Positions 1 through 64,000 of a DNA stretch of 64,000 nt are shown here, one piece after another. The translations under genes and the position numbers were made by a program. The notes below the pieces were generated by a model. That model made no database searches, was not told where the DNA came from, and worked only from the letters and a program-made list of their open reading frames with translations. Positions within the stretch are counted from its first letter, which is position 1. Each line of letters begins with the position of its first letter. The DNA is from an uncultured Bacteroidia bacterium (GTDB taxonomy: Bacteria; Bacteroidota; Bacteroidia; J057; CALAJH01): positions 1 through 64,000 of the forward strand of contig CALAJH010000001.1 of the NCBI GenBank assembly GCA_937922655.1, given 5' to 3'.

Positions 1-72
1 GGCGAAAAACGCGGTATCGACATCGGCGAAAAACGCGGTATCGACATCGGCGAAAAACGCGGCGAAAAACGC
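1..72 (+). repeat. 24-bp tandem repeat encoding GEKRGIDI, decaying into 12-bp GEKR units
   Basis: Bases 1-24 and 25-48 are identical copies of a 24-bp unit encoding GEKRGIDI. They are followed by shorter GEKRG units. The same units recur at about 329-378 in the neighbouring partial copy. Units are multiples of 3 bp, so changes in copy number would keep the frame. Confidence 0.85.
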
Positions 73-222
73 GGCGTGGAAAAAGCCAACCGCAATATGG
101 TGCTTAATCTGCACAAAAACGGTTTGGACGCCGCAACCATCGCTCGAATGGCGGGACTGCCACTCAAATTCGTTCGTCAAGTGTTGGAAGGCAAAGACAA
201 TCCGCCCACGAAAGGACAATGA
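1..222 (+). CDS. C-terminal end of an Rpn/PD-(D/E)XK-type nuclease/transposase-like protein (5' end outside window)
   Basis: The reading frame is open from base 1 to a TGA at 220-222, so only the last 73 residues are seen. They consist of tandem GEKRGIDI / GEKRG units followed by a helical tail (NMVLNLHKNGLDAATIARM, then GLPLKFVRQVLEG). Charged G-x-x-x-G repeats followed by a small helix-turn-helix-like tail are typical of the C-terminus of Rpn-family (PD-(D/E)XK, transposase_31-like) proteins common in Bacteroidota. The nuclease core would lie upstream of the window, so the family call is an inference from the tail alone. The stop codon overlaps the start of the next small frame (ATGA). Confidence 0.55.
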   Translation, partial: GEKRGIDIGEKRGIDIGEKRGEKRGVEKANRNMVLNLHKNGLDAATIARMAGLPLKFVRQVLEGKDNPPTKGQ

Positions 223-527
223 AAACGACCGTTGCGTCCGCCGAAATTTTTTCTTTGGGGGTTTGGGAGGACGCCCTGCCCGAAGAGCAGATTCTTCAAG
301 ACCCGCTGTATCTGCGCGGCGTCGATTTTGGCGAAAAACGCGGCGAAAAACGCGGCATCGACATCGGCGAAAAACGCGGCGTGGAAAAAGCCAATCGCAA
401 TATGGTGCTTAATCCACACAAAAACGGTTTGGATGCCGCAACCATCGCACGAATGTCGGGACTGCCACTCAAATTCGTTCGTCAAGTGTTGGAAGGTAAA
501 AACAGCCCGCCCGCAAACGAACAATGA
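219..527 (+). pseudogene. Tandem partial duplicate of the preceding Rpn-like C-terminus
   Basis: This 102-residue frame starts at the ATGA overlap with the previous gene. After about 34 residues (with EEQILQDPLYLRG) it repeats the previous protein's end: GEKRG units, NRNMVLN, KNGLDAATIARMSGLPLKF and RQVLEGK. At DNA level 61-231 aligns with 366-536 at an offset of 305 bp, including the stop codon and the following AAAACGACC. No nuclease domain is present, so it is most likely a duplication remnant. It could still be translated through coupling with the upstream stop. Substitutions (N/K, A/S, PTKGQ versus PANEQ) show the copies have diverged. Confidence 0.6.
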
Positions 528-615
528 AAACGACCGCCGACCCCGGTTCTTTTTTACCGACTTTTGTAGGGGTCGGCGGCAACGCGCCATCTAATTTTTA
601 AGCCGCGATTTGGCG

Positions 616-623
616 TACTTTTG
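616..623 (+). promoter_or_regulatory. Bacteroidota -7 box (TACTTTTG) before the DUF1571 gene
   Basis: TACTTTTG matches TAnnTTTG and lies 30 bp before the ATG at 654. I see no clear -33 TTTG at the right distance. Confidence 0.4.
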
Positions 624-653
624 CGATATTTGCCGTCGCAAAAATTAACGCAG

Positions 654-1493
654 ATGAAACATATAGTTTATTTGGCATTGTGGTGGTGGCTCTCGCCTTG
701 CGTCCACGGCCAAACGTTCGACGTCCTTGCCGAGGTGCGGAAAATGATTTCCACCGCACGCTCCGTTCAAAGCCTTCAGTACGAAATGTACAAGTGGGAG
801 CGCATCGGGGGAAAAATATTGCACGAAAAAAACTTTATTAAGTGGAGGCGTTCTCCGCGTTCGGTTTACCTCAAAATTACCGAGCCTTCGGTGATGGAAG
901 TCTTGTACGTCGAAGGTCGGAACGGAAACAAGGCGCTCGTCAATCCGGGCAGGTTTATACCCAATCTCAATCTCGACCCGAACGGCGAGCTTATGCGTCG
1001 CGACCAACATCACACTATTTTCGCCACGGGTTTCGATTATACCGTAGAACTTATCGAAGATTTAATCAACAAATACAACGACCAATCTTATTCGATAGCC
1101 AAATATTTGGGTGAGGAGACCGTTCACGGGCGGGCGTGTCACAAAATCGAGTTGGCCAGCCCGAATTTCAAATACGTGCCGTACACCGTTGGGCGGGGAG
1201 AGAACCTCGTGGCCATTGCTCGCAAACTCAAGCTCAACGAGCTAATGATTTTAGAGAAAAACTCTTCGGTCAAAAATTATTATTCCGTTAAGGCGGGTCA
1301 AAAAATCGAGGTGCCGACGAGTTTTACGGCGCGAACCATTGTTTGCGTGGACAAAATCACGCATTTGCCGGCGTTGGTTCAAGTTTTCGACGACAAAGGA
1401 CTGTTTGAAAGATACGAATACAAGCGTGTCGTCGTCAATCCGAGATTCAAAGACGAGGAGTTTCAATCGAATTATGCGGACTATGGATTTTAA
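654..1493 (+). CDS. Exported DUF1571 family protein with internal LysM
   Basis: This is a 279-residue protein with an N-terminal signal peptide (MKHIVYLALWWWLSPCVHGQ). An in-frame ATG upstream at 621 would bury the signal, so 654 is preferred. The body has features of DUF1571, a LolA-like periplasmic/outer-membrane fold: Y-E-M-Y-K-W-E-R near the start, KITEPSVMEVLYVEGRN, and a late section on conversion of values (THLPALVQVFDDKGLFERYEY). Inserted around residues 176-224 is a LysM-like segment (YTVGRGENLVAIARKLKL ... YYSVKAGQKIEVP), which suggests peptidoglycan binding. The role is unknown. It is convergent with the next gene, and the ends share about 4 bp. Confidence 0.75.
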   Translation: MKHIVYLALWWWLSPCVHGQTFDVLAEVRKMISTARSVQSLQYEMYKWERIGGKILHEKNFIKWRRSPRSVYLKITEPSVMEVLYVEGRNGNKALVNPGRFIPNLNLDPNGELMRRDQHHTIFATGFDYTVELIEDLINKYNDQSYSIAKYLGEETVHGRACHKIELASPNFKYVPYTVGRGENLVAIARKLKLNELMILEKNSSVKNYYSVKAGQKIEVPTSFTARTIVCVDKITHLPALVQVFDDKGLFERYEYKRVVVNPRFKDEEFQSNYADYGF

Positions 1494-2143
1494 GGTTCGA
1501 AGGCTTTTTCGGCAAGGGAAAAGAGGTCGAGTTTTTCCGTGGGCCGCAAGACGAGCAAGCCCATCGACGTTAGCTTGACGAGGCTGTGAATGGCCTTTTT
1601 ACGCGGTATGCGGGCAATTTTTTCGTATTCGTAAAGTGAAATTTCGGGGTTGCGGGCAAGGTGTTCGAGAAGGGTTTTTTCGGCGTCGGTAAAGAAAATG
1701 CCGGCGGGAGCGGTACGGCTCTTCATTAGTTCGAGGGTGATTCGCGTGGCGGGAAGCACTTGGTCGTGGGCGCGAATGTAAACGCGGTAAACGTCGTCTT
1801 CCCCGGGGGCGGAATGTGGGCGTTTTTCGCTCTTGGGGACGTACACCTCCAAGACCGAAAGTCCTCGGTACTCATGGACGTCCTTGAAAAACATGACGGG
1901 CGGCGTGCAGAACACGTGCGCCGCCGATTCGACCATATAAGCCTCCTCTTCGACCGACGCGCCCGTAATCCGCCCCGAATCGTGAACGCCGACCAACAGC
2001 CGTCCTCCCTCCGTGTTCGCAAACGCCGCCAACGAACGCGCGATTTTTTTCGCACTGTTTATCGTTTTTTTGAAGTCCAGCTTTAAACCCTCACCGCCTG
2101 CTATCATTCGCCGTAGCGGATGCTCCTCGAAACGCGCGGCCAT
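1490..2143 (-). CDS. AlbA_2 (Schlafen-type) domain protein
   Basis: The protein has 217 residues from the ATG at 2143; a TTG at 2152 would add three. The N-terminal half carries the AlbA_2 pattern: KLDFKKTINSAKKIARSLAAFANTEGG, then LLVGVHDSGRITG, matching the usual E/D-F-K...AFANT.GG..L.G..D.G signature. The C-terminal third (TDAEKTLLEHLARN to LLVLRPTEKLDLF) looks like a winged helix. These proteins are usually described as putative transcriptional regulators or nucleic-acid binders. The substrate is unknown. It stands alone on the minus strand, divergent from the large T9SS cargo gene. Confidence 0.75.
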   Translation of the reverse strand: MAARFEEHPLRRMIAGGEGLKLDFKKTINSAKKIARSLAAFANTEGGRLLVGVHDSGRITGASVEEEAYMVESAAHVFCTPPVMFFKDVHEYRGLSVLEVYVPKSEKRPHSAPGEDDVYRVYIRAHDQVLPATRITLELMKSRTAPAGIFFTDAEKTLLEHLARNPEISLYEYEKIARIPRKKAIHSLVKLTSMGLLVLRPTEKLDLFSLAEKAFEP

Positions 2144-2152
2144 AATGCGCAA

Positions 2153-2627
2153 TTTTACAAAATATTCGCCACCTAATTATACACCCAACGGCAATTTTGT
2201 TCGACAACGCTCTTAAACGACGGGTATATCAAGATAGGGGTAAACCATCATCGTTGCGGCTTCAAAGACCAATTAAAAACGGGTACGGTTTCTGGATTTT
2301 TCGGAAAACAAAAAAACGGACGTTTTCGGCGGGCGGGGTGGGAGTGGATTTGGGACGTCGATTCCCCTAGGGTTGCCCGTTTCTTGCCAATTATTTTTTT
2401 ACGTCTTTGATTGACAATTTATAATTTTATTTTAATTTTTTTGCGCATTTATGCACGTCTACACGAACGAACTTGACAAAAAGTGCATTTTTATTTTGCA
2501 ACCTTTTGCTTTTTTTACCGTATAAACGCAATCATCCAAAAATCCCGATTTCTTGCTTTTATCAGGATGGGGTAATTTCAAATTTATTGATTTTAACGCT
2601 CTGAAAAGAGAATAAGGAGTGAGAAAA
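2153..2627. other. Long AT-rich divergent intergenic region
   Basis: About 475 bp between the AlbA_2 gene (minus) and the T9SS cargo gene (plus). The 2400-2600 part is strongly AT-rich and contains a TTGACAATTTATAAT stretch (about 2411-2425). A small inverted repeat CTCTGAAAAGAG lies just before the ribosome binding site. I see no tRNA, no conserved ORF and no clean TAnnTTTG box. Confidence 0.5.
2613..2618 (+). promoter_or_regulatory. Strong Shine-Dalgarno (AAGGAG) that sets the start at 2628
   Basis: AAGGAG ends 9 bp before the ATG at 2628 and overlaps the alternative GTG at 2619 too closely for GTG to be used. A clear Shine-Dalgarno is unusual in this window and in Bacteroidota generally. 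Confidence 0.6.
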
Positions 2628-5600
2628 ATGAGCTTCGTTTTACACTTACTTTGTTCGATAACGACGGCCGTGTTTTTTTTTACGGTCGGTAACGTTTTTG
2701 CCCAAACCAACATATCGGGGACGGTCAATGCCTATTCGGCGGTAACGGCGATAGCGACGAACGTCGGCGGTACGGATTGCAATATGAATTTATTGACGCT
2801 GGCCAATCCGGGGCCGTTCAACGTTGGCGACTTGGTGCTGATAATGCAGATGCAGGGCTCCGCTCCGCGCCGCAACAACGGCCCCGAATACGGCGAGGTT
2901 ACGACCGACGGCGCGTTGGCATGGCCCTTGGCCAACGCGGGCCATTACGAATTCAACCGCATCGCCTCCAAAACGGGCGCCAACGTAACTTTCCAAAAAC
3001 CGCTGGCCAACATCTACGACGTGGCGGGACGGGTGCAATTGGTGCGCGTGCCGGAATATCCCGCGGGCGCCACGGTTTTGGCGGCGGGATTGACGGGGAA
3101 CGCATGGGACGGCACGACCGGCGGCGTTTTGGCCATTCACGTTACGGGGGTTTTGACGCTTAACGGCGAAATCAATATGGATGGACGCGGGTTTCGCGGC
3201 GGCGCCGATTTTGCTTCCACCGCCAACAATTGCAATCAAGGCGTCCGCTTCTACAACAACGCCTCGCAGTTGGCGGCAAACAAAGGCGAAGGAATCGCAA
3301 TTTATAATTTGGCGCATGCACGCGGCCGCGGACGCTGGGTCAACGGCGGCGGCGGCGGAAACAGTCGCTTTGGCGGCGGCGGCGGCGGCGCCAATTTTTC
3401 CGCCGGCGGCAACGGCGGCAGTCACAACTGCGACGCCAACAACGTTGTCAACACGCCCGGCGCCGGCGGCTTTGCCCTAGGGCCTTTTGTTTCCAACACC
3501 CGCGTATTTATGGGCGGCGGCGGCGGCGCGGGACACCGAACCACCGGTACGGCCGCACCCGGCGGCAATGGCGGCGGAATTGTCATCATCCACTGCACCA
3601 CCCTCAACGGTAACGGCAACGTCGTTTCCGCCAACGGCAACCACGGCGCGGACGTTAACAACGCCAATGGCGGCGCGGGCGGCGGCGGCGCGGGCGGTTC
3701 GATTCTTATTCAACTGAACAACTTTTCCTCCAACGTTACGATACGCGCCAACGGCGGACGCGGCGGCAACCATTCGGTTTCGGGGTGCTATTCGCCCGGC
3801 GGCGGCGGCGCGGGAGGCGTGATTCGCACTTCCATCGCGCCGCCCGTAACGCCCACCGTCGTGCGCCAAGTGAACGGCGGCGCGGCGGGAACGCGTACCG
3901 GTACCTGTACCGCCGGCGGCGCACCCACCGCAGGTATCGCCGGCGCCACCCAAGTGACCCTACTCATGAATTTCAACACTTCCTGTCTTTCGGCCGTTTA
4001 CGACATCGGTTCGCTTTGCGGCGGCGCCTTGGGACAAAACAGCTTTGCCGCCGGCGATTTCGGCGCCACCCCCGGCACGCCCGGCGTTATTCCCGGACCG
4101 GGAGAATTAATTACCGTTTCCCCAAAATGGACGGACCCCTCCCCGGTAACGTGTTTGGCCGCCTCTACCCTTGCTCCCGAATTCAACTACGTTTCCCCAC
4201 CCGCCAACGGCCAGCCCGCCGACAACTTTTACACCGTTTGTACGGGTATCCGCGACCCCTATGGACCCTTTACCGGCGTGGTTAATCAAGCGGGGGTCGT
4301 ACAACCCGGTCAATACGCGTGTTGGATAACCTCCAACGACAACTCCGGTACCAACAGCGGCTACACCCAAATCGTCAATGCCGCTCATCCGCCCCGGGCC
4401 TTTTACAACCAAACCGTCAACGATTTGTGCGAAAACACCAAATACGAGTTTCGCATCGACGTTATCAATCTTTACACGTCGACATGGGTGTCGCAGTCGA
4501 ACCCGAACGGCTTTGCCATGAATTGGTTCCCCACCTGCGACGACATTGCCGAGCCCGGATGTAGACAAATGGTTTTCGCCCGCACGCGCGATTGCCCGTT
4601 CGCTCCCGCCGGCAACTGCAAACGTTACAGCATTTTGCCCGAAGTGTTGTTTTTGCTCAATGGCGCGCCCATCGGCACCACCGGCCCCATCCCCAACGAC
4701 GACCAATGGCATACTTACGGCGTTTCTTTCACGACGTCGCCCGGAGTAACGTCGGTCAATCTTTCGTTGCGCAACCGGGCGCCGGGCGGCATCGGCAACG
4801 ACCTCGCCCTCGACAACATCTCTTTCCGTCCCTGCGGGCCGACGGTAACCCTCAGCCAAAGCAACCCTTGCCCACCCTCCAAACTGACGGCCAACGTCGG
4901 CGCCGACTTTACCACCCCCGTCTATCAATGGCAGGTCAGCACCGACGGGGGCGTGAACTACGTCGATATTTCGGGGGCAACGGCCGTCGATTACGACGTA
5001 CCCGTTGCCACGCCCGCGACCAACATTTATCGCGTGCGCGTGGCCAACGCCGTCGCCAATTTGAGCAATCCCAATTGCTACGTTACCTCTTCGAACGCGG
5101 GTTTTTCTTGTCCGATGGACGTGGACGTACTGACCTTCAAAGCCACAAAATACGAAAACGCCCAAGCCCTGTTGGAATGGACGCTGTCGCAAAATCGTAC
5201 CGTCGCCGAATATCGCATCGAGCGCTCGTCCAGCGCTTGGGACTTCGAGGTCTTGGCCGTCAAAAACGGTGAAACGCCCCTTTACGCCTATCTCGACCCC
5301 GCCCCTCTTCCCGGAATCAACCATTATCGGCTTCGCGTGACGGACTTTGACGGCGTTACGCGGTATTCGGAAGTTCGCTCGCTGGATTTCACCCCGTATC
5401 GCAAGGAAATGCGCGTTTACCCCAATCCGTCCCACGGATGGGTTTCCGTTGCCGTTTCCGCCACCGCCCAAGCCCGTCTCGAAGTTTTCGCTTTCGACGG
5501 CAAGCGCGTCGCCGAATTCGAGCATTCGGGCGATGGCGAAAAATTCGATTTGGACTTGACGCATTTGCCCGACGGCATTTACCTTGTTGTCCTAAAAGAA

Positions 5601-5642
5601 CGGGGGGCGCCGGTGGCCACCCAAAAGTGGGTCAAAAATTAA
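2628..5642 (+). CDS. Giant glycine-rich exported protein with T9SS type A sorting domain
   Basis: The protein has 1004 residues. The signal peptide is at 1-26 (ITTAVFFFTVGNVFAQ). Residues about 190-425 are extremely Gly/Asn/Ala-rich (runs such as GGGGGNSRFGGGGGGANF), resembling glycine-rich surface fibre or adhesin regions. A Cys-containing beta-rich region follows (about 450-740, with LALDNISFRPCG), then an Ig-like segment (YQWQVSTDGGVNYVDISGAT). The last 75 or so residues are a type A T9SS sorting domain: MRVYPNPSHGWVSVAV, LEVFAFDGKRV, LPDGIYLVVLKE. It should be exported by Sec, moved across the outer membrane by T9SS, and attached or released after CTD cleavage. An adhesive or matrix role is an inference from composition. 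Confidence 0.85.
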   Translation: MSFVLHLLCSITTAVFFFTVGNVFAQTNISGTVNAYSAVTAIATNVGGTDCNMNLLTLANPGPFNVGDLVLIMQMQGSAPRRNNGPEYGEVTTDGALAWPLANAGHYEFNRIASKTGANVTFQKPLANIYDVAGRVQLVRVPEYPAGATVLAAGLTGNAWDGTTGGVLAIHVTGVLTLNGEINMDGRGFRGGADFASTANNCNQGVRFYNNASQLAANKGEGIAIYNLAHARGRGRWVNGGGGGNSRFGGGGGGANFSAGGNGGSHNCDANNVVNTPGAGGFALGPFVSNTRVFMGGGGGAGHRTTGTAAPGGNGGGIVIIHCTTLNGNGNVVSANGNHGADVNNANGGAGGGGAGGSILIQLNNFSSNVTIRANGGRGGNHSVSGCYSPGGGGAGGVIRTSIAPPVTPTVVRQVNGGAAGTRTGTCTAGGAPTAGIAGATQVTLLMNFNTSCLSAVYDIGSLCGGALGQNSFAAGDFGATPGTPGVIPGPGELITVSPKWTDPSPVTCLAASTLAPEFNYVSPPANGQPADNFYTVCTGIRDPYGPFTGVVNQAGVVQPGQYACWITSNDNSGTNSGYTQIVNAAHPPRAFYNQTVNDLCENTKYEFRIDVINLYTSTWVSQSNPNGFAMNWFPTCDDIAEPGCRQMVFARTRDCPFAPAGNCKRYSILPEVLFLLNGAPIGTTGPIPNDDQWHTYGVSFTTSPGVTSVNLSLRNRAPGGIGNDLALDNISFRPCGPTVTLSQSNPCPPSKLTANVGADFTTPVYQWQVSTDGGVNYVDISGATAVDYDVPVATPATNIYRVRVANAVANLSNPNCYVTSSNAGFSCPMDVDVLTFKATKYENAQALLEWTLSQNRTVAEYRIERSSSAWDFEVLAVKNGETPLYAYLDPAPLPGINHYRLRVTDFDGVTRYSEVRSLDFTPYRKEMRVYPNPSHGWVSVAVSATAQARLEVFAFDGKRVAEFEHSGDGEKFDLDLTHLPDGIYLVVLKERGAPVATQKWVKN

Positions 5643-5871
5643 CGACGCACGCTTAAAGCGGTGTTGTTTTCGCTGCGCGTACAAACTTTTCAACGACTTT
5701 TGGCTTACAAGGGCAAGACGGGTTTGTATGGTTTGTTTCGGGTCGATGTGTTTTTCACCGACCCGTTCGTCCGCCCGCTTTTTTCGTTGTTTCGGGCCGT
5801 AGAGCGGCAAGTTCCGGCGACAATTAACAATAAAATAACGCGTTTAAAAATTACGTGCCAAAAGGAAACGA

Positions 5872-5879
5872 TATATTTG
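5872..5879 (+). promoter_or_regulatory. Leaderless-type promoter box TATATTTG, 4 bp before pstS start
   Basis: TATATTTG is a perfect TAnnTTTG. Only CCGC separates it from the GTG start at 5884, so the transcript would begin at or within the start codon. No -33 TTTG is evident. Confidence 0.6.
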
Positions 5880-5883
5880 CCGC

Positions 5884-6729
5884 GTGAAACGGATTTGGGC
5901 CGCAACGTTTGCAATGACCTTGGCAATGACGGCTTGTGGCCGTTCGGAATCTCGGTACGTCAAAATCAAAGGAAGCGAAACGGTGCTTCCCATCGGCTTG
6001 AAGTTGGCCGAAGATTGCGGCAACAATCCGTTGATTCCGGATGCTTCGGTGTCGGCGGGGGGCAGTGGCGTGGGCATTGCGGCGCTTCTAAACGGAAATG
6101 CGGACGTGGCCATGTCCTCCCGTGCCATTAAGCTCGAGGAAAAAATCAAGTTCGCCGTCAAAAACATAGAGCCCGTGGAAGTGGTACCGGCCTACGACGT
6201 TTTGGCCGTTATCGTTCATCCGTCCAACCCTCTCGACACCCTCACTATCGAAAACCTAAAAAAAATCTATAAAAACGACATCACGCGTTGGAGCGAAATC
6301 GGTGGTCCGAACAGGCCCATCGTCGCTTTCAACCGTGAAAGCAGTTCGGGCACTTACGAGTTTTTCAAACAGCGTGTCTTGGAAAACGAAACCTTTGGCA
6401 ACCTTGAAAGCGTTGGCGCCAACGGCGAGCTGGCCGAAAAAGTGGCCGACAACGAAAACGCCCTCGGTTACGTCGGCATAGCCTACGTCGACGAAAAACG
6501 GGTAAAGGTATTGAAGATTTACAACCCCGATTTGGGGCGTTCGGTGCCGGCGACGTTGGGTACGTCTTTGGACGGCACTTATCCTTTGGCGCGGCCGTTG
6601 TATTTTTACTACGTTCGCGGTGCGGACTCTTCCGTCGTACGCGTGCTTGATTATCTTGTTTCACCCGAAGGCCAAGAAGGCGTGCGTTCCACCGGCTATG
6701 CGCCCAATCCTAAATATTACCGAAAATGA
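5884..6729 (+). CDS. pstS: Phosphate ABC transporter substrate-binding lipoprotein PstS
   Basis: This 281-residue lipoprotein starts at GTG; the lipobox MTAC puts Cys18 at the mature N-terminus. PstS features: KIKGSETVLPIG (phosphate loop 1), SAGGSGVGIAALLNGNADVAMSSR (loops 2 and 3), IYKNDITRWSEIGG (about 128-141) and NRESSSGTYEFF (about 150-161, the SSGT phosphate loop). It captures periplasmic inorganic phosphate for the Pst importer. It overlaps pstC by 4 bp (ATGA). GTG is preferred because later Met codons would remove the charged n-region of the signal. Confidence 0.93.
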   Translation: MKRIWAATFAMTLAMTACGRSESRYVKIKGSETVLPIGLKLAEDCGNNPLIPDASVSAGGSGVGIAALLNGNADVAMSSRAIKLEEKIKFAVKNIEPVEVVPAYDVLAVIVHPSNPLDTLTIENLKKIYKNDITRWSEIGGPNRPIVAFNRESSSGTYEFFKQRVLENETFGNLESVGANGELAEKVADNENALGYVGIAYVDEKRVKVLKIYNPDLGRSVPATLGTSLDGTYPLARPLYFYYVRGADSSVVRVLDYLVSPEGQEGVRSTGYAPNPKYYRK

Positions 6730-7913
6730 GGCGGTGGCGTGACTTTTTGGGCGAATCGTTTATCAAGGCGTCGGGGTACACGGGGGCTCTGACGGTCGTG
6801 GCGATAGTGTTTTTTTTGTTCAAAGAGGGCGTGGGACTCTTCGGACGTTCGCCCGTCGATGGCTTTGAAGTCGCGGTGCATCCCTCCAATCCCGTGGAAA
6901 AACTCAATGAAGCGCAAGTTCGCGGCTTGATTTTCGGACAAATCAAAACATGGAACGAACTCGGCGGACGCGGCGAAGTCGAGGTGTGGCACGTCTCCAA
7001 TTTGGATAAAAAACTCAAAGCCGAGGGTTTGAAGTTCGAAGGGGAGGATTACCTGCGTCTGTCCCTCGTCTTCGATTCGCTTCTCAACGCCCGGCCCAAC
7101 ATCGTTTTGATATTTCAATCCCCTTTGATACCCCCTTCGGCCAAACGCTTGGAGGTCGGCAAGATGACGGTCGCCGGTTTTTTGGGGGGAACGAATTGGA
7201 AACCGACCGAAAGTCCGGCGCCGCTTTTCGGCTTATGGCCTTTGATAGGCGGCACGTTGTTGGTAACGTTCTACGCCATGATTTTTGCCGTCGTTTTGGG
7301 CGTGCCTACGGCGATCTATTTGGCCGAACCGGCGCCGAAAAAGGTGCGGGCCGTTGTCAAACCGATGATTGAATTGTTGGCGGGGGTGCCGTCGGTGGTG
7401 TTTGGATTTATCGGTTTGGCGTTGGTGGTGCCGAATTTGCGTTTGGCTTTTGGTTTGGACAGTGGAAGCACGGCGTTGGCCGGAAGTATTTTGTTGGCGA
7501 TAGTGGCTTTGCCGACGATAATCTCCGTGTCCGAAGACGCGATACGGGCCGTTCCCGACGCTTTGCGACATGGGTCGTTGGCGCTTGGCGCCACGCATTG
7601 GCAAACGATATATCGGGTGGTGGCGCCTTATTCGAGTTCGGGTATTGCGGCGGGACTGATATTGGGCGCGGGGCGCATCGTCGGCGAAACCATGGTCGTG
7701 CTTATGGTTACGGGCAACAATCCGCAATGGGTCGGCTGGGACGCGTTAAAATCCGTGCGTACCATGAGCGCCGCCATTGCCGCCGAGATGGGCGAGGCCC
7801 CGCAAGGCGGAATGCATTATCAAAGTCTGTTCACCGTCGGATGTATGTTGTTTTTGCTGACGTTTTTCGTCAATTTTGTCGGGGAAATGCTCAAAAGTAA
7901 AGTGAAAAAATAG
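6726..7913 (+). CDS. pstC: Phosphate ABC transporter permease PstC with inserted PstS-like segment
   Basis: This 395-residue permease has TM1 at about 18-37 and the remaining helices from about 165 to the end. PstC hallmarks are FLGGTNWKP, FGLWPLIGGTLLVT, the permease loop LALGATHWQTIYRVV and GAGRIVGETM. Between TM1 and the usual periplasmic FLGGTNWKP stretch sit about 105 extra residues (about 40-148). Their beginning (residues 49-81, VAVHPSNPVEKL ... IKTWNELGG) closely matches PstS residues 109-141 (VIVHPSNPLDTL ... ITRWSEIGG). The SSGT phosphate loop is not conserved in the insert. No pstA, pstB or phoU follows; the next genes are divergent barrels. Confidence 0.92.
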   Translation: MRRWRDFLGESFIKASGYTGALTVVAIVFFLFKEGVGLFGRSPVDGFEVAVHPSNPVEKLNEAQVRGLIFGQIKTWNELGGRGEVEVWHVSNLDKKLKAEGLKFEGEDYLRLSLVFDSLLNARPNIVLIFQSPLIPPSAKRLEVGKMTVAGFLGGTNWKPTESPAPLFGLWPLIGGTLLVTFYAMIFAVVLGVPTAIYLAEPAPKKVRAVVKPMIELLAGVPSVVFGFIGLALVVPNLRLAFGLDSGSTALAGSILLAIVALPTIISVSEDAIRAVPDALRHGSLALGATHWQTIYRVVAPYSSSGIAAGLILGAGRIVGETMVVLMVTGNNPQWVGWDALKSVRTMSAAIAAEMGEAPQGGMHYQSLFTVGCMLFLLTFFVNFVGEMLKSKVKK

Positions 7914-8064
7914 TTCTTGGTGGCGCGAAAGCTTTCTTTTCCTCGAAGCTTTGAGGGTTGTTTATTTGTCGGCCGCATCGTTCCCATCCATTAGCGAACG
8001 GACGCAATGGAAAGCGAACGCCGGCGAAGTTTTTTTCGGAACAGGGATTGGATTCGTCCTTCGG

Positions 8065-8814
8065 TTAAAATCCAAAGCCCAACTGAAATTGATACGTTCC
8101 CGTTTGGGAATTGCCGTTGTTGAAAGCGGGGGCAATGGTCTGGGTGATGCCCAAGTCGTAGCGCGCGGGTTCGAAGTAGAACCACGATTTTTTGTCTTTG
8201 TCCATGGGAACGGCGATGCCGGCGCCGAAAATCCACGAAAATTCGACGGCTTGGTACTTGGCGCGGTCGTCGACTACGCCGCGTTCGACGGCGCGTTTCA
8301 TATCCGAAGGGTTGTAGGGGTCGGAATAGATTTCGTCGTACCAACGGTAAGGGATGGCCAAAATGTTCACCGCCGGACCCGTGTTGATGTAAATTTTGAC
8401 GTTCTGTAAAAACATGAACCGTGCCAATACGGGGATTTGCACGTAACCCAATTCGAGCCGGTCGGCAAGGGTGAATTTTTGCGCTTTGGCGCCGGCAGGG
8501 ACGGGAACCATTTTATCGTCGGAAAAGGGGCGCGGGTTGTATTCGCCGCCGGGCGTTACGCCGTATTCGCCGCGATAGGCGCCGCCTTTGGGCGTGAGGT
8601 TGATTTCCGGCGCCAACGCCACCCAATCTTTGAGCTTGATGTTGAAAAGAATGCCGAAAAGCGGGCGGTGGTTGTTTTTGTCGTATTTGGTGTGTCCGGA
8701 AAAGCCGGTGTAGTTGTAGCCGAGCTTGATGCCCATGTTGAAATTTTTGCCTTGTTGGGCATAAACGTGGGCGGTGGCGAAAAACACGGCGAGGACGAGC
8801 GTCGAGCGTTTCAT
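8065..8814 (-). CDS. Porin-family outer-membrane beta-barrel protein
   Basis: A 249-residue protein with signal peptide MKRSTLVLAVFFATAHVYAQ. Alternating amphipathic strands follow (GIKLGYNYTGFSGH, WVALAPEINLTPKGG, GYVQIPVLARFMF, VKIYINTGPAVNILA). The C-terminus FQLGFGF ends in the terminal aromatic residue typical of Bam-inserted barrels. It fits the OMP_b-brl_2/PorT-like family of Bacteroidota small barrels. The gene starts 3 bp after the stop of the upstream barrel gene, so the two form an operon. Ligand unknown. Confidence 0.8.
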   Translation of the reverse strand: MKRSTLVLAVFFATAHVYAQQGKNFNMGIKLGYNYTGFSGHTKYDKNNHRPLFGILFNIKLKDWVALAPEINLTPKGGAYRGEYGVTPGGEYNPRPFSDDKMVPVPAGAKAQKFTLADRLELGYVQIPVLARFMFLQNVKIYINTGPAVNILAIPYRWYDEIYSDPYNPSDMKRAVERGVVDDRAKYQAVEFSWIFGAGIAVPMDKDKKSWFYFEPARYDLGITQTIAPAFNNGNSQTGTYQFQLGFGF

Positions 8815-8817
8815 TGT

Positions 8818-9783
8818 TTATTCCGATAAGGCTTTACGTTTTTCGGGTTTGGGTTCGCGGACGGGTTTGGGTTCGCGGGCGGGTTTGGGTTTGGCGTCGC
8901 CGTCTTTGCCGCCGAATTCCCAACCGACGTGAAAAGAAAAGGCTTGGTTGCGCACCTTGCGGTGTTGGTAGAGGAAACCGAGGTCGTAGCGGCCCTCGAA
9001 ATGTAAGCCGTGGTTGCGTACGGGGATGCGAATTCCCGCACCGACGACCATCGCCAAATCAAAAACGGCGAACGAAACGTTTTTACGTTCGATTTCCGCG
9101 TCGCGCAATTCGGCAACGGGGATTTTGTCTTCTTCAACGACCGTTTTGGCCGATCGTTCGGCTTCGGCGTTCTCCAACGGCGCCAAATACTCGTTTTTAA
9201 CCTTGCGAATCAACGCCAAAGACGGAGCAAAACCCACGATGGCGTAAGGTTGGGCGCCCGTTTTCGACAAATTGATTTGCGCCAAAAGCGGAATTTGAAA
9301 ATGACCGAAGGTGTAGTTCCAACTTTTTCCGTAACGCAGCGTGGAGTCCACGGTCGGTAAAGTATCTCTTTTGACGGGGTTGCGGTCGCCGGGTTTTTGG
9401 TAATATTCGATGAAATAAGGTTCGGCCATGCCGAATTTGCCGTTGTCCTTGTAGCTGAATTGGTGTTTGAACGTTCCGCCGCGCAGGTTGAAAAGCGTTT
9501 CGATGCGGAAGGCGAAACGTCTGTCGATTTGCGCAAACATCACGCCGCCCGCGGTAAACGACATTTTTCCCACCGATTCGATGTACGTGGCGTTGTAGCG
9601 TTCGAGCATGTCGGCGTCGTATTCGAGGCCGCCCCAAAGCATCGACCACGACGGTCCGGCTTTCAATCCCCACGTCCATGTTTTGCCCGCCTGTGATGGA
9701 AAGTCGTTGTCGTCGTCCTGTGCCATCGTCGGGGTCGCCGTCCACAGCGCCGCCATCCATGCGGCCATAATAAGTCGGATCAT
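8818..9783 (-). CDS. Outer-membrane beta-barrel protein with Lys/Pro-rich C-terminal tail
   Basis: A 321-residue protein with a signal peptide ending TPTMAQ. Strand-rich sequence follows (WTWGLKAGPSWSMLWGG, MSFTAGGVMFAQIDRRFAFRIE, FGHFQIPLLAQINL, GLHFEGRYDLGFLYQ, QAFSFHVGWEFGG), consistent with an eight-stranded OMP_b-brl_2-like barrel. After the last strand there is a 30-residue tail of EPKP-type repeats (KPKPAREPKPVREPKPEKRK), so it does not end in the usual aromatic. The tail is probably periplasmic and could touch peptidoglycan, which is an inference. First gene of a two-gene operon. Confidence 0.77.
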   Translation of the reverse strand: MIRLIMAAWMAALWTATPTMAQDDDNDFPSQAGKTWTWGLKAGPSWSMLWGGLEYDADMLERYNATYIESVGKMSFTAGGVMFAQIDRRFAFRIETLFNLRGGTFKHQFSYKDNGKFGMAEPYFIEYYQKPGDRNPVKRDTLPTVDSTLRYGKSWNYTFGHFQIPLLAQINLSKTGAQPYAIVGFAPSLALIRKVKNEYLAPLENAEAERSAKTVVEEDKIPVAELRDAEIERKNVSFAVFDLAMVVGAGIRIPVRNHGLHFEGRYDLGFLYQHRKVRNQAFSFHVGWEFGGKDGDAKPKPAREPKPVREPKPEKRKALSE

Positions 9784-10036
9784 TTGCGGTCGTTGTATTG
9801 AAGCGCAATAATAACAATTATTACCGAAATTTAATAATACGGCCTTGGCTAAATTTTTGTCTTTGGTTTTCCGGCGATTTTTGCCGTCAAATCGAATATC
9901 GTCCGGCTTCGTAATCGATTGCCGAATAATTGACCGGACGTTTTTTACAAGCGTTGCGTCTCGGGGTTTCGATATACATACCTAAGCGCTCGTGTTTTTG
10001 ACGGTCGCGCGGGGGACGCGTTGCGTGAATGGGCGG

Positions 10037-13000
10037 CTATTCGGCGGCGGGCAGGGCGAATTCCGCAACCGTTCCGCCTTCGGCGGGAAAGTTAAGCCGG
10101 ATTTTGCCGCCGTATTTTTCGACGATGAGTTTGGACAGGTAAAGCCCCAGACCGCTTCCTTGGCCTTCGGGCAAGGTCGAATAAAACGGTTCGAAAATCC
10201 GGTGGCGGCGGCTTTCGTCCACGCCCGGTCCCTCGTCGCGCACTTGGCAAACGACGAACTTGCCCTCGTCGTTAATCAGTTCGTGAAATTCGACGGTGAT
10301 TTTCCCCTTGTTGTTCGACCATTGGTAGGCGTTGTGCAAAAGGTAGGATAAAACTTTTTCGACGTCCTCGGGCGTAGCAACGGCCTTCGGGTCGGCAAGC
10401 CCTTCGACGACAAGCTCCACGCCGTACGTCAGCGACTGCGCGACGGACTGCCTTGCGTGCTCCAACGCCTGTTTAAGCGGGACGGGGGCGGTGGCGACGG
10501 GTTCGTCGACGGCGGCCAAAGTCCTGAGCGTTTGCGTGATTTTTTCCGTTCGAGCTTCGGCCTGCAAAATGTTTTTGATTGACGAGGCGATTTTGGCAAA
10601 ACGAAGGGCGGCGTCGATGGCTCGTTTTCCCTCCGGCGTTTTCAACAGCGGGACGATTTCTTCGAAGCGGTCGAATCCGATGCCGGCAAAAGCGTCGGCG
10701 TAATAGTCGTTGGCTTCTTTGTCGGGCAAAAGTTGGTTCAATTGGACGAGGGCGTTTTTTTTCGCCTGACGCAAATCGCGGGTGGAGGCGGGGGGATGAG
10801 GGTCGGTAGTCGTTTCCAACATTACGCCAAAGCCGGTTTTATGCTCGGCCTCGAGGTCGACGTAAGCCTTCAAGAGCGGAAGGGTTTCGGTTTTGAGGGA
10901 TTTTTGGGCCAATTCGCCCGAGGCTTTTATCGCGCCCAGCGGCGTATTGATTTCGTGCGAAACGTTTTTGACCAGTTTGCCCACCGACGCCATTTTTTCC
11001 GTCCGTATCAGTTCGTCCTGTGTTTCTTTGAGGCGCGTCAGGGCGTCCGAAAGTTCTTTGGTACGAATTTCAACCTTTCTTTCAAGGTTTTCATAAAGTC
11101 GGGCGTTTTCTATGGAGATGCCGGCTTGCGCGGCGAGCAGATTGACGGTTTCGAAGCGTTGGGGGGTGAAGGCGTCGGTCGTCAGGTTGTTTTCCAAGTA
11201 CAGCACACCCACCACGTCGCCACGGTTCAACACCGGCGTGCAAAGTACGGACTTGACGTTGAAGGCGGCAATGTATTCGTCGCGGGAAAAATCGCCTTCT
11301 TGGGCGGCGTTGTGCAAGACCACGCCCATACGGGTGCGAAAAACGAAATAGACAATCGAACGGGGTAGGTCGTAAAGCGCGTCGAGCGTGGCGCCGGGGG
11401 TGAAGGGATATGGCGTGCCGTCGGCACGGACGGCGGCCTGCACCGCCAGTTTGAAATCGTCGTTTTGCAACAAGAGAACGCCCTTTTCGGCGCCGGCGTT
11501 TTCCATGACCGTGCGCATGAGTTTGTCCAATAGCGCGTTGAGGTTTACCTCCATCGAAAGCGCTTGCGTCGCCTTGATGACCGCGTCGAAGTCAAGGGCG
11601 GAAACCGAGCTCCCGCCCGCGCCGAAGGTCGAAGTCCCGCCCGTCGTCGTGCCTGCTCCAAAGGCGCCGGTCGTCGTGCCGGGAAATTGGGTCGTCGAGG
11701 CAAAAAAGGAACTTGTGCCGCCGAGGAAGGTGGTCGTCGTGGAGGAGCGTGCGGATTTGGCGGTGGATGGGACAAGGAAAGGATGGGCCGCCTCGAGCCT
11801 GCGGACGAGGGCCGTCGCGCCCCAACGTCCGTAGGCGTAGTGGGCTTCGCGAAGATATCCTTGCGCGGCGCGTTCGCGTCCGGATTTGAGGTAAAACTTT
11901 GCCGCCCATTCCGCCGCCAAACCCCAAATATTAAATCCGTTGCCTTTTTTAGCGGCTTCGACGGCCTTGTCGTATTCGGTTTCGGCCTCGCGAACGTTGC
12001 CGGAAAACCGCATCCATTCCGCTTTCAACAAATGAAAACGGCCCGCCCAATTGTCCGCATACACTTCGGCCGATTTTTCCAAGCGTTTCAAAGCTTTTTT
12101 GACCGCCGCGGCCGCGCCGTGTTTTTTCTTCGTCCGCTCCTCCAAACGCATCCTTAGTAGGGCCTCGGCAAAAACGTACTCGTAATGAATGGTGGTGCTA
12201 AGATAGAAATGCAGCTGCGCGCCCATACGCCCCAAAATATTTTCATAAGAAACGGCCGGGTCGTGCACATCGTACAAAGCCATCAAAAAGTCCGTAATCG
12301 AGAGATAGGTTTCGTGCGAGATATAAAGCAATTTCTCAAAAACGGCCGTGCGGGGCGGAAGCTCGTAGTCCATCGGCTTGTCCATCAGAATGCAGGCGTA
12401 CTTTTGCACCGTTTTGGACAATTCGACGTAAAGTGCGTCCTTTTGGCCATGGTAAAAAAACTCGATGTTTCGGGCGGATTCATGAAGGTCGGAAAGCGCC
12501 ACGCCACCGACAATTCCGGTGTAAAAGATGCCGTGCATGGTGTAACGGCCGAACGTGGCCTCGCCCACCTCACGGCAACGTTTGAAGTGTTCGACGGCGG
12601 CGGAAAAAGTTTTATGAAACGGTTCGCGCAAAGGTTGGCTGAAAATCAAGTCTACGGCGTAAGTTTTGGCGTCCGTGAGCGGGCTGCGTCCTTCAAAGCG
12701 CTTATAGAGTTGAATGCCGACGTCCCCGAGATGCCGGGCGTTTTTGATTTCGCCCAAGGCGTTCAATACCAAGGCCACGCCGATGACGTTGAATGTGGAC
12801 GAGGCCGAGGGGCCGTGTTTCAACCAATACGGGACCTGCCACATGGTATTGGCGGGCATCATTTCGGGACGGCCCAAGAATACCGGCGCGGCTATGACCA
12901 TGCCGATTTCCCGCATGAGGTTGACGCGTTCGTCGGTACATTCGGGGGCGTTGATCAATTCGTCTTCGGACTTGTTGCGCAAAAGCCATTTGGCTTTGAG

Positions 13001-15535
13001 CAGCGCCGCAATCGTGGCCAACTGCAGACGTTTGCCGCTTAGGTGATACCCAAACCGAAAACCGAGGCGCCGAAGAATGTCGTCGCCAAGCCGAATGGCC
13101 TCGTCGTGGCGCGAAAGCACGCCGTACATGTTGATTTTGAGTTTGTAGACCTCGGCGATGCGGAAAAAATCCTCGGCGGGAATATTGGCAATGGTTTGGT
13201 TGTAGTAGCGCTCGGCTTTGTCGTAGTCGCCGACGATAAAGGCGCATTCGCCGGCGGCGGTGTAAACCTCGAAGCAAGTCAAAAAGTCGGTCATCCACGC
13301 GTTGTCGGGCAAGAGAGACAGGGCCGTTTCGAGCAGGCGTAAAGCGGAATCGAAAGCGGCCGCGTCCCGCGCTTTTTTACCCGCTTTTGCGAACAGCTTG
13401 GCCATGCGGTTGCGTTCTTCGCCGTCGCGGACTTCGTCCAACACACGGTCGTAGTGGCCGACGGCGTCGAAAAGTTTGTCGTCGTCGTGCGCCAGTTTTC
13501 GGGCAATGCGCAAGTGAAGCGCTTTGACTTTTTCGGGGGCGATGGAATTGTAGGCCGCCTGTTGAATGCGGTCGTGCTGGAAACGAAAAACGTCGCCGCT
13601 TTTGACGACCAACTCCCGATAGGACAAATCGGTTAGTCGTTCGCGAACGTCGGGCAACGACCAACCCGTAACTTCGGCAAGCGTTTTTTCGTCGAAACTT
13701 GCGCCCAAAAGCGCGGCCGTTTGTAGGGCTTCAAGCGAGGTTTCGGGAACCGAGCGCAGTTTTTCCAAAAGAAATTCGACGACGTTGTCCGAAGAGCGCA
13801 ATTTTTCCGCCGCCTCATAGTTGTACGTCCACCGTCCGTCGTTCCAATACAAAATTTTTTCTTCGTAAAGACGGGTCAAAAATTGAGTGACGAAAAACGG
13901 GTTTCCCGCGGTTTTACGAAGAATAAGCTCGGCAAGGGGCTGATGGCGGCCGTCGTCGTTTTTACGGCCGTCGAGCGCGTCGTCAAGCATGGCCTCGATT
14001 TGTAGGCCCGTAAGGTTTTGCAGTCGGAGTTCGACGACCTCGCGAGTTTCGGAAATGGATTTGAGCGTGTCGCGAAGGGGGTGGTCGTCTCCGACTTCGT
14101 TGTCGCGATAGGCGCAAATGAGCATGAGATAGTTGGGGGGCGGGGCCGTCGCTTGGTTTTCGAGCCATTGGAGTGAGGCGGAGTCGGCCCATTGCAGGTC
14201 GTCGAGAAAGACGACGAGCGGATGTTCTCGTTTGGCGAAAACTTTGACGAATTCGCCGAAAAGGTGCTTGGCGCGGTTGAGGGCCTCGTTGCCCGACAAA
14301 TGCACGACGTCGGGTTGGGGGCCGAGAAGCCATTCGAGTTCGGGAACGACGTCGATAATCACTTTGGCGTTGGCGCCGAGGGCGGCGAGAATTTCGGCTT
14401 TCCAATTTTCGATACGCTCCGGGGACTCGGTCAAAATTTGACGCACGAGTTCGCTCAGGGCCTGCGCCACGCCGCTGAACGGCACGTTGCGTTGATACTG
14501 GTCGTATTTTCCCTCAACGAAATAACCTTTTTCCCGCACAAGGGGTTTTTGCACCTCGTGGATAAGGGCCGATTTACCGATGCCCGAAACGCCCGTAATC
14601 GAAACGACGACGCTTCGGCCCGTAACGCACACGCTTTCAAAGGCTTCGAACAAACGTTTGAGTTCGGTTTGCCGGCCATAGAGTTTTTGCGGCGGGCGGA
14701 ACTCTCGCGGCGCGTCGAACCTTCCCGGCACAAAGTCTTCCAACGAACCAAGCCGCGACAAACAATATTCAAGGTCTTGGGCCAAGCCTTCGGCGCTTTG
14801 GTAACGGTCTTCGGCGTTTTTGGCCAAAAGCTTGTGTACCAAGTCCGATATCGGCTTGGGAACCTTGGGATTGACGGCGTGAACGGGCGCGGGATTGAGC
14901 GCCACGTGGCTGTGGACGAGTTCGGCCATGTCCTTGCCCGCAAACGGCGGCCGGCCCGTCAAAAGAAAATACAACGTCGCCCCCAGCGAGTAAAAGTCGG
15001 TGCGGTAGTCCAAATACCGGTTCATGCGCCCGGTTTGTTCGGGGGACATATACGCCGGCGTACCGACGGGCCGTTCCGTGCGGCCCACCGACTCCTGACG
15101 CATGCGCCCGGCGGCGTTGAAGTCGATGATTTTGACTTCGCCCGTTTCGGGGTTGAAAAGGATGTTTTTCGGGTTGACGTCTTTGTGGATGACGTCGGCG
15201 GCGTGAACACGCGCCAACGAACGGGCGATTTGCAAACCGATTTTCAACACCGTTTTGACGTCCACGGGGGCAAGTTCCGTCAATTCCTTACCCCCAAAAT
15301 CCTCCATGACGATGCCGTAGCCGACGGGTGTTTCACCCAAATGGTACGCTTGAACCACTCCCTCCCCGCCTACTTGCGTCAATATGGAATATTCGAGTTC
15401 GAGCAGCGACAAGACTTCGGGTTCCGGATAGGGCGAATTGGCGACTTTGACGATGACGTTGCGGTCGTTTTCCCGGCCCCGGTATACGTTCGTTTTTTCT
15501 CCCGAATAGATTTTTTCGGTTGAGGCGATGTTCAT
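10037..15535 (-). CDS. Giant Ser/Thr kinase - AAA ATPase - TPR - GAF - histidine kinase sensor
   Basis: The protein has 1832 residues and no signal peptide. Order: Ser/Thr kinase (about 10-260) with VIVK (Lys30), catalytic loop HKDVNPKN (Asp119, Asn124) and DFN (138-140) where DFG is usual; AAA_16-type ATPase (about 285-600) with Walker A GVSGIGKS at 315-322 and a Walker B LVVFLDDLQWAD; a long TPR-like helical region (about 690-1290); a Ser/Thr/Gly-rich linker (about 1300-1350); a GAF domain (about 1360-1505); then a coiled coil and histidine kinase with phospho-His1527 (VSHEINTPLGAI), N-box LLHNAYQW, G1 DEGPGVD and G2 GSGLGL. There is about 100 residues of extra sequence between the two dimerisation helices. 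No receiver domain or response regulator is adjacent. The architecture resembles cyanobacterial HstK-type hybrids. Signal unknown. Confidence 0.9.
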   Translation of the reverse strand: MNIASTEKIYSGEKTNVYRGRENDRNVIVKVANSPYPEPEVLSLLELEYSILTQVGGEGVVQAYHLGETPVGYGIVMEDFGGKELTELAPVDVKTVLKIGLQIARSLARVHAADVIHKDVNPKNILFNPETGEVKIIDFNAAGRMRQESVGRTERPVGTPAYMSPEQTGRMNRYLDYRTDFYSLGATLYFLLTGRPPFAGKDMAELVHSHVALNPAPVHAVNPKVPKPISDLVHKLLAKNAEDRYQSAEGLAQDLEYCLSRLGSLEDFVPGRFDAPREFRPPQKLYGRQTELKRLFEAFESVCVTGRSVVVSITGVSGIGKSALIHEVQKPLVREKGYFVEGKYDQYQRNVPFSGVAQALSELVRQILTESPERIENWKAEILAALGANAKVIIDVVPELEWLLGPQPDVVHLSGNEALNRAKHLFGEFVKVFAKREHPLVVFLDDLQWADSASLQWLENQATAPPPNYLMLICAYRDNEVGDDHPLRDTLKSISETREVVELRLQNLTGLQIEAMLDDALDGRKNDDGRHQPLAELILRKTAGNPFFVTQFLTRLYEEKILYWNDGRWTYNYEAAEKLRSSDNVVEFLLEKLRSVPETSLEALQTAALLGASFDEKTLAEVTGWSLPDVRERLTDLSYRELVVKSGDVFRFQHDRIQQAAYNSIAPEKVKALHLRIARKLAHDDDKLFDAVGHYDRVLDEVRDGEERNRMAKLFAKAGKKARDAAAFDSALRLLETALSLLPDNAWMTDFLTCFEVYTAAGECAFIVGDYDKAERYYNQTIANIPAEDFFRIAEVYKLKINMYGVLSRHDEAIRLGDDILRRLGFRFGYHLSGKRLQLATIAALLKAKWLLRNKSEDELINAPECTDERVNLMREIGMVIAAPVFLGRPEMMPANTMWQVPYWLKHGPSASSTFNVIGVALVLNALGEIKNARHLGDVGIQLYKRFEGRSPLTDAKTYAVDLIFSQPLREPFHKTFSAAVEHFKRCREVGEATFGRYTMHGIFYTGIVGGVALSDLHESARNIEFFYHGQKDALYVELSKTVQKYACILMDKPMDYELPPRTAVFEKLLYISHETYLSITDFLMALYDVHDPAVSYENILGRMGAQLHFYLSTTIHYEYVFAEALLRMRLEERTKKKHGAAAAVKKALKRLEKSAEVYADNWAGRFHLLKAEWMRFSGNVREAETEYDKAVEAAKKGNGFNIWGLAAEWAAKFYLKSGRERAAQGYLREAHYAYGRWGATALVRRLEAAHPFLVPSTAKSARSSTTTTFLGGTSSFFASTTQFPGTTTGAFGAGTTTGGTSTFGAGGSSVSALDFDAVIKATQALSMEVNLNALLDKLMRTVMENAGAEKGVLLLQNDDFKLAVQAAVRADGTPYPFTPGATLDALYDLPRSIVYFVFRTRMGVVLHNAAQEGDFSRDEYIAAFNVKSVLCTPVLNRGDVVGVLYLENNLTTDAFTPQRFETVNLLAAQAGISIENARLYENLERKVEIRTKELSDALTRLKETQDELIRTEKMASVGKLVKNVSHEINTPLGAIKASGELAQKSLKTETLPLLKAYVDLEAEHKTGFGVMLETTTDPHPPASTRDLRQAKKNALVQLNQLLPDKEANDYYADAFAGIGFDRFEEIVPLLKTPEGKRAIDAALRFAKIASSIKNILQAEARTEKITQTLRTLAAVDEPVATAPVPLKQALEHARQSVAQSLTYGVELVVEGLADPKAVATPEDVEKVLSYLLHNAYQWSNNKGKITVEFHELINDEGKFVVCQVRDEGPGVDESRRHRIFEPFYSTLPEGQGSGLGLYLSKLIVEKYGGKIRLNFPAEGGTVAEFALPAAE

Positions 15536-15566
15536 GAAATTGTTGGGAATTTAAGCAAGGACAAAG

Positions 15567-15595
15567 CAAAAATAGACAAAACCGCGATACACAAA
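15567..15595 (-). promoter_or_regulatory. Promoter of the giant kinase gene: TTTG-N17-TATTTTTG
   Basis: On the minus strand TTTG (15592-15595) is followed after 17 bp by TATTTTTG (15567-15574). This matches the Bacteroidota -33/-7 consensus. The predicted leader is about 25-30 nt. Confidence 0.6.
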
Positions 15596-15791
15596 CCGAT
15601 TTTTCGCTTAACGAACGGAAAAAACAATCATATGTTTATTTTCAGGGTAAGTATAAAATCGTACGTTGAGAACAATTTTGGTTTTGTGCATGCCGTTTTG
15701 GATGTTGTTGGAATTTTTTTGTATTTTTGGCCCTAAATCGTATTATTACATTGACGCTCGCTTGGCGAATAAAATTTTATTTTGGAAACAA

Positions 15792-15799
15792 TATATTTG
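15792..15799 (+). promoter_or_regulatory. -7 box TATATTTG upstream of the SPFH gene
   Basis: A perfect TAnnTTTG 49 bp before the ATG at 15849. The nearest good TTG (15762-15764) is 27 bp upstream, longer than the usual spacing. Confidence 0.45.
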
Positions 15800-15848
15800 C
15801 AATTTAAAAAGCAAGTTTAATTAAACAACGCATCAAAACCACAGCGTA

Positions 15849-16970
15849 ATGAGCATTTGGAGCAAAATTACCGGTCAGTTCATTGACGTCATCGAATGGA
15901 CGACCGACGACCGGGAGGTGTTGATAGCCAAATTTCCCGACAAGGACAAGGAAGTCAAAATGGGGGCGCAACTGACGGTGCGTCCGGGTCAGGCCGCCAT
16001 CTTGGTGAACGAAGGCAAACTGGCCGACGTGTTCATGGAAGGCCGCCACGAACTCACGACGCGAAACATGCCGATAATGACCACGCTCAAATCGTGGAAG
16101 TACGGCTTCAATTCGCCGTTCAAAGTCGATATCTACTACGTCAATCTTCAAGAATTTGCGGGTTTGAAGTGGGGGACGCCCAATCCGATACAATTTTTCG
16201 ACCCGCATTATTCGTTGGTCGACCTTCGGGCCTTCGGTTCGGTTACGTTTCGGATTCAAGACCCCGCCAAGTTTTTCACCAAGTTCGCCGGCACCGATTC
16301 CGAAGTTACGCTTTCGGAATTTACGCCTCATTTCCGCGACGTCATCGTCGAAGAATTCAGCAAAGGCCTCAAACGTTCGGGGCAATCGCTGGCCGAAATC
16401 ATCGTCAACGCCCAAGAACTCGGCGGCATGCTCACCCCCATTTTACAGGCGGAATTTGACCGTGTCGGCGTACAAATTTTGCGTTTCGCCATTGCCAGCG
16501 TTTCCGTTCCCGAAGAACTCGAAAAGCAAATCAAGGAAGAAGAACGCGAGTTGCGTATGAAGCGTCGTTCGATGTCCATCGACAACGAGGCGCAAATGCA
16601 ACGCATGATGAACGAGTTCCAGATGAAGATGTCGGAGGCCAACCTTTCCCAAAACATCGGCGACATGGACAAATACGTCAAGTTTCAGATGGGGCAGGGA
16701 ATGACGACTCCGGGAACGGGCGGCGGGGAGATGTCCGAAATGGCGCGTACCATGATGCAAATGCAGATGATGCAGCAAATGATGCAGCAAAATCCGGCCG
16801 GCGCGCCCCAACAAGCGCCTTCTGCACCCCAACAGCCGGCCGCCGCCCAGACCATGACCCGCGAACAAGTCATGGCCACGCTCAAAGAACTCGGCGAACT
16901 CAAAGCGGCGGGCATCCTTTCCGACGCCGAATTCGACGCCAAAAAACAAGAACTGCTCGCCCGGCTCTAA
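15849..16970 (+). CDS. SPFH-domain protein with C-terminal SHOCT
   Basis: A 373-residue soluble protein. Residues about 10-250 are an SPFH/virion-core-like domain of the YdjI/YdfJ-associated type (MSIWSKITGQFIDVIEW, LTVRPGQAAILVNEGKLADVF, FFDPHYSLVDLRAFGSVTFRI). Residues 255-340 are Met/Gln-rich (MQMQMMQQMMQQ, then Pro/Ala/Gln). The last 35 residues (EQVMATLKELGELKAAGIL, then SDAEFDAKKQELL) are a clear SHOCT module, a short oligomerisation/targeting domain. It has no transmembrane segment, unlike flotillins. It likely forms a cytoplasmic membrane-associated scaffold. It is followed 3 bp later by the gldN region. Confidence 0.85.
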   Translation: MSIWSKITGQFIDVIEWTTDDREVLIAKFPDKDKEVKMGAQLTVRPGQAAILVNEGKLADVFMEGRHELTTRNMPIMTTLKSWKYGFNSPFKVDIYYVNLQEFAGLKWGTPNPIQFFDPHYSLVDLRAFGSVTFRIQDPAKFFTKFAGTDSEVTLSEFTPHFRDVIVEEFSKGLKRSGQSLAEIIVNAQELGGMLTPILQAEFDRVGVQILRFAIASVSVPEELEKQIKEEERELRMKRRSMSIDNEAQMQRMMNEFQMKMSEANLSQNIGDMDKYVKFQMGQGMTTPGTGGGEMSEMARTMMQMQMMQQMMQQNPAGAPQQAPSAPQQPAAAQTMTREQVMATLKELGELKAAGILSDAEFDAKKQELLARL

Positions 16971-17020
16971 ACATGCCGGAACGATTTTTGCCGTCTTCGC
17001 ATTGGTTAATCCGCTTTCGC

Positions 17021-17968
17021 ATGAAACGACGCCTCTTAACGATGTTTTTTGGCGCGACGTTGGCCGCCGGCGTCGCCCAAGCCCAACGGCCCCGCGAAGA
17101 CGACATCTTCTGGTCGCGCAGAATTATTTTGCGCATCGACCTCAACGAAAAGTTCAACGCCCCGCTCAACAAAATCGTCCCCGACGACCAGCGCTTCGGC
17201 CAACGATATCCTATCAAAGAAGGAATGGTGCGCGCGTTGATGAAAGCTTATCTGCGCGGACAACTCCGCGGCTTCGACCCCAACGACTATTCCCCCTTGC
17301 CCAAAGAAGAGGTCGTCAAAAAACTGACCGACTGGAACCTCGGAACCCAACTCCCCGAACCCGTAACCGCCAACGAACCCGTCAAACAAAAAAAATATTA
17401 CGACGAGGACGAAGACGAAAAAGAAGACCCGCTCGCCGAATCGGGGCAAGAAGAATCCGAAGAAATCGCCGAACACGAAGAAGACTACCGTTCCCTCGAC
17501 GACGTCTCCCAAGAACTTGAAAACCTTGCCCCTTTTGAGAAAAAAAACGAACAAGAACTCGACACCTACGAAGTTCTCAAAAAACTTAAAGCCACCGAAA
17601 ACGACCTTATCACCGGTACCGACGTCATCATCGAGTTGGTCGAAGACTGGATGTTCGACAAAAACCGCAGCGCCACCTATCGCGACCTCCAATACATTCG
17701 CATCATGTGGGTCGACCCCGAGGGCAAATTGCCGTTTAAACCCATCGTCGCCTTTAAATATTCGGACGTTGAACCGCTTTTGGCCCAAGTCCAATGGACC
17801 AACCCCCAAAACGACGCGGCCCACATGTCCGTCAGGGATGCGCTCAACTTTCGCAACTTCACCGGCATTATTGTCAATATGTCCGGCAAAAACATCCGCG
17901 ACAAACGCGAGGCCGAACGCAAGCGCGAGATGCTCATCGAATTTGAACACAACCTATGGCAATATTAA
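17021..17968 (+). CDS. gldN: Type IX secretion / gliding motility protein GldN
   Basis: A 315-residue exported protein with a signal peptide ending GVAQAQ; an in-frame ATG at 16973 would precede the signal, so 17021 is chosen. GldN features: DDIFWSRRIILRIDLNEKFN, TGTDVIIELVEDWMFDKNRS, YRDLQYIRIMWVDPEGK and NFTGIIVNMSGKNIRDKREA. GldN (PorN) forms the periplasmic T9SS ring with the GldK lipoprotein. Residues about 122-165 are an acidic insert (DEDEDEKEDPLAESGQEESE...). gldKLM, normally upstream, are absent. It overlaps the next gene by 13 bp. Confidence 0.88.
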   Translation: MKRRLLTMFFGATLAAGVAQAQRPREDDIFWSRRIILRIDLNEKFNAPLNKIVPDDQRFGQRYPIKEGMVRALMKAYLRGQLRGFDPNDYSPLPKEEVVKKLTDWNLGTQLPEPVTANEPVKQKKYYDEDEDEKEDPLAESGQEESEEIAEHEEDYRSLDDVSQELENLAPFEKKNEQELDTYEVLKKLKATENDLITGTDVIIELVEDWMFDKNRSATYRDLQYIRIMWVDPEGKLPFKPIVAFKYSDVEPLLAQVQWTNPQNDAAHMSVRDALNFRNFTGIIVNMSGKNIRDKREAERKREMLIEFEHNLWQY

Positions 17969-18432
17969 TGAAAGTCGTGTCGGCCGTTGTGTGCTGTACG
18001 GCGCTGTTCGCCTGCACAAGCGACGGCAACCAAGCCGGCGACAAAAATCACGTCGCTCCCGGCAAGCCGGCCGGAAGTTGGGTTATTGCCGACGTGCAAA
18101 TCGATTCCACCCTCCCCGAAAACAAGGCCCTCGCCAACGAAAGCCCCGACGGTTATGAATTAATGACCGGCCTTTTGGTGCAACAGTCCATCGGGCGGCG
18201 CTACGATTTTTCCGACGACGGCAAGTTCGACAAGTTCGTTCCCTACGATTCCTCGTCGTTTTCCGGCACGTGGCAACAAGAGGGCGCGGCCCTTAGCCTT
18301 GTCTATCAAGACGACGGCGTCCAACGCCGCGAAAACTATCTGGTCGAATCCCAATCGGATTCCATCCTTCGCCTTGTTTCCAAAGACAAACTGACGGTCA
18401 AATACGTACTGACCCGGCCCGTCGAACCATGA
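17956..18432 (+). CDS. Small lipoprotein (lipocalin-like scoring domain)
   Basis: A 158-residue predicted lipoprotein; the signal ends in LFAC, giving Cys20 as the lipidated residue. The mature part (GSWVIADVQIDS..., YDFSDDGKFDKFVPYDSSS, FSGTWQQEGAALSLVYQDDG, DSILRLVSKDKLTVKYVLTR) has the G-x-W...F-x-x-D-G-x-F pattern of Bacteroidota lipocalin-like/DUF4923-type lipoproteins. The function is unknown. Its start lies inside the end of gldN and its stop overlaps pdxJ by 4 bp, so it is translationally coupled to both. Confidence 0.7.
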   Translation: MAILMKVVSAVVCCTALFACTSDGNQAGDKNHVAPGKPAGSWVIADVQIDSTLPENKALANESPDGYELMTGLLVQQSIGRRYDFSDDGKFDKFVPYDSSSFSGTWQQEGAALSLVYQDDGVQRRENYLVESQSDSILRLVSKDKLTVKYVLTRPVEP

Positions 18433-19184
18433 CCCGGCTTTCGGTAAACGTCAATAAAATCGCGCTCTTGCGCAATTCGCGCGGCGGCCGTCGGCCCGAT
18501 TTATACCTTGCCGCCAAAGACATTATCGTCTTCGGCGCGCAAGGAATCACCGTCCATCCCCGGCCCGACGAACGCCACGTGCGTTTTGCCGACCTGCCGA
18601 TACTTCGAGAAATCGTCGCCGAACACCCCGGCGTTGAATTCAACATCGAAGGCTATCCTTCGGAGAAAACGCTGGAATGGGTCGAAAAAACCCGTCCGCA
18701 CCAATACACGCTCGTTCCCGACCCGCCCGGCGTACTGACCTCCAACGAGGGTTGGACGTTCGACGAACCCGCCGTCGAACTTTTAACGTCGGTGTTGGCA
18801 ACGGTCAAATCGTGGGGGGTGAGAACGTCGCTGTTCATCGACCCGATGGAAGCACGGGCTACGGGTGCGGCCAAGCTCGGCGCCGACCGCATCGAACTCT
18901 ATACCGGAGCTTACGCCCACGATTATCCCCAATCCCCCCGCTCCGCCGTCCGAGCTTACGTTGCAACGGCGCAAAAAGCCCGAGAACTCGGACTCGAAAT
19001 CAACGCCGGCCACGATTTGGATTTGGACAACCTCAATTTTTTCGTACGTACCGTTCCCGACGTAGCCGAGGTGTCCATTGGCCACGCCCTTGTTTGCGAC
19101 GCGCTTTATTTTGGATTGGAAGCGACGGTCAAAAAATATTTGGCCGAACTCGAACGACTCAACGAGCCGTTGCCGGCGGCGTAA
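18429..19184 (+). CDS. pdxJ: Pyridoxine 5'-phosphate synthase PdxJ
   Basis: A 251-residue TIM barrel of full family length. PdxJ joins 1-deoxy-D-xylulose 5-phosphate and 3-amino-2-oxopropyl phosphate into pyridoxine 5'-phosphate, the last ring-forming step of the DXP-dependent vitamin B6 route. Conserved motifs are visible in order: SVNVNKIALLRNSRGG, GITVHPRPDERH, VEFNIEGYPS, LGADRIELYTGAYA, GLEINAGHDLDLDNL and AEVSIGHALVCDAL. The ATGA overlap with the lipoprotein gene places it in the SPFH-gldN-lipoprotein-pdxJ unit. Confidence 0.96.
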   Translation: MTRLSVNVNKIALLRNSRGGRRPDLYLAAKDIIVFGAQGITVHPRPDERHVRFADLPILREIVAEHPGVEFNIEGYPSEKTLEWVEKTRPHQYTLVPDPPGVLTSNEGWTFDEPAVELLTSVLATVKSWGVRTSLFIDPMEARATGAAKLGADRIELYTGAYAHDYPQSPRSAVRAYVATAQKARELGLEINAGHDLDLDNLNFFVRTVPDVAEVSIGHALVCDALYFGLEATVKKYLAELERLNEPLPAA

Positions 19185-19205
19185 AGTCGGCGTCCGTTTG
19201 GGGGT

Positions 19206-19499
19206 TTAACGGACGGACGGGGGCTCGTTGCGCAAAAAACGCCGGTCGGCGTAGAACGTTCCCAAGGGCAAAAGCGCCAAAAACGACAACGCCGCAAACC
19301 AAAACAAAGTTTTGCTTTTTTGCCGCATCGCCGCCCAAGCCAAAACGACGTAGGCGACGAAAAGTACGCCGTGCGCCATGCCGATGACCAAGTTGGGTTC
19401 GGGAATTTTTGCAAGGTATTTGAGCGGCATGCCCACGGCCAAAAGCAAAACGTACGAAACGCCTTCGAGCACGCCCGTCGTTCTCAACGCCTTCCACAT
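19206..19499 (-). CDS. DUF3817 small integral membrane protein
   Basis: A 97-residue protein with three predicted transmembrane helices. It starts with LRTTGVLEGVSYVLLLAVGMPLKY, the DUF3817 (YdzA-like) signature, and continues with GMAHGVLFVAYVVLAWAAM and a last helix ending LPLGTFYADR. The role is unknown. It lies 1 bp after the DUF3352-MORN gene and ends the three-gene minus-strand operon. Confidence 0.85.
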   Translation of the reverse strand: MWKALRTTGVLEGVSYVLLLAVGMPLKYLAKIPEPNLVIGMAHGVLFVAYVVLAWAAMRQKSKTLFWFAALSFLALLPLGTFYADRRFLRNEPPSVR

Positions 19500-19500
19500 A

Positions 19501-21408
19501 TCAATAATTTTCTTCTTTTTCCACCCGGCCCTTGCGGTCGTAATAATACCATTTGCCCGTTTTTTCGCCTTTATTATAGGCGCCTTGTTCTTTAAGCATG
19601 CCGTTTTTGTAATACGATTTGTACTCGCCGTGAAGTTGGCCGTTGCGGTAAAACCCTAAGGTTTTGACGTCGCCGTTGGGATAAGTTTCCTTAAAGGCGC
19701 TGTCTTGCACGGCGGCGGATTCTTGCGTTGCGCCCGCAGGAATTTCTTGCGCTTTGGGGGCTTGGTACGGCGTGTAATTGACGGCCAAAAGCGAACGGTA
19801 GCCGCCCTTTTCCGCCCGAAATTCCATGCCCATGTGTCGAAACGAACGCACGTACTCCTCGTTCTTTTGTATCGAAACGCCCGTCGAATAGCCGGTGTAA
19901 CGCGGAAGTTTGGAATACATATGCTCCATGCCGACGTAGCAAAAAACGTGGCTTTTGGCCTCGAAGCGTTCGACGAACGCGTTGTATTCGTCGTTGCGAA
20001 CCAATACGTTTTCGGCGTCGTAGTCGTCCAAAAAATCCTGCAATGCAACGGCGTTGTTGGAAAAAACGACGAAATCCTTGACGAAAGTGTAATACGGTTT
20101 GTAGTCGTCGAACTTGGCGAAAAGCTTGCCCAAAATGAGTTTAAAGAACGCTTTTTCGTGAAATTTATGAATTTCGTAGGCTTTGTACCGATAGGATTTG
20201 AATTTGACGGGCGTACGCTTTTTGATTTGTTTGGCGATGAAATCCATGCGTTCTTGGGCCGCTCCGACGTCCGAGGTGTGAACGAGCAGAAGAAAGTCTT
20301 CGGGGGCGCCCGAGGATTTCGGAGTCAGGGAGGCGAAGCATATCTCGTTTCCGAACCATGACAAAAGGTCGCGTTTGAGTTGCACGCCCAAAAGTTTTTC
20401 GACGGTTTTGACGTTGTCGGCGTAGGATTTGTATTTGGCGGGGTCTTTTTTGAGTGTTTCTTCGAAGCGTTGATAAACGTCCAAATACTCGTCGAATTGC
20501 AGGCTTGCGAAAAGGGCGGTGCGTCGGGGGAGGAGTCGGTCTGCGGTTCGTCGTCCGGCTTTGGCGTCGGCAAGGGCGTGCAAATACGTTCCGCCCGAGG
20601 GATTGAGCATGGTCATGCCCCCCAATACCAAGTCCGCGTCGTCGAAGTCCAAATCGAAACCGCCGACGTCGAACGTTTCCGCCAATGCCGAAAACAATCC
20701 CGTTTCCCGCGAATAGATTTGAAAAAAATAGGGCAACATTTGAACGTTGACGTAGACGTTGAGCGGTTTTTGCTCGTCGACGAAGCGTTTGAGTTCGACC
20801 ATCGACGGATGGATTTCCCAATAGGGATTGTCGCGTTCGTCGACGGCCGAGTAAATCAATTTGAGTTTGTAACTGACCAAAAGCAGGTTGTCGATGACAC
20901 AGAAATGGAGCGTTTCCTTTTCGGTTTTGTCGTAGTATTTGAGCAATTCCCGGCCTTTGTATTCGGCGGTGGAAAGGCCGGCGTTCAGGTCGCTCAAAAG
21001 CGGTTGGAGCAGCTCTTGTAGCAGTTTGAGTTTTGCGCCCTTGCGCAAGTCGAGAACGTACAAAAAGTCGAAGTTTGTGGCGGAGGTTTTGTGCAAACTG
21101 AGTGTAACGTAGCGGGAACCGAGCAGTTGGGAAACGGTGGGATTGGCGTTGACGAGCGAGTCGAGGAAGTCGGTTTGTCGGTCGATTTCGGCGAAGTCGG
21201 GGTGGTTGCTCAGGTGGCGCCAAAATTCGGTTTGGGAGACGGTTTTCCATGCGGCGTGGGGGTCGCGGCTTTCGACAATCAAGACCGCGTCTCGGGGGAC
21301 GACGGCCAACGCCCGCGTTTGTCCCGTAAAGAAAAACCATTTGTAAAAATAATATCCGCCGACGACGAGCGTCAAAATCAGAGCGAGTATTCCAAGAATT
21401 TTTTTCAT
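19501..21408 (-). CDS. DUF3352-like membrane-anchored protein with C-terminal MORN repeats
   Basis: A 635-residue protein. An N-terminal anchor helix (about 5-22) is followed by a large periplasmic region: VVPRDAVLIVESRDPHAAWK near the start, GGMTMLNPSG and FASLQFDEYLDVY in the middle, and a conserved segment on a self-reporting beta fold, as in DUF3352. The last 65 residues contain MORN/YwqK-type repeats (KETYPNGDVKTLGFYRNGQLHGEYKSYYKNGMLKEQG and GEKTGKWYYYDRKGRVEKE in the order seen). The function is unknown. It starts within the stop of the M28 peptidase gene (4-bp overlap). Confidence 0.72.
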   Translation of the reverse strand: MKKILGILALILTLVVGGYYFYKWFFFTGQTRALAVVPRDAVLIVESRDPHAAWKTVSQTEFWRHLSNHPDFAEIDRQTDFLDSLVNANPTVSQLLGSRYVTLSLHKTSATNFDFLYVLDLRKGAKLKLLQELLQPLLSDLNAGLSTAEYKGRELLKYYDKTEKETLHFCVIDNLLLVSYKLKLIYSAVDERDNPYWEIHPSMVELKRFVDEQKPLNVYVNVQMLPYFFQIYSRETGLFSALAETFDVGGFDLDFDDADLVLGGMTMLNPSGGTYLHALADAKAGRRTADRLLPRRTALFASLQFDEYLDVYQRFEETLKKDPAKYKSYADNVKTVEKLLGVQLKRDLLSWFGNEICFASLTPKSSGAPEDFLLLVHTSDVGAAQERMDFIAKQIKKRTPVKFKSYRYKAYEIHKFHEKAFFKLILGKLFAKFDDYKPYYTFVKDFVVFSNNAVALQDFLDDYDAENVLVRNDEYNAFVERFEAKSHVFCYVGMEHMYSKLPRYTGYSTGVSIQKNEEYVRSFRHMGMEFRAEKGGYRSLLAVNYTPYQAPKAQEIPAGATQESAAVQDSAFKETYPNGDVKTLGFYRNGQLHGEYKSYYKNGMLKEQGAYNKGEKTGKWYYYDRKGRVEKEENY

Positions 21409-22772
21409 GGGTTTAATATGGGGTTCAATGCGTGAACGACAAGGTTTCTGAACTTGTAAAAGGCGAAAAGCGACAGGGCGTCGGGTTTGTCGTGAACGTC
21501 GTGATAATGCGGCGGGCCGCCCATGGTGTAAAAAAAGAGCGCCGGCACGCCTTTTTGCGTGAAAGGATAGTGGTCGCTGTTGGGGGCGTTGGGACGCGAA
21601 TCGAGTTTGTGCGTTGCTTTGAGGCTGTCGTTGAGCGTCGAAAATTTTTCAAACAAGCCGGTAAAGGTTTTTCCGCCCACGGCCATGACGCCGTCTTGGC
21701 CGTGGCCCCAGAGGTCGAAGTTGAGGCAGTATTTGATTTTGGAAAGGGGGAGGGGCGCCGGTCGGGCGACGTAATGCAACGAGCCGTTAAGCCCGACTTC
21801 TTCGGCGCCGAAAGCGATGAATATCGTTGTATAAGGGGTGCGTTCAAGCGCGTCGGCCAAGGACAGCAGCAGCGCCGTACCCGAGGCGTTGTCGTTGGCG
21901 CCGTAAAACACCGCCTCGCCGACCCGTCCCAGATGGTCGTAATGGGCGCTCAAAACCACGGCGGTGTCGGGTACGCGCCAGCCGCGCCGTACGCCGACGA
22001 CGTTGCGCGTTTCAAGGTTTTTGTAGCCCGCCTGTACGGACACCGACGCTTTTTTTATTTTCGTTTTAAGGGCGGGCTTCAAAATCCGAACGACGGGAAT
22101 GGGCAGGGTTTGGGCGGAAAGACTTGCGGTGAGTTTGTCTTCGAGAACGACGACGGCGGCGGCGCCGCGCTCGGCGGCGGAACGACAACGGTCGTCGAGG
22201 CGGGTATGGGTTTGGCCTTGCGGCACGGCGGCGTTAATCACGGCCACGCGTCCTTTGAGGTTGGGGGCTTTAACCCAATCGCTTTCCAAACCCGCGCCCG
22301 CATCATACGCTTTTCCCGTCGCCATGCCGCGCCCCGAACTTTCATGGACAATATAGTCCGTGCCGATGCGCATTGTTTTTCCGTTGATTTTCAACGCCGC
22401 TCCTTCAATCAAGTTTAAGGCGATGGGAAAACTTTGGAAATACCCCGCAAGCGAATCCCCCGAAAAAGCGGGCGACAAACCCGCGGCGCGAAAACGTTCG
22501 GCGATATAATTTGCGGCCTTGACGTGGCCGTCCATAATGTAGCCGCGGCCGTGCATGGTTTCCGAGGCCAAGGTTCGCAAGTCGGTCCACGCCCGCCGCA
22601 TGACCGTTGCCGAATCGGGCGGGCTTTGGGCGCAAACGTCGGAAAAACAACACAGGGCCCACATCGCCCAAAGCCGCCCCCCAAAACAAAACGGCGGTTT
22701 CGCCCGAACGTTCAAGCATCGACGCGCAAAGTTGCCGGCGGGCTCCGAAAGAAAAGCCTTTTTAACCCTCAT
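21405..22772 (-). CDS. Exported M28-family zinc metallopeptidase
   Basis: A 455-residue predicted aminopeptidase. The N-terminus is long before a possible signal (LWAMWALCCFSDVCAQ, about residues 34-49). A PA-like domain occupies about 100-230. The M28 catalytic part has the expected metal-site motifs in order: SAHYDHLG, GANDNASG (bridging Asp), AFGAEEVG (general base and ligand Glu), NFDLWG (ligand Asp; NFDMVG is more usual) and HDVHDK near the end (last His ligand). It probably trims peptides in the periplasm or outside. First gene of the M28-DUF3352-DUF3817 operon. Confidence 0.88.
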   Translation of the reverse strand: MRVKKAFLSEPAGNFARRCLNVRAKPPFCFGGRLWAMWALCCFSDVCAQSPPDSATVMRRAWTDLRTLASETMHGRGYIMDGHVKAANYIAERFRAAGLSPAFSGDSLAGYFQSFPIALNLIEGAALKINGKTMRIGTDYIVHESSGRGMATGKAYDAGAGLESDWVKAPNLKGRVAVINAAVPQGQTHTRLDDRCRSAAERGAAAVVVLEDKLTASLSAQTLPIPVVRILKPALKTKIKKASVSVQAGYKNLETRNVVGVRRGWRVPDTAVVLSAHYDHLGRVGEAVFYGANDNASGTALLLSLADALERTPYTTIFIAFGAEEVGLNGSLHYVARPAPLPLSKIKYCLNFDLWGHGQDGVMAVGGKTFTGLFEKFSTLNDSLKATHKLDSRPNAPNSDHYPFTQKGVPALFFYTMGGPPHYHDVHDKPDALSLFAFYKFRNLVVHALNPILNP

Positions 22773-22799
22773 TTTTCCACGTTTGGTGGTTTTTCGTCA

Positions 22800-22807
22800 C
22801 AAAGATA
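22800..22807 (-). promoter_or_regulatory. -7 box TATCTTTG for the M28 operon
   Basis: On the minus strand TATCTTTG matches TAnnTTTG and lies 27 bp before the ATG at 22772. No clear -33 element is seen. Confidence 0.45.
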
Positions 22808-22906
22808 CGTATTTCAGCGACCCGTCGATATCCGTTCGGGCGCCAAAACCCTCTTCAAATTTTATAAAAATTGAACTTTTTTAACGCCGCCCGCGTAGCT
22901 TTTTCC

Positions 22907-23329
22907 ATGAGTTTCGTCAAAGAATTTAAAGCGTTTATCAATCGCGGCAACGTTTTGGATTTGGCCGTTGGCGTTGTGATTGGCGGCGCTTTCGGAAAAA
23001 TCGTCTCCTCAATCGTCAACGACCTTGTCACCCCGCCCTTGGGACTGTTGCTTTCGGGCGTCGACCTCAAAAAATACAAGTGGGTCATCAAGGCGGCGGA
23101 AGGCGAAAGCACGGAAATCGCCATTACCTATGGCGCCTTTTTGCAAAACGTCATGGATTTTTTGATTATCGCCTTTGCGATATTCTGGGTCGTCAAAGCG
23201 GCCAACAAACTCAGGAAAAAAGAAGAGGAAACTCCGCCCGCGCCCAAAGAACCCACCGCCGAAGAAAAACTTTTGACCGAAATCCGCGACCTGCTCCAAG
23301 CCCAAGCCGAAAACCAACCGCGTGCTTGA
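22907..23329 (+). CDS. mscL: Large-conductance mechanosensitive channel MscL
   Basis: A 140-residue protein. MscL opens under membrane tension to release solutes on hypo-osmotic shock. The start at 22907 gives the canonical [33 protein letters not shown]; an upstream in-frame Met at 22871 would add 12 unconserved residues. TM1 is at about 14-40 and TM2 at about 77-100 ([21 protein letters not shown]). A cytoplasmic helix bundle follows ([13 protein letters not shown]). Length and motifs are typical. Confidence 0.95.
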
Positions 23330-23365
23330 CGTTCGTGGTCTTTCGACCGTTTGCATCAAAAAACG

Positions 23366-23403
23366 AAGGGAGACTCCGAAACGGTCTCCCTTGCTAATTT
23401 TTT
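23366..23403. terminator. Bidirectional terminator between mscL and YceI genes
   Basis: AAGGGAGAC (23366-23374) pairs with GTCTCCCTT (23384-23392), followed by a T run near 23397-23403. It sits between the two convergent genes. Confidence 0.75.
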
Positions 23404-23417
23404 GTCGGTTTGCCGGA

Positions 23418-24098
23418 CTAATTTTTCGCCTCGATTTTTAATTCGAGGTCGATGTTGGGATGGATGAATTTGTCGCCCAAGCTCTTGTCGTTGCCGTAGA
23501 CGACGCCCCATTTGGTCCGGTCGATGGCGAATTTGGCCGTCGCGCTCACCGCGCCCGCTTCGGAAAGGGTGATTTTCGCGGGAAACTCGATGTTGTTGGT
23601 TTTTCCTCGAAGGGTCAGGTTGCCTTTGACGATGTGCGTGGCCGAGTCGCTCGGGGCCTCGGTAACGCCCGTGATTTCAAACTTGCCCGTCGGGTATTCT
23701 TTGGCCAAAAAGAAGTCGGTGTCGCGGAGGTGGTTTTCGAGTTTGGCTTTGTCTTCGCCTTTCAAATCGAGGACGGTGATGGACTGCATGTCGATGGTTA
23801 TTTCGCCCCCGACGATTTTGCCGCCGTCGATTTTGAGCGCGCCGTCGGAAATGCGAACGGTGCCGTTGTGTTGGCCCAGTTTCGCCCCCGCTATACCTTT
23901 GCGACCTATCCAGTTGATGATGCTGGCGGCCGTATCGACTTTCACCGACAATGCGGCGGCTTGGGAGTCTACTTTTTCCGCGCCTTCTTGGGTTTTGGCT
24001 TCTTTATTGCCGCCGTCCGCGCACGCGAACGTCGTCAGCAGTAGGGCGGTTAACGCCCAATATTTCGTCGCCGAGACCCATGTTTTAGACCGTTTCAT
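23418..24098 (-). CDS. YceI-family lipoprotein
   Basis: A 226-residue protein. The start at 24098 gives a proper lipoprotein signal (MKRSKTW ... LLLTTFAC); the frame is open 32 codons further but that stretch is unlike a signal. The mature part shows YceI lipocalin-like features: TAASIINWIGRKG, GTVRISDGALKIDGGKIVGGEITIDM, LENHLRDTDFFLAKEYPTGKFEITG, GNLTLRGKTNNIEFPA and AKFAIDRTKWGVVYGN. YceI proteins bind isoprenoid or other lipids in the periplasm. Ligand not predictable. Single gene. Confidence 0.92.
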   Translation of the reverse strand: MKRSKTWVSATKYWALTALLLTTFACADGGNKEAKTQEGAEKVDSQAAALSVKVDTAASIINWIGRKGIAGAKLGQHNGTVRISDGALKIDGGKIVGGEITIDMQSITVLDLKGEDKAKLENHLRDTDFFLAKEYPTGKFEITGVTEAPSDSATHIVKGNLTLRGKTNNIEFPAKITLSEAGAVSATAKFAIDRTKWGVVYGNDKSLGDKFIHPNIDLELKIEAKN

Positions 24099-24274
24099 AC
24101 TTGAAATGATGTTGTTTGTACAAAGGTCTAAACAACGCAGGCCGGAGTTTGGTTCAATTATGTTTTTTATTTTGCAACCGGGAAAATTTCCCATCGAACG
24201 GGCTTTTGGCGACGTTGTCTACGTAAGCGGTTCTTGACATCCGACCCCGTCCAAAAATATCGTCTCCAATTCGT

Positions 24275-24282
24275 TATTTTTG
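24275..24282 (+). promoter_or_regulatory. Leaderless-type promoter box TATTTTTG, 4 bp before the methyltransferase start
   Basis: TATTTTTG is followed by CCGT and then the ATG at 24287. The predicted transcript starts at the start codon. No -33 TTTG at 17-23 bp. Confidence 0.6.
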
Positions 24283-24286
24283 CCGT

Positions 24287-27200
24287 ATGAACGCCGTCGT
24301 CGAATATCTTTCCGCTCTCGAAACCGACCTCAAAACGGGCGCGGCGGGCGAACACGCCTATCGCGGCGCCCTCAAAACGCTCGTCGAAACCCTTTGGCCC
24401 AAGCTCACCGCCACCAACGAACCCAAGCGCACGGCGGTCGGGGCGCCCGACTTCGTCGTTTCCGACCCCAACCACATCCCTGTCGGATACATCGAGGCCA
24501 AAGACCTCGACAAAGACCTCGACGACAAACTTTACGCCCAACAGTTCGGCCGTTACCTCCACGCCTTCGACAACGTCCTCATCACCGACTATTTGCGCTT
24601 TCGGTTGTACCGTTCGGGCGAAAGGGTCATGGAGGCGCGCATCGGACGTACGGAAAACGGTAAAATCAAGCCCGAAAAACAAAATTTTTCGGCGTTTTTG
24701 GACTTGATAAACGAGTTTTGTTCGTATCGCGGACAAACGATAACGACTCCCGAAGCCTTGGCGGCGGCCTTGGCGAAAAAAGCCAAAATCCTTGCCGCCT
24801 TCATCGCCCAAGCCCTCAACGACGACGGCGCCGCCCAATTCGTTTCCAATCAATTGGACTTCAACGGCAACGGCGATTCGGAATTGCGCCGGCAGTTCGT
24901 TTCGATTCGCGAAATGCTTTTGCGCAACATCAAAGCCGAAGAGTTTGCCGACGTTTACGCCCAAACCATTACCTACGGCATGTTCGCCGCCCGTTGGAAC
25001 GACCCGCGTCCCGACGCTTTTCACCGTACGCGCGCCCACGACCTCATCCCGCAATCCAATCCTTTTTTGCGCAATCTTTTCCAATACGTGGCGGGCTACC
25101 ATCTCGACAAACGCTTGGCGTGGGTGGTCGAAGGGTTGGCGGACATTCTGCGGGCAACGGATTTGGAAAGCATCCTGTCGCGTTCGCAGAACCCCGTCAT
25201 TCATTTTTACGAAACCTTTTTGGCCGAATACAATCCCAAACTTCGCAAAAGCCGCGGCGTTTGGTATACGCCCGAACCCGTGGTGAAATTCATCGTTCGC
25301 GCCGCCGACCAAATCTTGCAAACCGAATTTCAAAGCGGCTTGGCGGACGAGACGACGGTCAAAAGCGCCGACGGAAAAAGCGTACACAAAGTGCAAATTC
25401 TCGACCCCGCCACGGGAACGGGAACGTTCTTGGCAGAAGTCGTCCGGCAAATACAAGCCAAGGTTCCCTCGGGCGTTTGGCCCGATTACGTCGAAAAACA
25501 TTTGATACCGAGGTTGTACGGTTTTGAAATTTTGATGGCGCCTTATACCGTCGCCCACCTGATGCTTTCGGACGTATTGCAAAAATCGGGCGCCGCCCCC
25601 GAAAAACGCCTGCGCATCTACTTGTCCAACGCCCTCGAAGGCGACAACCCCAACGTCCCCCCGCTTCCTTTCGCCGGTTGGCTTTCCCAAGAAGCCAATC
25701 TTGCCAATCACGTCAAGCGCGACGCCCCCGTGATGTTGATTCTCGGAAACCCGCCCTATGCCGGCGCCTCGGCCAACATGTTCGATTGGATCGGCCAACT
25801 TATCGAAGATTACAAAATCGTCGACGGACAAAAACTCGACGAACGAAACTCCAAATGGCTCCAAGACGACTACGTCAAGTTTATCCGTATGGCCGAATGG
25901 ATTTTGGAGCGCAACCCCGTCGGGGTAATCGCTTTTGTCAACAATCATGCCTTCTTGGACAACCCCACTTTTCGGGGCATGAGGCAAAGATTGGCAGGCG
26001 TTTTCGACAAAATTTACGTTATTGACCTTCACGGAAACACCATGAAAAAAGAAGTCGCGCCCGACGGTGGAAAAGACCAAAACGTTTTCGACATCAAACA
26101 GGGCGTTTCGATTAATATTTTCGTCAAAACGGGAAAAAAGCCCGGAGGGGCGGACGTTTACCATTGCGACGTTTACGGCACGCGCGAAAGCAAGTTCGAC
26201 TTTTTGCAAAACACGGTTTTCTCCCAAGCGCCGTTTCAAAAAATTCAACCCACCGCGCCGTTTTATTTTTTCGTTCCCAAAAATTTTGTGGGTAGAGAAG
26301 AATACATGGCGGGGTTCTCCGTCGCGGAACTGTTTGGCGTTCACAGTACGGGCGTCGTTACCGCCCGCGACGCCCTCGTTATCGACGCCGACCCCCAAAA
26401 ACTCTTGGCCCGAATGCACGAATTTGCCAACTTGCAAATCGACGACCCCATAATTCGGGAAAAATATTTTGGCTCCGACAAAACAAGAAAATATCCGCCC
26501 GGCGACAATCTCACTTGGAAACTTTCCGAAGTCCGACGTAAAATGCGCAACGACATACGACCCGAAAACATTCACCCAATTCATTATCGGCCGTTCGATT
26601 ACCGTTACATTTATTACGATACAAGAATGTTGGAAGGGCCGCGGGAAGATGTAATGCGGCATTTTCTCGAAAAAACAAATATCGGCTTGGTTTTCAACCG
26701 TCAAGTCGTTACCGACAATTGGTCCCACGTTCAAGCGGTGAATACAATTATTGACGCAAGGCTTCATTACAGCAACAAGGGCATTCCTAAACTTGCCCCG
26801 CTTTATCTTTACTCCGAAGACGGTCAAATCCGCACAAGCAATCTTAATGTCGATATCGTTCGTCAAGTTTTTGAATGCATCGGACGCAACCCCGAACCCA
26901 TCGATATTTTCGATTACGTCTACGGCGTTCTTTTCGACCCGGAATACCGTCAAAAATACGTCGAATTCTTGAACATCGATTATCCGCGCATTCCGTATCC
27001 CCAAGACGCGGCCGACTTTGCAAAACACCGGGACGTCGGAAAAGAACTGCGGCTCTTGCACCTGTTCGAACATCCCGAAATGACGCGCGAACGTTTGAAC
27101 GAAACCGACTTTCCCGTCGCGGGCAACGGGCGCGTCGAAAACGTCCGGTGGTTCGACGAACGCGTCTATATCAACCCCACCCAATATTTTTCGGGCGTTT

Positions 27201-27361
27201 CGCGCGAGGTTTTCGAATATTACGTCGGCGGTTATCAACCCGCGCAAAAGTGGCTCAAAGACCGGGAAATATTGACGTACGAGGACGTGCAACACTATCA
27301 AAAAATCGTCTTTGCGATAAAACAAACCTTGCAATTGACGCAAACCAAAATATCGGTGTAA
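24287..27361 (+). CDS. Single-chain restriction-modification enzyme: nuclease, N6-adenine methyltransferase, ISP-type specificity domain
   Basis: The protein has 1024 residues. The N-terminal part holds a PD-(D/E)XK-like nuclease pattern: Glu22, GAPDFVV (Asp55) and GYIEAK (Glu70, Lys72). A helical region follows. The gamma-class N6-adenine methyltransferase has SAM motif ILDPATGTGTFL (about 372-383) and catalytic NPPY (about 487-490). The C-terminal half (FYFFVPKNFVGREEYM, YRPFDYRYIYYD, IPKLAPLYLYSEDGQ) resembles the type ISP/Eco57I-like specificity domain. Unlike LlaGI-type ISP enzymes I see no helicase motor between nuclease and methyltransferase, so a type IIG-like enzyme is likelier. No separate methylase or specificity gene is adjacent. 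Confidence 0.85.
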   Translation: MNAVVEYLSALETDLKTGAAGEHAYRGALKTLVETLWPKLTATNEPKRTAVGAPDFVVSDPNHIPVGYIEAKDLDKDLDDKLYAQQFGRYLHAFDNVLITDYLRFRLYRSGERVMEARIGRTENGKIKPEKQNFSAFLDLINEFCSYRGQTITTPEALAAALAKKAKILAAFIAQALNDDGAAQFVSNQLDFNGNGDSELRRQFVSIREMLLRNIKAEEFADVYAQTITYGMFAARWNDPRPDAFHRTRAHDLIPQSNPFLRNLFQYVAGYHLDKRLAWVVEGLADILRATDLESILSRSQNPVIHFYETFLAEYNPKLRKSRGVWYTPEPVVKFIVRAADQILQTEFQSGLADETTVKSADGKSVHKVQILDPATGTGTFLAEVVRQIQAKVPSGVWPDYVEKHLIPRLYGFEILMAPYTVAHLMLSDVLQKSGAAPEKRLRIYLSNALEGDNPNVPPLPFAGWLSQEANLANHVKRDAPVMLILGNPPYAGASANMFDWIGQLIEDYKIVDGQKLDERNSKWLQDDYVKFIRMAEWILERNPVGVIAFVNNHAFLDNPTFRGMRQRLAGVFDKIYVIDLHGNTMKKEVAPDGGKDQNVFDIKQGVSINIFVKTGKKPGGADVYHCDVYGTRESKFDFLQNTVFSQAPFQKIQPTAPFYFFVPKNFVGREEYMAGFSVAELFGVHSTGVVTARDALVIDADPQKLLARMHEFANLQIDDPIIREKYFGSDKTRKYPPGDNLTWKLSEVRRKMRNDIRPENIHPIHYRPFDYRYIYYDTRMLEGPREDVMRHFLEKTNIGLVFNRQVVTDNWSHVQAVNTIIDARLHYSNKGIPKLAPLYLYSEDGQIRTSNLNVDIVRQVFECIGRNPEPIDIFDYVYGVLFDPEYRQKYVEFLNIDYPRIPYPQDAADFAKHRDVGKELRLLHLFEHPEMTRERLNETDFPVAGNGRVENVRWFDERVYINPTQYFSGVSREVFEYYVGGYQPAQKWLKDREILTYEDVQHYQKIVFAIKQTLQLTQTKISV

Positions 27362-27386
27362 AAAAACGTCTAAGAACGGCGTTTTT
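27362..27386. terminator. Putative terminator after the restriction-modification gene
   Basis: AAAAACGTC (27362-27370) can pair with GGCGTTTTT (27378-27386) around a 7-base loop, with one G-T pair. It ends in a T run. Confidence 0.5.
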
Positions 27387-27572
27387 CGGGTTTGGGTTGT
27401 GTTTGAGGGGGGCCGCAAGCGGGCGTTCTCCGTGGTTTTTCAAAACGCGCCTTATGAAAAAAATATTCACCGAGCGGCTTATTTTTCCACGAAAACGGCC
27501 GGCGTTCGCCGGTATTTTGTAATTTTACGGCGCATAGAAAATTTGCCACCGTTCCCTACGAAAAACACACAG

Positions 27573-29267
27573 ATGAAAGGATTTACGCAATTAGACGTTT
27601 CCCGGCTGTTTTCCAAACACAAGTCACGGATAGAAGAGGCGCTGGCGGCGTATCATCGCCGCGATTTTTACGCGGCCTATCCCGAAATGCCCAACGACCC
27701 GGCCTATCCCGCCGACGGCGAAAAAACCGCACGCGAACGCTTTAACGCCCTGATAGGCAAACGTTTCGACGACCTGTATCAAAAAGGCGACACGCAAGTG
27801 GTATCGGCGGAAGTTTCGCCTTATACGCTCGAGGAGTTGAAAATCGGCTATACGGCGTTCAAAGATCCGAAGGATTACGTCGAAGCGGCGGAGCACGGCG
27901 CCCGAATGCTGTGGATTAATTCGACGCCCGAGTCGCGCGTCGGCGTTTTGGCCGAGGCCCTCGAACGCATCAAAGACGCCTTTTTCGACATCGCCGTGGC
28001 GACCCAACACACGACGGGTCAGCCTTATATGATGGCGTTTCAGGCCTCGGGGCCGCACGCCGCCGACCGCGCCCTCGAAGCCCTCGCCCTCAGCTATCAA
28101 GAACAAACACGTTTTCCGAACAAGGTACGGTGGGAAAAGCCCATGGGCAAAACCACCGCCGTAATAGAAAAGCATTTCCGCGCGATGCCGCGCGGCGTGG
28201 CCCTCGCCATCGCGTGTTCGACCTTTCCCGTGTGGAACTCGCTGCCCGGCATTTTCGCTTCGCTCGCCGCCGGCAACGGCGTTATCGTCAAACCCCACCC
28301 CGGCGCCATCCTGCCGCTGGCCATTTGCGTGGCCAAAATACAGCAGGTGCTTAAACAGGAGGGCTACGAAGCCGAGGTGTGCATTCTTGCCCCCGACCTG
28401 CCCGACGCTCCCATTGCCAAAATCCTTTGCGAACGCAAGGAAGTTAAGATCATTGATTTTACGGGCGGCAACGAGTTTGGCGCCTACATCGAATCCTTGC
28501 CCGGCAAGGTAACCTTTACCGAAAAAGCCGGCGCCAACAGCATCGTCATCGATTCGACGACCGACCTCAAACTCATGGCGCAAAACATCGCTTTTTCGTT
28601 GTGTTTGTACAGCGGGCAAATGTGTACCGCGCCCCAAAATATTTTTATTAGCGAACGCGGGGTGTTGGTCGGCGACCGGCTGGCAAGTTACGACGAGGTG
28701 GTGCAGGCGCTGGTGGACGCGGTCAAAGCTTTGAGTACGCATCCGAAGGCCGGACCCGCGATATGCGGCGCCATACAGTCGCCCCAAACGCTCGAACGCG
28801 CCAAAAACGCCGGCAATTTTGGCGGCAAGCTTTTGCTCGAAGCCGCACCGTACACCCATCCCGAATTTCCCAACGCCCGTACCTGTACTCCCGCCATCGT
28901 CGAGCTCTCTTCGATGCGTTCCGACCTTTTTTACCGCGAATGTTTCGGTCCCGTGGCCTTTGTCGTCAAAACCGACAGCTTCGAACATTCGATGGCCTTG
29001 GCCAAAATCGCCGTCGAAAAAACGGGCGCCCTTTCCGCAAGCGTCTATTGCACCAACGACGACCGTAACGAACTGACCATGGATTCGTTCGCCGAGGTGC
29101 ATACGGTCGTAGCGTTCAACCTGCTCGGGCAGGTGTACATGAACCAAAACGCGGCGTTTTCGGACTTTCACGCCACGGGCGGCAATGCCGCCGCCAACGC
29201 CTCGATTACCGATGTGCCCTTCGTTACCCGCCGATTTACCATCGTCGAGGCCAAGGTCGCCGTTTAA
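27573..29267 (+). CDS. paaN: PaaN-type aldehyde dehydrogenase family protein
   Basis: The protein has 564 residues from the ATG at 27573; the frame is open upstream to 27399 but that part is unconserved. An N-terminal PaaN-specific region (about 1-110, HRRDFYAAYPEMP) precedes an aldehyde-dehydrogenase fold: PRGVALAIACSTFPVWNSLP, AAGNGVIVKPHPGAILPLA, FTGGNEFGAYIES, EKAGANSIVID and the Cys region LYSGQMCTAPQNIF, then FYRECFGPVAFVV. PaaN is linked to phenylacetate degradation (ring opening of the oxepin-CoA route is done by PaaZ). No other paa gene is in the window, so the substrate is uncertain. Confidence 0.82.
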   Translation: MKGFTQLDVSRLFSKHKSRIEEALAAYHRRDFYAAYPEMPNDPAYPADGEKTARERFNALIGKRFDDLYQKGDTQVVSAEVSPYTLEELKIGYTAFKDPKDYVEAAEHGARMLWINSTPESRVGVLAEALERIKDAFFDIAVATQHTTGQPYMMAFQASGPHAADRALEALALSYQEQTRFPNKVRWEKPMGKTTAVIEKHFRAMPRGVALAIACSTFPVWNSLPGIFASLAAGNGVIVKPHPGAILPLAICVAKIQQVLKQEGYEAEVCILAPDLPDAPIAKILCERKEVKIIDFTGGNEFGAYIESLPGKVTFTEKAGANSIVIDSTTDLKLMAQNIAFSLCLYSGQMCTAPQNIFISERGVLVGDRLASYDEVVQALVDAVKALSTHPKAGPAICGAIQSPQTLERAKNAGNFGGKLLLEAAPYTHPEFPNARTCTPAIVELSSMRSDLFYRECFGPVAFVVKTDSFEHSMALAKIAVEKTGALSASVYCTNDDRNELTMDSFAEVHTVVAFNLLGQVYMNQNAAFSDFHATGGNAAANASITDVPFVTRRFTIVEAKVAV

Positions 29268-29330
29268 TTTTTTTTATCGTATCATTAACGGGACGGCGCT
29301 CCCGACTCGTTGCCTTTACTCAAAATACTT

Positions 29331-30227
29331 ATGAAAACATGGGTTTTGTGGGCGTGGGCGTTGTCGTCGGCCTTGACGCTTCGCGCCCAGCTCGGATATA
29401 TCGAAGAAGGATACGCCACTTATTATTCCGATAAATTTCACGGACGTCGAACGGCCTCGGGCGCCAAGTACGACAAGGACGAACTGACGTGCGCCCACAA
29501 ACAACTTCCTTTTGGCACGCGCGTTCGGGTCGTCAATTTGGAAAACAAAAAGGAGGTGGTGGTGGTGGTTACCGACCGCGGCCCTTACGCTCCGGGGCGG
29601 ATAGTCGATTTGTCGAAGGCGGCGGCGCGCAAGGTCGGTTTGTTGCAAGCCGGTGTTCACAAGGTGCGTTTGGAGGTCGTGGGGGTTCCGCGCGACGGCG
29701 ACGCGCTCCTTGCCTCGTCGGACAAAGCCAAACCCCAAATCCACGAAAGTCCCAAACCCGCTTCCGCTCCGACGACCAAACCCGTCGCCGCGTCCAAGGT
29801 CGAGCCCCCCAAGCCCGCTCCGGTCGTTAAGTCCGAAGCCCCAACGGCGAAGCCCGCCAAATCCGCGTCCGCAAGCGACGCACGTCCTTCGGCGCTGACC
29901 CATTTGCCCGCCTCGATGCTCAAAGCCCCGGGGATTTACCATATTTCGGGCAAAAAGGCCAAACCCAAAGGCTGGGGCATCCAACTGGGCGCTTTTCAGG
30001 CTTTGGAAAACGTCGAAAGTCTTTGCCGGCAAATCATGGACGCGGGCTACCAAAACATTCATATCATTGTGGCGCCCCTGCCCAAACCCGCGGGCAACGC
30101 CCCCTCACCGACCGGCTTCGTTTACCGCGTTATTCTTGGGGTCTATCCCGAAGAAAACGTCCCCAAAAACCTCGAAGAAATCGAACGCAAAGGCTTGGTC
30201 GGCGGCTTCAAATACAAGTTTATGTGA
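29331..30227 (+). CDS. rlpA: RlpA-like septal ring lytic transglycosylase with C-terminal SPOR domain
   Basis: A 298-residue protein with signal peptide (WALSSALTLRAQ); an in-frame ATG at 29310 precedes it. The double-psi beta-barrel RlpA domain (about 22-120) has GYATYYSDKFHGRRTASGAKYD, LTCAHKQLPFGTRVRVVN, VTDRGPYAPGRIVDLSKAAARKVG. The catalytic Asp of the DRGP motif is present. A Pro/Lys/Ala-rich linker (about 125-205) leads to a SPOR-like domain (GWGIQLGAFQALENVESLC). It should cleave denuded glycan strands at the division site. It overlaps the epimerase gene (TGATG). Confidence 0.88.
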   Translation: MKTWVLWAWALSSALTLRAQLGYIEEGYATYYSDKFHGRRTASGAKYDKDELTCAHKQLPFGTRVRVVNLENKKEVVVVVTDRGPYAPGRIVDLSKAAARKVGLLQAGVHKVRLEVVGVPRDGDALLASSDKAKPQIHESPKPASAPTTKPVAASKVEPPKPAPVVKSEAPTAKPAKSASASDARPSALTHLPASMLKAPGIYHISGKKAKPKGWGIQLGAFQALENVESLCRQIMDAGYQNIHIIVAPLPKPAGNAPSPTGFVYRVILGVYPEENVPKNLEEIERKGLVGGFKYKFM

Positions 30228-31195
30228 TGCAAACGACGGCGCTCACGGGCGCGACGGGCTTTTTGGGCCGTTATTTGGCCGAAGAATTGTTGCGCCGGGG
30301 TCATCGGCTGCGGGTTTTGGTGCGCGACGCGCGACGGCTGAAAATTTCCGGGGCCGACGTCGTCGAGGGCGATGTGGCCGACGTTACCGCTCTTGCCCAA
30401 GCTTTCGACGGCGTCGACGCCGTCGTCCACAATGCCGCCGTCGTCTCGTTTATGAAAAATCGTCGCGAGGCCATGCGTCGCACCAACGCCGGCGGCACGG
30501 AAAACGCCGTCAATGTGGCTTTGGCCGCGGGGGTGAAAAGTTTTGTTTTTGTCGGCAGCGTGGCTGCCCTCGGCCGGCCCGCCAAGCAAGGAACTTTTGA
30601 CGAATCGGCGCGTTGGGCGGAGTCCAAGTACAACACCTATTACGGTTATACCAAGTATTTGGCGGAAAAGCACGTTTTTCGCGGTCGCGAGGAGGGGCTG
30701 AATGCCGTTGTCGTCAATCCTTCGACGATATTGGGGTACGGGGACGAGGAGCGGGGTTCGCCGTCGTTGTTTTTTCAGGCGATGCGGGGCATGCGGTTTT
30801 ATCCCCAAGGGGGGACGGGTTTTGTGGCGGCGGAAGACGTGGCCCGGGCCGTCGCCATTTTGGCCGAAACCCGCGAATATCCCGACGAACGTTATATTTT
30901 GAGCGCCGAGAACCTTACCTACCGCGAACTTTTCGAGCGTATGGCGCGGGCTTTCGGTACGCCGCCGCCTTCGCGTGCCGTACCCGCTTTTTGGGCTCTT
31001 CCCTATGGTCTTTTTGCCGAAATCAAGGCGGCGCTTGCGGGAAAGGAATCGGTCGTTACCCGTGAATCGGTGCGTACCGCCGGCGGTCTTTACGCCTACG
31101 ACGGCTCGCTTTTCACCCGCCGCTTCGACTTTTCCTATACCCCCGTCCAAGAAGTCGTCGAAAAAACGGCCAAACAAATGAAAAATAGGGCCTAA
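30227..31195 (+). CDS. NAD(P)-dependent epimerase/dehydratase (extended SDR)
   Basis: A 322-residue protein. ATG at 30227 is used because it overlaps the rlpA stop (TGATG) and begins right at the Rossmann motif LTGATGFLGRYL; the longer frame would be read from inside rlpA. Further SDR signs: VVHNAAVVSF, SFVFVGSVAALG, catalytic YGYTK, VVNPSTILGYGDE and AAEDVARAVAIL. Extended SDRs act on nucleotide sugars, sterols or flavonoid-like ketones. The substrate cannot be inferred from context. Confidence 0.9.
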   Translation: MQTTALTGATGFLGRYLAEELLRRGHRLRVLVRDARRLKISGADVVEGDVADVTALAQAFDGVDAVVHNAAVVSFMKNRREAMRRTNAGGTENAVNVALAAGVKSFVFVGSVAALGRPAKQGTFDESARWAESKYNTYYGYTKYLAEKHVFRGREEGLNAVVVNPSTILGYGDEERGSPSLFFQAMRGMRFYPQGGTGFVAAEDVARAVAILAETREYPDERYILSAENLTYRELFERMARAFGTPPPSRAVPAFWALPYGLFAEIKAALAGKESVVTRESVRTAGGLYAYDGSLFTRRFDFSYTPVQEVVEKTAKQMKNRA

Positions 31196-31259
31196 GAACG
31201 GCGGCGGCAAACTTAAGCGGCCTTTTCTTTTGTTTGGGTCGCCGGGCCCGCGGGTTGCG

Positions 31260-31820
31260 TTACTCGTCCCAAACGACGGTAAAAAGCGCCTCGCCGTCTT
31301 TGATTTCGTATTGCACGTTGATTAGAGGGTCGAACTTGCGTGCCAAACGGACGATGATACCCCGCGTCAGTTCGGGCGGGTAGAGGTGCAAGGCCGTCAG
31401 CTCCATGGTGTTGGGGCCGGTTTTTCGATGACGAATTCGTTCCAGTCCTTCAAAAAAGCGGTCGTTTTCGGCGTCGTAAAGAATTTGACCGTCGCGTCGG
31501 TGATAAAGGTGAAATATTTTGTCCACCGCCTCGGGAATGTCGGAAATCGAATCGCAATCGGCGACTTTGGGCGGCAAAAGCAAAACCGCGGGAATTTTTT
31601 TGCCTATATTGAAAATGGTGTTCGGACCGTAGGCCTCGGCAAATCGACTCATGAAGTTCGAAAGACTTTCGGTGTCGAACCACCGGTTTTCAAAAGGGGG
31701 CACGAGGCCGTGGGCGGCAAGCATGGCCAAGGGCGCGGCGCGAAACGCTTCCGGCAGGCTGTCCACCAACGCCGTCACCAACGCACCGCTCACTTCTATG
31801 TTTTTTGTTTCGTTTACCAT
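31260..31820 (-). CDS. Conserved-looking protein of unknown function
   Basis: A 186-residue soluble protein from the ATG at 31820 (the frame runs 15 codons further upstream inside the preceding gene). I do not recognise the family with confidence. The fold looks alpha/beta: N-terminal helices (VTALVDSLPEAF), FMSRFAEAYGPNTIFNIGKK, AVDKIFHLYHRRDG, and a C-terminal PPELTRGIIVRLARKFDP-type helix and strands. The order of segments is reminiscent of V4R/heme-NO-binding-like small-molecule domains, but ligand residues are not identifiable. Its start overlaps the end of homoserine dehydrogenase by 7 bp, so they are coupled. Confidence 0.6.
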   Translation of the reverse strand: MVNETKNIEVSGALVTALVDSLPEAFRAAPLAMLAAHGLVPPFENRWFDTESLSNFMSRFAEAYGPNTIFNIGKKIPAVLLLPPKVADCDSISDIPEAVDKIFHLYHRRDGQILYDAENDRFFEGLERIRHRKTGPNTMELTALHLYPPELTRGIIVRLARKFDPLINVQYEIKDGEALFTVVWDE

Positions 31821-32968
31821 CTGGCAATAAAATATCCGGGCCGATGCTCGACGACGTCGATGCACCGCCTAAGTTCTTGAATTGTGACTTTGCCGACGTA
31901 ATAACCGGTTTTTTCGGCTTCGTGGCGCCGAAGGGGTTCGTCGATGAAGTGGACAAAGTCGGGCGCTTCGTCCGTATGGAAACGGAGGTATATCGTTTCG
32001 ACGGCTTGGGGGTCGGGTTTTGGGGCTTGGCCCGAACGAAACTTGGTGTAAGTATACCGATAGCCCGCCTCGACGGCGCGCAGGTCGGCCAACAAGGCGC
32101 CGCCCGTCGCTCGCCCGCCCGCCCCCTTGCCCAGCCAAAACGCCGGACCCGTGCATCGGGCCGTCAGCCCCACCGCGTTGAACTCTTCACCCACCGAAAA
32201 AAACGGCGATTCCCGCCCCACGAACGTCGGCAGTACCGACAACGCCACCCCGTCCTCCGAAATTCGACGCGCTTCGGCCATCAATTTTATCGTTTTTCCT
32301 CGTTCCCGGGCCACGCGAACGTCGTAGTCCGAAAGCGTCGGTATGCCGTAGCGCACGATTTGCGACGGCGCAAGGTACAAGCCCATGGCGTGAATGGCCA
32401 AGATGGACAATTTGTGGGCGGTGTCGGAGCCGTTGACGTCGAGCGTCGGGTTGCTTTCGGCGAAGCCCAAGCGCCGCGCCTCCTCCAACGCCCGCGCGTA
32501 GTCCTTGTTGTGCTCAAACATGCGCGTGAGAATAAAGTTGGTTGTACCGTTGAAAATACCCTGCAATACGTCGATGGGTTCGTGGGCATAGTATTGGTCC
32601 AAGAGTCGAACGACGGGAATGGCCGCACAACACGCCGCCTCGTATAAAAACGGCGCCGAAGAGCCGAGCGCCGTGTCGAACCATTCCAAGAACCGTTCGG
32701 AAATCATTTTTTTGTTGGCCGAAACCACAAACTTTCCGGCTTGCAGCGCTTCGGCCGTCCAAACAAAAGCCGAATCGGCGTCGTCGGTCGTTTCCAGTAT
32801 GCCGTCGAAATCGGTGAGCACGACGTCGTTCGCCGTTTTGACCGGGTATTTGCGTGTTTTGTGCGGATTTTTGACCACCACGGCGGCGGGTAAAGGCGTA
32901 TTCCGTTCGGTTGCGCAATCGATAAACCCTTCTCCCACCGTTCCGAGTCCGTATTGTAAATAATTCAT
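31814..32968 (-). CDS. hom: Homoserine dehydrogenase, short form without ACT domain
   Basis: A 384-residue protein starting at the ATG at 32968, 2 bp after the PBP1A stop. HSD reduces aspartate semialdehyde to homoserine for Thr and Met synthesis. Visible features: nucleotide-binding YGLGTVGEGF, VVSANKKMISERF, IPVVRLLDQYY, the signature GIFNGTTNFILTRM, and LGFAESNPTLDVNGSDTAHKL. The last 70 residues are too short and unlike an ACT domain, so threonine feedback by ACT seems absent. No thrB/thrC or lysC is adjacent. Confidence 0.88.
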   Translation of the reverse strand: MNYLQYGLGTVGEGFIDCATERNTPLPAAVVVKNPHKTRKYPVKTANDVVLTDFDGILETTDDADSAFVWTAEALQAGKFVVSANKKMISERFLEWFDTALGSSAPFLYEAACCAAIPVVRLLDQYYAHEPIDVLQGIFNGTTNFILTRMFEHNKDYARALEEARRLGFAESNPTLDVNGSDTAHKLSILAIHAMGLYLAPSQIVRYGIPTLSDYDVRVARERGKTIKLMAEARRISEDGVALSVLPTFVGRESPFFSVGEEFNAVGLTARCTGPAFWLGKGAGGRATGGALLADLRAVEAGYRYTYTKFRSGQAPKPDPQAVETIYLRFHTDEAPDFVHFIDEPLRRHEAEKTGYYVGKVTIQELRRCIDVVEHRPGYFIARW

Positions 32969-32970
32969 TG

Positions 32971-35286
32971 TCAATCGTCTTCGTCCCAATCCATTTTGGA
33001 TTTTTTCTTGCTCGGTTGGTCTTCGGGGGCGGATTCGGGGCCTCGTAGCGCGTACTTTGAACAGTCGGTTTCGACCTTGAAACGGATGGGGGGAATGAGC
33101 CGTTTTTGGCGGTCGAGGTTGAGTTCGGGGTCTTGGTAGACCTTTCGCGTAAAATGGGCGAATATCGGCATGGCCATATATCCTCCTTGTCCGAGCGGCG
33201 AATAACCGAAATTGACGCGTCGGTCGCTGCAACCGACCCATACTCCGGCCGTGTAGTAGGGGGTAAAACCGCAAAACCAACCGTCGGAATGGTTTTGGGT
33301 TGTTCCTGTTTTTCCCGCGACGAAAATTTCTTGCGGAACGCGGTATTGGTAATGCAGGTTGGCGGCGGTTCCGTTGGTAACGACGGTGCGCAGCACGTCG
33401 GCCATGAGGTAGGCCGTTTCTTTGGAAAGGCCTTCGCGCGAGGCGCCGGGAAATTCTTGGATGACGTTGCCGAATCGGTCTTCGATGCGCGTAACCAAGA
33501 TGCGCTCGTGCCACACGCCGCCGGCGGCGATGGTTGCATAGGCGCTCGTCAGTTCGGCGACGCTCAGGTCGAAGGTTCCCAGCGCTATTGAATGATAGGG
33601 TTCGAGCGGGCTTTCGATGCCCATGTTGTGGGCGTACTGTACGACTTGGCGCGGCCCGACGGCCTTTATCAATCGCGCCGCGATAACGTTGATGCTCAAA
33701 GCCAAGCCCATGCGCAAGGTATAAGCCCCGCCGTATTTGCCGTCCACGTTTTTGGGCGTCCACGGCGGCGAACCATACTCTTCTATTGTTATCGGCTCGT
33801 TGGGTTCGACGTCGCACGGCGAGCGGTTGTTGTCGAAGGCCGCCGTGTAAACAAAGGGTTTGAACGTCGAACCGACCTGACGTTTGGCCGTCGCCACGTG
33901 GTCGTATTGAAAATATTCGTAATCAATGCCCCCGACCCACGCCAGGACGTGGCCGTTTTGATGATTGACGACCAACATCCCCGGTTCCAAAAACGGCGCG
34001 TAATAAATCAACGAATCCCACGGACTCATGACGGTGTCCACGTAGTGTTTGCGGTAAACGACGGTGTCTTTTTTACCGATTTTATAAGAAGAATCCCGCC
34101 ATTTGAATACGCGCATTTCGCGTTTGATTTGAAATTGGCGGTAGATTTCTTCGTCGGAAAGGCGTTTGGATTTGAGGTATTTGTAGCGTTCGCTGGGGGC
34201 CATCGCCTGTTTGAGGATGGTCGAATCTTTTTTCCACGGAACGTGGTTTTTTTGGCTTTTGAGGTATTGATTGAATTTTTTTTGATGTTCGGCAAGGTGT
34301 TGAAAGGTCGCTTCCTCGGCGTGACGTTGCATTCGCGAGTCTATCGTTGTATAAATTCGCAGCCCGTCGGTGTACATGTTCGGACATTCGAGTTTGCCAT
34401 TGCGGTGGATGCGTGTTTGGCATTTTTCGCACCACTTTTTGAGCCAGTCGCGGATGTAAATTCTGAAGTACGTCGCCAATCCTTCGTTGTGGTCTTGGCG
34501 GCGGTTTTGGGCCACCGAAAGCGGCATAGACTTCCATTTTTTTAATTCTTTTTCGGATATCGTGCCGTATTTGTACATTTGTTCCAGCACGGTGTTTCTG
34601 CGGGCCAAGCACGCTTGGGGATAGCGGTAGGGGCTGTAACGCGACGGTCCTTTGAGCAGGCCCACCAACAGCGCCGATTCGTGCGGCAACAAATCCTTGC
34701 AAGGCTTGTTGAAATAGTATTGGGAGGCCGTGGCCAAGCCGTAAATCGTACTGCCGAACGAAACGGTGTTGAGGTAGTGAAAGAGGATTTCGCCTTTGGT
34801 GAAGTTGCGTTCGAGGTGGACGGCAACGATGGCCTCCTTGACTTTACGCAATATCGTTCGGTCTTTGCCGACTTGTTCGTCGTAGAGGTTGCGGGCCAAT
34901 TGTTGGGTGATGGTGCTGCCTCCGCGCGGTTCGAAGAGCAGGGCCGAAAGAAAGACGTTGGCTACGGCACGCGGGTCGACGCCCGAATGGCTGTAAAATC
35001 TTACGTCCTCGGTACACAAAAGCGCGTCGAGAAAATGTTTGGGGATGCGGTGGTTGGAATCGCGTACCGAGAGGCTGATGCGGTTTTCGTGTTGGTAAAA
35101 ACTGCCGAGCAGCACGCCGTCGCGGGAAAAGACTTGGGTCGCCGCGTTTTCGGAGTCGGGGTTGCTCAATTCGGCAAAGGACGGCATGGTTACGCCGACG
35201 TAAACGACGTAGGCCGTGGGGATGGCGGCCAGCGCCAGTACCCCCCAAATCAATATGCGCCGGTACCATTTGAAACGCGCGTCCAT
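32971..35286 (-). CDS. mrcA: Class A penicillin-binding protein 1A
   Basis: A 771-residue bifunctional peptidoglycan synthase. An N-terminal anchor helix (about 10-32) is followed by the glycosyltransferase domain with EDVRFYSHSGVDPRA (catalytic Glu93) and GGSTITQQLARNLY (122-135), then LNTVSFGSTIYGLATASQYYF. The transpeptidase domain has S-x-x-K in RQVGSTFKPF (about 470-476), a SIN motif (LALSINVIAARL) and KTGTT (about 660). It polymerises and cross-links peptidoglycan in the periplasm. The C-terminus is charged (KKKSKMDWDEDD). First gene of a PBP1A-hom-unknown unit. Confidence 0.95.
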   Translation of the reverse strand: MDARFKWYRRILIWGVLALAAIPTAYVVYVGVTMPSFAELSNPDSENAATQVFSRDGVLLGSFYQHENRISLSVRDSNHRIPKHFLDALLCTEDVRFYSHSGVDPRAVANVFLSALLFEPRGGSTITQQLARNLYDEQVGKDRTILRKVKEAIVAVHLERNFTKGEILFHYLNTVSFGSTIYGLATASQYYFNKPCKDLLPHESALLVGLLKGPSRYSPYRYPQACLARRNTVLEQMYKYGTISEKELKKWKSMPLSVAQNRRQDHNEGLATYFRIYIRDWLKKWCEKCQTRIHRNGKLECPNMYTDGLRIYTTIDSRMQRHAEEATFQHLAEHQKKFNQYLKSQKNHVPWKKDSTILKQAMAPSERYKYLKSKRLSDEEIYRQFQIKREMRVFKWRDSSYKIGKKDTVVYRKHYVDTVMSPWDSLIYYAPFLEPGMLVVNHQNGHVLAWVGGIDYEYFQYDHVATAKRQVGSTFKPFVYTAAFDNNRSPCDVEPNEPITIEEYGSPPWTPKNVDGKYGGAYTLRMGLALSINVIAARLIKAVGPRQVVQYAHNMGIESPLEPYHSIALGTFDLSVAELTSAYATIAAGGVWHERILVTRIEDRFGNVIQEFPGASREGLSKETAYLMADVLRTVVTNGTAANLHYQYRVPQEIFVAGKTGTTQNHSDGWFCGFTPYYTAGVWVGCSDRRVNFGYSPLGQGGYMAMPIFAHFTRKVYQDPELNLDRQKRLIPPIRFKVETDCSKYALRGPESAPEDQPSKKKSKMDWDEDD

Positions 35287-35290
35287 ATCG

Positions 35291-35298
35291 CAAAATTA
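35291..35298 (-). promoter_or_regulatory. Leaderless-type promoter box TAATTTTG, 4 bp before the PBP1A start
   Basis: On the minus strand TAATTTTG is followed by CGAT and the ATG (35286-35284). The box begins only a few bases after the terminator hairpin of the upstream gene. Confidence 0.6.
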
Positions 35299-35303
35299 CA
35301 CGA

Positions 35304-35337
35304 AAAAACGGCCCGTGCGAACACACGGGCCGTTTTT
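35304..35337. terminator. Strong intrinsic terminator after the sortilin-like gene
   Basis: AAAAACGGCCCGTG (35304-35317) pairs perfectly with CACGGGCCGTTTTT (35324-35337). It has T runs on both strands. It should end the minus-strand transcript of the gene at 35355-38840. Confidence 0.88.
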
Positions 35338-35354
35338 GATTTGGCAGGGTCGGG

Positions 35355-38300
35355 TTATTGGCCGACGACAAGTTTGAGGACTCGGGGAGCGAAACCGGGC
35401 GCGGCCATACGTACGAAATACACGCCTGCCGTCCGTCCCTCGGTCGGCAGTTCGTATTGCCGGTCGCCGAAAACGTTCTCGCTCGTACTCCACAGTTCGC
35501 GGCCGTTTACGTCCAAAAGCGACAAACGAAGCGTGGTCCGGGGCATGTTTTTGAGTTCGACGGTGGCCCCGGCGCGGGTGGGATTGGGGTAAAGCGTCGC
35601 GGCGAACGTAGCGGGGTTGGGCGCCGGACGTTGCGGTTCTTTTCTGCTCAACGTTACGTTCGAACGCAATATTCCGCGTCCCATTGTCGCGATGTACAAA
35701 TATCCGTCGTAATTGCGGCGCACCAAGCTGTAAGGCAGGTAACGAACGGTGGTGTCGGTACCGACGACGACCGTGTCGGGCTTGTAGCGTTGTTCAAGCG
35801 TCCATTTTTTGTGGAAAAAATCGTAGACGGGGATGGGCGACATTTGGCCGTCGTTGGCTTCTTGCCAATCGTCTTCGGGGCTTGGCGGCTCGAAAAGCAG
35901 GTTGTCGCCGCTAGGCCAAAATTCTTGGGACGACGGATTTTTGAGGGCGTAAACGCCCCGGTCGGTGCCGATGAGCAGCCATTCTTCGCCGTCGCGTAGA
36001 TGGAAATAGGCGCAGTGAATCGGCACGTAAGGCAAAGATTCGACGCCGTGCAACGACCGAAAAACGGGATTGGGCGAAAGCGCGTTGTGGGTGATAAAGA
36101 TTTGTGAGCCGTTTACCGTCCCCGCCAAACGTTTGCCGTAATGGGCGTAGGTTACGACGAGGATGTTGGGGTCGTTGGGATGGACGGTCAGCGAACGAAT
36201 CCAACGACGGGGCAGGCCCGTAGTCGGTGAAATTCTGGTCGCCCGCTCAAGCGCGCCGTCCAAGCGGTGGGCGTTGCGAATACGGAAAATGTCGCCGAGG
36301 TTGTTGCCGTAAAACAGCGTGTGGGTCGAATCGCCGGAAACGGTTAGGGCCGTGATAGCCGTGGCGCTCGAATTGTTGTTGTGGGGGGTGATGCGCGTCC
36401 AGGTCGGAAGCACGTCGTTGATGTCGCCGGTACTTGCGCCAAAGGGGGTACGCACGCACCATATTTGGTCGTTGACGCCCGCAAAAACGTACTGTTCGTT
36501 AACGACTTTTTGCGACGTATTCAGTGCGGTATCGCCGTCGGCGGCGAGCTCGTCCAAAACAAAGGCGCTCCACGGCAACGGCGTTTTGGTTACCGAAAAT
36601 TGGTCCTCGCCGATAATTTCGTTTTCGGCCGTGAGCCTGATGTGGTCGAGGGCGACGGGTTGTCCGCCGCCGTTGGCGTTGTCGTTCACCCACGTAAATA
36701 TTAATCGTAGGGCTTGACCGATGAGGTTGTTGTTGAGGATGATGGTTTCGTTTTTCCAGTCGTTGTTGAGCGATTGATGAAAGCGTCCGACGAGGGTGAT
36801 TCCCGTTCCCGAGGGCACTTCGTTGGGTTGAGGGGTAAAAGAGAGGGGGGCGGCAAAGATGCGAAGTTCGTCGGTGTTTTGTTCGCCGTTGGCTTTGTAC
36901 CAAAAATCGAGTTTGGCCTCGTTGAGTTTGGTGGTGAAAGGAATGAGAAAATCGCGGTAAACGTGGCAAACGGCGCGTTCGTTGACGTTGTAGGCATAGG
37001 GGGAGTTGATTCCCGAAGGATTGGGGGTGATGTAGAGGGCGTTGGGGGCCAGTTCTTCGTCGCGTTCGAAGGGATTGCCGGCTCCCCGTCCCATGACCCA
37101 TTGGTTGGCCTCGTTGCCGTTGACGAGCACCCATTTGTTGCGTTCGCCCGGCGAGCCAAAGATGGTGTCTTTGAGGAAGGTTTCGTTGAGCAGGGTGGAG
37201 GAAAGGACTTCGAAGTCGTCGTTGTAGGAGGCGGCGATGGGCGCGCCGGTAAAAAATTCGAATACGTCGCCTTCGCTCAGCGAGCGTCGCACTCCGCCGT
37301 ACTGTCCGCCCGCAATCAAGTGTTTGGGATTGTAAATCGAGGCGGCGACTTTGCCGAACTTACGGCTTGTGGGCAAAAATTGAAAACCTTTGTCCGAGCC
37401 TGCGGGTTTAATGGCGACGGATGCGCCGTCGAAGGCGGCGAAAATTTTTCCGCCGGCGGTTTCGACGGCGCTGTAGGCCAAAGCCCCTTCGAAGCCGTGG
37501 CGCAATTTTTCGAACGTTCTGCCGCCGTCGGAGGTGCGTACGATTTCTTGCGAAGTGCCTAGAAAAAAGCGCTTAGGGTTGGAGGGGTCGAAGGCGATGG
37601 CGCAAATCAAGGGCGCGACAAACTCCGGCGACGTGCGCGAATACATCGGTTGGGTGATGGGTTCCCAGTTGCGTTCGGGCGTGTATTGCCAAAGTTGTTG
37701 GCCGCCGAAAAGTACGCGTTCGGGGTTGGCACGGTCGTATTCGAGAACGCAACTGAAGAGCCCGCGCGGGTCGACGGAAAAACCCGTTGTTTCCAGCGGT
37801 GCGAACGTCGGGCTTCCGCTTCCGCCTCTGAGCGTCGAAGACGGCCCGATGCGGTTGGTCGGTTGGTTGAAGGTTAGGCCTCCGTCCGTCGATACCCACA
37901 CACCCGCGTGATAGCCGTCCGCCGGACCGATGATTTCCGTCAGATAGACGAGGTCTTGACCGCCCGAACCCCGTCCCGGCGCCACGGCGATTTCTATGCG
38001 GTTGCGGGCTTGGGAAAAGTCGGGTTGGTCGCGGTAAAACGAGCCGTAGCCCCGAACGATGGAAAAGTTCGCGCCGTTGTCGGTGGAAATGAAAAGATGA
38101 CTGCGCGTGGCGGCGTAAACCCGGCCGTTCGAGCCGATTTCCACGTCGTAGACGATGGTGTTTTCCAAGGCGTGCTCTTCGTAAACGAAGCGTGCCTCGG
38201 CGGGCACGTCGTCAAGGTTGGTGCTTGCCGCCGTAACCGATTGAAACTTGTTGTCGGTGTAATAAAGTCCTCGGAAGGTGGCGGCGAAGGCGCGACCGTT

Positions 38301-38840
38301 TTGGGCCGCCACTTTTTGTACGCTAATCCACGGGTCTTGGTCGTCAAAACCGTCTTGGACGCACGATGCGCACGTGGCGTTGACGTTGGAGTACGAGCCG
38401 CCGCCGTCGGAGACGAAAATCCCGGCGCCGGGTTGGCCTATGGCGTTCGGGTAACCGTCGGTCAGGATGCTGAAGTCGTAAAAATTTTTGGGAATGGTGG
38501 TTTGGAGGTAGTTGAAATCGAATTTGAAAGCCAGTTCGCCGGTGGCGACGTAGAGGGTCGTACCGTCTTGGGCGATGGAGGAGATGCACAAGGAGCGAAC
38601 CCCCGGGGCGTTGTTGAAGGCTTCGACGGGGGTCCAACCGAGGGTGGTGGTTCCCGAGCGCCAAAGGCCGCTGCCCGCGCCGCCGGCGTAGACTTGGCCG
38701 TCGGGCGTTACGTGTAGAGCCCGTACACGGCCGCCGATGTTGTCCGGACCGACGCTTTCCCAATTGAAGTTTTGCGCCCATAGCGCTTGCGCCGCCGTCA
38801 ATACGACCGTCAGCGCCGCCGCCCTAACTTCTTTTCTCAT
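35355..38840 (-). CDS. Sortilin/BNR-repeat exported protein with T9SS sorting domain
   Basis: The protein has 1161 residues with signal peptide (LTAAQALWAQ). Most of it is a beta-propeller-like series with Asp-box motifs (FISTDNGANFSIV, WVSTDGGLTFNQP, VRTSDGGRTFEKL), as in VPS10/sortilin and exo-sialidase-like propellers. An inserted jelly-roll-like segment lies near the middle (WYKANGEQNTDELRIF ... PVALDHIRLTAEN). The final 80 residues are a type A T9SS CTD: ATLYPNPTRAGATVELK, LRLSLLDVNGRELW, TAGVYFVRMAAPGF. It is predicted to be surface attached or secreted. Enzymatic activity is not evident. Confidence 0.88.
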   Translation of the reverse strand: MRKEVRAAALTVVLTAAQALWAQNFNWESVGPDNIGGRVRALHVTPDGQVYAGGAGSGLWRSGTTTLGWTPVEAFNNAPGVRSLCISSIAQDGTTLYVATGELAFKFDFNYLQTTIPKNFYDFSILTDGYPNAIGQPGAGIFVSDGGGSYSNVNATCASCVQDGFDDQDPWISVQKVAAQNGRAFAATFRGLYYTDNKFQSVTAASTNLDDVPAEARFVYEEHALENTIVYDVEIGSNGRVYAATRSHLFISTDNGANFSIVRGYGSFYRDQPDFSQARNRIEIAVAPGRGSGGQDLVYLTEIIGPADGYHAGVWVSTDGGLTFNQPTNRIGPSSTLRGGSGSPTFAPLETTGFSVDPRGLFSCVLEYDRANPERVLFGGQQLWQYTPERNWEPITQPMYSRTSPEFVAPLICAIAFDPSNPKRFFLGTSQEIVRTSDGGRTFEKLRHGFEGALAYSAVETAGGKIFAAFDGASVAIKPAGSDKGFQFLPTSRKFGKVAASIYNPKHLIAGGQYGGVRRSLSEGDVFEFFTGAPIAASYNDDFEVLSSTLLNETFLKDTIFGSPGERNKWVLVNGNEANQWVMGRGAGNPFERDEELAPNALYITPNPSGINSPYAYNVNERAVCHVYRDFLIPFTTKLNEAKLDFWYKANGEQNTDELRIFAAPLSFTPQPNEVPSGTGITLVGRFHQSLNNDWKNETIILNNNLIGQALRLIFTWVNDNANGGGQPVALDHIRLTAENEIIGEDQFSVTKTPLPWSAFVLDELAADGDTALNTSQKVVNEQYVFAGVNDQIWCVRTPFGASTGDINDVLPTWTRITPHNNNSSATAITALTVSGDSTHTLFYGNNLGDIFRIRNAHRLDGALERATRISPTTGLPRRWIRSLTVHPNDPNILVVTYAHYGKRLAGTVNGSQIFITHNALSPNPVFRSLHGVESLPYVPIHCAYFHLRDGEEWLLIGTDRGVYALKNPSSQEFWPSGDNLLFEPPSPEDDWQEANDGQMSPIPVYDFFHKKWTLEQRYKPDTVVVGTDTTVRYLPYSLVRRNYDGYLYIATMGRGILRSNVTLSRKEPQRPAPNPATFAATLYPNPTRAGATVELKNMPRTTLRLSLLDVNGRELWSTSENVFGDRQYELPTEGRTAGVYFVRMAAPGFAPRVLKLVVGQ

Positions 38841-38920
38841 GTTTTATCGCAATGATTCGGTTGCTTTTTATATTTTCAACGGCCTAAAAGGCCAATGCTC
38901 GTCAAAATGATAATATTACG

Positions 38921-38928
38921 CAAAGCTA
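38921..38928 (-). promoter_or_regulatory. -7 box TAGCTTTG for the sortilin-like T9SS gene
   Basis: On the minus strand TAGCTTTG matches TAnnTTTG and lies 80 bp before the ATG at 38840. No convincing -33. Confidence 0.35.
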
Positions 38929-39179
38929 GTAAAATTTAACCGTATTCGCGCGTTTGAATGTAAAATTTTCTCGTTTTTTCGTCAACGCCCGCGCGGGCAA
39001 CGGCCCGGCAAGGGGGGCGTCGAGCTACTTCCGGCGTTTGCAACTCATCAAAAGGGGTTGTTGTGGACAAAAACATCGTGGTTTGGACGCGAAAACAAAA
39101 AGCTTCGCGCTTACCGAGCGTTTTGCGTCTTTTGTTTGCCGATTCGGTTTGCATATGCCGACGGGCGGCGAAATTGTCG

Positions 39180-39187
39180 TAAATTTG
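39180..39187 (+). promoter_or_regulatory. Leaderless-type promoter box TAAATTTG, 4 bp before mtaB start
   Basis: TAAATTTG is followed by CGTC and the ATG at 39192, so the mRNA is predicted to begin at or next to the start codon. Confidence 0.6.
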
Positions 39188-39191
39188 CGTC

Positions 39192-40460
39192 ATGCCGCAA
39201 GAATCGTTGACGGTCGGGTTTCACACCTTGGGCTGTAAACTCAATTTTTCGGAAACGGCCGAATTGTCGCGTCTTTTCCGCGAACGGGGCTACGAAGTGG
39301 TGAACTTCGACGAGCCGGCGGCGGTGTACGTCGTCAATACCTGTTCGGTAACCGAGGAGGCGGACAAAAAATGCCGTAAGGCCGTACGTCGGGCGCTCGG
39401 CCGCAACCCCGACGCCTTCGTGGCCGTCGTCGGCTGTTACGCCCAACTCAAACCCCAAGAAATCGCGGACATCGAAGGGGTGGACGTCGTCTTGGGGGCG
39501 GCGGAAAAGTTTCGGCTTTTCGAAATCGTTCCGCAACTAACCAAACGCTACCACGCCGAAATCCATCGTTGCGCCGTAACGCAGGCCCAAGAGTTCGTCG
39601 CCGCCGAATCCTTGGACGAGCGCGTACGCGCGTTCGTCAAGGTGCAGGACGGATGCGACTACAAATGTTCGTTTTGTACCATTCCTTTGGCGCGGGGCAA
39701 AAGCCGTTCCGATACGCCCGAGCGCGTCGTTGAAAGAGTTAGGCGTTTGGCCGATGCGGGAATCAAGGAAATCGTCTTGACGGGAGTCAATTTGGGCGAC
39801 TACGGCGCCGAAACCGATCATTCGCTTTACGACCTGCTCCAAATCCTTGCCCGCCAAACCGACGTTGAGCGCATTCGCCTCAGCTCCGTCGAACCCAACC
39901 TTCTCGACGACCGCATCGTTGAATGCGTCGCGGAAAACGAACGCTTCATGCCCCATTTTCACATGCCCTTGCAAAGCGGTTCGGACGCGGTGCTGGCACG
40001 TATGCGCCGCCGTTACCGCCGAAAACTTTACGCCGAGCGCGTCGAAAAAATCAAGCGCCTCATGCCCCACTGCTCCATCGGTTGCGACGTTATCGTCGGT
40101 TTTCCCGGCGAAACCGACGAACATTTTGACGAAACAAGGCGTTTTTTGGCCGACCTCGACGTAACCTATCTGCACGTTTTCCCGTTTTCGTCGCGCGCGG
40201 ACACGCCCGCGGCCGACTTTGGCGACCATGTTTCCGAGGCCGTCAAAAGTCGAAGGGCCGAAATTTTGCGCGAGCTTTCCCAACGCAAAAGCGCCGAATT
40301 TTATCGGCAAAACGTCGGCACGACCCGTAAGGTGTTGGTGGAAAACGTTGCCGAAGAGTACGCCGAGGGCCACAGCGAAAATTATTTGAAAATCCGTTTT
40401 CGGCCCGAAACGCCCGTTTTTCGCAACGACGTGGTCAACGTCGTCGTACCGCAAGCATGA
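39192..40460 (+). CDS. mtaB: tRNA t6A37 methylthiotransferase MtaB
   Basis: A 422-residue radical-SAM methylthiotransferase that converts t6A37 to ms2t6A in tRNAs reading ANN codons. The N-terminal UPF0004 domain provides three cluster cysteines: Cys15 (HTLGCKLNFSE), Cys51 (VNTCSVTEEAD) and Cys82 (VVGCYAQLKP). The radical-SAM motif CDYKCSFC gives Cys155, Cys159 and Cys162. A TRAM-like tail is at about 355-422. The HTLGCKLN start and length favour MtaB over MiaB or RimO. It overlaps nuoC by 4 bp (ATGA). Confidence 0.93.
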   Translation: MPQESLTVGFHTLGCKLNFSETAELSRLFRERGYEVVNFDEPAAVYVVNTCSVTEEADKKCRKAVRRALGRNPDAFVAVVGCYAQLKPQEIADIEGVDVVLGAAEKFRLFEIVPQLTKRYHAEIHRCAVTQAQEFVAAESLDERVRAFVKVQDGCDYKCSFCTIPLARGKSRSDTPERVVERVRRLADAGIKEIVLTGVNLGDYGAETDHSLYDLLQILARQTDVERIRLSSVEPNLLDDRIVECVAENERFMPHFHMPLQSGSDAVLARMRRRYRRKLYAERVEKIKRLMPHCSIGCDVIVGFPGETDEHFDETRRFLADLDVTYLHVFPFSSRADTPAADFGDHVSEAVKSRRAEILRELSQRKSAEFYRQNVGTTRKVLVENVAEEYAEGHSENYLKIRFRPETPVFRNDVVNVVVPQA

Positions 40461-40927
40461 AAACGTTCGACGAAATCGCGTCCTTGACCGGCTGTGCCGG
40501 CGAAGCCGCCCTCAATCGTCTCAACGTTCCGCTCGAACGTTTGCACGACGTTTGCGAAAAACTCAAAAACACGCCGGAATTTTTTTTCGACCGTTTGGAG
40601 TGCGTCAGCGGCGTCGATTTCGGCGACCGTTTCGCCGTCTATTACCATCTGCATTCGTTGGTCTACGAACACGCCGTGGTTTTGCGCGTGGATTTGGAAC
40701 GCGAGGCGGTACTCAACGCCGCCGTCGAAGCGCCGACGGTCAGCGACCTTTGGCGAACGGCCGATTGGCACGAGCGTGAAATTTTCGACCTTTTCGGCAT
40801 TCGCTTTTGCGGACACCCCGACCTGCGACGCATTCTTTTGCCCGACGATTGGCAGGGGCACCCGCTCCGAAAAGACTATCAAGTCCAAGAGAGTTATCGG
40901 GGGTTGCGCGTGGATGGCAAATCGTAG
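40457..40927 (+). CDS. nuoC: NADH-quinone oxidoreductase subunit C
   Basis: A 156-residue protein, the 30-kDa-type peripheral-arm subunit of complex I. The signature lies at the end: TADWHEREIFDLFGIRFCGHPDLRRILLPDDWQGHPLRKDY. The earlier part (FFFDRLECVSGVDFGDRFAVYYHLHSL) matches the family. It is a stand-alone subunit, not the NuoCD fusion. It is coupled to mtaB by ATGA, with no other nuo gene next to it; nuoJ and nuoH lie elsewhere in this window. Confidence 0.95.
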   Translation: MKTFDEIASLTGCAGEAALNRLNVPLERLHDVCEKLKNTPEFFFDRLECVSGVDFGDRFAVYYHLHSLVYEHAVVLRVDLEREAVLNAAVEAPTVSDLWRTADWHEREIFDLFGIRFCGHPDLRRILLPDDWQGHPLRKDYQVQESYRGLRVDGKS

Positions 40928-41164
40928 TCGGCGCCGAAAAACAACGCGACGATAAACAAAATTACGCGTCGGTCGCGAAAACTTCGGTAAAAACATGATT
41001 TGAAACCAAGCCTTCGTTCCAATTCTTTTTTGCGTTTTCAAAGCCCGTTTATCGAATCGAGCTTCAAAGATGCGGATTACGGACACGTTCGGGGGCGAAT
41101 CGTAGTTGTTTGGAATCGTTCTAAATTGATTGTGAAATTTTTTTGAAGTACGGCGATTCAACGG

Positions 41165-41192
41165 TTGATTTAACAACTAATGTTTATCTTTG
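41165..41192 (+). promoter_or_regulatory. Consensus Bacteroidota promoter for the act genes: TTG-N17-TATCTTTG
   Basis: TTG at 41165-41167 and TATCTTTG at 41185-41192 are separated by 17 bp, one of the best -33/-7 matches in the window. It lies 150 bp before actA. Confidence 0.6.
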
Positions 41193-41304
41193 CAGGCGGA
41201 ATCAAGGAAGGCGTGCAAAATGCGAGAAGTCGGCCAAAAACAACAAACAATATTTTTGGGGAACCGTCTTGAAAAATTTCCGCTTTAAATGAGAAAATAA
41301 CGGC

Positions 41305-41312
41305 TATTTTTG
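41305..41312 (+). promoter_or_regulatory. Second -7 box TATTTTTG close to actA
   Basis: TATTTTTG matches TAnnTTTG 30 bp before the ATG at 41343. No -33 at the normal distance, so it may be secondary. Confidence 0.4.
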
Positions 41313-41342
41313 CCGAACAATAGCATAGATAAATATAGATAT

Positions 41343-42539
41343 ATGCGTTACTTAATCGCCATATTTATGCTCGCCGCTCCCGTGTGGGCGTCGGCCCAAG
41401 ACGGCGAGGCATTATTTAAGGGAAATTGCGCCTCGTGTCATAAATTGGACGCCAAATTGACGGGTCCGGCGCTTCGGGGGGTACACGAACGTTGGGACAA
41501 CAAAACCGAGGAGCTTGTCGCTTTCATCCACAATTCTCAGGAATACATGAAGGCGGGCAGAGCGAAAAGCGCCTATGCCCAAAAACTGTTTCAGGAGTAC
41601 AACCAGACCATCATGCCCGCACAGGCGTTGTCGGATGCGGAGATTAAGGCGGTTCTGGATTATATAAAAGCCGCGCCGGCGCCGACGGCGGACGTTGCCG
41701 CCGGACCGGGTGCGGCCGCCCCGCAAGGAACGTCCTCGCTCGACGACCGCAGCGTTTTTTATATTCTTGCCACCATCGCGGGTTTGCTTTTGTTCTTTTG
41801 TTTGGTTTTGATTGTTCTCATTGCCATTGCCACTTCGGCCATCAAGGCACACGAACGCGGCGAAAAACTCACGTGGAGCTTTATCAACCAAAACGTCAAA
41901 GGCTTTCTTAAAAGCCCGTTTGTGACCACGATGGTGGTACTGGTGGTGCTGGGCGGCGCCGGCAACGCCGCCTATAAGTTTTTATGGAGCCTCAACCTCC
42001 ACGACGGCTATAAACCCGTGCAACCCATCGCCTTTTCCCACGCGGTTCATGCGGGACAATACAAAATCGGGTGTCAATATTGCCACGTCGGGGTGGAAAA
42101 AAGCAAAAACGCCACCATTCCCTCGACGAACATTTGCATGAATTGCCACAACGTCATCGAGGAAGGTCCCAAATACGGCAAAAAAGAAATTGCCAAAGTG
42201 CGCGAGTCTTACAATACCGGCAAACCCATCGAATGGGTCAAAGTTCACAATTTGCCCGACCTTGTTTATTTCAACCACGCCCAACACGTCAAAGTCGCGG
42301 GCTTGGAATGCGCCGAATGCCACGGCAAAGTGGAGGAGATGGAAGAAGTCTATCAACACGCCCGGCTTTCGATGGGTTGGTGCGTCAATTGCCACCGCGA
42401 AAAAGAAATCGATTTGAACAAAGACGGCTATTACAGGTCGCTTCACGCGTCGCTACGGGCGGACATGGCGGCGGGCAAAGTCGGAAAAATAACGGTCGAA
42501 AAACTCGGCGGCCTCGAATGCGCCCGCTGTCATTATTAA
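41343..42539 (+). CDS. actA: Alternative complex III subunit ActA (multihaem cytochrome c) with N-terminal mono-haem module
   Basis: A 398-residue protein with signal peptide (MRYLIAIFMLAAPVWASAQ; an upstream Met at 41310 is rejected). Six CXXCH haem sites: CASCH in a class I cytochrome c module (about 20-105), then CQYCH, CMNCH, CAECH, CVNCH and CARCH in the C-terminal part (about 225-398). Two transmembrane helices (about 135-168 and 195-220) separate the parts. ActA carries electrons in alternative complex III, the quinol oxidase-side complex that replaces bc1 in many Bacteroidota. The stop is directly abutted by the TM2 gene. Confidence 0.9.
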   Translation: MRYLIAIFMLAAPVWASAQDGEALFKGNCASCHKLDAKLTGPALRGVHERWDNKTEELVAFIHNSQEYMKAGRAKSAYAQKLFQEYNQTIMPAQALSDAEIKAVLDYIKAAPAPTADVAAGPGAAAPQGTSSLDDRSVFYILATIAGLLLFFCLVLIVLIAIATSAIKAHERGEKLTWSFINQNVKGFLKSPFVTTMVVLVVLGGAGNAAYKFLWSLNLHDGYKPVQPIAFSHAVHAGQYKIGCQYCHVGVEKSKNATIPSTNICMNCHNVIEEGPKYGKKEIAKVRESYNTGKPIEWVKVHNLPDLVYFNHAQHVKVAGLECAECHGKVEEMEEVYQHARLSMGWCVNCHREKEIDLNKDGYYRSLHASLRADMAAGKVGKITVEKLGGLECARCHY

Positions 42540-42746
42540 ATGAAAAATAAGAGAACGGCTTGGTTATTGGCGCTTTTCTTGGGAACTTTCGGCGCGCATT
42601 GGTTTTATCTCGGAAAACCGTTGCGCGGGCTTTTGTATCTTATTTTTAGTTGGACGATATTGGCAACGATATTCGCCCTTTACGATTTCATCGTCCTGTT
42701 TACGATGGACGCACACCACTTCGACCGCAAATACAATAAATATTAG
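42540..42746 (+). CDS. TM2-domain small membrane protein
   Basis: A 68-residue protein with two transmembrane helices and the TM2 signature: AWLLALFLGTFGAHWFYLGK, then GLLYLIFSWT and YDFIVLFTM. Its ATG follows the actA stop with no gap, and actB begins 16 bp after its stop, so it is embedded in the act operon. TM2 proteins have no settled biochemical role. The position suggests a link to the alternative complex III or to its assembly. Confidence 0.88.
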   Translation: MKNKRTAWLLALFLGTFGAHWFYLGKPLRGLLYLIFSWTILATIFALYDFIVLFTMDAHHFDRKYNKY

Positions 42747-42762
42747 CAACAACATTACTCCG

Positions 42763-45700
42763 ATGGCGGAAAAAAAATATTGGATGAGCTACCAACAGCT
42801 TGAGAACGAAAAAAATCCCGAGTTTCTCAAGACTGCGTCCCGGGAATTTTCCGAAGACCCGTTTTTGGAAGCGTTGGACGAAACGACGGCTTCCAACCGT
42901 CGGGACTTTCTCAAATTTTTTGGTTTTAGCGTCGGGGCGTCGGCGGTAATGGCGGCCTGTTCCACGCCCGTTCGTTATGCTTTGCCATACGTCCACAAAC
43001 CCGTTGAGGCGATGCCGGGCATAGCGGACTATTACGCCTCGACGTTTTTCGACGGCATGGAATATTCGAGCGTGTTGGTCAAAACGCGCGAAGGCCGTCC
43101 GATAAAAATCGAGGGCAATCCCGAATCCCCGATAACGCGGGGCGGGGTCGGCGCCCGCGGACACGCACACGTCTTGTCCGTTTACGATTCTTATCGTTTT
43201 CAAGCGCCCGTGGCACGAAAAGGAGAATCGACGTACGAAAAAATCGATGCGGCCGTTGCCGAATCGTTGAAGTCGGGCAAGGAAGTGGCAATATTGACCT
43301 CGACGTTGCCTTCGCCGTCGACGCTCGCGCTCATCGGAGAATTTTTGAAAAAATATCCGGGCCGCCACGTGCAATACGACGCCGTTTCGTCGTCCGCCAT
43401 TCTCGAATCCCACGGCCAAACCTTCTCAACCGACCCGTTTCTGCCCCGTTTTCGTTTCGACAAAGCGGACTTGATTGTCGGGGTCAATGCCGACTTTCTT
43501 GGCACGTGGATTTCGCCCGTCGAATTCACCAAACAATACGCGCAAGGTCGTAAATTCGACGAAACCAAGAAAAAACTTTCGCGCCATCTACAGTTTGAAA
43601 CCAACCTGACGGTAACGGGCGCCAACGCGGATTTGCGCGTGCCGATGAAACCGTCTCAGGAAGGGGCGGTAATCCTCAAAATTTACAACGAAGTCGCGGC
43701 CGCTCTGGGCAAACCCCAACTCGCCGCCGCCAACATCGAACTCGCCGGTAATTCCGTGGCATTGGCGGCCCGTGAACTTTTGAACGCCAAAGGCCGCGCG
43801 ATACTCGTCTGCGGTTCCAACGACCCCAACGTCCAGCTTTTGGTCAATGGAATCAACCTCATGATTGAGGCCTACGGAAACACCATCGACGTCGAGCGAA
43901 AATCCAATCTTCGTCAGGGTTTGGACAAAGAGTTCAGGGCGTTGGTCGCGGATATGGCGGCGGGAAAAATCGGCACGCTCTTCGTTCTCGACGCCAACCC
44001 CGCTTACAATTACCCCGACCCTCAAGCCTTTGTCGAGGCAATGAAAAACGTGCCCGTCAAGGTTTCTTTCGCCGAATCGGAGGACGAAACCTCGTCGTTG
44101 TGCGACTACGTTTTGCCCAACCATACCGCCCTCGAATCTTGGGGCGACTTCGAACCCTACGTCGGCTCGTATTCGTTGCGTCAGCCGAGCATTTCCCCGA
44201 TTTTTATGACGCGTCCATTCCAAGACGCGCTCTTGAAATGGCTGGGCGACGAACGCGACTACTACACCTATTTGCGCGACTATTGGAAAGCCAACGTTTT
44301 TGGCAAAAACGCGGATTTTGAAACGGCGTGGAAAAAAGCCGTTCACGACGGCGTTTACGACAAAAAACTGGCCGACGCCCTGACCGAAGGCAAAACATGG
44401 TGCGACGTCTTTGAAGCCGACGTCGTTTCCGACAAACTGCCCAAGCTTAAAGACGTGGATTTGTCCGCCGCCGCGTCCGCCGTCGCCGCCGCCTACGGCG
44501 AGAGCAAGGGCAAAATCGACTTGCTTTTGTATCAAAAAGTAAGCATCGGTTCGGGCAACATGGCGCAAAATCCGTGGTTGCAGGAAATGCCCGACCCCAT
44601 CACGCGGGCCTGCTGGGACAACTACGTTACCATTTCCAAAAAATTGGCCGACGAAAAAGGACTCAAAAACGAGGACTTGGTTACGGTCAAAGCGGGCAAA
44701 TTCAGCGTTAAACTTCCGGTGTTGATTCAACCGGGCCAACACGCCGAAACCATCGGCATCGCGCTGGGTTACGGACGGACGGTGGCGGGCAGGGCCGCCT
44801 ACGGTACGGGACAAAACGTCTATCCCGCCGCCCGTTTCGACGGCGACAACATACATTATTTTACCTCGGGCGTCGAACTTTCCCCTACGGGCGAAACGTA
44901 CGAATTGGCCCTCTTCCAAATCAACGGCACGCTCATGGGTCGCAACCTCGTCAAAGAAACGACCCTTGCCAACTACGACAAAGACATTAAAATCCACAAG
45001 GAGGAACGCGCCCAACTTCGTCAGCATCTCGTTACCCTTTTCCCCGACCGCGAATACACCGGCCACCATTGGGCGATGGTTATCGACCTCAACGAGTGTA
45101 CGGGCTGCGGGGCGTGCGTGATTAGTTGCCAAGTCGAAAACAACGTGCCCGTGGTCGGCAAAACGGAGGTGCGTCGCGGACGGGACATGCATTGGATACG
45201 CATCGACCGCTACTATTCGACCGACTCAACGCCCGACGACCCCAAAGATTGGAACGAAGACCCCGGTGAAAATCCGAAGGTCGTTTTCGAGCCCATGCTT
45301 TGCCAACACTGCAACAACGCGCCTTGTGAAAACGTTTGCCCCGTATTGGCGACGGTTCACAGCTCCGAAGGCCTCAACCAACAGGCCTACAACCGCTGTT
45401 TCGGCACGCGCTATTGCGCCAACAACTGTCCGTATAAAGTCCGCCGGTTCAACTGGTTGGATTACACTTACCGCGAAGACCAAGACGGCCTCATCCACCA
45501 AGCGTTCAAAACCGAGTTCAAATACAATCCGGCGATAGACGATTTGGGCCGCATGGTGTTGAATCCCGACGTGACGGTGCGGGCGCGCGGGGTGATGGAA
45601 AAATGCTCGTTTTGCGTGCAACGCCTACAAGCCGGCAAACTTAAAGCGAAATCGGAAGGCCGCCCCTTGCGCGACGGCGAAATTCAAACCGCCTGTTCGC

Positions 45701-45876
45701 AATCCTGTCCCGCCGGCGCCATTAAATTCGGCGATATCAACGACCCGAACAGCGCCGTTTTCAAATATTTCAACAACGAACGCGCCTTTATGGTCATCGA
45801 GGAGGTGAAAACCTTACCCAATATTTCCTACCTCATGAAGGTGCGCAACGAACCCGAAATGCCGAAAAAAGCCTAA
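42763..45876 (+). CDS. actB: Alternative complex III subunit ActB (molybdopterin-oxidoreductase-like fused to FeS protein)
   Basis: A 1037-residue protein. A Tat-like signal follows a short pre-sequence (ASNRRDFLKFFGFSVGASAV then MAAC, residues about 43-65). The large N-terminal part is the molybdopterin oxidoreductase-like fold (VKTREGRPIKIEGNPESPITRGG, YVLPNHTALESWGDFEPY), in ActB without bound molybdopterin. The C-terminal part (about 765-1000) is a four-cluster ferredoxin-like subunit: CTGCGACVISC, CQHCNNAPCENVCP, CFGTRYCANNCPYKVRRF and CSFCVQRLQ/CSQSCPAGAI. It links ActA haems to the quinol site of ActC. actC-actF do not follow; a terminator and nuoJ on the other strand come next. Confidence 0.93.
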   Translation: MAEKKYWMSYQQLENEKNPEFLKTASREFSEDPFLEALDETTASNRRDFLKFFGFSVGASAVMAACSTPVRYALPYVHKPVEAMPGIADYYASTFFDGMEYSSVLVKTREGRPIKIEGNPESPITRGGVGARGHAHVLSVYDSYRFQAPVARKGESTYEKIDAAVAESLKSGKEVAILTSTLPSPSTLALIGEFLKKYPGRHVQYDAVSSSAILESHGQTFSTDPFLPRFRFDKADLIVGVNADFLGTWISPVEFTKQYAQGRKFDETKKKLSRHLQFETNLTVTGANADLRVPMKPSQEGAVILKIYNEVAAALGKPQLAAANIELAGNSVALAARELLNAKGRAILVCGSNDPNVQLLVNGINLMIEAYGNTIDVERKSNLRQGLDKEFRALVADMAAGKIGTLFVLDANPAYNYPDPQAFVEAMKNVPVKVSFAESEDETSSLCDYVLPNHTALESWGDFEPYVGSYSLRQPSISPIFMTRPFQDALLKWLGDERDYYTYLRDYWKANVFGKNADFETAWKKAVHDGVYDKKLADALTEGKTWCDVFEADVVSDKLPKLKDVDLSAAASAVAAAYGESKGKIDLLLYQKVSIGSGNMAQNPWLQEMPDPITRACWDNYVTISKKLADEKGLKNEDLVTVKAGKFSVKLPVLIQPGQHAETIGIALGYGRTVAGRAAYGTGQNVYPAARFDGDNIHYFTSGVELSPTGETYELALFQINGTLMGRNLVKETTLANYDKDIKIHKEERAQLRQHLVTLFPDREYTGHHWAMVIDLNECTGCGACVISCQVENNVPVVGKTEVRRGRDMHWIRIDRYYSTDSTPDDPKDWNEDPGENPKVVFEPMLCQHCNNAPCENVCPVLATVHSSEGLNQQAYNRCFGTRYCANNCPYKVRRFNWLDYTYREDQDGLIHQAFKTEFKYNPAIDDLGRMVLNPDVTVRARGVMEKCSFCVQRLQAGKLKAKSEGRPLRDGEIQTACSQSCPAGAIKFGDINDPNSAVFKYFNNERAFMVIEEVKTLPNISYLMKVRNEPEMPKKA

Positions 45877-45906
45877 GAATATAATATATACGTTGTAATC
45901 AAAAAG

Positions 45907-45945
45907 CGGGGACGAACGAGTTTCGCCCCGTTTTTTTTTATTTTT
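45907..45945. terminator. Bidirectional terminator between actB and nuoJ
   Basis: CGGGGACGAA pairs with TTTCGCCCCG (one bulged A), stem 45907-45930, with T/A runs on both sides. It ends the act operon and the minus-strand transcript reaching nuoJ. Confidence 0.8.
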
Positions 45946-46420
45946 TTCTTGCAAGGGTGGCGGCGCCGATAAGGGCGGCTAAAAGGAGCAGGGAAACGCC
46001 CTCGAAAAGCGGCAGATATTCGGTAAGATTGAGAACACCGACGACCGTTAGCGATTCACCGCGAACGTTTGCCCCCGCTTCTTTGGGAATGTGAAAATAC
46101 AAGGCGAAAAACACGCCGATGGCCGCCGCCGTTCCCAAAATCGTATTCGCGGGACGGGTGGAGGCGGGTCGTTTGCGCCAAACCCGCGTCGAAAGCATGA
46201 CCCCGAAAAGCAAAAGTATCAATATCCCGCCGACATAAACGATGATTTGTCCGGCGGCCAGAACGTCGTTGCCCGAAAGGGCGTACATGCCCGCCACGCC
46301 GATAAGCGACAAAAAAAATAGGTAGGCCGTTCTCACCAAATTGTCGGAAAAGAAGGCAACCAACGCGGGTAAAACGACGAGGGCGGCGAAAGTCCATTGT
46401 GCCGCAAGGTAAACGTTCAT
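45938..46420 (-). CDS. nuoJ: NADH-quinone oxidoreductase subunit J
   Basis: A 160-residue membrane subunit of complex I from the ATG at 46420 (the frame extends 12 codons upstream). Five transmembrane helices; the NuoJ signature NDVLAAGQIIVYVGGILILLLFGVML is at about 57-82, including the pi-bulge-type helix. No nuoI, nuoK or nuoL is next to it. It lies 60 bp after a minus-strand membrane-protein gene and may be transcribed with it. Confidence 0.93.
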   Translation of the reverse strand: MNVYLAAQWTFAALVVLPALVAFFSDNLVRTAYLFFLSLIGVAGMYALSGNDVLAAGQIIVYVGGILILLLFGVMLSTRVWRKRPASTRPANTILGTAAAIGVFFALYFHIPKEAGANVRGESLTVVGVLNLTEYLPLFEGVSLLLLAALIGAATLARKK

Positions 46421-46480
46421 GGTTTTAAAACGCGCTAGGATTGTCGTCGGGTTCAAGACCTTTGATTTTGGTTTTCATAT

Positions 46481-47020
46481 TTAAAACGATAAGGTTTTTC
46501 GGACCATCAACAAGCGCCCGCCCGCCAAAGCCAACGCCAATATTGCGGGCAAGCCTTGCCATACGCCCGTGAGCGTTGCGGCCCAACCGGGCATATCGCT
46601 TGGCCCGTAAACAGAATATTTTGTCGCATCGGGGAAGCGCACGCACCATGCATACCAACCCACGTTGTAGGTCCAAAAACAGAATGTTACGAACAGCGCA
46701 TAAAAAAATTTGACGTGCAAGGCGCCGGGAAAAACCAATACAAACGCCACGACGCTGACCATGATTTCCCAATGCATCGCGTTCCAAGAGACGGGGACGA
46801 CGCCGTTAAGGAGAAAGTCGGATACGAGGGGTTCGCGTTGGGTGGGGACGAGGTCTGCGCCCGTCAATACGGCGACGGTCCAAGCGACAGAACGGGTGGA
46901 CGCGTCGAAGATCGGCGCCCAAAAATTTCGATAACACACGCCGACGTACTGCGACGCTTGCAAAATCGCAAGAACAAAAGCCAACCACAAACTTCGGTGA
47001 AAAAAGACGTTACGCCACAC
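46481..47020 (-). CDS. Multi-pass membrane protein of unknown family
   Basis: A 179-residue protein starting at GTG (47020), overlapping the ybeY end by 11 bp. Three or four hydrophobic helices (LWLAFVLAILQASQYVGVCYR, IMVSVVAFVLVFPGALHVKF, YALFVTFCFWTYNVGWYAW, LPAILALALAGGRLL). It is Trp/Tyr/Phe-rich. I do not recognise the family. It sits at the end of the DUF4175-HATPase-ybeY chain and before nuoJ. Confidence 0.65.
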   Translation of the reverse strand: MWRNVFFHRSLWLAFVLAILQASQYVGVCYRNFWAPIFDASTRSVAWTVAVLTGADLVPTQREPLVSDFLLNGVVPVSWNAMHWEIMVSVVAFVLVFPGALHVKFFYALFVTFCFWTYNVGWYAWCVRFPDATKYSVYGPSDMPGWAATLTGVWQGLPAILALALAGGRLLMVRKTLSF

Positions 47021-47435
47021 GGTTGCGAAGCGCCAACATTCGGTCTTCGGCCTCGCGCATACGGCGCTCTTGTTGTTCGTCGCCGTCGTCGAAACCGAGG
47101 GTGTGCAGTACGCCGTGAATCATGACCCGGCAAAGTTCGTCGTCGAAGGCGACGTTGAGTTCGCGGGCGTTGTCGGCGACCCTTTCGACGCTAATAAACA
47201 TATCCACCGTGAGGTCGCCGCCGGTTTCGGAGAGGTCGAAGGTCAGAATGTCGGTATAGTCTTCGTGGCCGAGGTGTTCGACGTTGAGCCGCCAAAGGTA
47301 TTCGTCGGAGCAGAAGACGTAATTGATTTCCGCGATGCGGCGCTCAAAACTTTGGACGACGGCTTGTATCCATTCGGTTAAGATTTCGGGCCGTTCGAGC
47401 CGGAAGTTTACATCTTCGTAGTGAAATTCTATCAC
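47010..47435 (-). CDS. ybeY: Endoribonuclease YbeY
   Basis: A 141-residue protein starting at GTG (47435). YbeY is a metal-dependent RNase in 16S rRNA 3'-end maturation and ribosome quality control. The metal-site motif is MIHGVLHTLGFDDGDE (about 110-125): the two first His ligands are present and the third His is Asp, as is common in Bacteroidota YbeY. The central EHLGHEDYTDILTFDLSE also fits. It overlaps the HATPase gene by 4 bp. Confidence 0.93.
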   Translation of the reverse strand: MIEFHYEDVNFRLERPEILTEWIQAVVQSFERRIAEINYVFCSDEYLWRLNVEHLGHEDYTDILTFDLSETGGDLTVDMFISVERVADNARELNVAFDDELCRVMIHGVLHTLGFDDGDEQQERRMREAEDRMLALRNRVA

Positions 47436-47866
47436 GCGAACACGGGTTTGGGCGAAAGGTGAAATCCCAATTCGAGGTGGTTTCCGTTGCCTTTGTATTC
47501 GGCGAAGTCGCTGAAATTTTTGATGATGAATACGCCTCTGCCGCTGGGGTGGAGGAGGTTTTCGGGGTCGGTGGGGTCTTTGACGTTGCGGTAGTCGAAA
47601 CCGGGGCCTTCGTCGGCGATGGAGACGACGAGGCTGTTGTTTTGGGTACGAAGCTCGATATCGACTTTTTTGTTTTCATCGCCTTTGTTTCCGTGCCATA
47701 TGGCGTTGTTTACGGCCTCGGTAACGGTAATCATCATGTTACCGTAAACGTCCTCGGGGATGTCGAGTTCGAGCTTGAGGTCGTCAATCAAATCCACGAC
47801 TCGAAGCAAGGAATCGTCATTGCTGGGCAGGCGAAGACGCCATTTTCGCTCTTCATGTATTCTCAT
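47432..47866 (-). CDS. RsbW-like HATPase (anti-sigma/serine kinase-type ATP-binding protein)
   Basis: A 144-residue stand-alone GHKL ATPase: N-box VTEAVNNAIWHGNKGD, G1 ADEGPGFDYR, G2 GRGVFIIKNF. Small proteins of this type act as RsbW/SpoIIAB-like serine kinases or anti-sigma factors. No sigma factor or STAS antagonist is adjacent. Both ends overlap neighbours by 4 bp (DUF4175 downstream, at its own start side ybeY), so the chain is translationally coupled. Confidence 0.87.
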   Translation of the reverse strand: MRIHEERKWRLRLPSNDDSLLRVVDLIDDLKLELDIPEDVYGNMMITVTEAVNNAIWHGNKGDENKKVDIELRTQNNSLVVSIADEGPGFDYRNVKDPTDPENLLHPSGRGVFIIKNFSDFAEYKGNGNHLELGFHLSPKPVFA

Positions 47867-50800
47867 TTTTCATCCAAGAGTTTATAATAACGGTCGATAA
47901 TATTTTGGTATGTTGGTGTATAACGGTATCGGGCTTTGTTGTAGCTTTCCTTGCGAATTTTTCTTTGCATTTCTTCTTCGGAAAGGTCGGCGGGCGAAGT
48001 GCGTACGATGTCTCGGCCGGTGTTGGATCGGCGTTTGTTTTCGTATTCTCGTTCGCGCATGGCTTTGTCGAAGTCCAACATTCGGTTGAGGATTTGCTGT
48101 TGGCGCATCATCATTTCTTGGGTGAGCTGTTTGTTTTTGAGTTGGTCTTCGGTCATTTTCATGTCTTCGGCGATTTTGTCGCCGCTGCCCAAGCCTTTTT
48201 CGCCTTCCTGCTTCATTTTTTCAAACGCTTCCTGCAACTTTTTTCGGATGGCCTCTTGTTGGGCGGCCATTTGTTCCAACTTGCCTTGGTCGATTTTTCC
48301 CGACTGCATCATTTGCATCATTTGTTGGTTGAGCTGTTGCTGCATTTTGGAAAGTTGTTGCATGGATTGGCCTTGTTTGGGCATTTTGCAAGCCTGTCCC
48401 TGACCTTGTTGTTGTTGCATTTGCTTCATTTGCTGTTGCATTTGCTCCATGGCGTCGACGAGCATGTTGGCAAGGTTGTTAAGTCCGGTCATGATTTGGG
48501 TTTGTTCGCGGGTGGCGAAGGAGATTTTCTTTTCGTTGAGTTGTTCGCGGGCGCGTTCGAAGCTTTGTTCTATGCTTCGGAGTTCGTCCATGACGAAGGA
48601 TTGAATTTCAAACGAGCGTTGGGCGAGGGCGCGCAGGCTGTCGCCGACCATCTGCATATCGTCGCCAAGCTTGGATTGTTGCTGAATGGCTTTGGTCATG
48701 GCGGCGTCCTTGACGTTGATGTTGCTCATTTTGTCGCGCAGGTCTTCTTGGTCGAAGGACAGTTTGACGAGGTTTTCGAGTAGGGCGCGGAGGTCGTCGA
48801 GGTTTTCGGCCATTTGTTGCATTTCATTGGCGGCCTGCATGTCGTTAAGCTCTTGTTTGATTTTGCGGAGCTTGTCTTTGGCGTTTTTTTGGTTTTGTTG
48901 GGCTTGTTTTTTGTTGTTTTGTTTCATGTTTTCGCCGGCCTTGTCCATTTCGTCTTTGGCGTTGTCGGCGTCTTGTTTGAGGCCGTCCATTTTGTCCGTG
49001 TCGGGCGTTTGGGTGTCGGACTTCAGGTCTTTAAGCTCGTCCAAGCTTTTTTTCAAGTCGTCCATTTCCTTGGCGAGTTCGTCCTGTTTTTTTTGCAGTT
49101 CGGCGAGTTCGTCTTTGGGAGCGTTTTGGGTGCGTTCGTTGAGCAGGTCTTGGCGTTGTTCGAGGTTTTCGACTTTTTGCAACAATTCCTGAACTTTCAT
49201 ATCGACCTTCATTTGTTTGAAGAGTTCGAGCGAACGTTCGAGGTCTTCCTTGAATTTGTCGGCGTTTTTTTCGAGTTGTTCGAGTTGTTGTTTGATCTCG
49301 CGGCTGTCGAGTTGTTGCATTTTTTGTTGCAACTCTTCGATGAACTTGCGCATTTCGGGGGTGGCAAGTTCTTGGATGAGTTTTTCGAGTTGGGCGAGTT
49401 TTTCGATGGTTTCTTCGGTGAAGAGGTTGTTTTCTTTGGCGGTTTCGATTTGTTCGCGAAGGTCTTGGGCCGTTTGTTCCATTTCCTTCATCATTTTTTT
49501 CTGCTCTTCGAGCATTTTCTCGATTTCCTTGCGGTCTTCGTAAGAAAGATTTTTTTTCTCGAGCAATTTTTTTTGCACCTCGTCGAATTTTTTGGCCAAT
49601 TCGTCGGCGTTTTTGAGGTTGGCCTCCATGGATTTCTCCATGTTTTCGTTGGTTTCCCGCGTACTTTCGTACAAGGATTCCATCGATTCGTAGTTGATTT
49701 TTTGCAGGGCGGACGTGGCGGATTTGGGGCCGGTGAGGTAGTCGTTGTCCCAAACGCGCACATAGTATTCGATTTCGTCGCCCGATTCGGCGCCCAACTC
49801 AATGAAATCGATTTTGTTTTCGAGCGTCAGGTAGTTGCCCGGTTTGATTCCCGACAGCGGCAAAACGACTTCCACGCCCAATTTGCGCGACGGATTTTGG
49901 GATTTTGTGAATTTCCACACCAATTCGGCCTTACTGAAGCCGTAATCGTCGCTCATATCGGTAACCAGACCAATCACGCCGCTGATGGGAAGTTTGGCGT
50001 CGTAGGCGGGCGACTGTATTTGTACCGACGGGTGTTTGTCGGCGACGACCTTTATCGAATAACGGACGGTGTCGGCGTTTTCGACGCCCTTGTCGGATTT
50101 GAGGGCGACGAGATAATCGGTGTTTTCGGTAACGATACGGGAAAAAACGGCGGAAAGGCCGTTGACGGGGATGGGGGTTTCGTTTTTGCTTTTGAACGCC
50201 GCGGATTGAACCGAGCCTTTGAAGGCGAAGTTCCAAGTGGCCGTCGAGCCGTAGGGCGCGGTAAAGTCGCCGGCGTTGGGCGCCAGCGTCTCCGACGGCA
50301 GGCCCGTGTACGCCGGCGGCGTTATCGTTACGGTAAAGTTGCCTATCGCCGGCCGAGGGTACACTTCCACCCCGTATTCGCCCGTGCCGTGCATATCGTT
50401 GCCGATGTAGTAACGAAAGCTTTTGCGCACCGACTTGAACGTATATTCGTATTCGGCGTTGTTCTTTTTGACGAGCGAATGTTTGAGGTAGGCGCCGCCC
50501 TCGGATTGGGTGTACATGTAGAGTTCGGCGGGCAGCCGGTCGCCGGAAAGTTTGATGTGAACGGTGTGGCTTTGACCTTCGACGAGCGCGTCCTTGTGGT
50601 CGGGAACGGAGACGGTAAAGGGCGGCGGCGGTTGAAAGTGGCGCTTGAAGTTGATGAGCCGATAGCTTCCTTTGGTGACCACGTCGGGGTTGAACAAAAA
50701 CATGAGCAACAAGAGCAGGGTGGGGACGGCGAGATAGCGCGCGAGTTTGCGATTGGGTTTAAAGCTGACGGCGGCGGTGAAGGGGATGGGCCGCATGGCT

Positions 50801-51207
50801 TCGATGCGTTCGTCGATGGCGGCGGCAAGCAGGTCGGCGCTCGTGCTTTGTCCCGCGCCCGCACTCAATTCGAGGAGGTTCACCAGACGGTCGTCCACTT
50901 CTTTGAAATGCCTGCCGATGAGCCGGGCCGCTTCTTTGTCGTCGATGGTTTTGCCGACGTTGAGGTATTTGAGGCCCGGATACACGACCCCCGCCCCCAA
51001 AGCCAGCGCCGAGGCCGCCGTCAACGTTGCGAACAGGGCCGTTCGCCAAGCCGTTGAAAGCCACAACAGCCCCTCCGACAAAGTGAACAGCGTGAACAGC
51101 GTCGAAAACAGCAGTAAAAACACCACCGTCCCTCGAATCACCCGATTGAGGTAGTATTTCCTGCGGAACGCCGCCAATTTTTCTTTTATAACCTTGACTT
51201 TTTCCAC
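47863..51207 (-). CDS. DUF4175-family membrane protein with long coiled coils
   Basis: The protein has 1114 residues and starts at GTG (51207). Two or three transmembrane helices lie in the first 185 residues (GTVVFLLLFSTLFTLFTL, FATLTAASALALGAGVVY, YLAVPTLLLLLMFLF), followed by Ig-like extracytoplasmic domains (about 200-500: FTVSVPDHKDALVEGQSHTVH, GNFTVTITPPAYTG). From about 520 the sequence is an uninterrupted charged coiled coil (EEQKKMMKEMEQTAQDLREQ ...), then Met/Gln-rich stretches (QQMKQMQQQQGQGQ). This matches DUF4175. Function unknown, likely envelope-spanning scaffold. First gene of the chain with HATPase and ybeY. Confidence 0.85.
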   Translation of the reverse strand: MEKVKVIKEKLAAFRRKYYLNRVIRGTVVFLLLFSTLFTLFTLSEGLLWLSTAWRTALFATLTAASALALGAGVVYPGLKYLNVGKTIDDKEAARLIGRHFKEVDDRLVNLLELSAGAGQSTSADLLAAAIDERIEAMRPIPFTAAVSFKPNRKLARYLAVPTLLLLLMFLFNPDVVTKGSYRLINFKRHFQPPPPFTVSVPDHKDALVEGQSHTVHIKLSGDRLPAELYMYTQSEGGAYLKHSLVKKNNAEYEYTFKSVRKSFRYYIGNDMHGTGEYGVEVYPRPAIGNFTVTITPPAYTGLPSETLAPNAGDFTAPYGSTATWNFAFKGSVQSAAFKSKNETPIPVNGLSAVFSRIVTENTDYLVALKSDKGVENADTVRYSIKVVADKHPSVQIQSPAYDAKLPISGVIGLVTDMSDDYGFSKAELVWKFTKSQNPSRKLGVEVVLPLSGIKPGNYLTLENKIDFIELGAESGDEIEYYVRVWDNDYLTGPKSATSALQKINYESMESLYESTRETNENMEKSMEANLKNADELAKKFDEVQKKLLEKKNLSYEDRKEIEKMLEEQKKMMKEMEQTAQDLREQIETAKENNLFTEETIEKLAQLEKLIQELATPEMRKFIEELQQKMQQLDSREIKQQLEQLEKNADKFKEDLERSLELFKQMKVDMKVQELLQKVENLEQRQDLLNERTQNAPKDELAELQKKQDELAKEMDDLKKSLDELKDLKSDTQTPDTDKMDGLKQDADNAKDEMDKAGENMKQNNKKQAQQNQKNAKDKLRKIKQELNDMQAANEMQQMAENLDDLRALLENLVKLSFDQEDLRDKMSNINVKDAAMTKAIQQQSKLGDDMQMVGDSLRALAQRSFEIQSFVMDELRSIEQSFERAREQLNEKKISFATREQTQIMTGLNNLANMLVDAMEQMQQQMKQMQQQQGQGQACKMPKQGQSMQQLSKMQQQLNQQMMQMMQSGKIDQGKLEQMAAQQEAIRKKLQEAFEKMKQEGEKGLGSGDKIAEDMKMTEDQLKNKQLTQEMMMRQQQILNRMLDFDKAMREREYENKRRSNTGRDIVRTSPADLSEEEMQRKIRKESYNKARYRYTPTYQNIIDRYYKLLDEK

Positions 51208-51688
51208 CTTGGTTGTTTTCGCGTTCGACGAACGTCCTTAATACGTATATGCCGCCAATTTCGTTGCACGGATTGACCCCCAAAATTAATGGATATTCCC
51301 GAATTCGGAGTCGTTATCAAAAAATAAGGGATTGTCCTTATTTTAAATGCCTAAATATGCGTATAAACACTTATAGAAGTGAAAATTTTATTAGCATAAA
51401 CCGATGTATCGACGGCGTCTGCTGCAAACCCAATACGGAAATCCCCAAAAATAACCCCCCTTCGGCGACACGCTCGCCAATTCTCGTCCGAAACGTCGAA
51501 CGTCGCTTTGTACGGGTGGGAGCGAGGCGATTGGCTTTTTTGTCGTTGCCAACAAAACCAATTGTCGTTTTTTTATTTTTTCACGTGTTTCAAGCCAATG
51601 GTTCCGCGGTTGGGTAAAAAGAATGTCAAGGTTTTTGTCCGCGCCGTCTTCAAATTTATACGCCCCAAATGTTTATTTTTGTGGGCAA
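51208..51688. other. Divergent intergenic region before nuoH
   Basis: 481 bp between DUF4175 (minus) and nuoH (plus). Short frames exist (for example 51213-51617, plus) but lack any family resemblance. A -7 box for nuoH is listed separately. I see no RNA gene. Confidence 0.5.
51674..51681 (+). promoter_or_regulatory. -7 box TATTTTTG, 7 bp before nuoH start
   Basis: TATTTTTG ends 7 bp before the ATG at 51689, so the leader would be at most a few bases. Confidence 0.5.
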
Positions 51689-52795
51689 ATGACGTTGGTG
51701 ATATCGGTTGCGGGGCTGTTGGCGTTCGTGGCGTTGTACGCGCTGGCGGGCGTTTACGCCGAACGCAAAATTTCGGCTTTTATTCAAGACCGTATGGGGC
51801 CGATGGTCGTCGGCCCTTACGGAACGCTCCAAACTTTGGCCGACATCGTCAAGCTCCTTCAAAAAGAATTGATTGTGCCGGCGAACGCCGACAAAATCCT
51901 GTTCGTTTTGGCGCCCGCGATGGTTTTTGTGGCGATAGTCGGAGGATTGGCGGCGTTGGCGGGCGGCGCGGCTTTGAACGTCGGCCTGTTGTTTTTGTTG
52001 GGTGCAACGTCGGTGGACGCGGTGGGCGTTATGGCGGCGGGTTGGGCCTCCAACAACAAATATTCGCTCTTGGGTGCGATGCGGGCCGTGGCTCAAATCG
52101 TTTCCTATGAGGTGCCGGCGGGAACGGCGCTCTTGGCCGCCGTCGTCGTTTACGGTTCCGCCGACCCGGCCGTCGTTTCCGGCCTGCAATCCACGGGCAA
52201 GGACTTGCGGTTTTTGGGCCTGTGGGACGTGGGCCCTTACGGCGGATTCTTGACTTGGGGCGCGGTGCGTTACCCGCACTTGCTTGTGGCGGCGGCGCTG
52301 TTTTTCGTCGCGGCCTTGGCCGAGGCCCACCGTCCGCCTTTTGATTTGCCCGAAGCCGAAAGCGAACTCGTCGCCGGTTACCACACCGAATATTCGGGGT
52401 TTTTTTTCGCGCTCTTGATGTTGGCCGAATACGCCTCGATGCTCTTGATGTGTTTGCTGACGACGGTCATGTTTTTCGGCGCGGGCAACACCCCTTTGCC
52501 CAACCTCGTCGCTTTGCAAACGCCCGCCGTCGGTTGGCTCGAACAACTCAAACATCTGCAATTCGCAACGCTCACCTCGGGCGTTCCGGGCTCTTTTGCC
52601 GCAAGTTTCTGGACCTTTTTTTGGTTTTTCGTCAAGGCGACGACGCTGGTTTTCGTCATGATGTGGGTGCGCTGGACCTATCCCCGTCTACGCGCCGACC
52701 AACTTATGGCCTTGTGTTGGAAATACCTTACTCCCGCCGCTTTGGCGTTGCTTTTGGTTTCCGCCGTCGTCAAGGTCGCCGAAGTCTCCCGATAG
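51689..52795 (+). CDS. nuoH: NADH-quinone oxidoreductase subunit H
   Basis: A 368-residue multi-pass membrane subunit at the quinone site of complex I. The start at 51689 gives MTLVISVAGLLAFVALYALAGVYAERKISAFIQDRMGP, the conserved first helix and the E-R-K-x-x-x-x-x-Q-x-R-x-G-P motif. Further family motifs: LQTLADIVKLLQKE, GWASNNKYSLLGAMRAVAQIVSYEVPAG, AEAHRPPFDLPEAESELVAGYHTEYSG and MMWVRWTYPRLRADQL. No nuoG or nuoI is adjacent; it is the third isolated nuo gene in the window. Confidence 0.96.
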   Translation: MTLVISVAGLLAFVALYALAGVYAERKISAFIQDRMGPMVVGPYGTLQTLADIVKLLQKELIVPANADKILFVLAPAMVFVAIVGGLAALAGGAALNVGLLFLLGATSVDAVGVMAAGWASNNKYSLLGAMRAVAQIVSYEVPAGTALLAAVVVYGSADPAVVSGLQSTGKDLRFLGLWDVGPYGGFLTWGAVRYPHLLVAAALFFVAALAEAHRPPFDLPEAESELVAGYHTEYSGFFFALLMLAEYASMLLMCLLTTVMFFGAGNTPLPNLVALQTPAVGWLEQLKHLQFATLTSGVPGSFAASFWTFFWFFVKATTLVFVMMWVRWTYPRLRADQLMALCWKYLTPAALALLLVSAVVKVAEVSR

Positions 52796-53019
52796 CGCCC
52801 GTAATGCAACGGCGAACGCCTCCCCACCCCCATTAAGGCAAGCCAAACAACGTAAAAAACGAGCGACAAAGCGCAGAAAATCGACGATTTGAGTGCACAA
52901 TTTGATGATGCCGGACGTTGGTCGTTACCGTCCCCGACGATGTGCCGGCGTTTGAGCATATTCATGCGCAGCCAACAATAAATTTAACTTTTCATTAAAC
53001 TTTATTGTCTTAGCCTTCA

Positions 53020-53027
53020 TAACTTTG
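53020..53027 (+). promoter_or_regulatory. -7 box TAACTTTG before the TonB receptor gene
   Basis: TAACTTTG matches TAnnTTTG and is 25 bp before the ATG at 53053. The nearest TTG (53005-53007) is only 12 bp upstream, so the -33 is weak. Confidence 0.45.
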
Positions 53028-53052
53028 CGCGCCATCTAACAACACGCAACCT

Positions 53053-55761
53053 ATGAAACACTCGATGTTTTTGTTGGTTTTTTGGGTAACGACCTGGTTC
53101 GTCGCTCAGGGCCAAGATTTGCGCCGTAAAGGTACGGAGCGCAACAAAGCGGCGAAAGCCAAACCCGAGGCGCAGGCGCCGAAACAAGAGCCCGTTGCCG
53201 CGCCCAAATTTCGCGAAACGGGCGGAAAAACGGGCGGAATCGAAGGCGTCGTTTTTGACGCGGCGGCCAATGAAACCCTGCCCGGCGCCACGGTGCTCGT
53301 TTCCGAAACCGGCACGGGCGCCCACACCCTGCTCGACGGCAAATTTCGTATCACGAATCTGGAACCCGGCGCCTACACCGTCGTCGCCTCGTTTGTCGGT
53401 TATCTGCCCCTAACCTTCAAAGTCAATGTTTTTGAGGGCGGCACGACCGACATCGGCGAGGTGCGTCTGGAATCCGACGCCATCGGCATCGAGGAAATCA
53501 AGGTCATCGCCAATTACGCCGTCGATAGGGTAACGCCCGTGGCCACGTCGCTTGTCAATACCGTGCGCATCGCCGAAACGTACTCGGTGGCCGAGGAGTT
53601 TCCCTCGTCGACCAAGTTTTCCCCCGGGGTGTACGTTTCGCGTGTCGGCGGTGGTTTTGGCGATTCCCGCATCAACGTCCGAGGTTTCGAGCAAGAAAAC
53701 CTCGCCGTGATGATTAACGGCATCCCCATCAACGACATCGAATTCGGCAAAGTGTATTGGTCGAATTGGGTGGGCTTGTCCGAGGTTACCCGCTTGATAC
53801 AGATACAGCGGGGCATGGGCGTTTCCAAAATGGCGATAAATTCCGTCGGTGGAACGATGAACATCATCACCAAAACCACGGACGTGGAAAAAGGCGGCGC
53901 GCTAACCTTTGAAACGACCAACTACTTCACGCGCCGAACGGCGTTCATCAACAACATCGTCAATCGTATGTCGTTGGCGCTCTCGACGGGCCGGATGCGC
54001 GGGGGCTGGGCCGTGAGCGCGCACGCTTCCCGTATGTGGGGGCCGGGCTACATTGAAGGCACCTTCGTCAATTATTGGTCGTATTTTGCCTCCGTTTCCA
54101 AAGAGTTCGGCAACAAACACCTGCTGCAACTGACGGCTTTGGGCGCCCCGCAATCCCACGGCGAAAACGGCATCCCGTCCGCACCCGCAACAATAGACAA
54201 ATTCGGACGTCGTTACGGCGCCAATTGGGGGTATTTGGACGGCCAAAAATTTTCGGGCTTCAACTTTTATCACAAACCCCAATTCGCCCTCAACCACTAT
54301 TGGTACATCAACCCCGGCACGACCCAGCTTTCGACGTCGGTGTACGTTTCTCCGGGTACGGGCGGCGGCCACTTCATCCCCTTCGGCATCCGCAACAACC
54401 AAGGCTTGTGGAACTTCGAAGCGATGCGGGCCGTCAATCAATCCCAAATCGTTTCGGCCGTCAATCCCGCCGGAGACACCCTCGCCACCGGTTATCAAGC
54501 CAACTTTTATACCGTGGACTTTCGATTGGACCAATATTGGGTGGGCGCCATTTCCAACCTCACGCACAAAATCGGCAAGTTCAATTTGATGTTCGGCATC
54601 GACCTACGGCATTATCGGGGCCGCCAGTTTTTTGCGCTTAACAATTTGTTGGGCGCGGACTTTGCCATCGATTTTTCCGACGTACGCAATCCTTTTAGGG
54701 TCGTTGGGCGGGGAGACAAAATTTGGCAACACAAAATCGGTATTGTTACGTGGGCCGGCGCCTTCGGACAAGCCGAGTACGATTGGAAAACGGGTTCGGC
54801 CTTTGTTTCCACCGCCTTTATTTCCAACCATTACCGCCGCCGCGACTTTTTCTTGTATCAAGAGGGCCAAGGCGACGTTTCGCCCGTGGTCTTTATTCCC
54901 GCCTACAGCGTCAAAGGCGGGGTCAATCAAAATTTGGGCAAGTATTTCAACGTTTATTTCAACGGCGGATACTTTACGCGGGCGCCGTTTTTCGGCAATG
55001 TTTTTCCGTTCAACAACGAAAAAACCGAAAACATCACCAACGAAAAAATCACCAGCGCCGAATTGGGTTTGGCGTTCAAAAACACGTGGTTGCGTTTGGG
55101 AATCAACGGCTATTACACCCGTTTTGCGGACAAAACCATCAACCTCGAGCGCGGCGTCGACGCCGACGGCCGAGAACTCAGCGCCCTCATCAACGGCCTT
55201 AAAGCCGAACACAAGGGCATCGAAGCCGAGGCCCAAGTCCAACCCGCCAAATGGGTTACCTTTGAAGGATTTTTGTCCTTTGGCGACTGGCGTTGGACCA
55301 ACGACGTTACGGCCTACGTTTCCGACTTTACGCGCACCCGCGTCGATACCGTCAATATTTACGCCAAAGATTTGCGCAAAGGCAACGCCCCGCAAACCTC
55401 CGCCGGTTTTGGCGCGATGTTTAAACCCGTAAACGACCTGTTCTTCGGCGCCAACTATTATTACTACGCCCGTTTTTACGCGGACTTTTTGGTTACGGCC
55501 CGGGGCGACGCCTTCCTTCGACAATACGGCCGTCCGCAGGTTACGCGACTGCCGTCTTACGCAATCACCGACCTTCACGCCGGCTATACGCTCAAAGTGC
55601 GCGATTATCAAATCCAATTCACGGGCCACGTTTACAACCTCTTTGACAAGTTTTATTACGCCGAAGGGCAGGAGGTCATTGAATCCGACGGCTCGATAGG
55701 CTTGCGCGTTTTCCAAGGTTTCGGCCAAAACTGGTCGATTGGCGCCAAACTTATTTGGTAA
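53053..55761 (+). CDS. TonB-dependent receptor with CarboxypepD_reg-like N-terminal domain
   Basis: The protein has 902 residues: signal peptide (FWVTTWFVAQGQ), a Lys/Ala/Pro-rich spacer (about 22-60), a CarboxypepD_reg-like beta sandwich (IEGVVFDAAANETLPGATVLV ... PGAYTVVASFVGYLP, about 62-135), a plug (about 165-260: SRINVRGFEQENLAVMINGIPIND, VGGTMNIITKTT) and a 22-strand barrel to the terminal aromatic (SIGAKLIW). TonB-dependent receptors take up iron complexes, glycans or vitamins. No SusD gene follows, so a SusC-type pair is unlikely, and the substrate is not predictable. Confidence 0.93.
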   Translation: MKHSMFLLVFWVTTWFVAQGQDLRRKGTERNKAAKAKPEAQAPKQEPVAAPKFRETGGKTGGIEGVVFDAAANETLPGATVLVSETGTGAHTLLDGKFRITNLEPGAYTVVASFVGYLPLTFKVNVFEGGTTDIGEVRLESDAIGIEEIKVIANYAVDRVTPVATSLVNTVRIAETYSVAEEFPSSTKFSPGVYVSRVGGGFGDSRINVRGFEQENLAVMINGIPINDIEFGKVYWSNWVGLSEVTRLIQIQRGMGVSKMAINSVGGTMNIITKTTDVEKGGALTFETTNYFTRRTAFINNIVNRMSLALSTGRMRGGWAVSAHASRMWGPGYIEGTFVNYWSYFASVSKEFGNKHLLQLTALGAPQSHGENGIPSAPATIDKFGRRYGANWGYLDGQKFSGFNFYHKPQFALNHYWYINPGTTQLSTSVYVSPGTGGGHFIPFGIRNNQGLWNFEAMRAVNQSQIVSAVNPAGDTLATGYQANFYTVDFRLDQYWVGAISNLTHKIGKFNLMFGIDLRHYRGRQFFALNNLLGADFAIDFSDVRNPFRVVGRGDKIWQHKIGIVTWAGAFGQAEYDWKTGSAFVSTAFISNHYRRRDFFLYQEGQGDVSPVVFIPAYSVKGGVNQNLGKYFNVYFNGGYFTRAPFFGNVFPFNNEKTENITNEKITSAELGLAFKNTWLRLGINGYYTRFADKTINLERGVDADGRELSALINGLKAEHKGIEAEAQVQPAKWVTFEGFLSFGDWRWTNDVTAYVSDFTRTRVDTVNIYAKDLRKGNAPQTSAGFGAMFKPVNDLFFGANYYYYARFYADFLVTARGDAFLRQYGRPQVTRLPSYAITDLHAGYTLKVRDYQIQFTGHVYNLFDKFYYAEGQEVIESDGSIGLRVFQGFGQNWSIGAKLIW

Positions 55762-55781
55762 CGTCGTTTTTGAATTCTTTT

Positions 55782-55817
55782 GCGACGAGCGCCGTCCGAA
55801 AGGGCGGCCTTCGTCGC
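55782..55817 (+). terminator. Strong 16-bp hairpin with GAAA loop after the TonB receptor
   Basis: GCGACGAGCGCCGTCC (55782-55797) pairs with GGGCGGCCTTCGTCGC (55802-55817) with one mismatch and two G-T pairs, closed by a GAAA tetraloop. No T run follows on the plus strand, so it may be a transcript-end stabiliser and not a classic intrinsic terminator. Confidence 0.55.
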
Positions 55818-55877
55818 GTTACACGGTTTGCAAGCCGAAAAAAATTGCGAAATTGCGGCGCGTAAAACCTTGGGGCA

Positions 55878-56609
55878 ATGATTTTTCAACGACTTTTTTT
55901 TCTTTTGACGGTCATGTGCGCATTGGCCCGCGGGCTGTCGGCGCAAACGGTGTTGTTTGAGAAAAACTTGGAAAACGACACGATGCCCGAGCGTTTCGGC
56001 CCCAATCGCAAGCATTACGTGCATCTTTTGGGCGGTTTTGGCTTTATTTTCGGGCCGGGGGCAAAAAATTTGCCCGTCGTTTACGGGTCCTCGAACTATT
56101 ACCATCTCGGCCTGCTGTACAAATTCCGTATCAACGACCGTTGGTCGTTGGGGGCGGACGTGGGTTACACCCGGGCGTGGTATGTTATTCGTCAGGATTC
56201 GTCGAAGGCGTTTCCCGACCGCAATCTTTACAACAGCGAGCGATACGTTTATCCGATGTTCAATTTTCGGGTGTTTGTGCGCATGAATTTCGGCAAACAG
56301 CGGGGCAACGTCATGGGGACTTTTTTGGACTTCGGCCCCGAATTGCTTACGTCTTTGAACCCCAAGAACCACGTGCGTTTTCTCGACCCGGCCAACGGAC
56401 AGTCCATTGAGGTAACGCGCGCAAACTTGGGCTTTATCAACCCGGGTTGGGTGGGGGGATTTTTGCGTTTTGGATGGAAACGGTATATGCTTTTCGCTTC
56501 TTATCGCATCAACGAGGCCTTTAATCTCAAAGAGTTGCCGCGCTTCACGGACGCGGGTTACTCGACGCTTCCACCCATCATGGCGGGATTTTCGGTCGGG
56601 GTCTATTAG
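55878..56609 (+). CDS. Outer-membrane beta-barrel protein
   Basis: A 243-residue protein with signal peptide (MIFQRLFFLLTVMCALARGLSAQ). Amphipathic strands with aromatic girdles (YVHLLGGFGFIFGPGAKN, YHLGLLYKFRINDRWSLGADVGYTRAW, VYPMFNFRVFVRMNFGKQ, VGGFLRFGWKRYMLFASYRIN) and C-terminus IMAGFSVGVY. It fits a PorT/OMP_b-brl-like small barrel. It lies between the TonB receptor and porQ. A T9SS accessory role (for example PorT-like) is possible given porQ next to it, but not shown. Confidence 0.72.
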   Translation: MIFQRLFFLLTVMCALARGLSAQTVLFEKNLENDTMPERFGPNRKHYVHLLGGFGFIFGPGAKNLPVVYGSSNYYHLGLLYKFRINDRWSLGADVGYTRAWYVIRQDSSKAFPDRNLYNSERYVYPMFNFRVFVRMNFGKQRGNVMGTFLDFGPELLTSLNPKNHVRFLDPANGQSIEVTRANLGFINPGWVGGFLRFGWKRYMLFASYRINEAFNLKELPRFTDAGYSTLPPIMAGFSVGVY

Positions 56610-56644
56610 TTTTTTTGTGTATTTTTACGGACTAAAACAAAAAA

Positions 56645-57874
56645 ATGTCGAGCATTATCGCGCTATGGGTGTGGGCGGCGGGGGTCATGGCCCAATCGGG
56701 CGGGCAACACGCCTTTGAATTTTTGCGAATGCCTCCTTCGGCTCGGATTTTGGCCCTTGGCGGCGCCCACGTTTCCATGACCGACGGCGACCCGCTCGTC
56801 GCTTTCGTCAATCCCGCCGTCCTCAACGACGAATCCCATTCCAAAGTGTCGCTCGGTTTTTTGAACTTTGTCGGCGGCGTGAACGCCGGTACGGCCAATT
56901 ACGCCCACAAACTCAAAGATATCGGTTATTTCCATGCCGGCATTCAATATTTGAATTACGGCACGTTCTTGGAGGCCGACGCCTACGGCAACACCTACGG
57001 AAATTTCAGCGCCGGCGACGTCGCCGTAACCTACGGCATGGCCCGTGCTTTCGACAAATTTTCTTTCGGCGCCAACTTCAAACTGCTTAATTCCCACCTT
57101 GCCTATCAGAGCGCTTGGGGGGGGGCGTTGGATTTCGGCGGCACGTGGTACCACCCCAAATGGACGTTGGGCGTGGGGGCGGTGTTGCGCAACGTCGGCA
57201 TGCAGTTTTCGTCGCTTTCGGGCGGCGCCGGCTTTCGTTTGCCGCTAACGGCCGAAATCGGCATATCCAAACGCATCCCCCACACCCCGATGCGTTTTTC
57301 GCTCACGCTCACCGACCTCCAACAACCCGTTCTTTTTCGCAACGACCCCTCGCTTCCGCCGACCTACGACCTTGCCGGCAACCTCATTCCCCCCAAAAGT
57401 CAAACGGCCAACAATATTTTCGGGCATACGGTTTGGGGCCTCGAATTTTTAATCACCAAATACATTCATTTGCGGGCGGCGTACAACCACCGTCGGCGCG
57501 TCGAGATGCGTTTGGAGAACCGTGAGGGGTTGTGGTTGGGGGGCTTTTCGGTTGGCGGCGGCCTTCGGCTCAATCGTTTTTATTTCGATTACGGGTATGC
57601 GGGGTATCATGCCGCCGGCGGTATGCACCAGTTTTCCGTTGCTTTCCACCTCAATTCGTTCAAACAAGGATGGAAACCCGAACCGGGCGTCGACCCCGCC
57701 AAAAAACAACGGCGCGATTCGCTCCGGCGTTTGGCCGATTCGCTCGGCGTAGTGCAAGAGCGGCCCCGCAACCCCCAACTCGGCCGCACCCTCGAACCCC
57801 AAGAAAAATCCCCCAAAACGCCCAAAAACGAACGAAAAAACAAACCCGCCGACGCATTGAAAAACGAAGATTGA
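56645..57874 (+). CDS. porQ: Type IX secretion system protein PorQ
   Basis: A 409-residue PorV/PorQ-like barrel protein with a short signal (WVWAAGVMAQ). PorQ signature at the mature N-terminus: FEFLRMPPSARILALGGAHVSMTDGDPLVAFVNPAVLN. FadL-like strands follow (VSLGFLNFVGGVNAGTANYAH, FGANFKLLNSHLAYQS, AGFRLPLTAEIGISKRIPHTP). A charged C-terminal tail after residue 340 (KKQRRDSLRRLADSLG ... PKNERKNKPADAL) is longer than usual. PorQ acts with PorZ in the attachment complex that processes T9SS cargo. PorZ is not in the window. Confidence 0.82.
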   Translation: MSSIIALWVWAAGVMAQSGGQHAFEFLRMPPSARILALGGAHVSMTDGDPLVAFVNPAVLNDESHSKVSLGFLNFVGGVNAGTANYAHKLKDIGYFHAGIQYLNYGTFLEADAYGNTYGNFSAGDVAVTYGMARAFDKFSFGANFKLLNSHLAYQSAWGGALDFGGTWYHPKWTLGVGAVLRNVGMQFSSLSGGAGFRLPLTAEIGISKRIPHTPMRFSLTLTDLQQPVLFRNDPSLPPTYDLAGNLIPPKSQTANNIFGHTVWGLEFLITKYIHLRAAYNHRRRVEMRLENREGLWLGGFSVGGGLRLNRFYFDYGYAGYHAAGGMHQFSVAFHLNSFKQGWKPEPGVDPAKKQRRDSLRRLADSLGVVQERPRNPQLGRTLEPQEKSPKTPKNERKNKPADALKNED

Positions 57875-58039
57875 CACGCGACTGCGACGCCAAGACGCGG
57901 GCAAGAAGGGCGGCGTCGCCGGCCAACGGGGCGCCCGAAGCACGCGAGCGGCCGTCGCGTATTTTTTTTCCACCGGTTTGGTTTTTTGGGGGATAATCCG
58001 AAAGGCTTTCCGGGCGCGTACCGGTTGAAAATTTGAGCG

Positions 58040-58047
58040 TAACTTTG
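58040..58047 (+). promoter_or_regulatory. -7 box TAACTTTG before trpS
   Basis: TAACTTTG matches TAnnTTTG and ends 15 bp before the ATG at 58063. No clear -33. Confidence 0.45.
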
Positions 58048-58062
58048 CCAAAAATTTGGTTC

Positions 58063-59034
58063 ATGCCGCGTTATTTGACGGGAATACAAAGTTCGGGCAA
58101 GCCGCATTTGGGCAATATTTTAGGGGCGATAGCGCCGGCGCTCGAGTTGTCGAAAACCTCCGACGCCGCCTTTTATTTCATTGCCGACCTGCACACGCTC
58201 ACCTCCTCCAAAGACCCTAAAGCCCTGCGTGAAAACACGCTCGAGGTCGCCGCCGCGTGGTTGGCCTGCGGCCTCAACGTCCAAAAAGACGTATTCTACC
58301 GACAATCTCAAATTCCCGAAGTCTGCGAATTGGCATGGTACCTCAACTGTTTCGCGCCTTATCCGATGTTGGCCAACGCACACTCGTTCAAAGACAAATC
58401 GGAAAATTTGTCGTCGGTGAACGCGGGTCTGTTCGTTTACCCGATGTTGATGGCGGCCGATATATTAATGTACGACGCGGAGGTGGTTCCGGTGGGCAAA
58501 GACCAAAAACAACATTTGGAAATGACCCGGGACGTGGCCGAGGCGTTCAATCGAACAATGGGGCCGACGTTCGTGGTGCCCGAGGCGTACATTCGCGAGG
58601 ACGTCATGACCGTCCCGGGCGTGGACGGCCGGAAAATGAGCAAGTCCTACGGCAACGCCATCAACGTTTTCGAGGACGAAAAGTCGTTGCGCAAGCGCAT
58701 CATGTCCATTGTTACGGACGCGACGCCGTTGGAGGCGCCGAAAAATCCGCAGACGTGTACGGTGTTCGCGTTGTACCGGGCCGTAGCACCCGCCGACGCG
58801 GTGGAAGAATTGCGTCGCCGGTATTTGGAAGGTAATTTCGGTTACGGCCAAGCGAAACAGGCCCTGTTCGAGGCGGTGATGGAGCGTTTCGGGCCGGCCC
58901 GCGAAAAGTTTAGGCATTTCGTTGAAAACCCGCAAATCGTCGAGGAATTGTTGAGGCTTGGCGAGGAAAAGGCGCGGAGTGTTTCGCGTCCGGTCTTGGA
59001 GCGGGTGCGGCGGGCATTGGGTTATTCGGTTTAA
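58063..59034 (+). CDS. trpS: Tryptophan-tRNA ligase
   Basis: A 323-residue class I aminoacyl-tRNA synthetase that charges tRNA-Trp. The start at 58063 gives MPRYLTGIQSSGKPHLGN; the frame is open 10 codons upstream but unconserved. The HIGH-type motif is PHLGN (14-18) and KMSKS is at 191-195. Also visible: ADLHTLTS, NAHSFKDKS, YPMLMAADILMYDAEVVPVGKDQKQHLEMTRDVA. Length is normal. The gene appears single. Confidence 0.96.
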   Translation: MPRYLTGIQSSGKPHLGNILGAIAPALELSKTSDAAFYFIADLHTLTSSKDPKALRENTLEVAAAWLACGLNVQKDVFYRQSQIPEVCELAWYLNCFAPYPMLANAHSFKDKSENLSSVNAGLFVYPMLMAADILMYDAEVVPVGKDQKQHLEMTRDVAEAFNRTMGPTFVVPEAYIREDVMTVPGVDGRKMSKSYGNAINVFEDEKSLRKRIMSIVTDATPLEAPKNPQTCTVFALYRAVAPADAVEELRRRYLEGNFGYGQAKQALFEAVMERFGPAREKFRHFVENPQIVEELLRLGEEKARSVSRPVLERVRRALGYSV

Positions 59035-59059
59035 GTTTGCGTTTTGTTGAAAAAATCCG

Positions 59060-59067
59060 TAATTTTG
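59060..59067 (+). promoter_or_regulatory. -7 box TAATTTTG before the DUF3467-OmpA group
   Basis: TAATTTTG matches TAnnTTTG and ends 24 bp before the TTG start at 59092. Confidence 0.4.
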
Positions 59068-59091
59068 CAAGAGTTATAAAAATCTAAGACA

Positions 59092-59433
59092 TTGGCACAC
59101 GAAGAAGAACGTAACAAAACCACGGTCAATCAAATCAATATTGAGTTGAGCGACGACGTCGCCGAAGGCATTTATTCCAATTTGGCCATTATTTCCCATT
59201 CCAACGCGGAGTTTGTCGTCGATTTTGTCCGGGTCTTGCCCGGGCTTCCGAAGGCGAAGGTCAAAGCGCGTATCGTCTTGAGTCCGCAACACGCCAAACG
59301 GCTGATTTTCGCGCTTCAGGACAACATCATGAAGTACGAGCGCGTCCACGGTCCGATTGAACTGACCGACGGCGAAGGCGGCGCCACTTTGCTTCCCCCG
59401 GGCTTTGCCGGCGGACAACCCGGAATGGCATAA
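59092..59433 (+). CDS. DUF3467 protein
   Basis: A 113-residue cytoplasmic protein. The start is TTG at 59092 (no in-frame ATG precedes the conserved region; the next Met is far inside). The body fits DUF3467: NQINIELSDDVAEGIYSNLAIISHSNAEFVVDFVRV, PKAKVKARIVLSPQHAKRLIFALQDNI. DUF3467 is a short beta/alpha protein of unknown role, found widely in Bacteroidota. It is followed by the OmpA-like lipoprotein gene 11 bp later. Confidence 0.87.
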   Translation: MAHEEERNKTTVNQINIELSDDVAEGIYSNLAIISHSNAEFVVDFVRVLPGLPKAKVKARIVLSPQHAKRLIFALQDNIMKYERVHGPIELTDGEGGATLLPPGFAGGQPGMA

Positions 59434-59444
59434 GCGTGTTTGCG

Positions 59445-60326
59445 ATGAAAATTTTTCGATATTTGTTCGTCGCCGGGATGGTGGCGCTGGCGATGCAAGG
59501 GTGTGTGTCGAAAAAGAAATTTTTGGGCATGACCGGCGAACGCGACGAGGCCTTGAAAAAATTGGCCGATTGCCACGACAAAAACCGCAAGCTCAACGGC
59601 GAACTCGACAACGCCAATGCGCTTATCGCCAAACTCAAGCGCGATACCGCCGACCGAGGCATCAAATACCGGGATTTGCAGGCGCGTTACCGGGATTTGG
59701 ACGCCAACTTCCAACTCTTTAAAGAACAGGCGGGCAGTGGCGAAAAACGCCTCATGGCCCGGCTCGAACAGATGCAAAAAGACCTCGTCGAACGCGAGGC
59801 GCGTTTGGCCGAGGCCGAACGTCTGCTCAACGCACGCGACTCCATACTTGCCGAACTTCGCCGAAAACTTACCGACGCCCTGCTCAATTTCCGCGCCTCG
59901 GGGCTTTCGGTCTACGAAAAAAACGGAAAGGTGTACGTCTCGATGTCCGACCGACTGCTTTTCGACCTCGGCAAAACCGACGTCAAACCCGACGGTAAAG
60001 CCGCCCTCAAAGAACTGGCCAAAGTTTTGGAGGCCCAACCCGACATCGAAATCGCCGTCGAGGGCCACACCGACACCCTGCCCCTCAAAAGTCCCAACAT
60101 CCCCCGCGACAACTGGGAATTGTCGGTCTTGCGGGCCACGGAGGTCGTCAAGTTGCTTTCGCAGGACTTCGGCCTCGACCCCAAACGCATCACCGCCGCC
60201 GGCCACGGCGAATTTTTTCCCGTCGCCTCCAACAGCACCAAAGAAGGTCAAGCCCAAAACCGACGTACCGACGTCATCCTCACCCCCAAACTCGACGAAC
60301 TTTATCGCATATTGGAGAACCGATGA
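59445..60326 (+). CDS. OmpA-family peptidoglycan-binding lipoprotein with coiled-coil stalk
   Basis: A 293-residue protein. ATG at 59445 is chosen over an in-frame GTG at 59436. Lipoprotein signal ending MQGC (Cys20). Residues about 25-155 are a coiled coil (KLADCHDKNRKLNGELDNAN ... ARLAEAERLLNARD). Residues about 165-293 are an OmpA/MotB domain: LLFDLGKTDVKPDGKAALKELAK, IEIAVEGHTDTLPL, NWELSVLRATEVVKLL, ITAAGHGEFFPVA, NRRTDVIL. It should anchor the outer membrane to peptidoglycan. ATGA overlap with the next gene. Confidence 0.9.
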   Translation: MKIFRYLFVAGMVALAMQGCVSKKKFLGMTGERDEALKKLADCHDKNRKLNGELDNANALIAKLKRDTADRGIKYRDLQARYRDLDANFQLFKEQAGSGEKRLMARLEQMQKDLVEREARLAEAERLLNARDSILAELRRKLTDALLNFRASGLSVYEKNGKVYVSMSDRLLFDLGKTDVKPDGKAALKELAKVLEAQPDIEIAVEGHTDTLPLKSPNIPRDNWELSVLRATEVVKLLSQDFGLDPKRITAAGHGEFFPVASNSTKEGQAQNRRTDVILTPKLDELYRILENR

Positions 60327-60868
60327 AGCAAGCGACGGCCGTTTTTTTCTTGCTTTCAATGCTGACGGGCGGGGAGGCGTTCGCTCAAAACCCCACGCGG
60401 CCCCGTTATAAAATTCCCCACGTCGTCGAACTCAACAGTTTCGACGACAAGCGCAAGGCCATGGACGAGCTCATAAAAAAACAAACCCCGCGCCTTCAAC
60501 AGCTTTACCTTAAGGTCGAAGCCAACGAAAAACGTCTTGCGCCCATCAGCGACATCCTCAAATACCCCAAAAACATCAACCAATACCGCGACACCTCCAT
60601 CAAGGTATTGACCGAAATCCGCATCATCAACGACGAAATCGCCGAAGAAATGCGCGAGCTTCACTTCGACTGGCTTCCTTACACCATGCACCTCATGGCC
60701 GTCTACACCCGTTACGGCGAACTTATGGCCGTCAATAAAGTCGACGAACCCCTCAAACAATTTATCGTTTCCTATCGAAAGCTTTTTGAACTCAATACTT
60801 CCATTTCCGCCAAACTTCGGGACATCTACAACGAGTGCGATTACCTCATCAACGCCAAATTGAATTGA
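60323..60868 (+). CDS. Small exported protein of unknown function
   Basis: A 181-residue protein with signal peptide (FFLLSMLTGGEAFAQ). The mature part is mostly helical and charged (KRKAMDELIKKQTPRLQQLY, NDEIAEEMRELHFDWLPYTM, QFIVSYRKLFELN). No known family is recognised. It overlaps the OmpA lipoprotein gene by 4 bp and is 3 bp from the next gene, so the product is probably a partner in the same envelope unit. Confidence 0.7.
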   Translation: MKQATAVFFLLSMLTGGEAFAQNPTRPRYKIPHVVELNSFDDKRKAMDELIKKQTPRLQQLYLKVEANEKRLAPISDILKYPKNINQYRDTSIKVLTEIRIINDEIAEEMRELHFDWLPYTMHLMAVYTRYGELMAVNKVDEPLKQFIVSYRKLFELNTSISAKLRDIYNECDYLINAKLN

Positions 60869-60871
60869 ACC

Positions 60872-61324
60872 ATGAAAATTTTTTGGAGCCTTTTTTGGGT
60901 GTTGTGTTGGTCGTCGGGCTTGTGGGCGCAGGACGAGGGCGAATGGGGCTTCGACGACGACCACGAAATCGAAACGCGTCACGACGACGAACACGAACCC
61001 GAAAAAAAATCCAAGTCCAAGGAAAAACCCCCGACCTTCGACGAAATGACCCGCCACAAGGTCATCAACCCCAATTTGGTCGTCCATAACGTTTCTTGCT
61101 ACGGCGGCACCGTTCACGTCGATTACGACATGCCCTTCGACGGAACGCTCGAAGTCAAAATTTTCGATGCGGAAAACACGCTCAAATACATCAACCATTA
61201 CAGCGTTCCCGCGGGCGAGGGGCGTTCGTTTCATTTTCGTCCCAAAATTCCGCCCGGCGGATACACCATCCGTTTCGGTTACAAAGGCAAAAACTACGAA
61301 GCCAAGTTTTTTATGATAAATTAG
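60872..61324 (+). CDS. Small exported protein with T9SS-CTD-like beta sandwich
   Basis: A 150-residue protein with signal peptide (LFWVLCWSSGLWAQ). After an acidic/Lys-rich linker (about 21-55: DEGEWGFDDDHEIETRHDDE ...) a single beta-rich domain follows: VVHNVSCYGGTVHVDYDM, GTLEVKIFDAENTLKYINHY, GGYTIRFGYKGKNYEAKFFM. Strand order and the ending resemble a T9SS sorting domain (L-x-V-x-I-F-D, then G-x-Y-x-x-x-F...K-F), but the PNP-type motif is missing. It could be a stand-alone CTD-like partner of T9SS. Family not identified. Confidence 0.62.
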   Translation: MKIFWSLFWVLCWSSGLWAQDEGEWGFDDDHEIETRHDDEHEPEKKSKSKEKPPTFDEMTRHKVINPNLVVHNVSCYGGTVHVDYDMPFDGTLEVKIFDAENTLKYINHYSVPAGEGRSFHFRPKIPPGGYTIRFGYKGKNYEAKFFMIN

Positions 61325-61539
61325 CCCGAGGACGTGCCGTTTGCCGGCGGGTCTTGGGCGAAAATCTTTTTCGGCGCGAAACGTTTAGCGTTGCGCCGTT
61401 GAATTGCGACGTTGTCCGCCAAAGGCAAAAAACGCTTGCGGGTGGTTTGTCGTTGCCCTTGGGTGTGTTTATTCCTAGCCGTCGTCGTCCGTTATGACAC
61501 CGCTTGGAAAACGGATGCGCGAGTTGGCAATATTTTGCT

Positions 61540-61547
61540 TAACTTTG
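61540..61547 (+). promoter_or_regulatory. -7 box TAACTTTG before ybaB
   Basis: TAACTTTG ends 16 bp before the ATG at 61564. A TTG at 61524-61526 is only 13 bp upstream. Confidence 0.45.
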
Positions 61548-61563
61548 CTCCAAAAGAAAAAAA

Positions 61564-61884
61564 ATGAACATCGGGGACATCTTCGGTAAGGTGCGCGAAA
61601 TCCAAGAGACGCTCATTGAAACCAAAGAGCGCATGAGCGAAATGTACGAAACCGCCGACGCCGGCGGTGGAATGGTCGTCGTTACCGCCAACCTCAACAG
61701 ACAAATCATCGAAGTCAAACTCGACCCCGAGGTCTTGAAAGACAAGGAAATGGCCGAGGATTTAATCGTTTCCGCCGTCAACAAGGCTTTGGAAAAAGCC
61801 GAAAACCGGGGCCGAGACGAGTTGGCCAAAGCCGCTTCCGGATTTATGCCCGGCGGTTTGGACTTGGGAAAACTTGGAATCTAA
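61564..61884 (+). CDS. ybaB: YbaB/EbfC family nucleoid-associated protein
   Basis: A 106-residue DNA-binding protein. The pattern fits YbaB: an N-terminal helix (DIFGKVREIQETLIETKERMSEM), strands with GMVVVTANLNRQIIEVKLDPEV, then DKEMAEDLIVSAVNKALEKAE. YbaB dimers bind and shape DNA. Followed 3 bp later by the glycosyltransferase gene. Confidence 0.9.
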   Translation: MNIGDIFGKVREIQETLIETKERMSEMYETADAGGGMVVVTANLNRQIIEVKLDPEVLKDKEMAEDLIVSAVNKALEKAENRGRDELAKAASGFMPGGLDLGKLGI

Positions 61885-61887
61885 GGC

Positions 61888-62919
61888 GTGCGGCCCCAAG
61901 TCGCCATCCTTGTCGTCAATTGGAACGGGCGTTGTTTTCTTGAAGCTTTTCTGCCCCGGCTTTGCGCCACCGACTATCCCGATTTTGAAATCGTCGTCTG
62001 GGACAACGCCTCGACCGACGGGAGCGTCGAATGGATACGCGAACACCACCCCGGCGTGCGCGTCGTCGAAGGCACGCAAAACTTCGGTTTCACCGGCGGA
62101 AACAACCGCGCCATGGCCCTGATTGACGCGCCATTCGTCGCCTTAGTCAATACCGACGTTGAGGTAACGCCCCAATGGCTCACGCCTTTGGTCGAGCGCA
62201 TGCTTGCCTCGCCGAAAATCGCGGCGGTGCAACCCAAAATTTTGTCCCATGCCGACAAAACCCGGTTCGAGTACGCCGGCGGCGCCGGCGGGTTTATCGA
62301 CCGTTGGGGCTATCCTTTTTGTCGTGGACGGATATTCGACGACCTCGAAACCGACGCCGGACAATACGACCAACCCTGCCCCGTCTTTTGGACCTCCGGC
62401 GCCTGCATGTTGGTGCGCAAGTCCGTCGTTGAAAACATCGGTCTTTTCGACGACGATTATTTTGCCCATTGGGAAGAAATCGATTTTTGTTGGCGGGCGC
62501 AAAACGCGGGTTATGAACTTTGGTGCGAGCCGCGTTCGACGGTCTTCCACGTCGGCGGCGGAACTTTGCAAAGCACCCACCCTCGAAAAACCTACCTCAA
62601 CTTTCGCAACAGTCTGGCGACGCTGGCCAAAAACCTTCGCGCCGACGAGGCGGCGGTCAAACTGGCCGTACGGGTCGTCTTGGACACGGTCGTCGTTCTT
62701 AAAGCTTTGCCGGCAGGAAAACGGGCTTACGCCGGCGCCGTGGCCCAAGCCCAATTCGATTTTTGGCGCAAGTTGCCCAAGACGTGGAAAAAGCGCAAAC
62801 GCATCGCCCCCCGACCCATGCGAAACTTGCGCGGCGTCTGGCGGGGAGCGGTGGTTTGGGCTTACTTCGTTCGCAAAAAAAAACGCTTTTCCGACGTTAC
62901 CGGGTCAAAAGGTACATGA
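61888..62919 (+). CDS. GT2 family glycosyltransferase
   Basis: A 343-residue protein starting at GTG (61888). GT-A fold features: VAILVVNWNGRCFLEAFLP, VWDNASTDGSVEW, NFGFTGGNNRAM, LVNTDVEVTPQWL (DxD-type Asp), SGACMLVRKSVVENIGLFDDDYFAHWEEIDFCWRAQ (ED acceptor motif). It resembles dTDP-Rha:GlcNAc rhamnosyltransferase-like GT2s. The donor is unknown. Two amphipathic helices at the C-terminus may hold it at the membrane. The 3' end overlaps the convergent DUF4159 gene by 23 bp. Confidence 0.9.
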   Translation: MRPQVAILVVNWNGRCFLEAFLPRLCATDYPDFEIVVWDNASTDGSVEWIREHHPGVRVVEGTQNFGFTGGNNRAMALIDAPFVALVNTDVEVTPQWLTPLVERMLASPKIAAVQPKILSHADKTRFEYAGGAGGFIDRWGYPFCRGRIFDDLETDAGQYDQPCPVFWTSGACMLVRKSVVENIGLFDDDYFAHWEEIDFCWRAQNAGYELWCEPRSTVFHVGGGTLQSTHPRKTYLNFRNSLATLAKNLRADEAAVKLAVRVVLDTVVVLKALPAGKRAYAGAVAQAQFDFWRKLPKTWKKRKRIAPRPMRNLRGVWRGAVVWAYFVRKKKRFSDVTGSKGT

Positions 62920-63568
62920 TGATGTTCGTGCCCATTTGAAAGGCTTTTCGCCGTACCTCTTCGGGGTTGTTGTGTATGGCCGCATCCTCCCACCCGTCGC
63001 CCAAATCCGTTTCGTAGGTAAGCATGAGCGCCAAGCGTCCGTCCAAGAATATGCCGAAGGCTTGGGCCGGCTTGCCGTCGTGTTCGTGGATTTTGGGTAT
63101 GCCGTTGGGGAACTCGTAATGTTGGTGGTATATCGGATGAGAAAACGGTATTTCGACCAACGGCACGTCGGGAAACAGTTTTTTGATTTCGCGCTTGGCG
63201 TAGTTGTGCAGGCCGTAGTTGTCGTCGATGAGCAAAAATCCGCCGGCGTAAAGGTATTTTCTCAGGTTTTCGATCTCGGCTTGGGAAAATTCGATGTTGC
63301 CGTGACCCGTGATGTACAGCATCGGATATTGAAAAATCAAGGCGCTGCCCGGTTCGACGACCTCTTCTTCGAGGTAAATGTTCATCTTGGTGTTTTCGCG
63401 GATGTAACGAAACAAATTGGGCAACGAACTGGGATTGGCGTACCAGTCGCCGCCTCCGCCGTATTTGAGTTTGGCGATTTTGAAGCCGTAGCCTCCGCCT
63501 TTTTGTCCGTGTGCGCCGTGCGCCAAGGTCAAGGCCACCAGCCCGGCCGCCAAGATTTTTAACGTCAT
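62897..63568 (-). CDS. Exported DUF4159 protein
   Basis: A 223-residue protein with signal peptide (LAAGLVALTLAHGAHGQ). DUF4159 features: FKIAKLKYGGGGDWYANPSSLPNLFRYIRENT, YPMLYITGHGNIEFSQAEIENLRKYLYAGGFLLIDDNYG, LVEIPFSHPIYHQHYEF. The glutamine-amidotransferase-like fold is typical; DUF4159 proteins sit in gene sets with vWA/MoxR proteins, not present here. Single gene at the end of the window. Confidence 0.88.
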   Translation of the reverse strand: MTLKILAAGLVALTLAHGAHGQKGGGYGFKIAKLKYGGGGDWYANPSSLPNLFRYIRENTKMNIYLEEEVVEPGSALIFQYPMLYITGHGNIEFSQAEIENLRKYLYAGGFLLIDDNYGLHNYAKREIKKLFPDVPLVEIPFSHPIYHQHYEFPNGIPKIHEHDGKPAQAFGIFLDGRLALMLTYETDLGDGWEDAAIHNNPEEVRRKAFQMGTNIIMYLLTR

Positions 63569-63896
63569 GGAGCAAAAATAACGCCCGTCGCGCGGATTTC
63601 AAAGTCCCGCAAGGATTTTGTTGCACGTTTAATCGACGCGCGCGGTATTCGCCCCGGGCGGCCGGCCAACGGCGCATCGCTTGAGGCGGGGCTTGGGTCG
63701 CTTGACGGAACCCGTTTTACGAATCTTCGTTGTTTGATTTGCGCGACCCCCGGGTCGTTTGGCCGAAAAGCCCGCGTTTTGCGGGGTGCGTCCCAATCTT
63801 TGCGCCGCCGTTTTATCGGCATTATCCTCTCCGCTTTTTTGCGCCGGCGACTTTCCTAATTTTTTCCGGGGTTTTGCCCGCGAAGCGATGCGGGCT
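63569..63896. other. GC-rich intergenic region
   Basis: 328 bp with a promoter for the DUF4159 gene at one end. Positively charged short frames on the minus strand (for example 63629-63970) look like shadows: no start context, no family, and they run into the end of the next gene. Confidence 0.5.
63573..63603 (-). promoter_or_regulatory. Leaderless promoter TTTG-N19-TATTTTTG of the DUF4159 gene
   Basis: On the minus strand TTTG (63600-63603) is followed after 19 bp by TATTTTTG (63573-63580), the textbook Bacteroidota spacing. CTCC then leads to the ATG (63568-63566), 4 bp from the box. Confidence 0.7.
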
Positions 63897-64000
63897 TCAA
63901 AATCCGGCGGCCCAACCGATGTGAATGCGTCCTCGCAAGGGTTGAAAGGCGATTTCGTGCGTCGCGCCAACGGCGTAAGTCAGGCCGACCACGCCCGCCG
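63897..64000 (-). CDS. C-terminal end of an exported barrel-like protein (5' end outside window)
   Basis: On the minus strand a frame open from base 64000 ends at TGA (63899-63897). It encodes the last 33 residues, including GLTYAVGATHEIAF and GRIHIGWAAGF. Alternating polar/hydrophobic residues and a terminal Phe are typical of outer-membrane barrel C-termini. Family unknown. Confidence 0.5.
   Translation of the reverse strand, partial: AGVVGLTYAVGATHEIAFQPLRGRIHIGWAAGF

Follow-up and report, generated by a model that had tools for sequence, protein, structure and literature searches.

The window, i.e., the whole 64,000-nucleotide stretch of DNA analysed here, derives from an uncultured Bacteroidia bacterium and carries two phosphate uptake genes on the forward strand that overlap by 4 bases: pstS (5884..6729), encoding a phosphate-binding lipoprotein of 281 amino acids (Pfam PBP_like_2, E 7e-43; NCBIfam ptsS_2, E 5e-60), and pstC (6726..7913), encoding a phosphate ABC transporter permease of 395 amino acids with an insert assigned to lobe II of PstS. 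The PstC product scored 258.8 bits (E 5e-77) against TIGR02138 (phosphate_pstC), above the cut-off of 196.45, and the channel part of its full-length AlphaFold2 model (pLDDT 83.7) had its best PDB matches in Escherichia coli PstC (9k3y_B, E 1e-13, rmsd 2.7 Å). Judged by model score, predicted channel fold, the adjacent pstS and the full Pst set of the genome, the protein is a phosphate ABC permease.

The Pst genes are dispersed in the source genome (G000), pstS and pstC lying in the window and the other members elsewhere. The likely pstA, encoding a PstA-like permease, was located 58 kb downstream of pstC on the opposite strand (C1:65769-66674, -; L173:3770-4675), while pstB and phoU were located on other contigs (C5:108099-108839; C63:22897-23523). 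Relatives mostly keep pstSCA as one group, unlike the source genome. Within the window, positions 10037-15535 (-) hold an open frame of 1832 residues that reads as a serine/threonine-kinase-like N terminus, a long middle part of ATPase and repeats, and then a GAF and histidine-kinase-like C terminus.

The insert of PstC separates the first transmembrane helix from the channel. TM1 spans about residues 15-40 (6768..6845, +), where AlphaFold2 places a helix over residues 2-40 and the alignment contains a conserved hydrophobic block. At FLGGTNWKP (residues 152-160; 7179..7205, +) alignability with insert-free PstC resumes, as indicated by alignments and match starts: PstC proteins of other lineages, which lack the insert, begin to match the window PstC only near residue 148-152. 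Between these landmarks lie approximately 100-110 residues (41-151); the insert length found, ~110, agrees with the approximately 105 residues estimated in an earlier note on this DNA. The inserted domain itself, delimited by hhalign, hmmsearch of the PDB, AlphaFold2 and Foldseek, covers about residues 45-146 (6858..7163, +). It includes the segment for which the resemblance to PstS was first reported, residues 49-81, whose position in the reading frame had been given correctly (6870..6968, +) and which comprises the hinge strand, a helix and the motif IxxWxExGG. Further on, a stretch free of any SGT motif (about residues 90-106; 6993..7043, +), recognised by loop counts, replaces the phosphate loop and next helix of PstS. 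The counterpart of the insert in PstS is lobe II, residues 104-213 (6193..6522, +), as established by profile alignments and by the joint alignment of 127 PstS and 69 inserts; the phosphate loop there, RESSSGT, corresponds to residues 151-157. The full-length model places the folded insert between TM1 and the channel helices, in the TM1-TM2 loop, and the topology of PstC together with the origin of the domain suggests that it lies on the periplasmic side.

Sequence homology and predicted fold of the insert

Direct counting gave 13 identities over the 33 aligned positions of PstC 49-81 and PstS 109-141, at the low end of the 13-16 previously proposed, and BLASTP of the window PstC against the window PstS, run as a single pair, returned 14/37 identical residues (E 4e-6). 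TIGR02136, the NCBIfam model for PstS, matched residues 44-81 of the window PstC at E 4e-5; Pfam PBP_like_2 was weak on this sequence alone (E 0.007), and phmmer reached the solved PstS structures 4q8r, 4gd5 and 1twy at E about 0.006. In a tree of the lobes, the window insert is a diverged member within its clade. Both TIGR02136 and PBP_like_2 matched 34 of 35 related inserts (best E 6.8e-14 and 2.9e-12, respectively), and the PBP_like_2 cut-off was exceeded by three of the four full-length orthologues tested, so that databases may already flag a domain fragment there.

Profile-profile comparison of 35 inserts with 31 PstS by hhalign aligned the insert along PstS 104-206 with 99.1% probability (E 5e-19), at a score of 114-118 versus a maximum of 22 among 60 column-shuffled PstS profiles, reversed controls being also far lower. 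Splitting the alignment behind the GG motif left most of the signal, a score of 92.9, in the first part (the first 37 residues); the second part alone scored 19.3, barely above noise (best shuffled score 18.1), and was placed correctly at PstS 183-212. An HMM built from the inserts only and searched against solved PstS structures (hmmsearch, PDB) aligned insert positions 6-114 with PstS 79-198 at E 7e-15, and the window PstS matched the orthologous insert L031 across PstS 109-214 at E 1.7e-10. For the half beyond the GG motif, homology is argued from the longer hmmsearch and BLASTP alignments together with the predicted fold.

Modelled alone by AlphaFold2, the insert showed the strand-helix-strand order typical for a lobe (pLDDT 86.5, pTM 0.79), and the same secondary elements were in place in the full-length model, in keeping with the PstS-like subdomain expected from the earlier note. 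In a Foldseek search of the PDB, every match of the insert model at E below 0.01 was a phosphate-binding protein; the best had E 4e-6, with TM-scores of 0.58-0.62 by query length, the Foldseek score drawing on sequence as well as shape. The rmsd across all aligned columns was large (5-9 Å for PstS-type matches), and the model thus supports the alpha/beta lobe topology and not its atomic detail. Both the profile alignment and the full-length model contain lobe II only, the two-lobed cleft of a complete PstS being absent.

A chance short motif, or convergence in an unrelated periplasmic domain, would account for the first 37 residues holding most of the profile score and for the remainder alone staying near noise. 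Such an origin is scarcely credible and largely refuted by the profile controls and the whole-lobe alignments: shuffled and reversed profiles score far lower, the alignments by hmmsearch and to L031 run the length of the lobe, and the predicted fold matches only PstS-type proteins at the threshold given above. The insert is almost certainly a homologue of the whole of PstS lobe II, a copy of the lobe within PstC. The similarity noticed at the outset was therefore real and its extent understated, as it covers all of lobe II and not 33 residues alone; the suggestion that part of the binding-protein fold had been duplicated into the permease gains strong support, the part being one complete lobe without its ligand loop.

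Absence of the SSGT loop from the insert had also been noted, and this held across the family: an SGT-type phosphate loop occurred in 126/127 PstS and in 0/69 inserts, and with its loss the insert cannot grip phosphate in the manner of PstS. Many inserts of Bacteroidales and Flavobacterium keep the arginine that precedes the loop position, but the window's own group lacks it. Conservation within the insert falls mainly on the shared core (N55, I73, W76 and G80-G81), the few insert-specific positions being G106 and an acidic residue ahead of the first strand; no conserved interface stood out in the conservation of the 69 inserts.

Distribution and phylogeny of insert-bearing PstC

Other insert-bearing PstC proteins, which the earlier note had proposed to seek across Bacteroidota, were found in 61 of the 395 sampled Bacteroidia genomes. 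Among the best-matching named carriers are Bacteroides, Parabacteroides, Prevotellaceae, Rikenellaceae, Flavobacterium, a Hymenobacteraceae and two Fibrobacterota from gut samples; a feature confined to the source genome is thereby ruled out. Bacteroides is represented by the insert-bearing sequences L097, L107, L109 and L113; separately from these four, regulation of the pst genes by PhoB is reported for B. fragilis (PMC3547664).

A PstC tree was built from the channel columns only, leaving the insert out. In it, one branch (support 98) set the 70 insert carriers apart, a single change that rules out repeated gains: the insert was gained once by PstC in an ancestor of Bacteroidia and then kept. 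No member of the carrier clade without the insert was found, and 53/53 complete high-scoring Bacteroidia matches begin at the N terminus; the N-terminal loss in G680 is only apparent, a contig end cutting the sequence. Even the deep, lower-scoring family f99 still has the insert in a shortened form. The nesting of the two gut Fibrobacterota carriers within Bacteroidales indicates that they acquired this PstC horizontally. An ancestral feature of Fibrobacterota was ruled out by this nesting and by the other sampled PstC-bearing members of that phylum, which are without the insert, and the insert that seemed present in Fibrobacterota G755 was an artefact of reading past stops into the upstream pstS.

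In the lobe tree, the inserts grouped together on a stem of 1.9 changes per column (~110 columns), a length that points to an old duplication. The donor PstS lineage was also sought in this tree, and with so long a stem and only about 110 columns none was singled out.

Discussion

The window PstC shares its channel part and gene context with E. coli PstSCAB (9k3s, 9k3x and 9k3y; TIGR02138), but where a standard PstC has a short loop from TM1 to the channel it carries about 100 residues with the fold of PstS lobe II. With that lobe (TIGR02136, PBP_like_2) the insert has profile and predicted fold in common across the whole length, whereas it differs from PstS in being a single lobe, membrane-anchored within PstC, deprived of the phosphate loop and fast evolving. 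To our knowledge, an ABC importer normally draws its binding protein and its permease from distinct families, and where the two are joined at all, whole domains are fused. OpuA and GlnPQ resemble insert-bearing PstC in that their permease polypeptide includes a binding-protein-type domain; these domains are whole, two-lobed and ligand-binding, are fused to the permease and replace the free binding protein, whereas PstC holds one ligand-blind lobe in an internal loop and works with a PstS that is still complete and free. The open-licence papers searched contained no description of a PstS lobe within PstC.

The earlier note had suggested that the insert might dock PstS or sense its state. We propose that it would serve as a permanently attached module that docks or positions PstS where the PstC-PstA channel opens to the periplasm. 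The insert would touch PstS sideways while PstS docks on the channel, as the unrelated MalF-P2 of the maltose importer does with MalE, and this side contact would promote productive docking or signal the occupancy of PstS to the permease. MalF-P2 is likewise a folded periplasmic insert of a permease at the docking side of the binding protein, and the comparison concerns how the two might work, with no homology claimed: MalF-P2 occupies a different loop, has a different fold and is not derived from MalE. The docking reading draws on the insert being retained where it was gained, sitting at the landing side of PstS, being ligand-blind and diverging slightly in step with PstS. Distances among inserts and among PstS, once channel distances had been removed, correlated weakly (partial r 0.17-0.22, p 0.005), in agreement with contact between insert and PstS, shared ancestry being able to yield such correlations as well; the correlation with PstS was stronger for the channel part of PstC (partial r 0.47-0.52), and the surface of the insert changes fast (mean distance 0.97 vs 0.36 for the channel part). 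Papers cited in PMC3150292 have MalF-P2 interacting with MalE through the catalytic cycle, and one cited in PMC7756565 has it communicating substrate availability to the MalK dimer. A docking role is about evenly balanced, and the explanation as a whole, a copied lobe II that would act as a docking or positioning module, appears just probable.

The copied lobe might also exert its effect by imitation. Binding proteins of type I importers lay two lobes on the channel, and lobe II is one of the two that make this contact; tethered to PstC, it might fill the lobe-II landing site in the absence of loaded PstS and keep the resting transporter shut until loaded PstS displaces it. A mimic would be expected to look like this, a duplicate of the lobe with which the partner itself docks, carried by the channel polypeptide and no longer in need of a ligand; yet the insert diverges fast, where imitation of a conserved docking face should have preserved that face, and we regard such a plug as rather unlikely. 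If true, it would entail less wasteful use of ATP or would set the signal to PhoR. It is similarly doubtful, if a shade easier to entertain, that the ligand-blind lobe mimics PstS by competing or pairing with its lobes at the channel mouth, so that in Bacteroidia a three-lobed receptor gates phosphate transport or Pho signalling.

An accidental capture, kept only for the folding or stability of PstC and taking no part in transport, would fit a fast-changing surface over a conserved core and the lack of a conserved ligand or active site. PstC in other phyla, however, works without the insert, and its long retention without loss (a single change in the channel tree; presence in all complete high-scoring members) counts against a purely structural element, which we consider an improbable though serious alternative. 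Binding of phosphate by the insert, alone or with lobe I of PstS, as a means of regulating transport is suggested by its derivation from half a phosphate site and by the pre-loop arginine that many Bacteroidales and Flavobacterium members have kept. That arginine is nevertheless absent from the window's own group, and since the ligand loop present in nearly all PstS is lacking in 69/69 inserts, direct phosphate sensing is very unlikely.

In one of its loops PstC has taken up a copy of one lobe of its partner and retained it throughout a bacterial class that includes dominant gut commensals, and structures of E. coli PstSCAB can guide the understanding of phosphate uptake and Pho signalling in Bacteroides only in part. 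Should the insert dock or mimic PstS, it would exemplify how importers come by accessory periplasmic domains, among which those of the MalF-P2 kind have an otherwise obscure origin, and would offer a natural system in which to test how the two lobes of a binding protein engage the channel.

Further PstS and PstC variants were observed among the sampled genomes. The family f99 and SKW77 (L168-L172 and L124) are deep-branching, with inserts shorter and more diverged than the others and with ordinary PstS genes adjoining. Upstream of pstC in Fibrobacterota G755 (L184), a PstS reads as circularly permuted, in the order signal peptide, the half of lobe II that contains SREESSGT, lobe I, and a VIVNQSNEV...W segment just before pstC; no description of such a permuted PstS was found in open-licence papers. 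Finally, at L026:1-2001 (G059) a long open frame closes with a C-terminal PstS-like domain (BLASTP to the window PstS, E 2e-27), and its upstream part resembles tetratricopeptide and WD40/PD40-type repeats.
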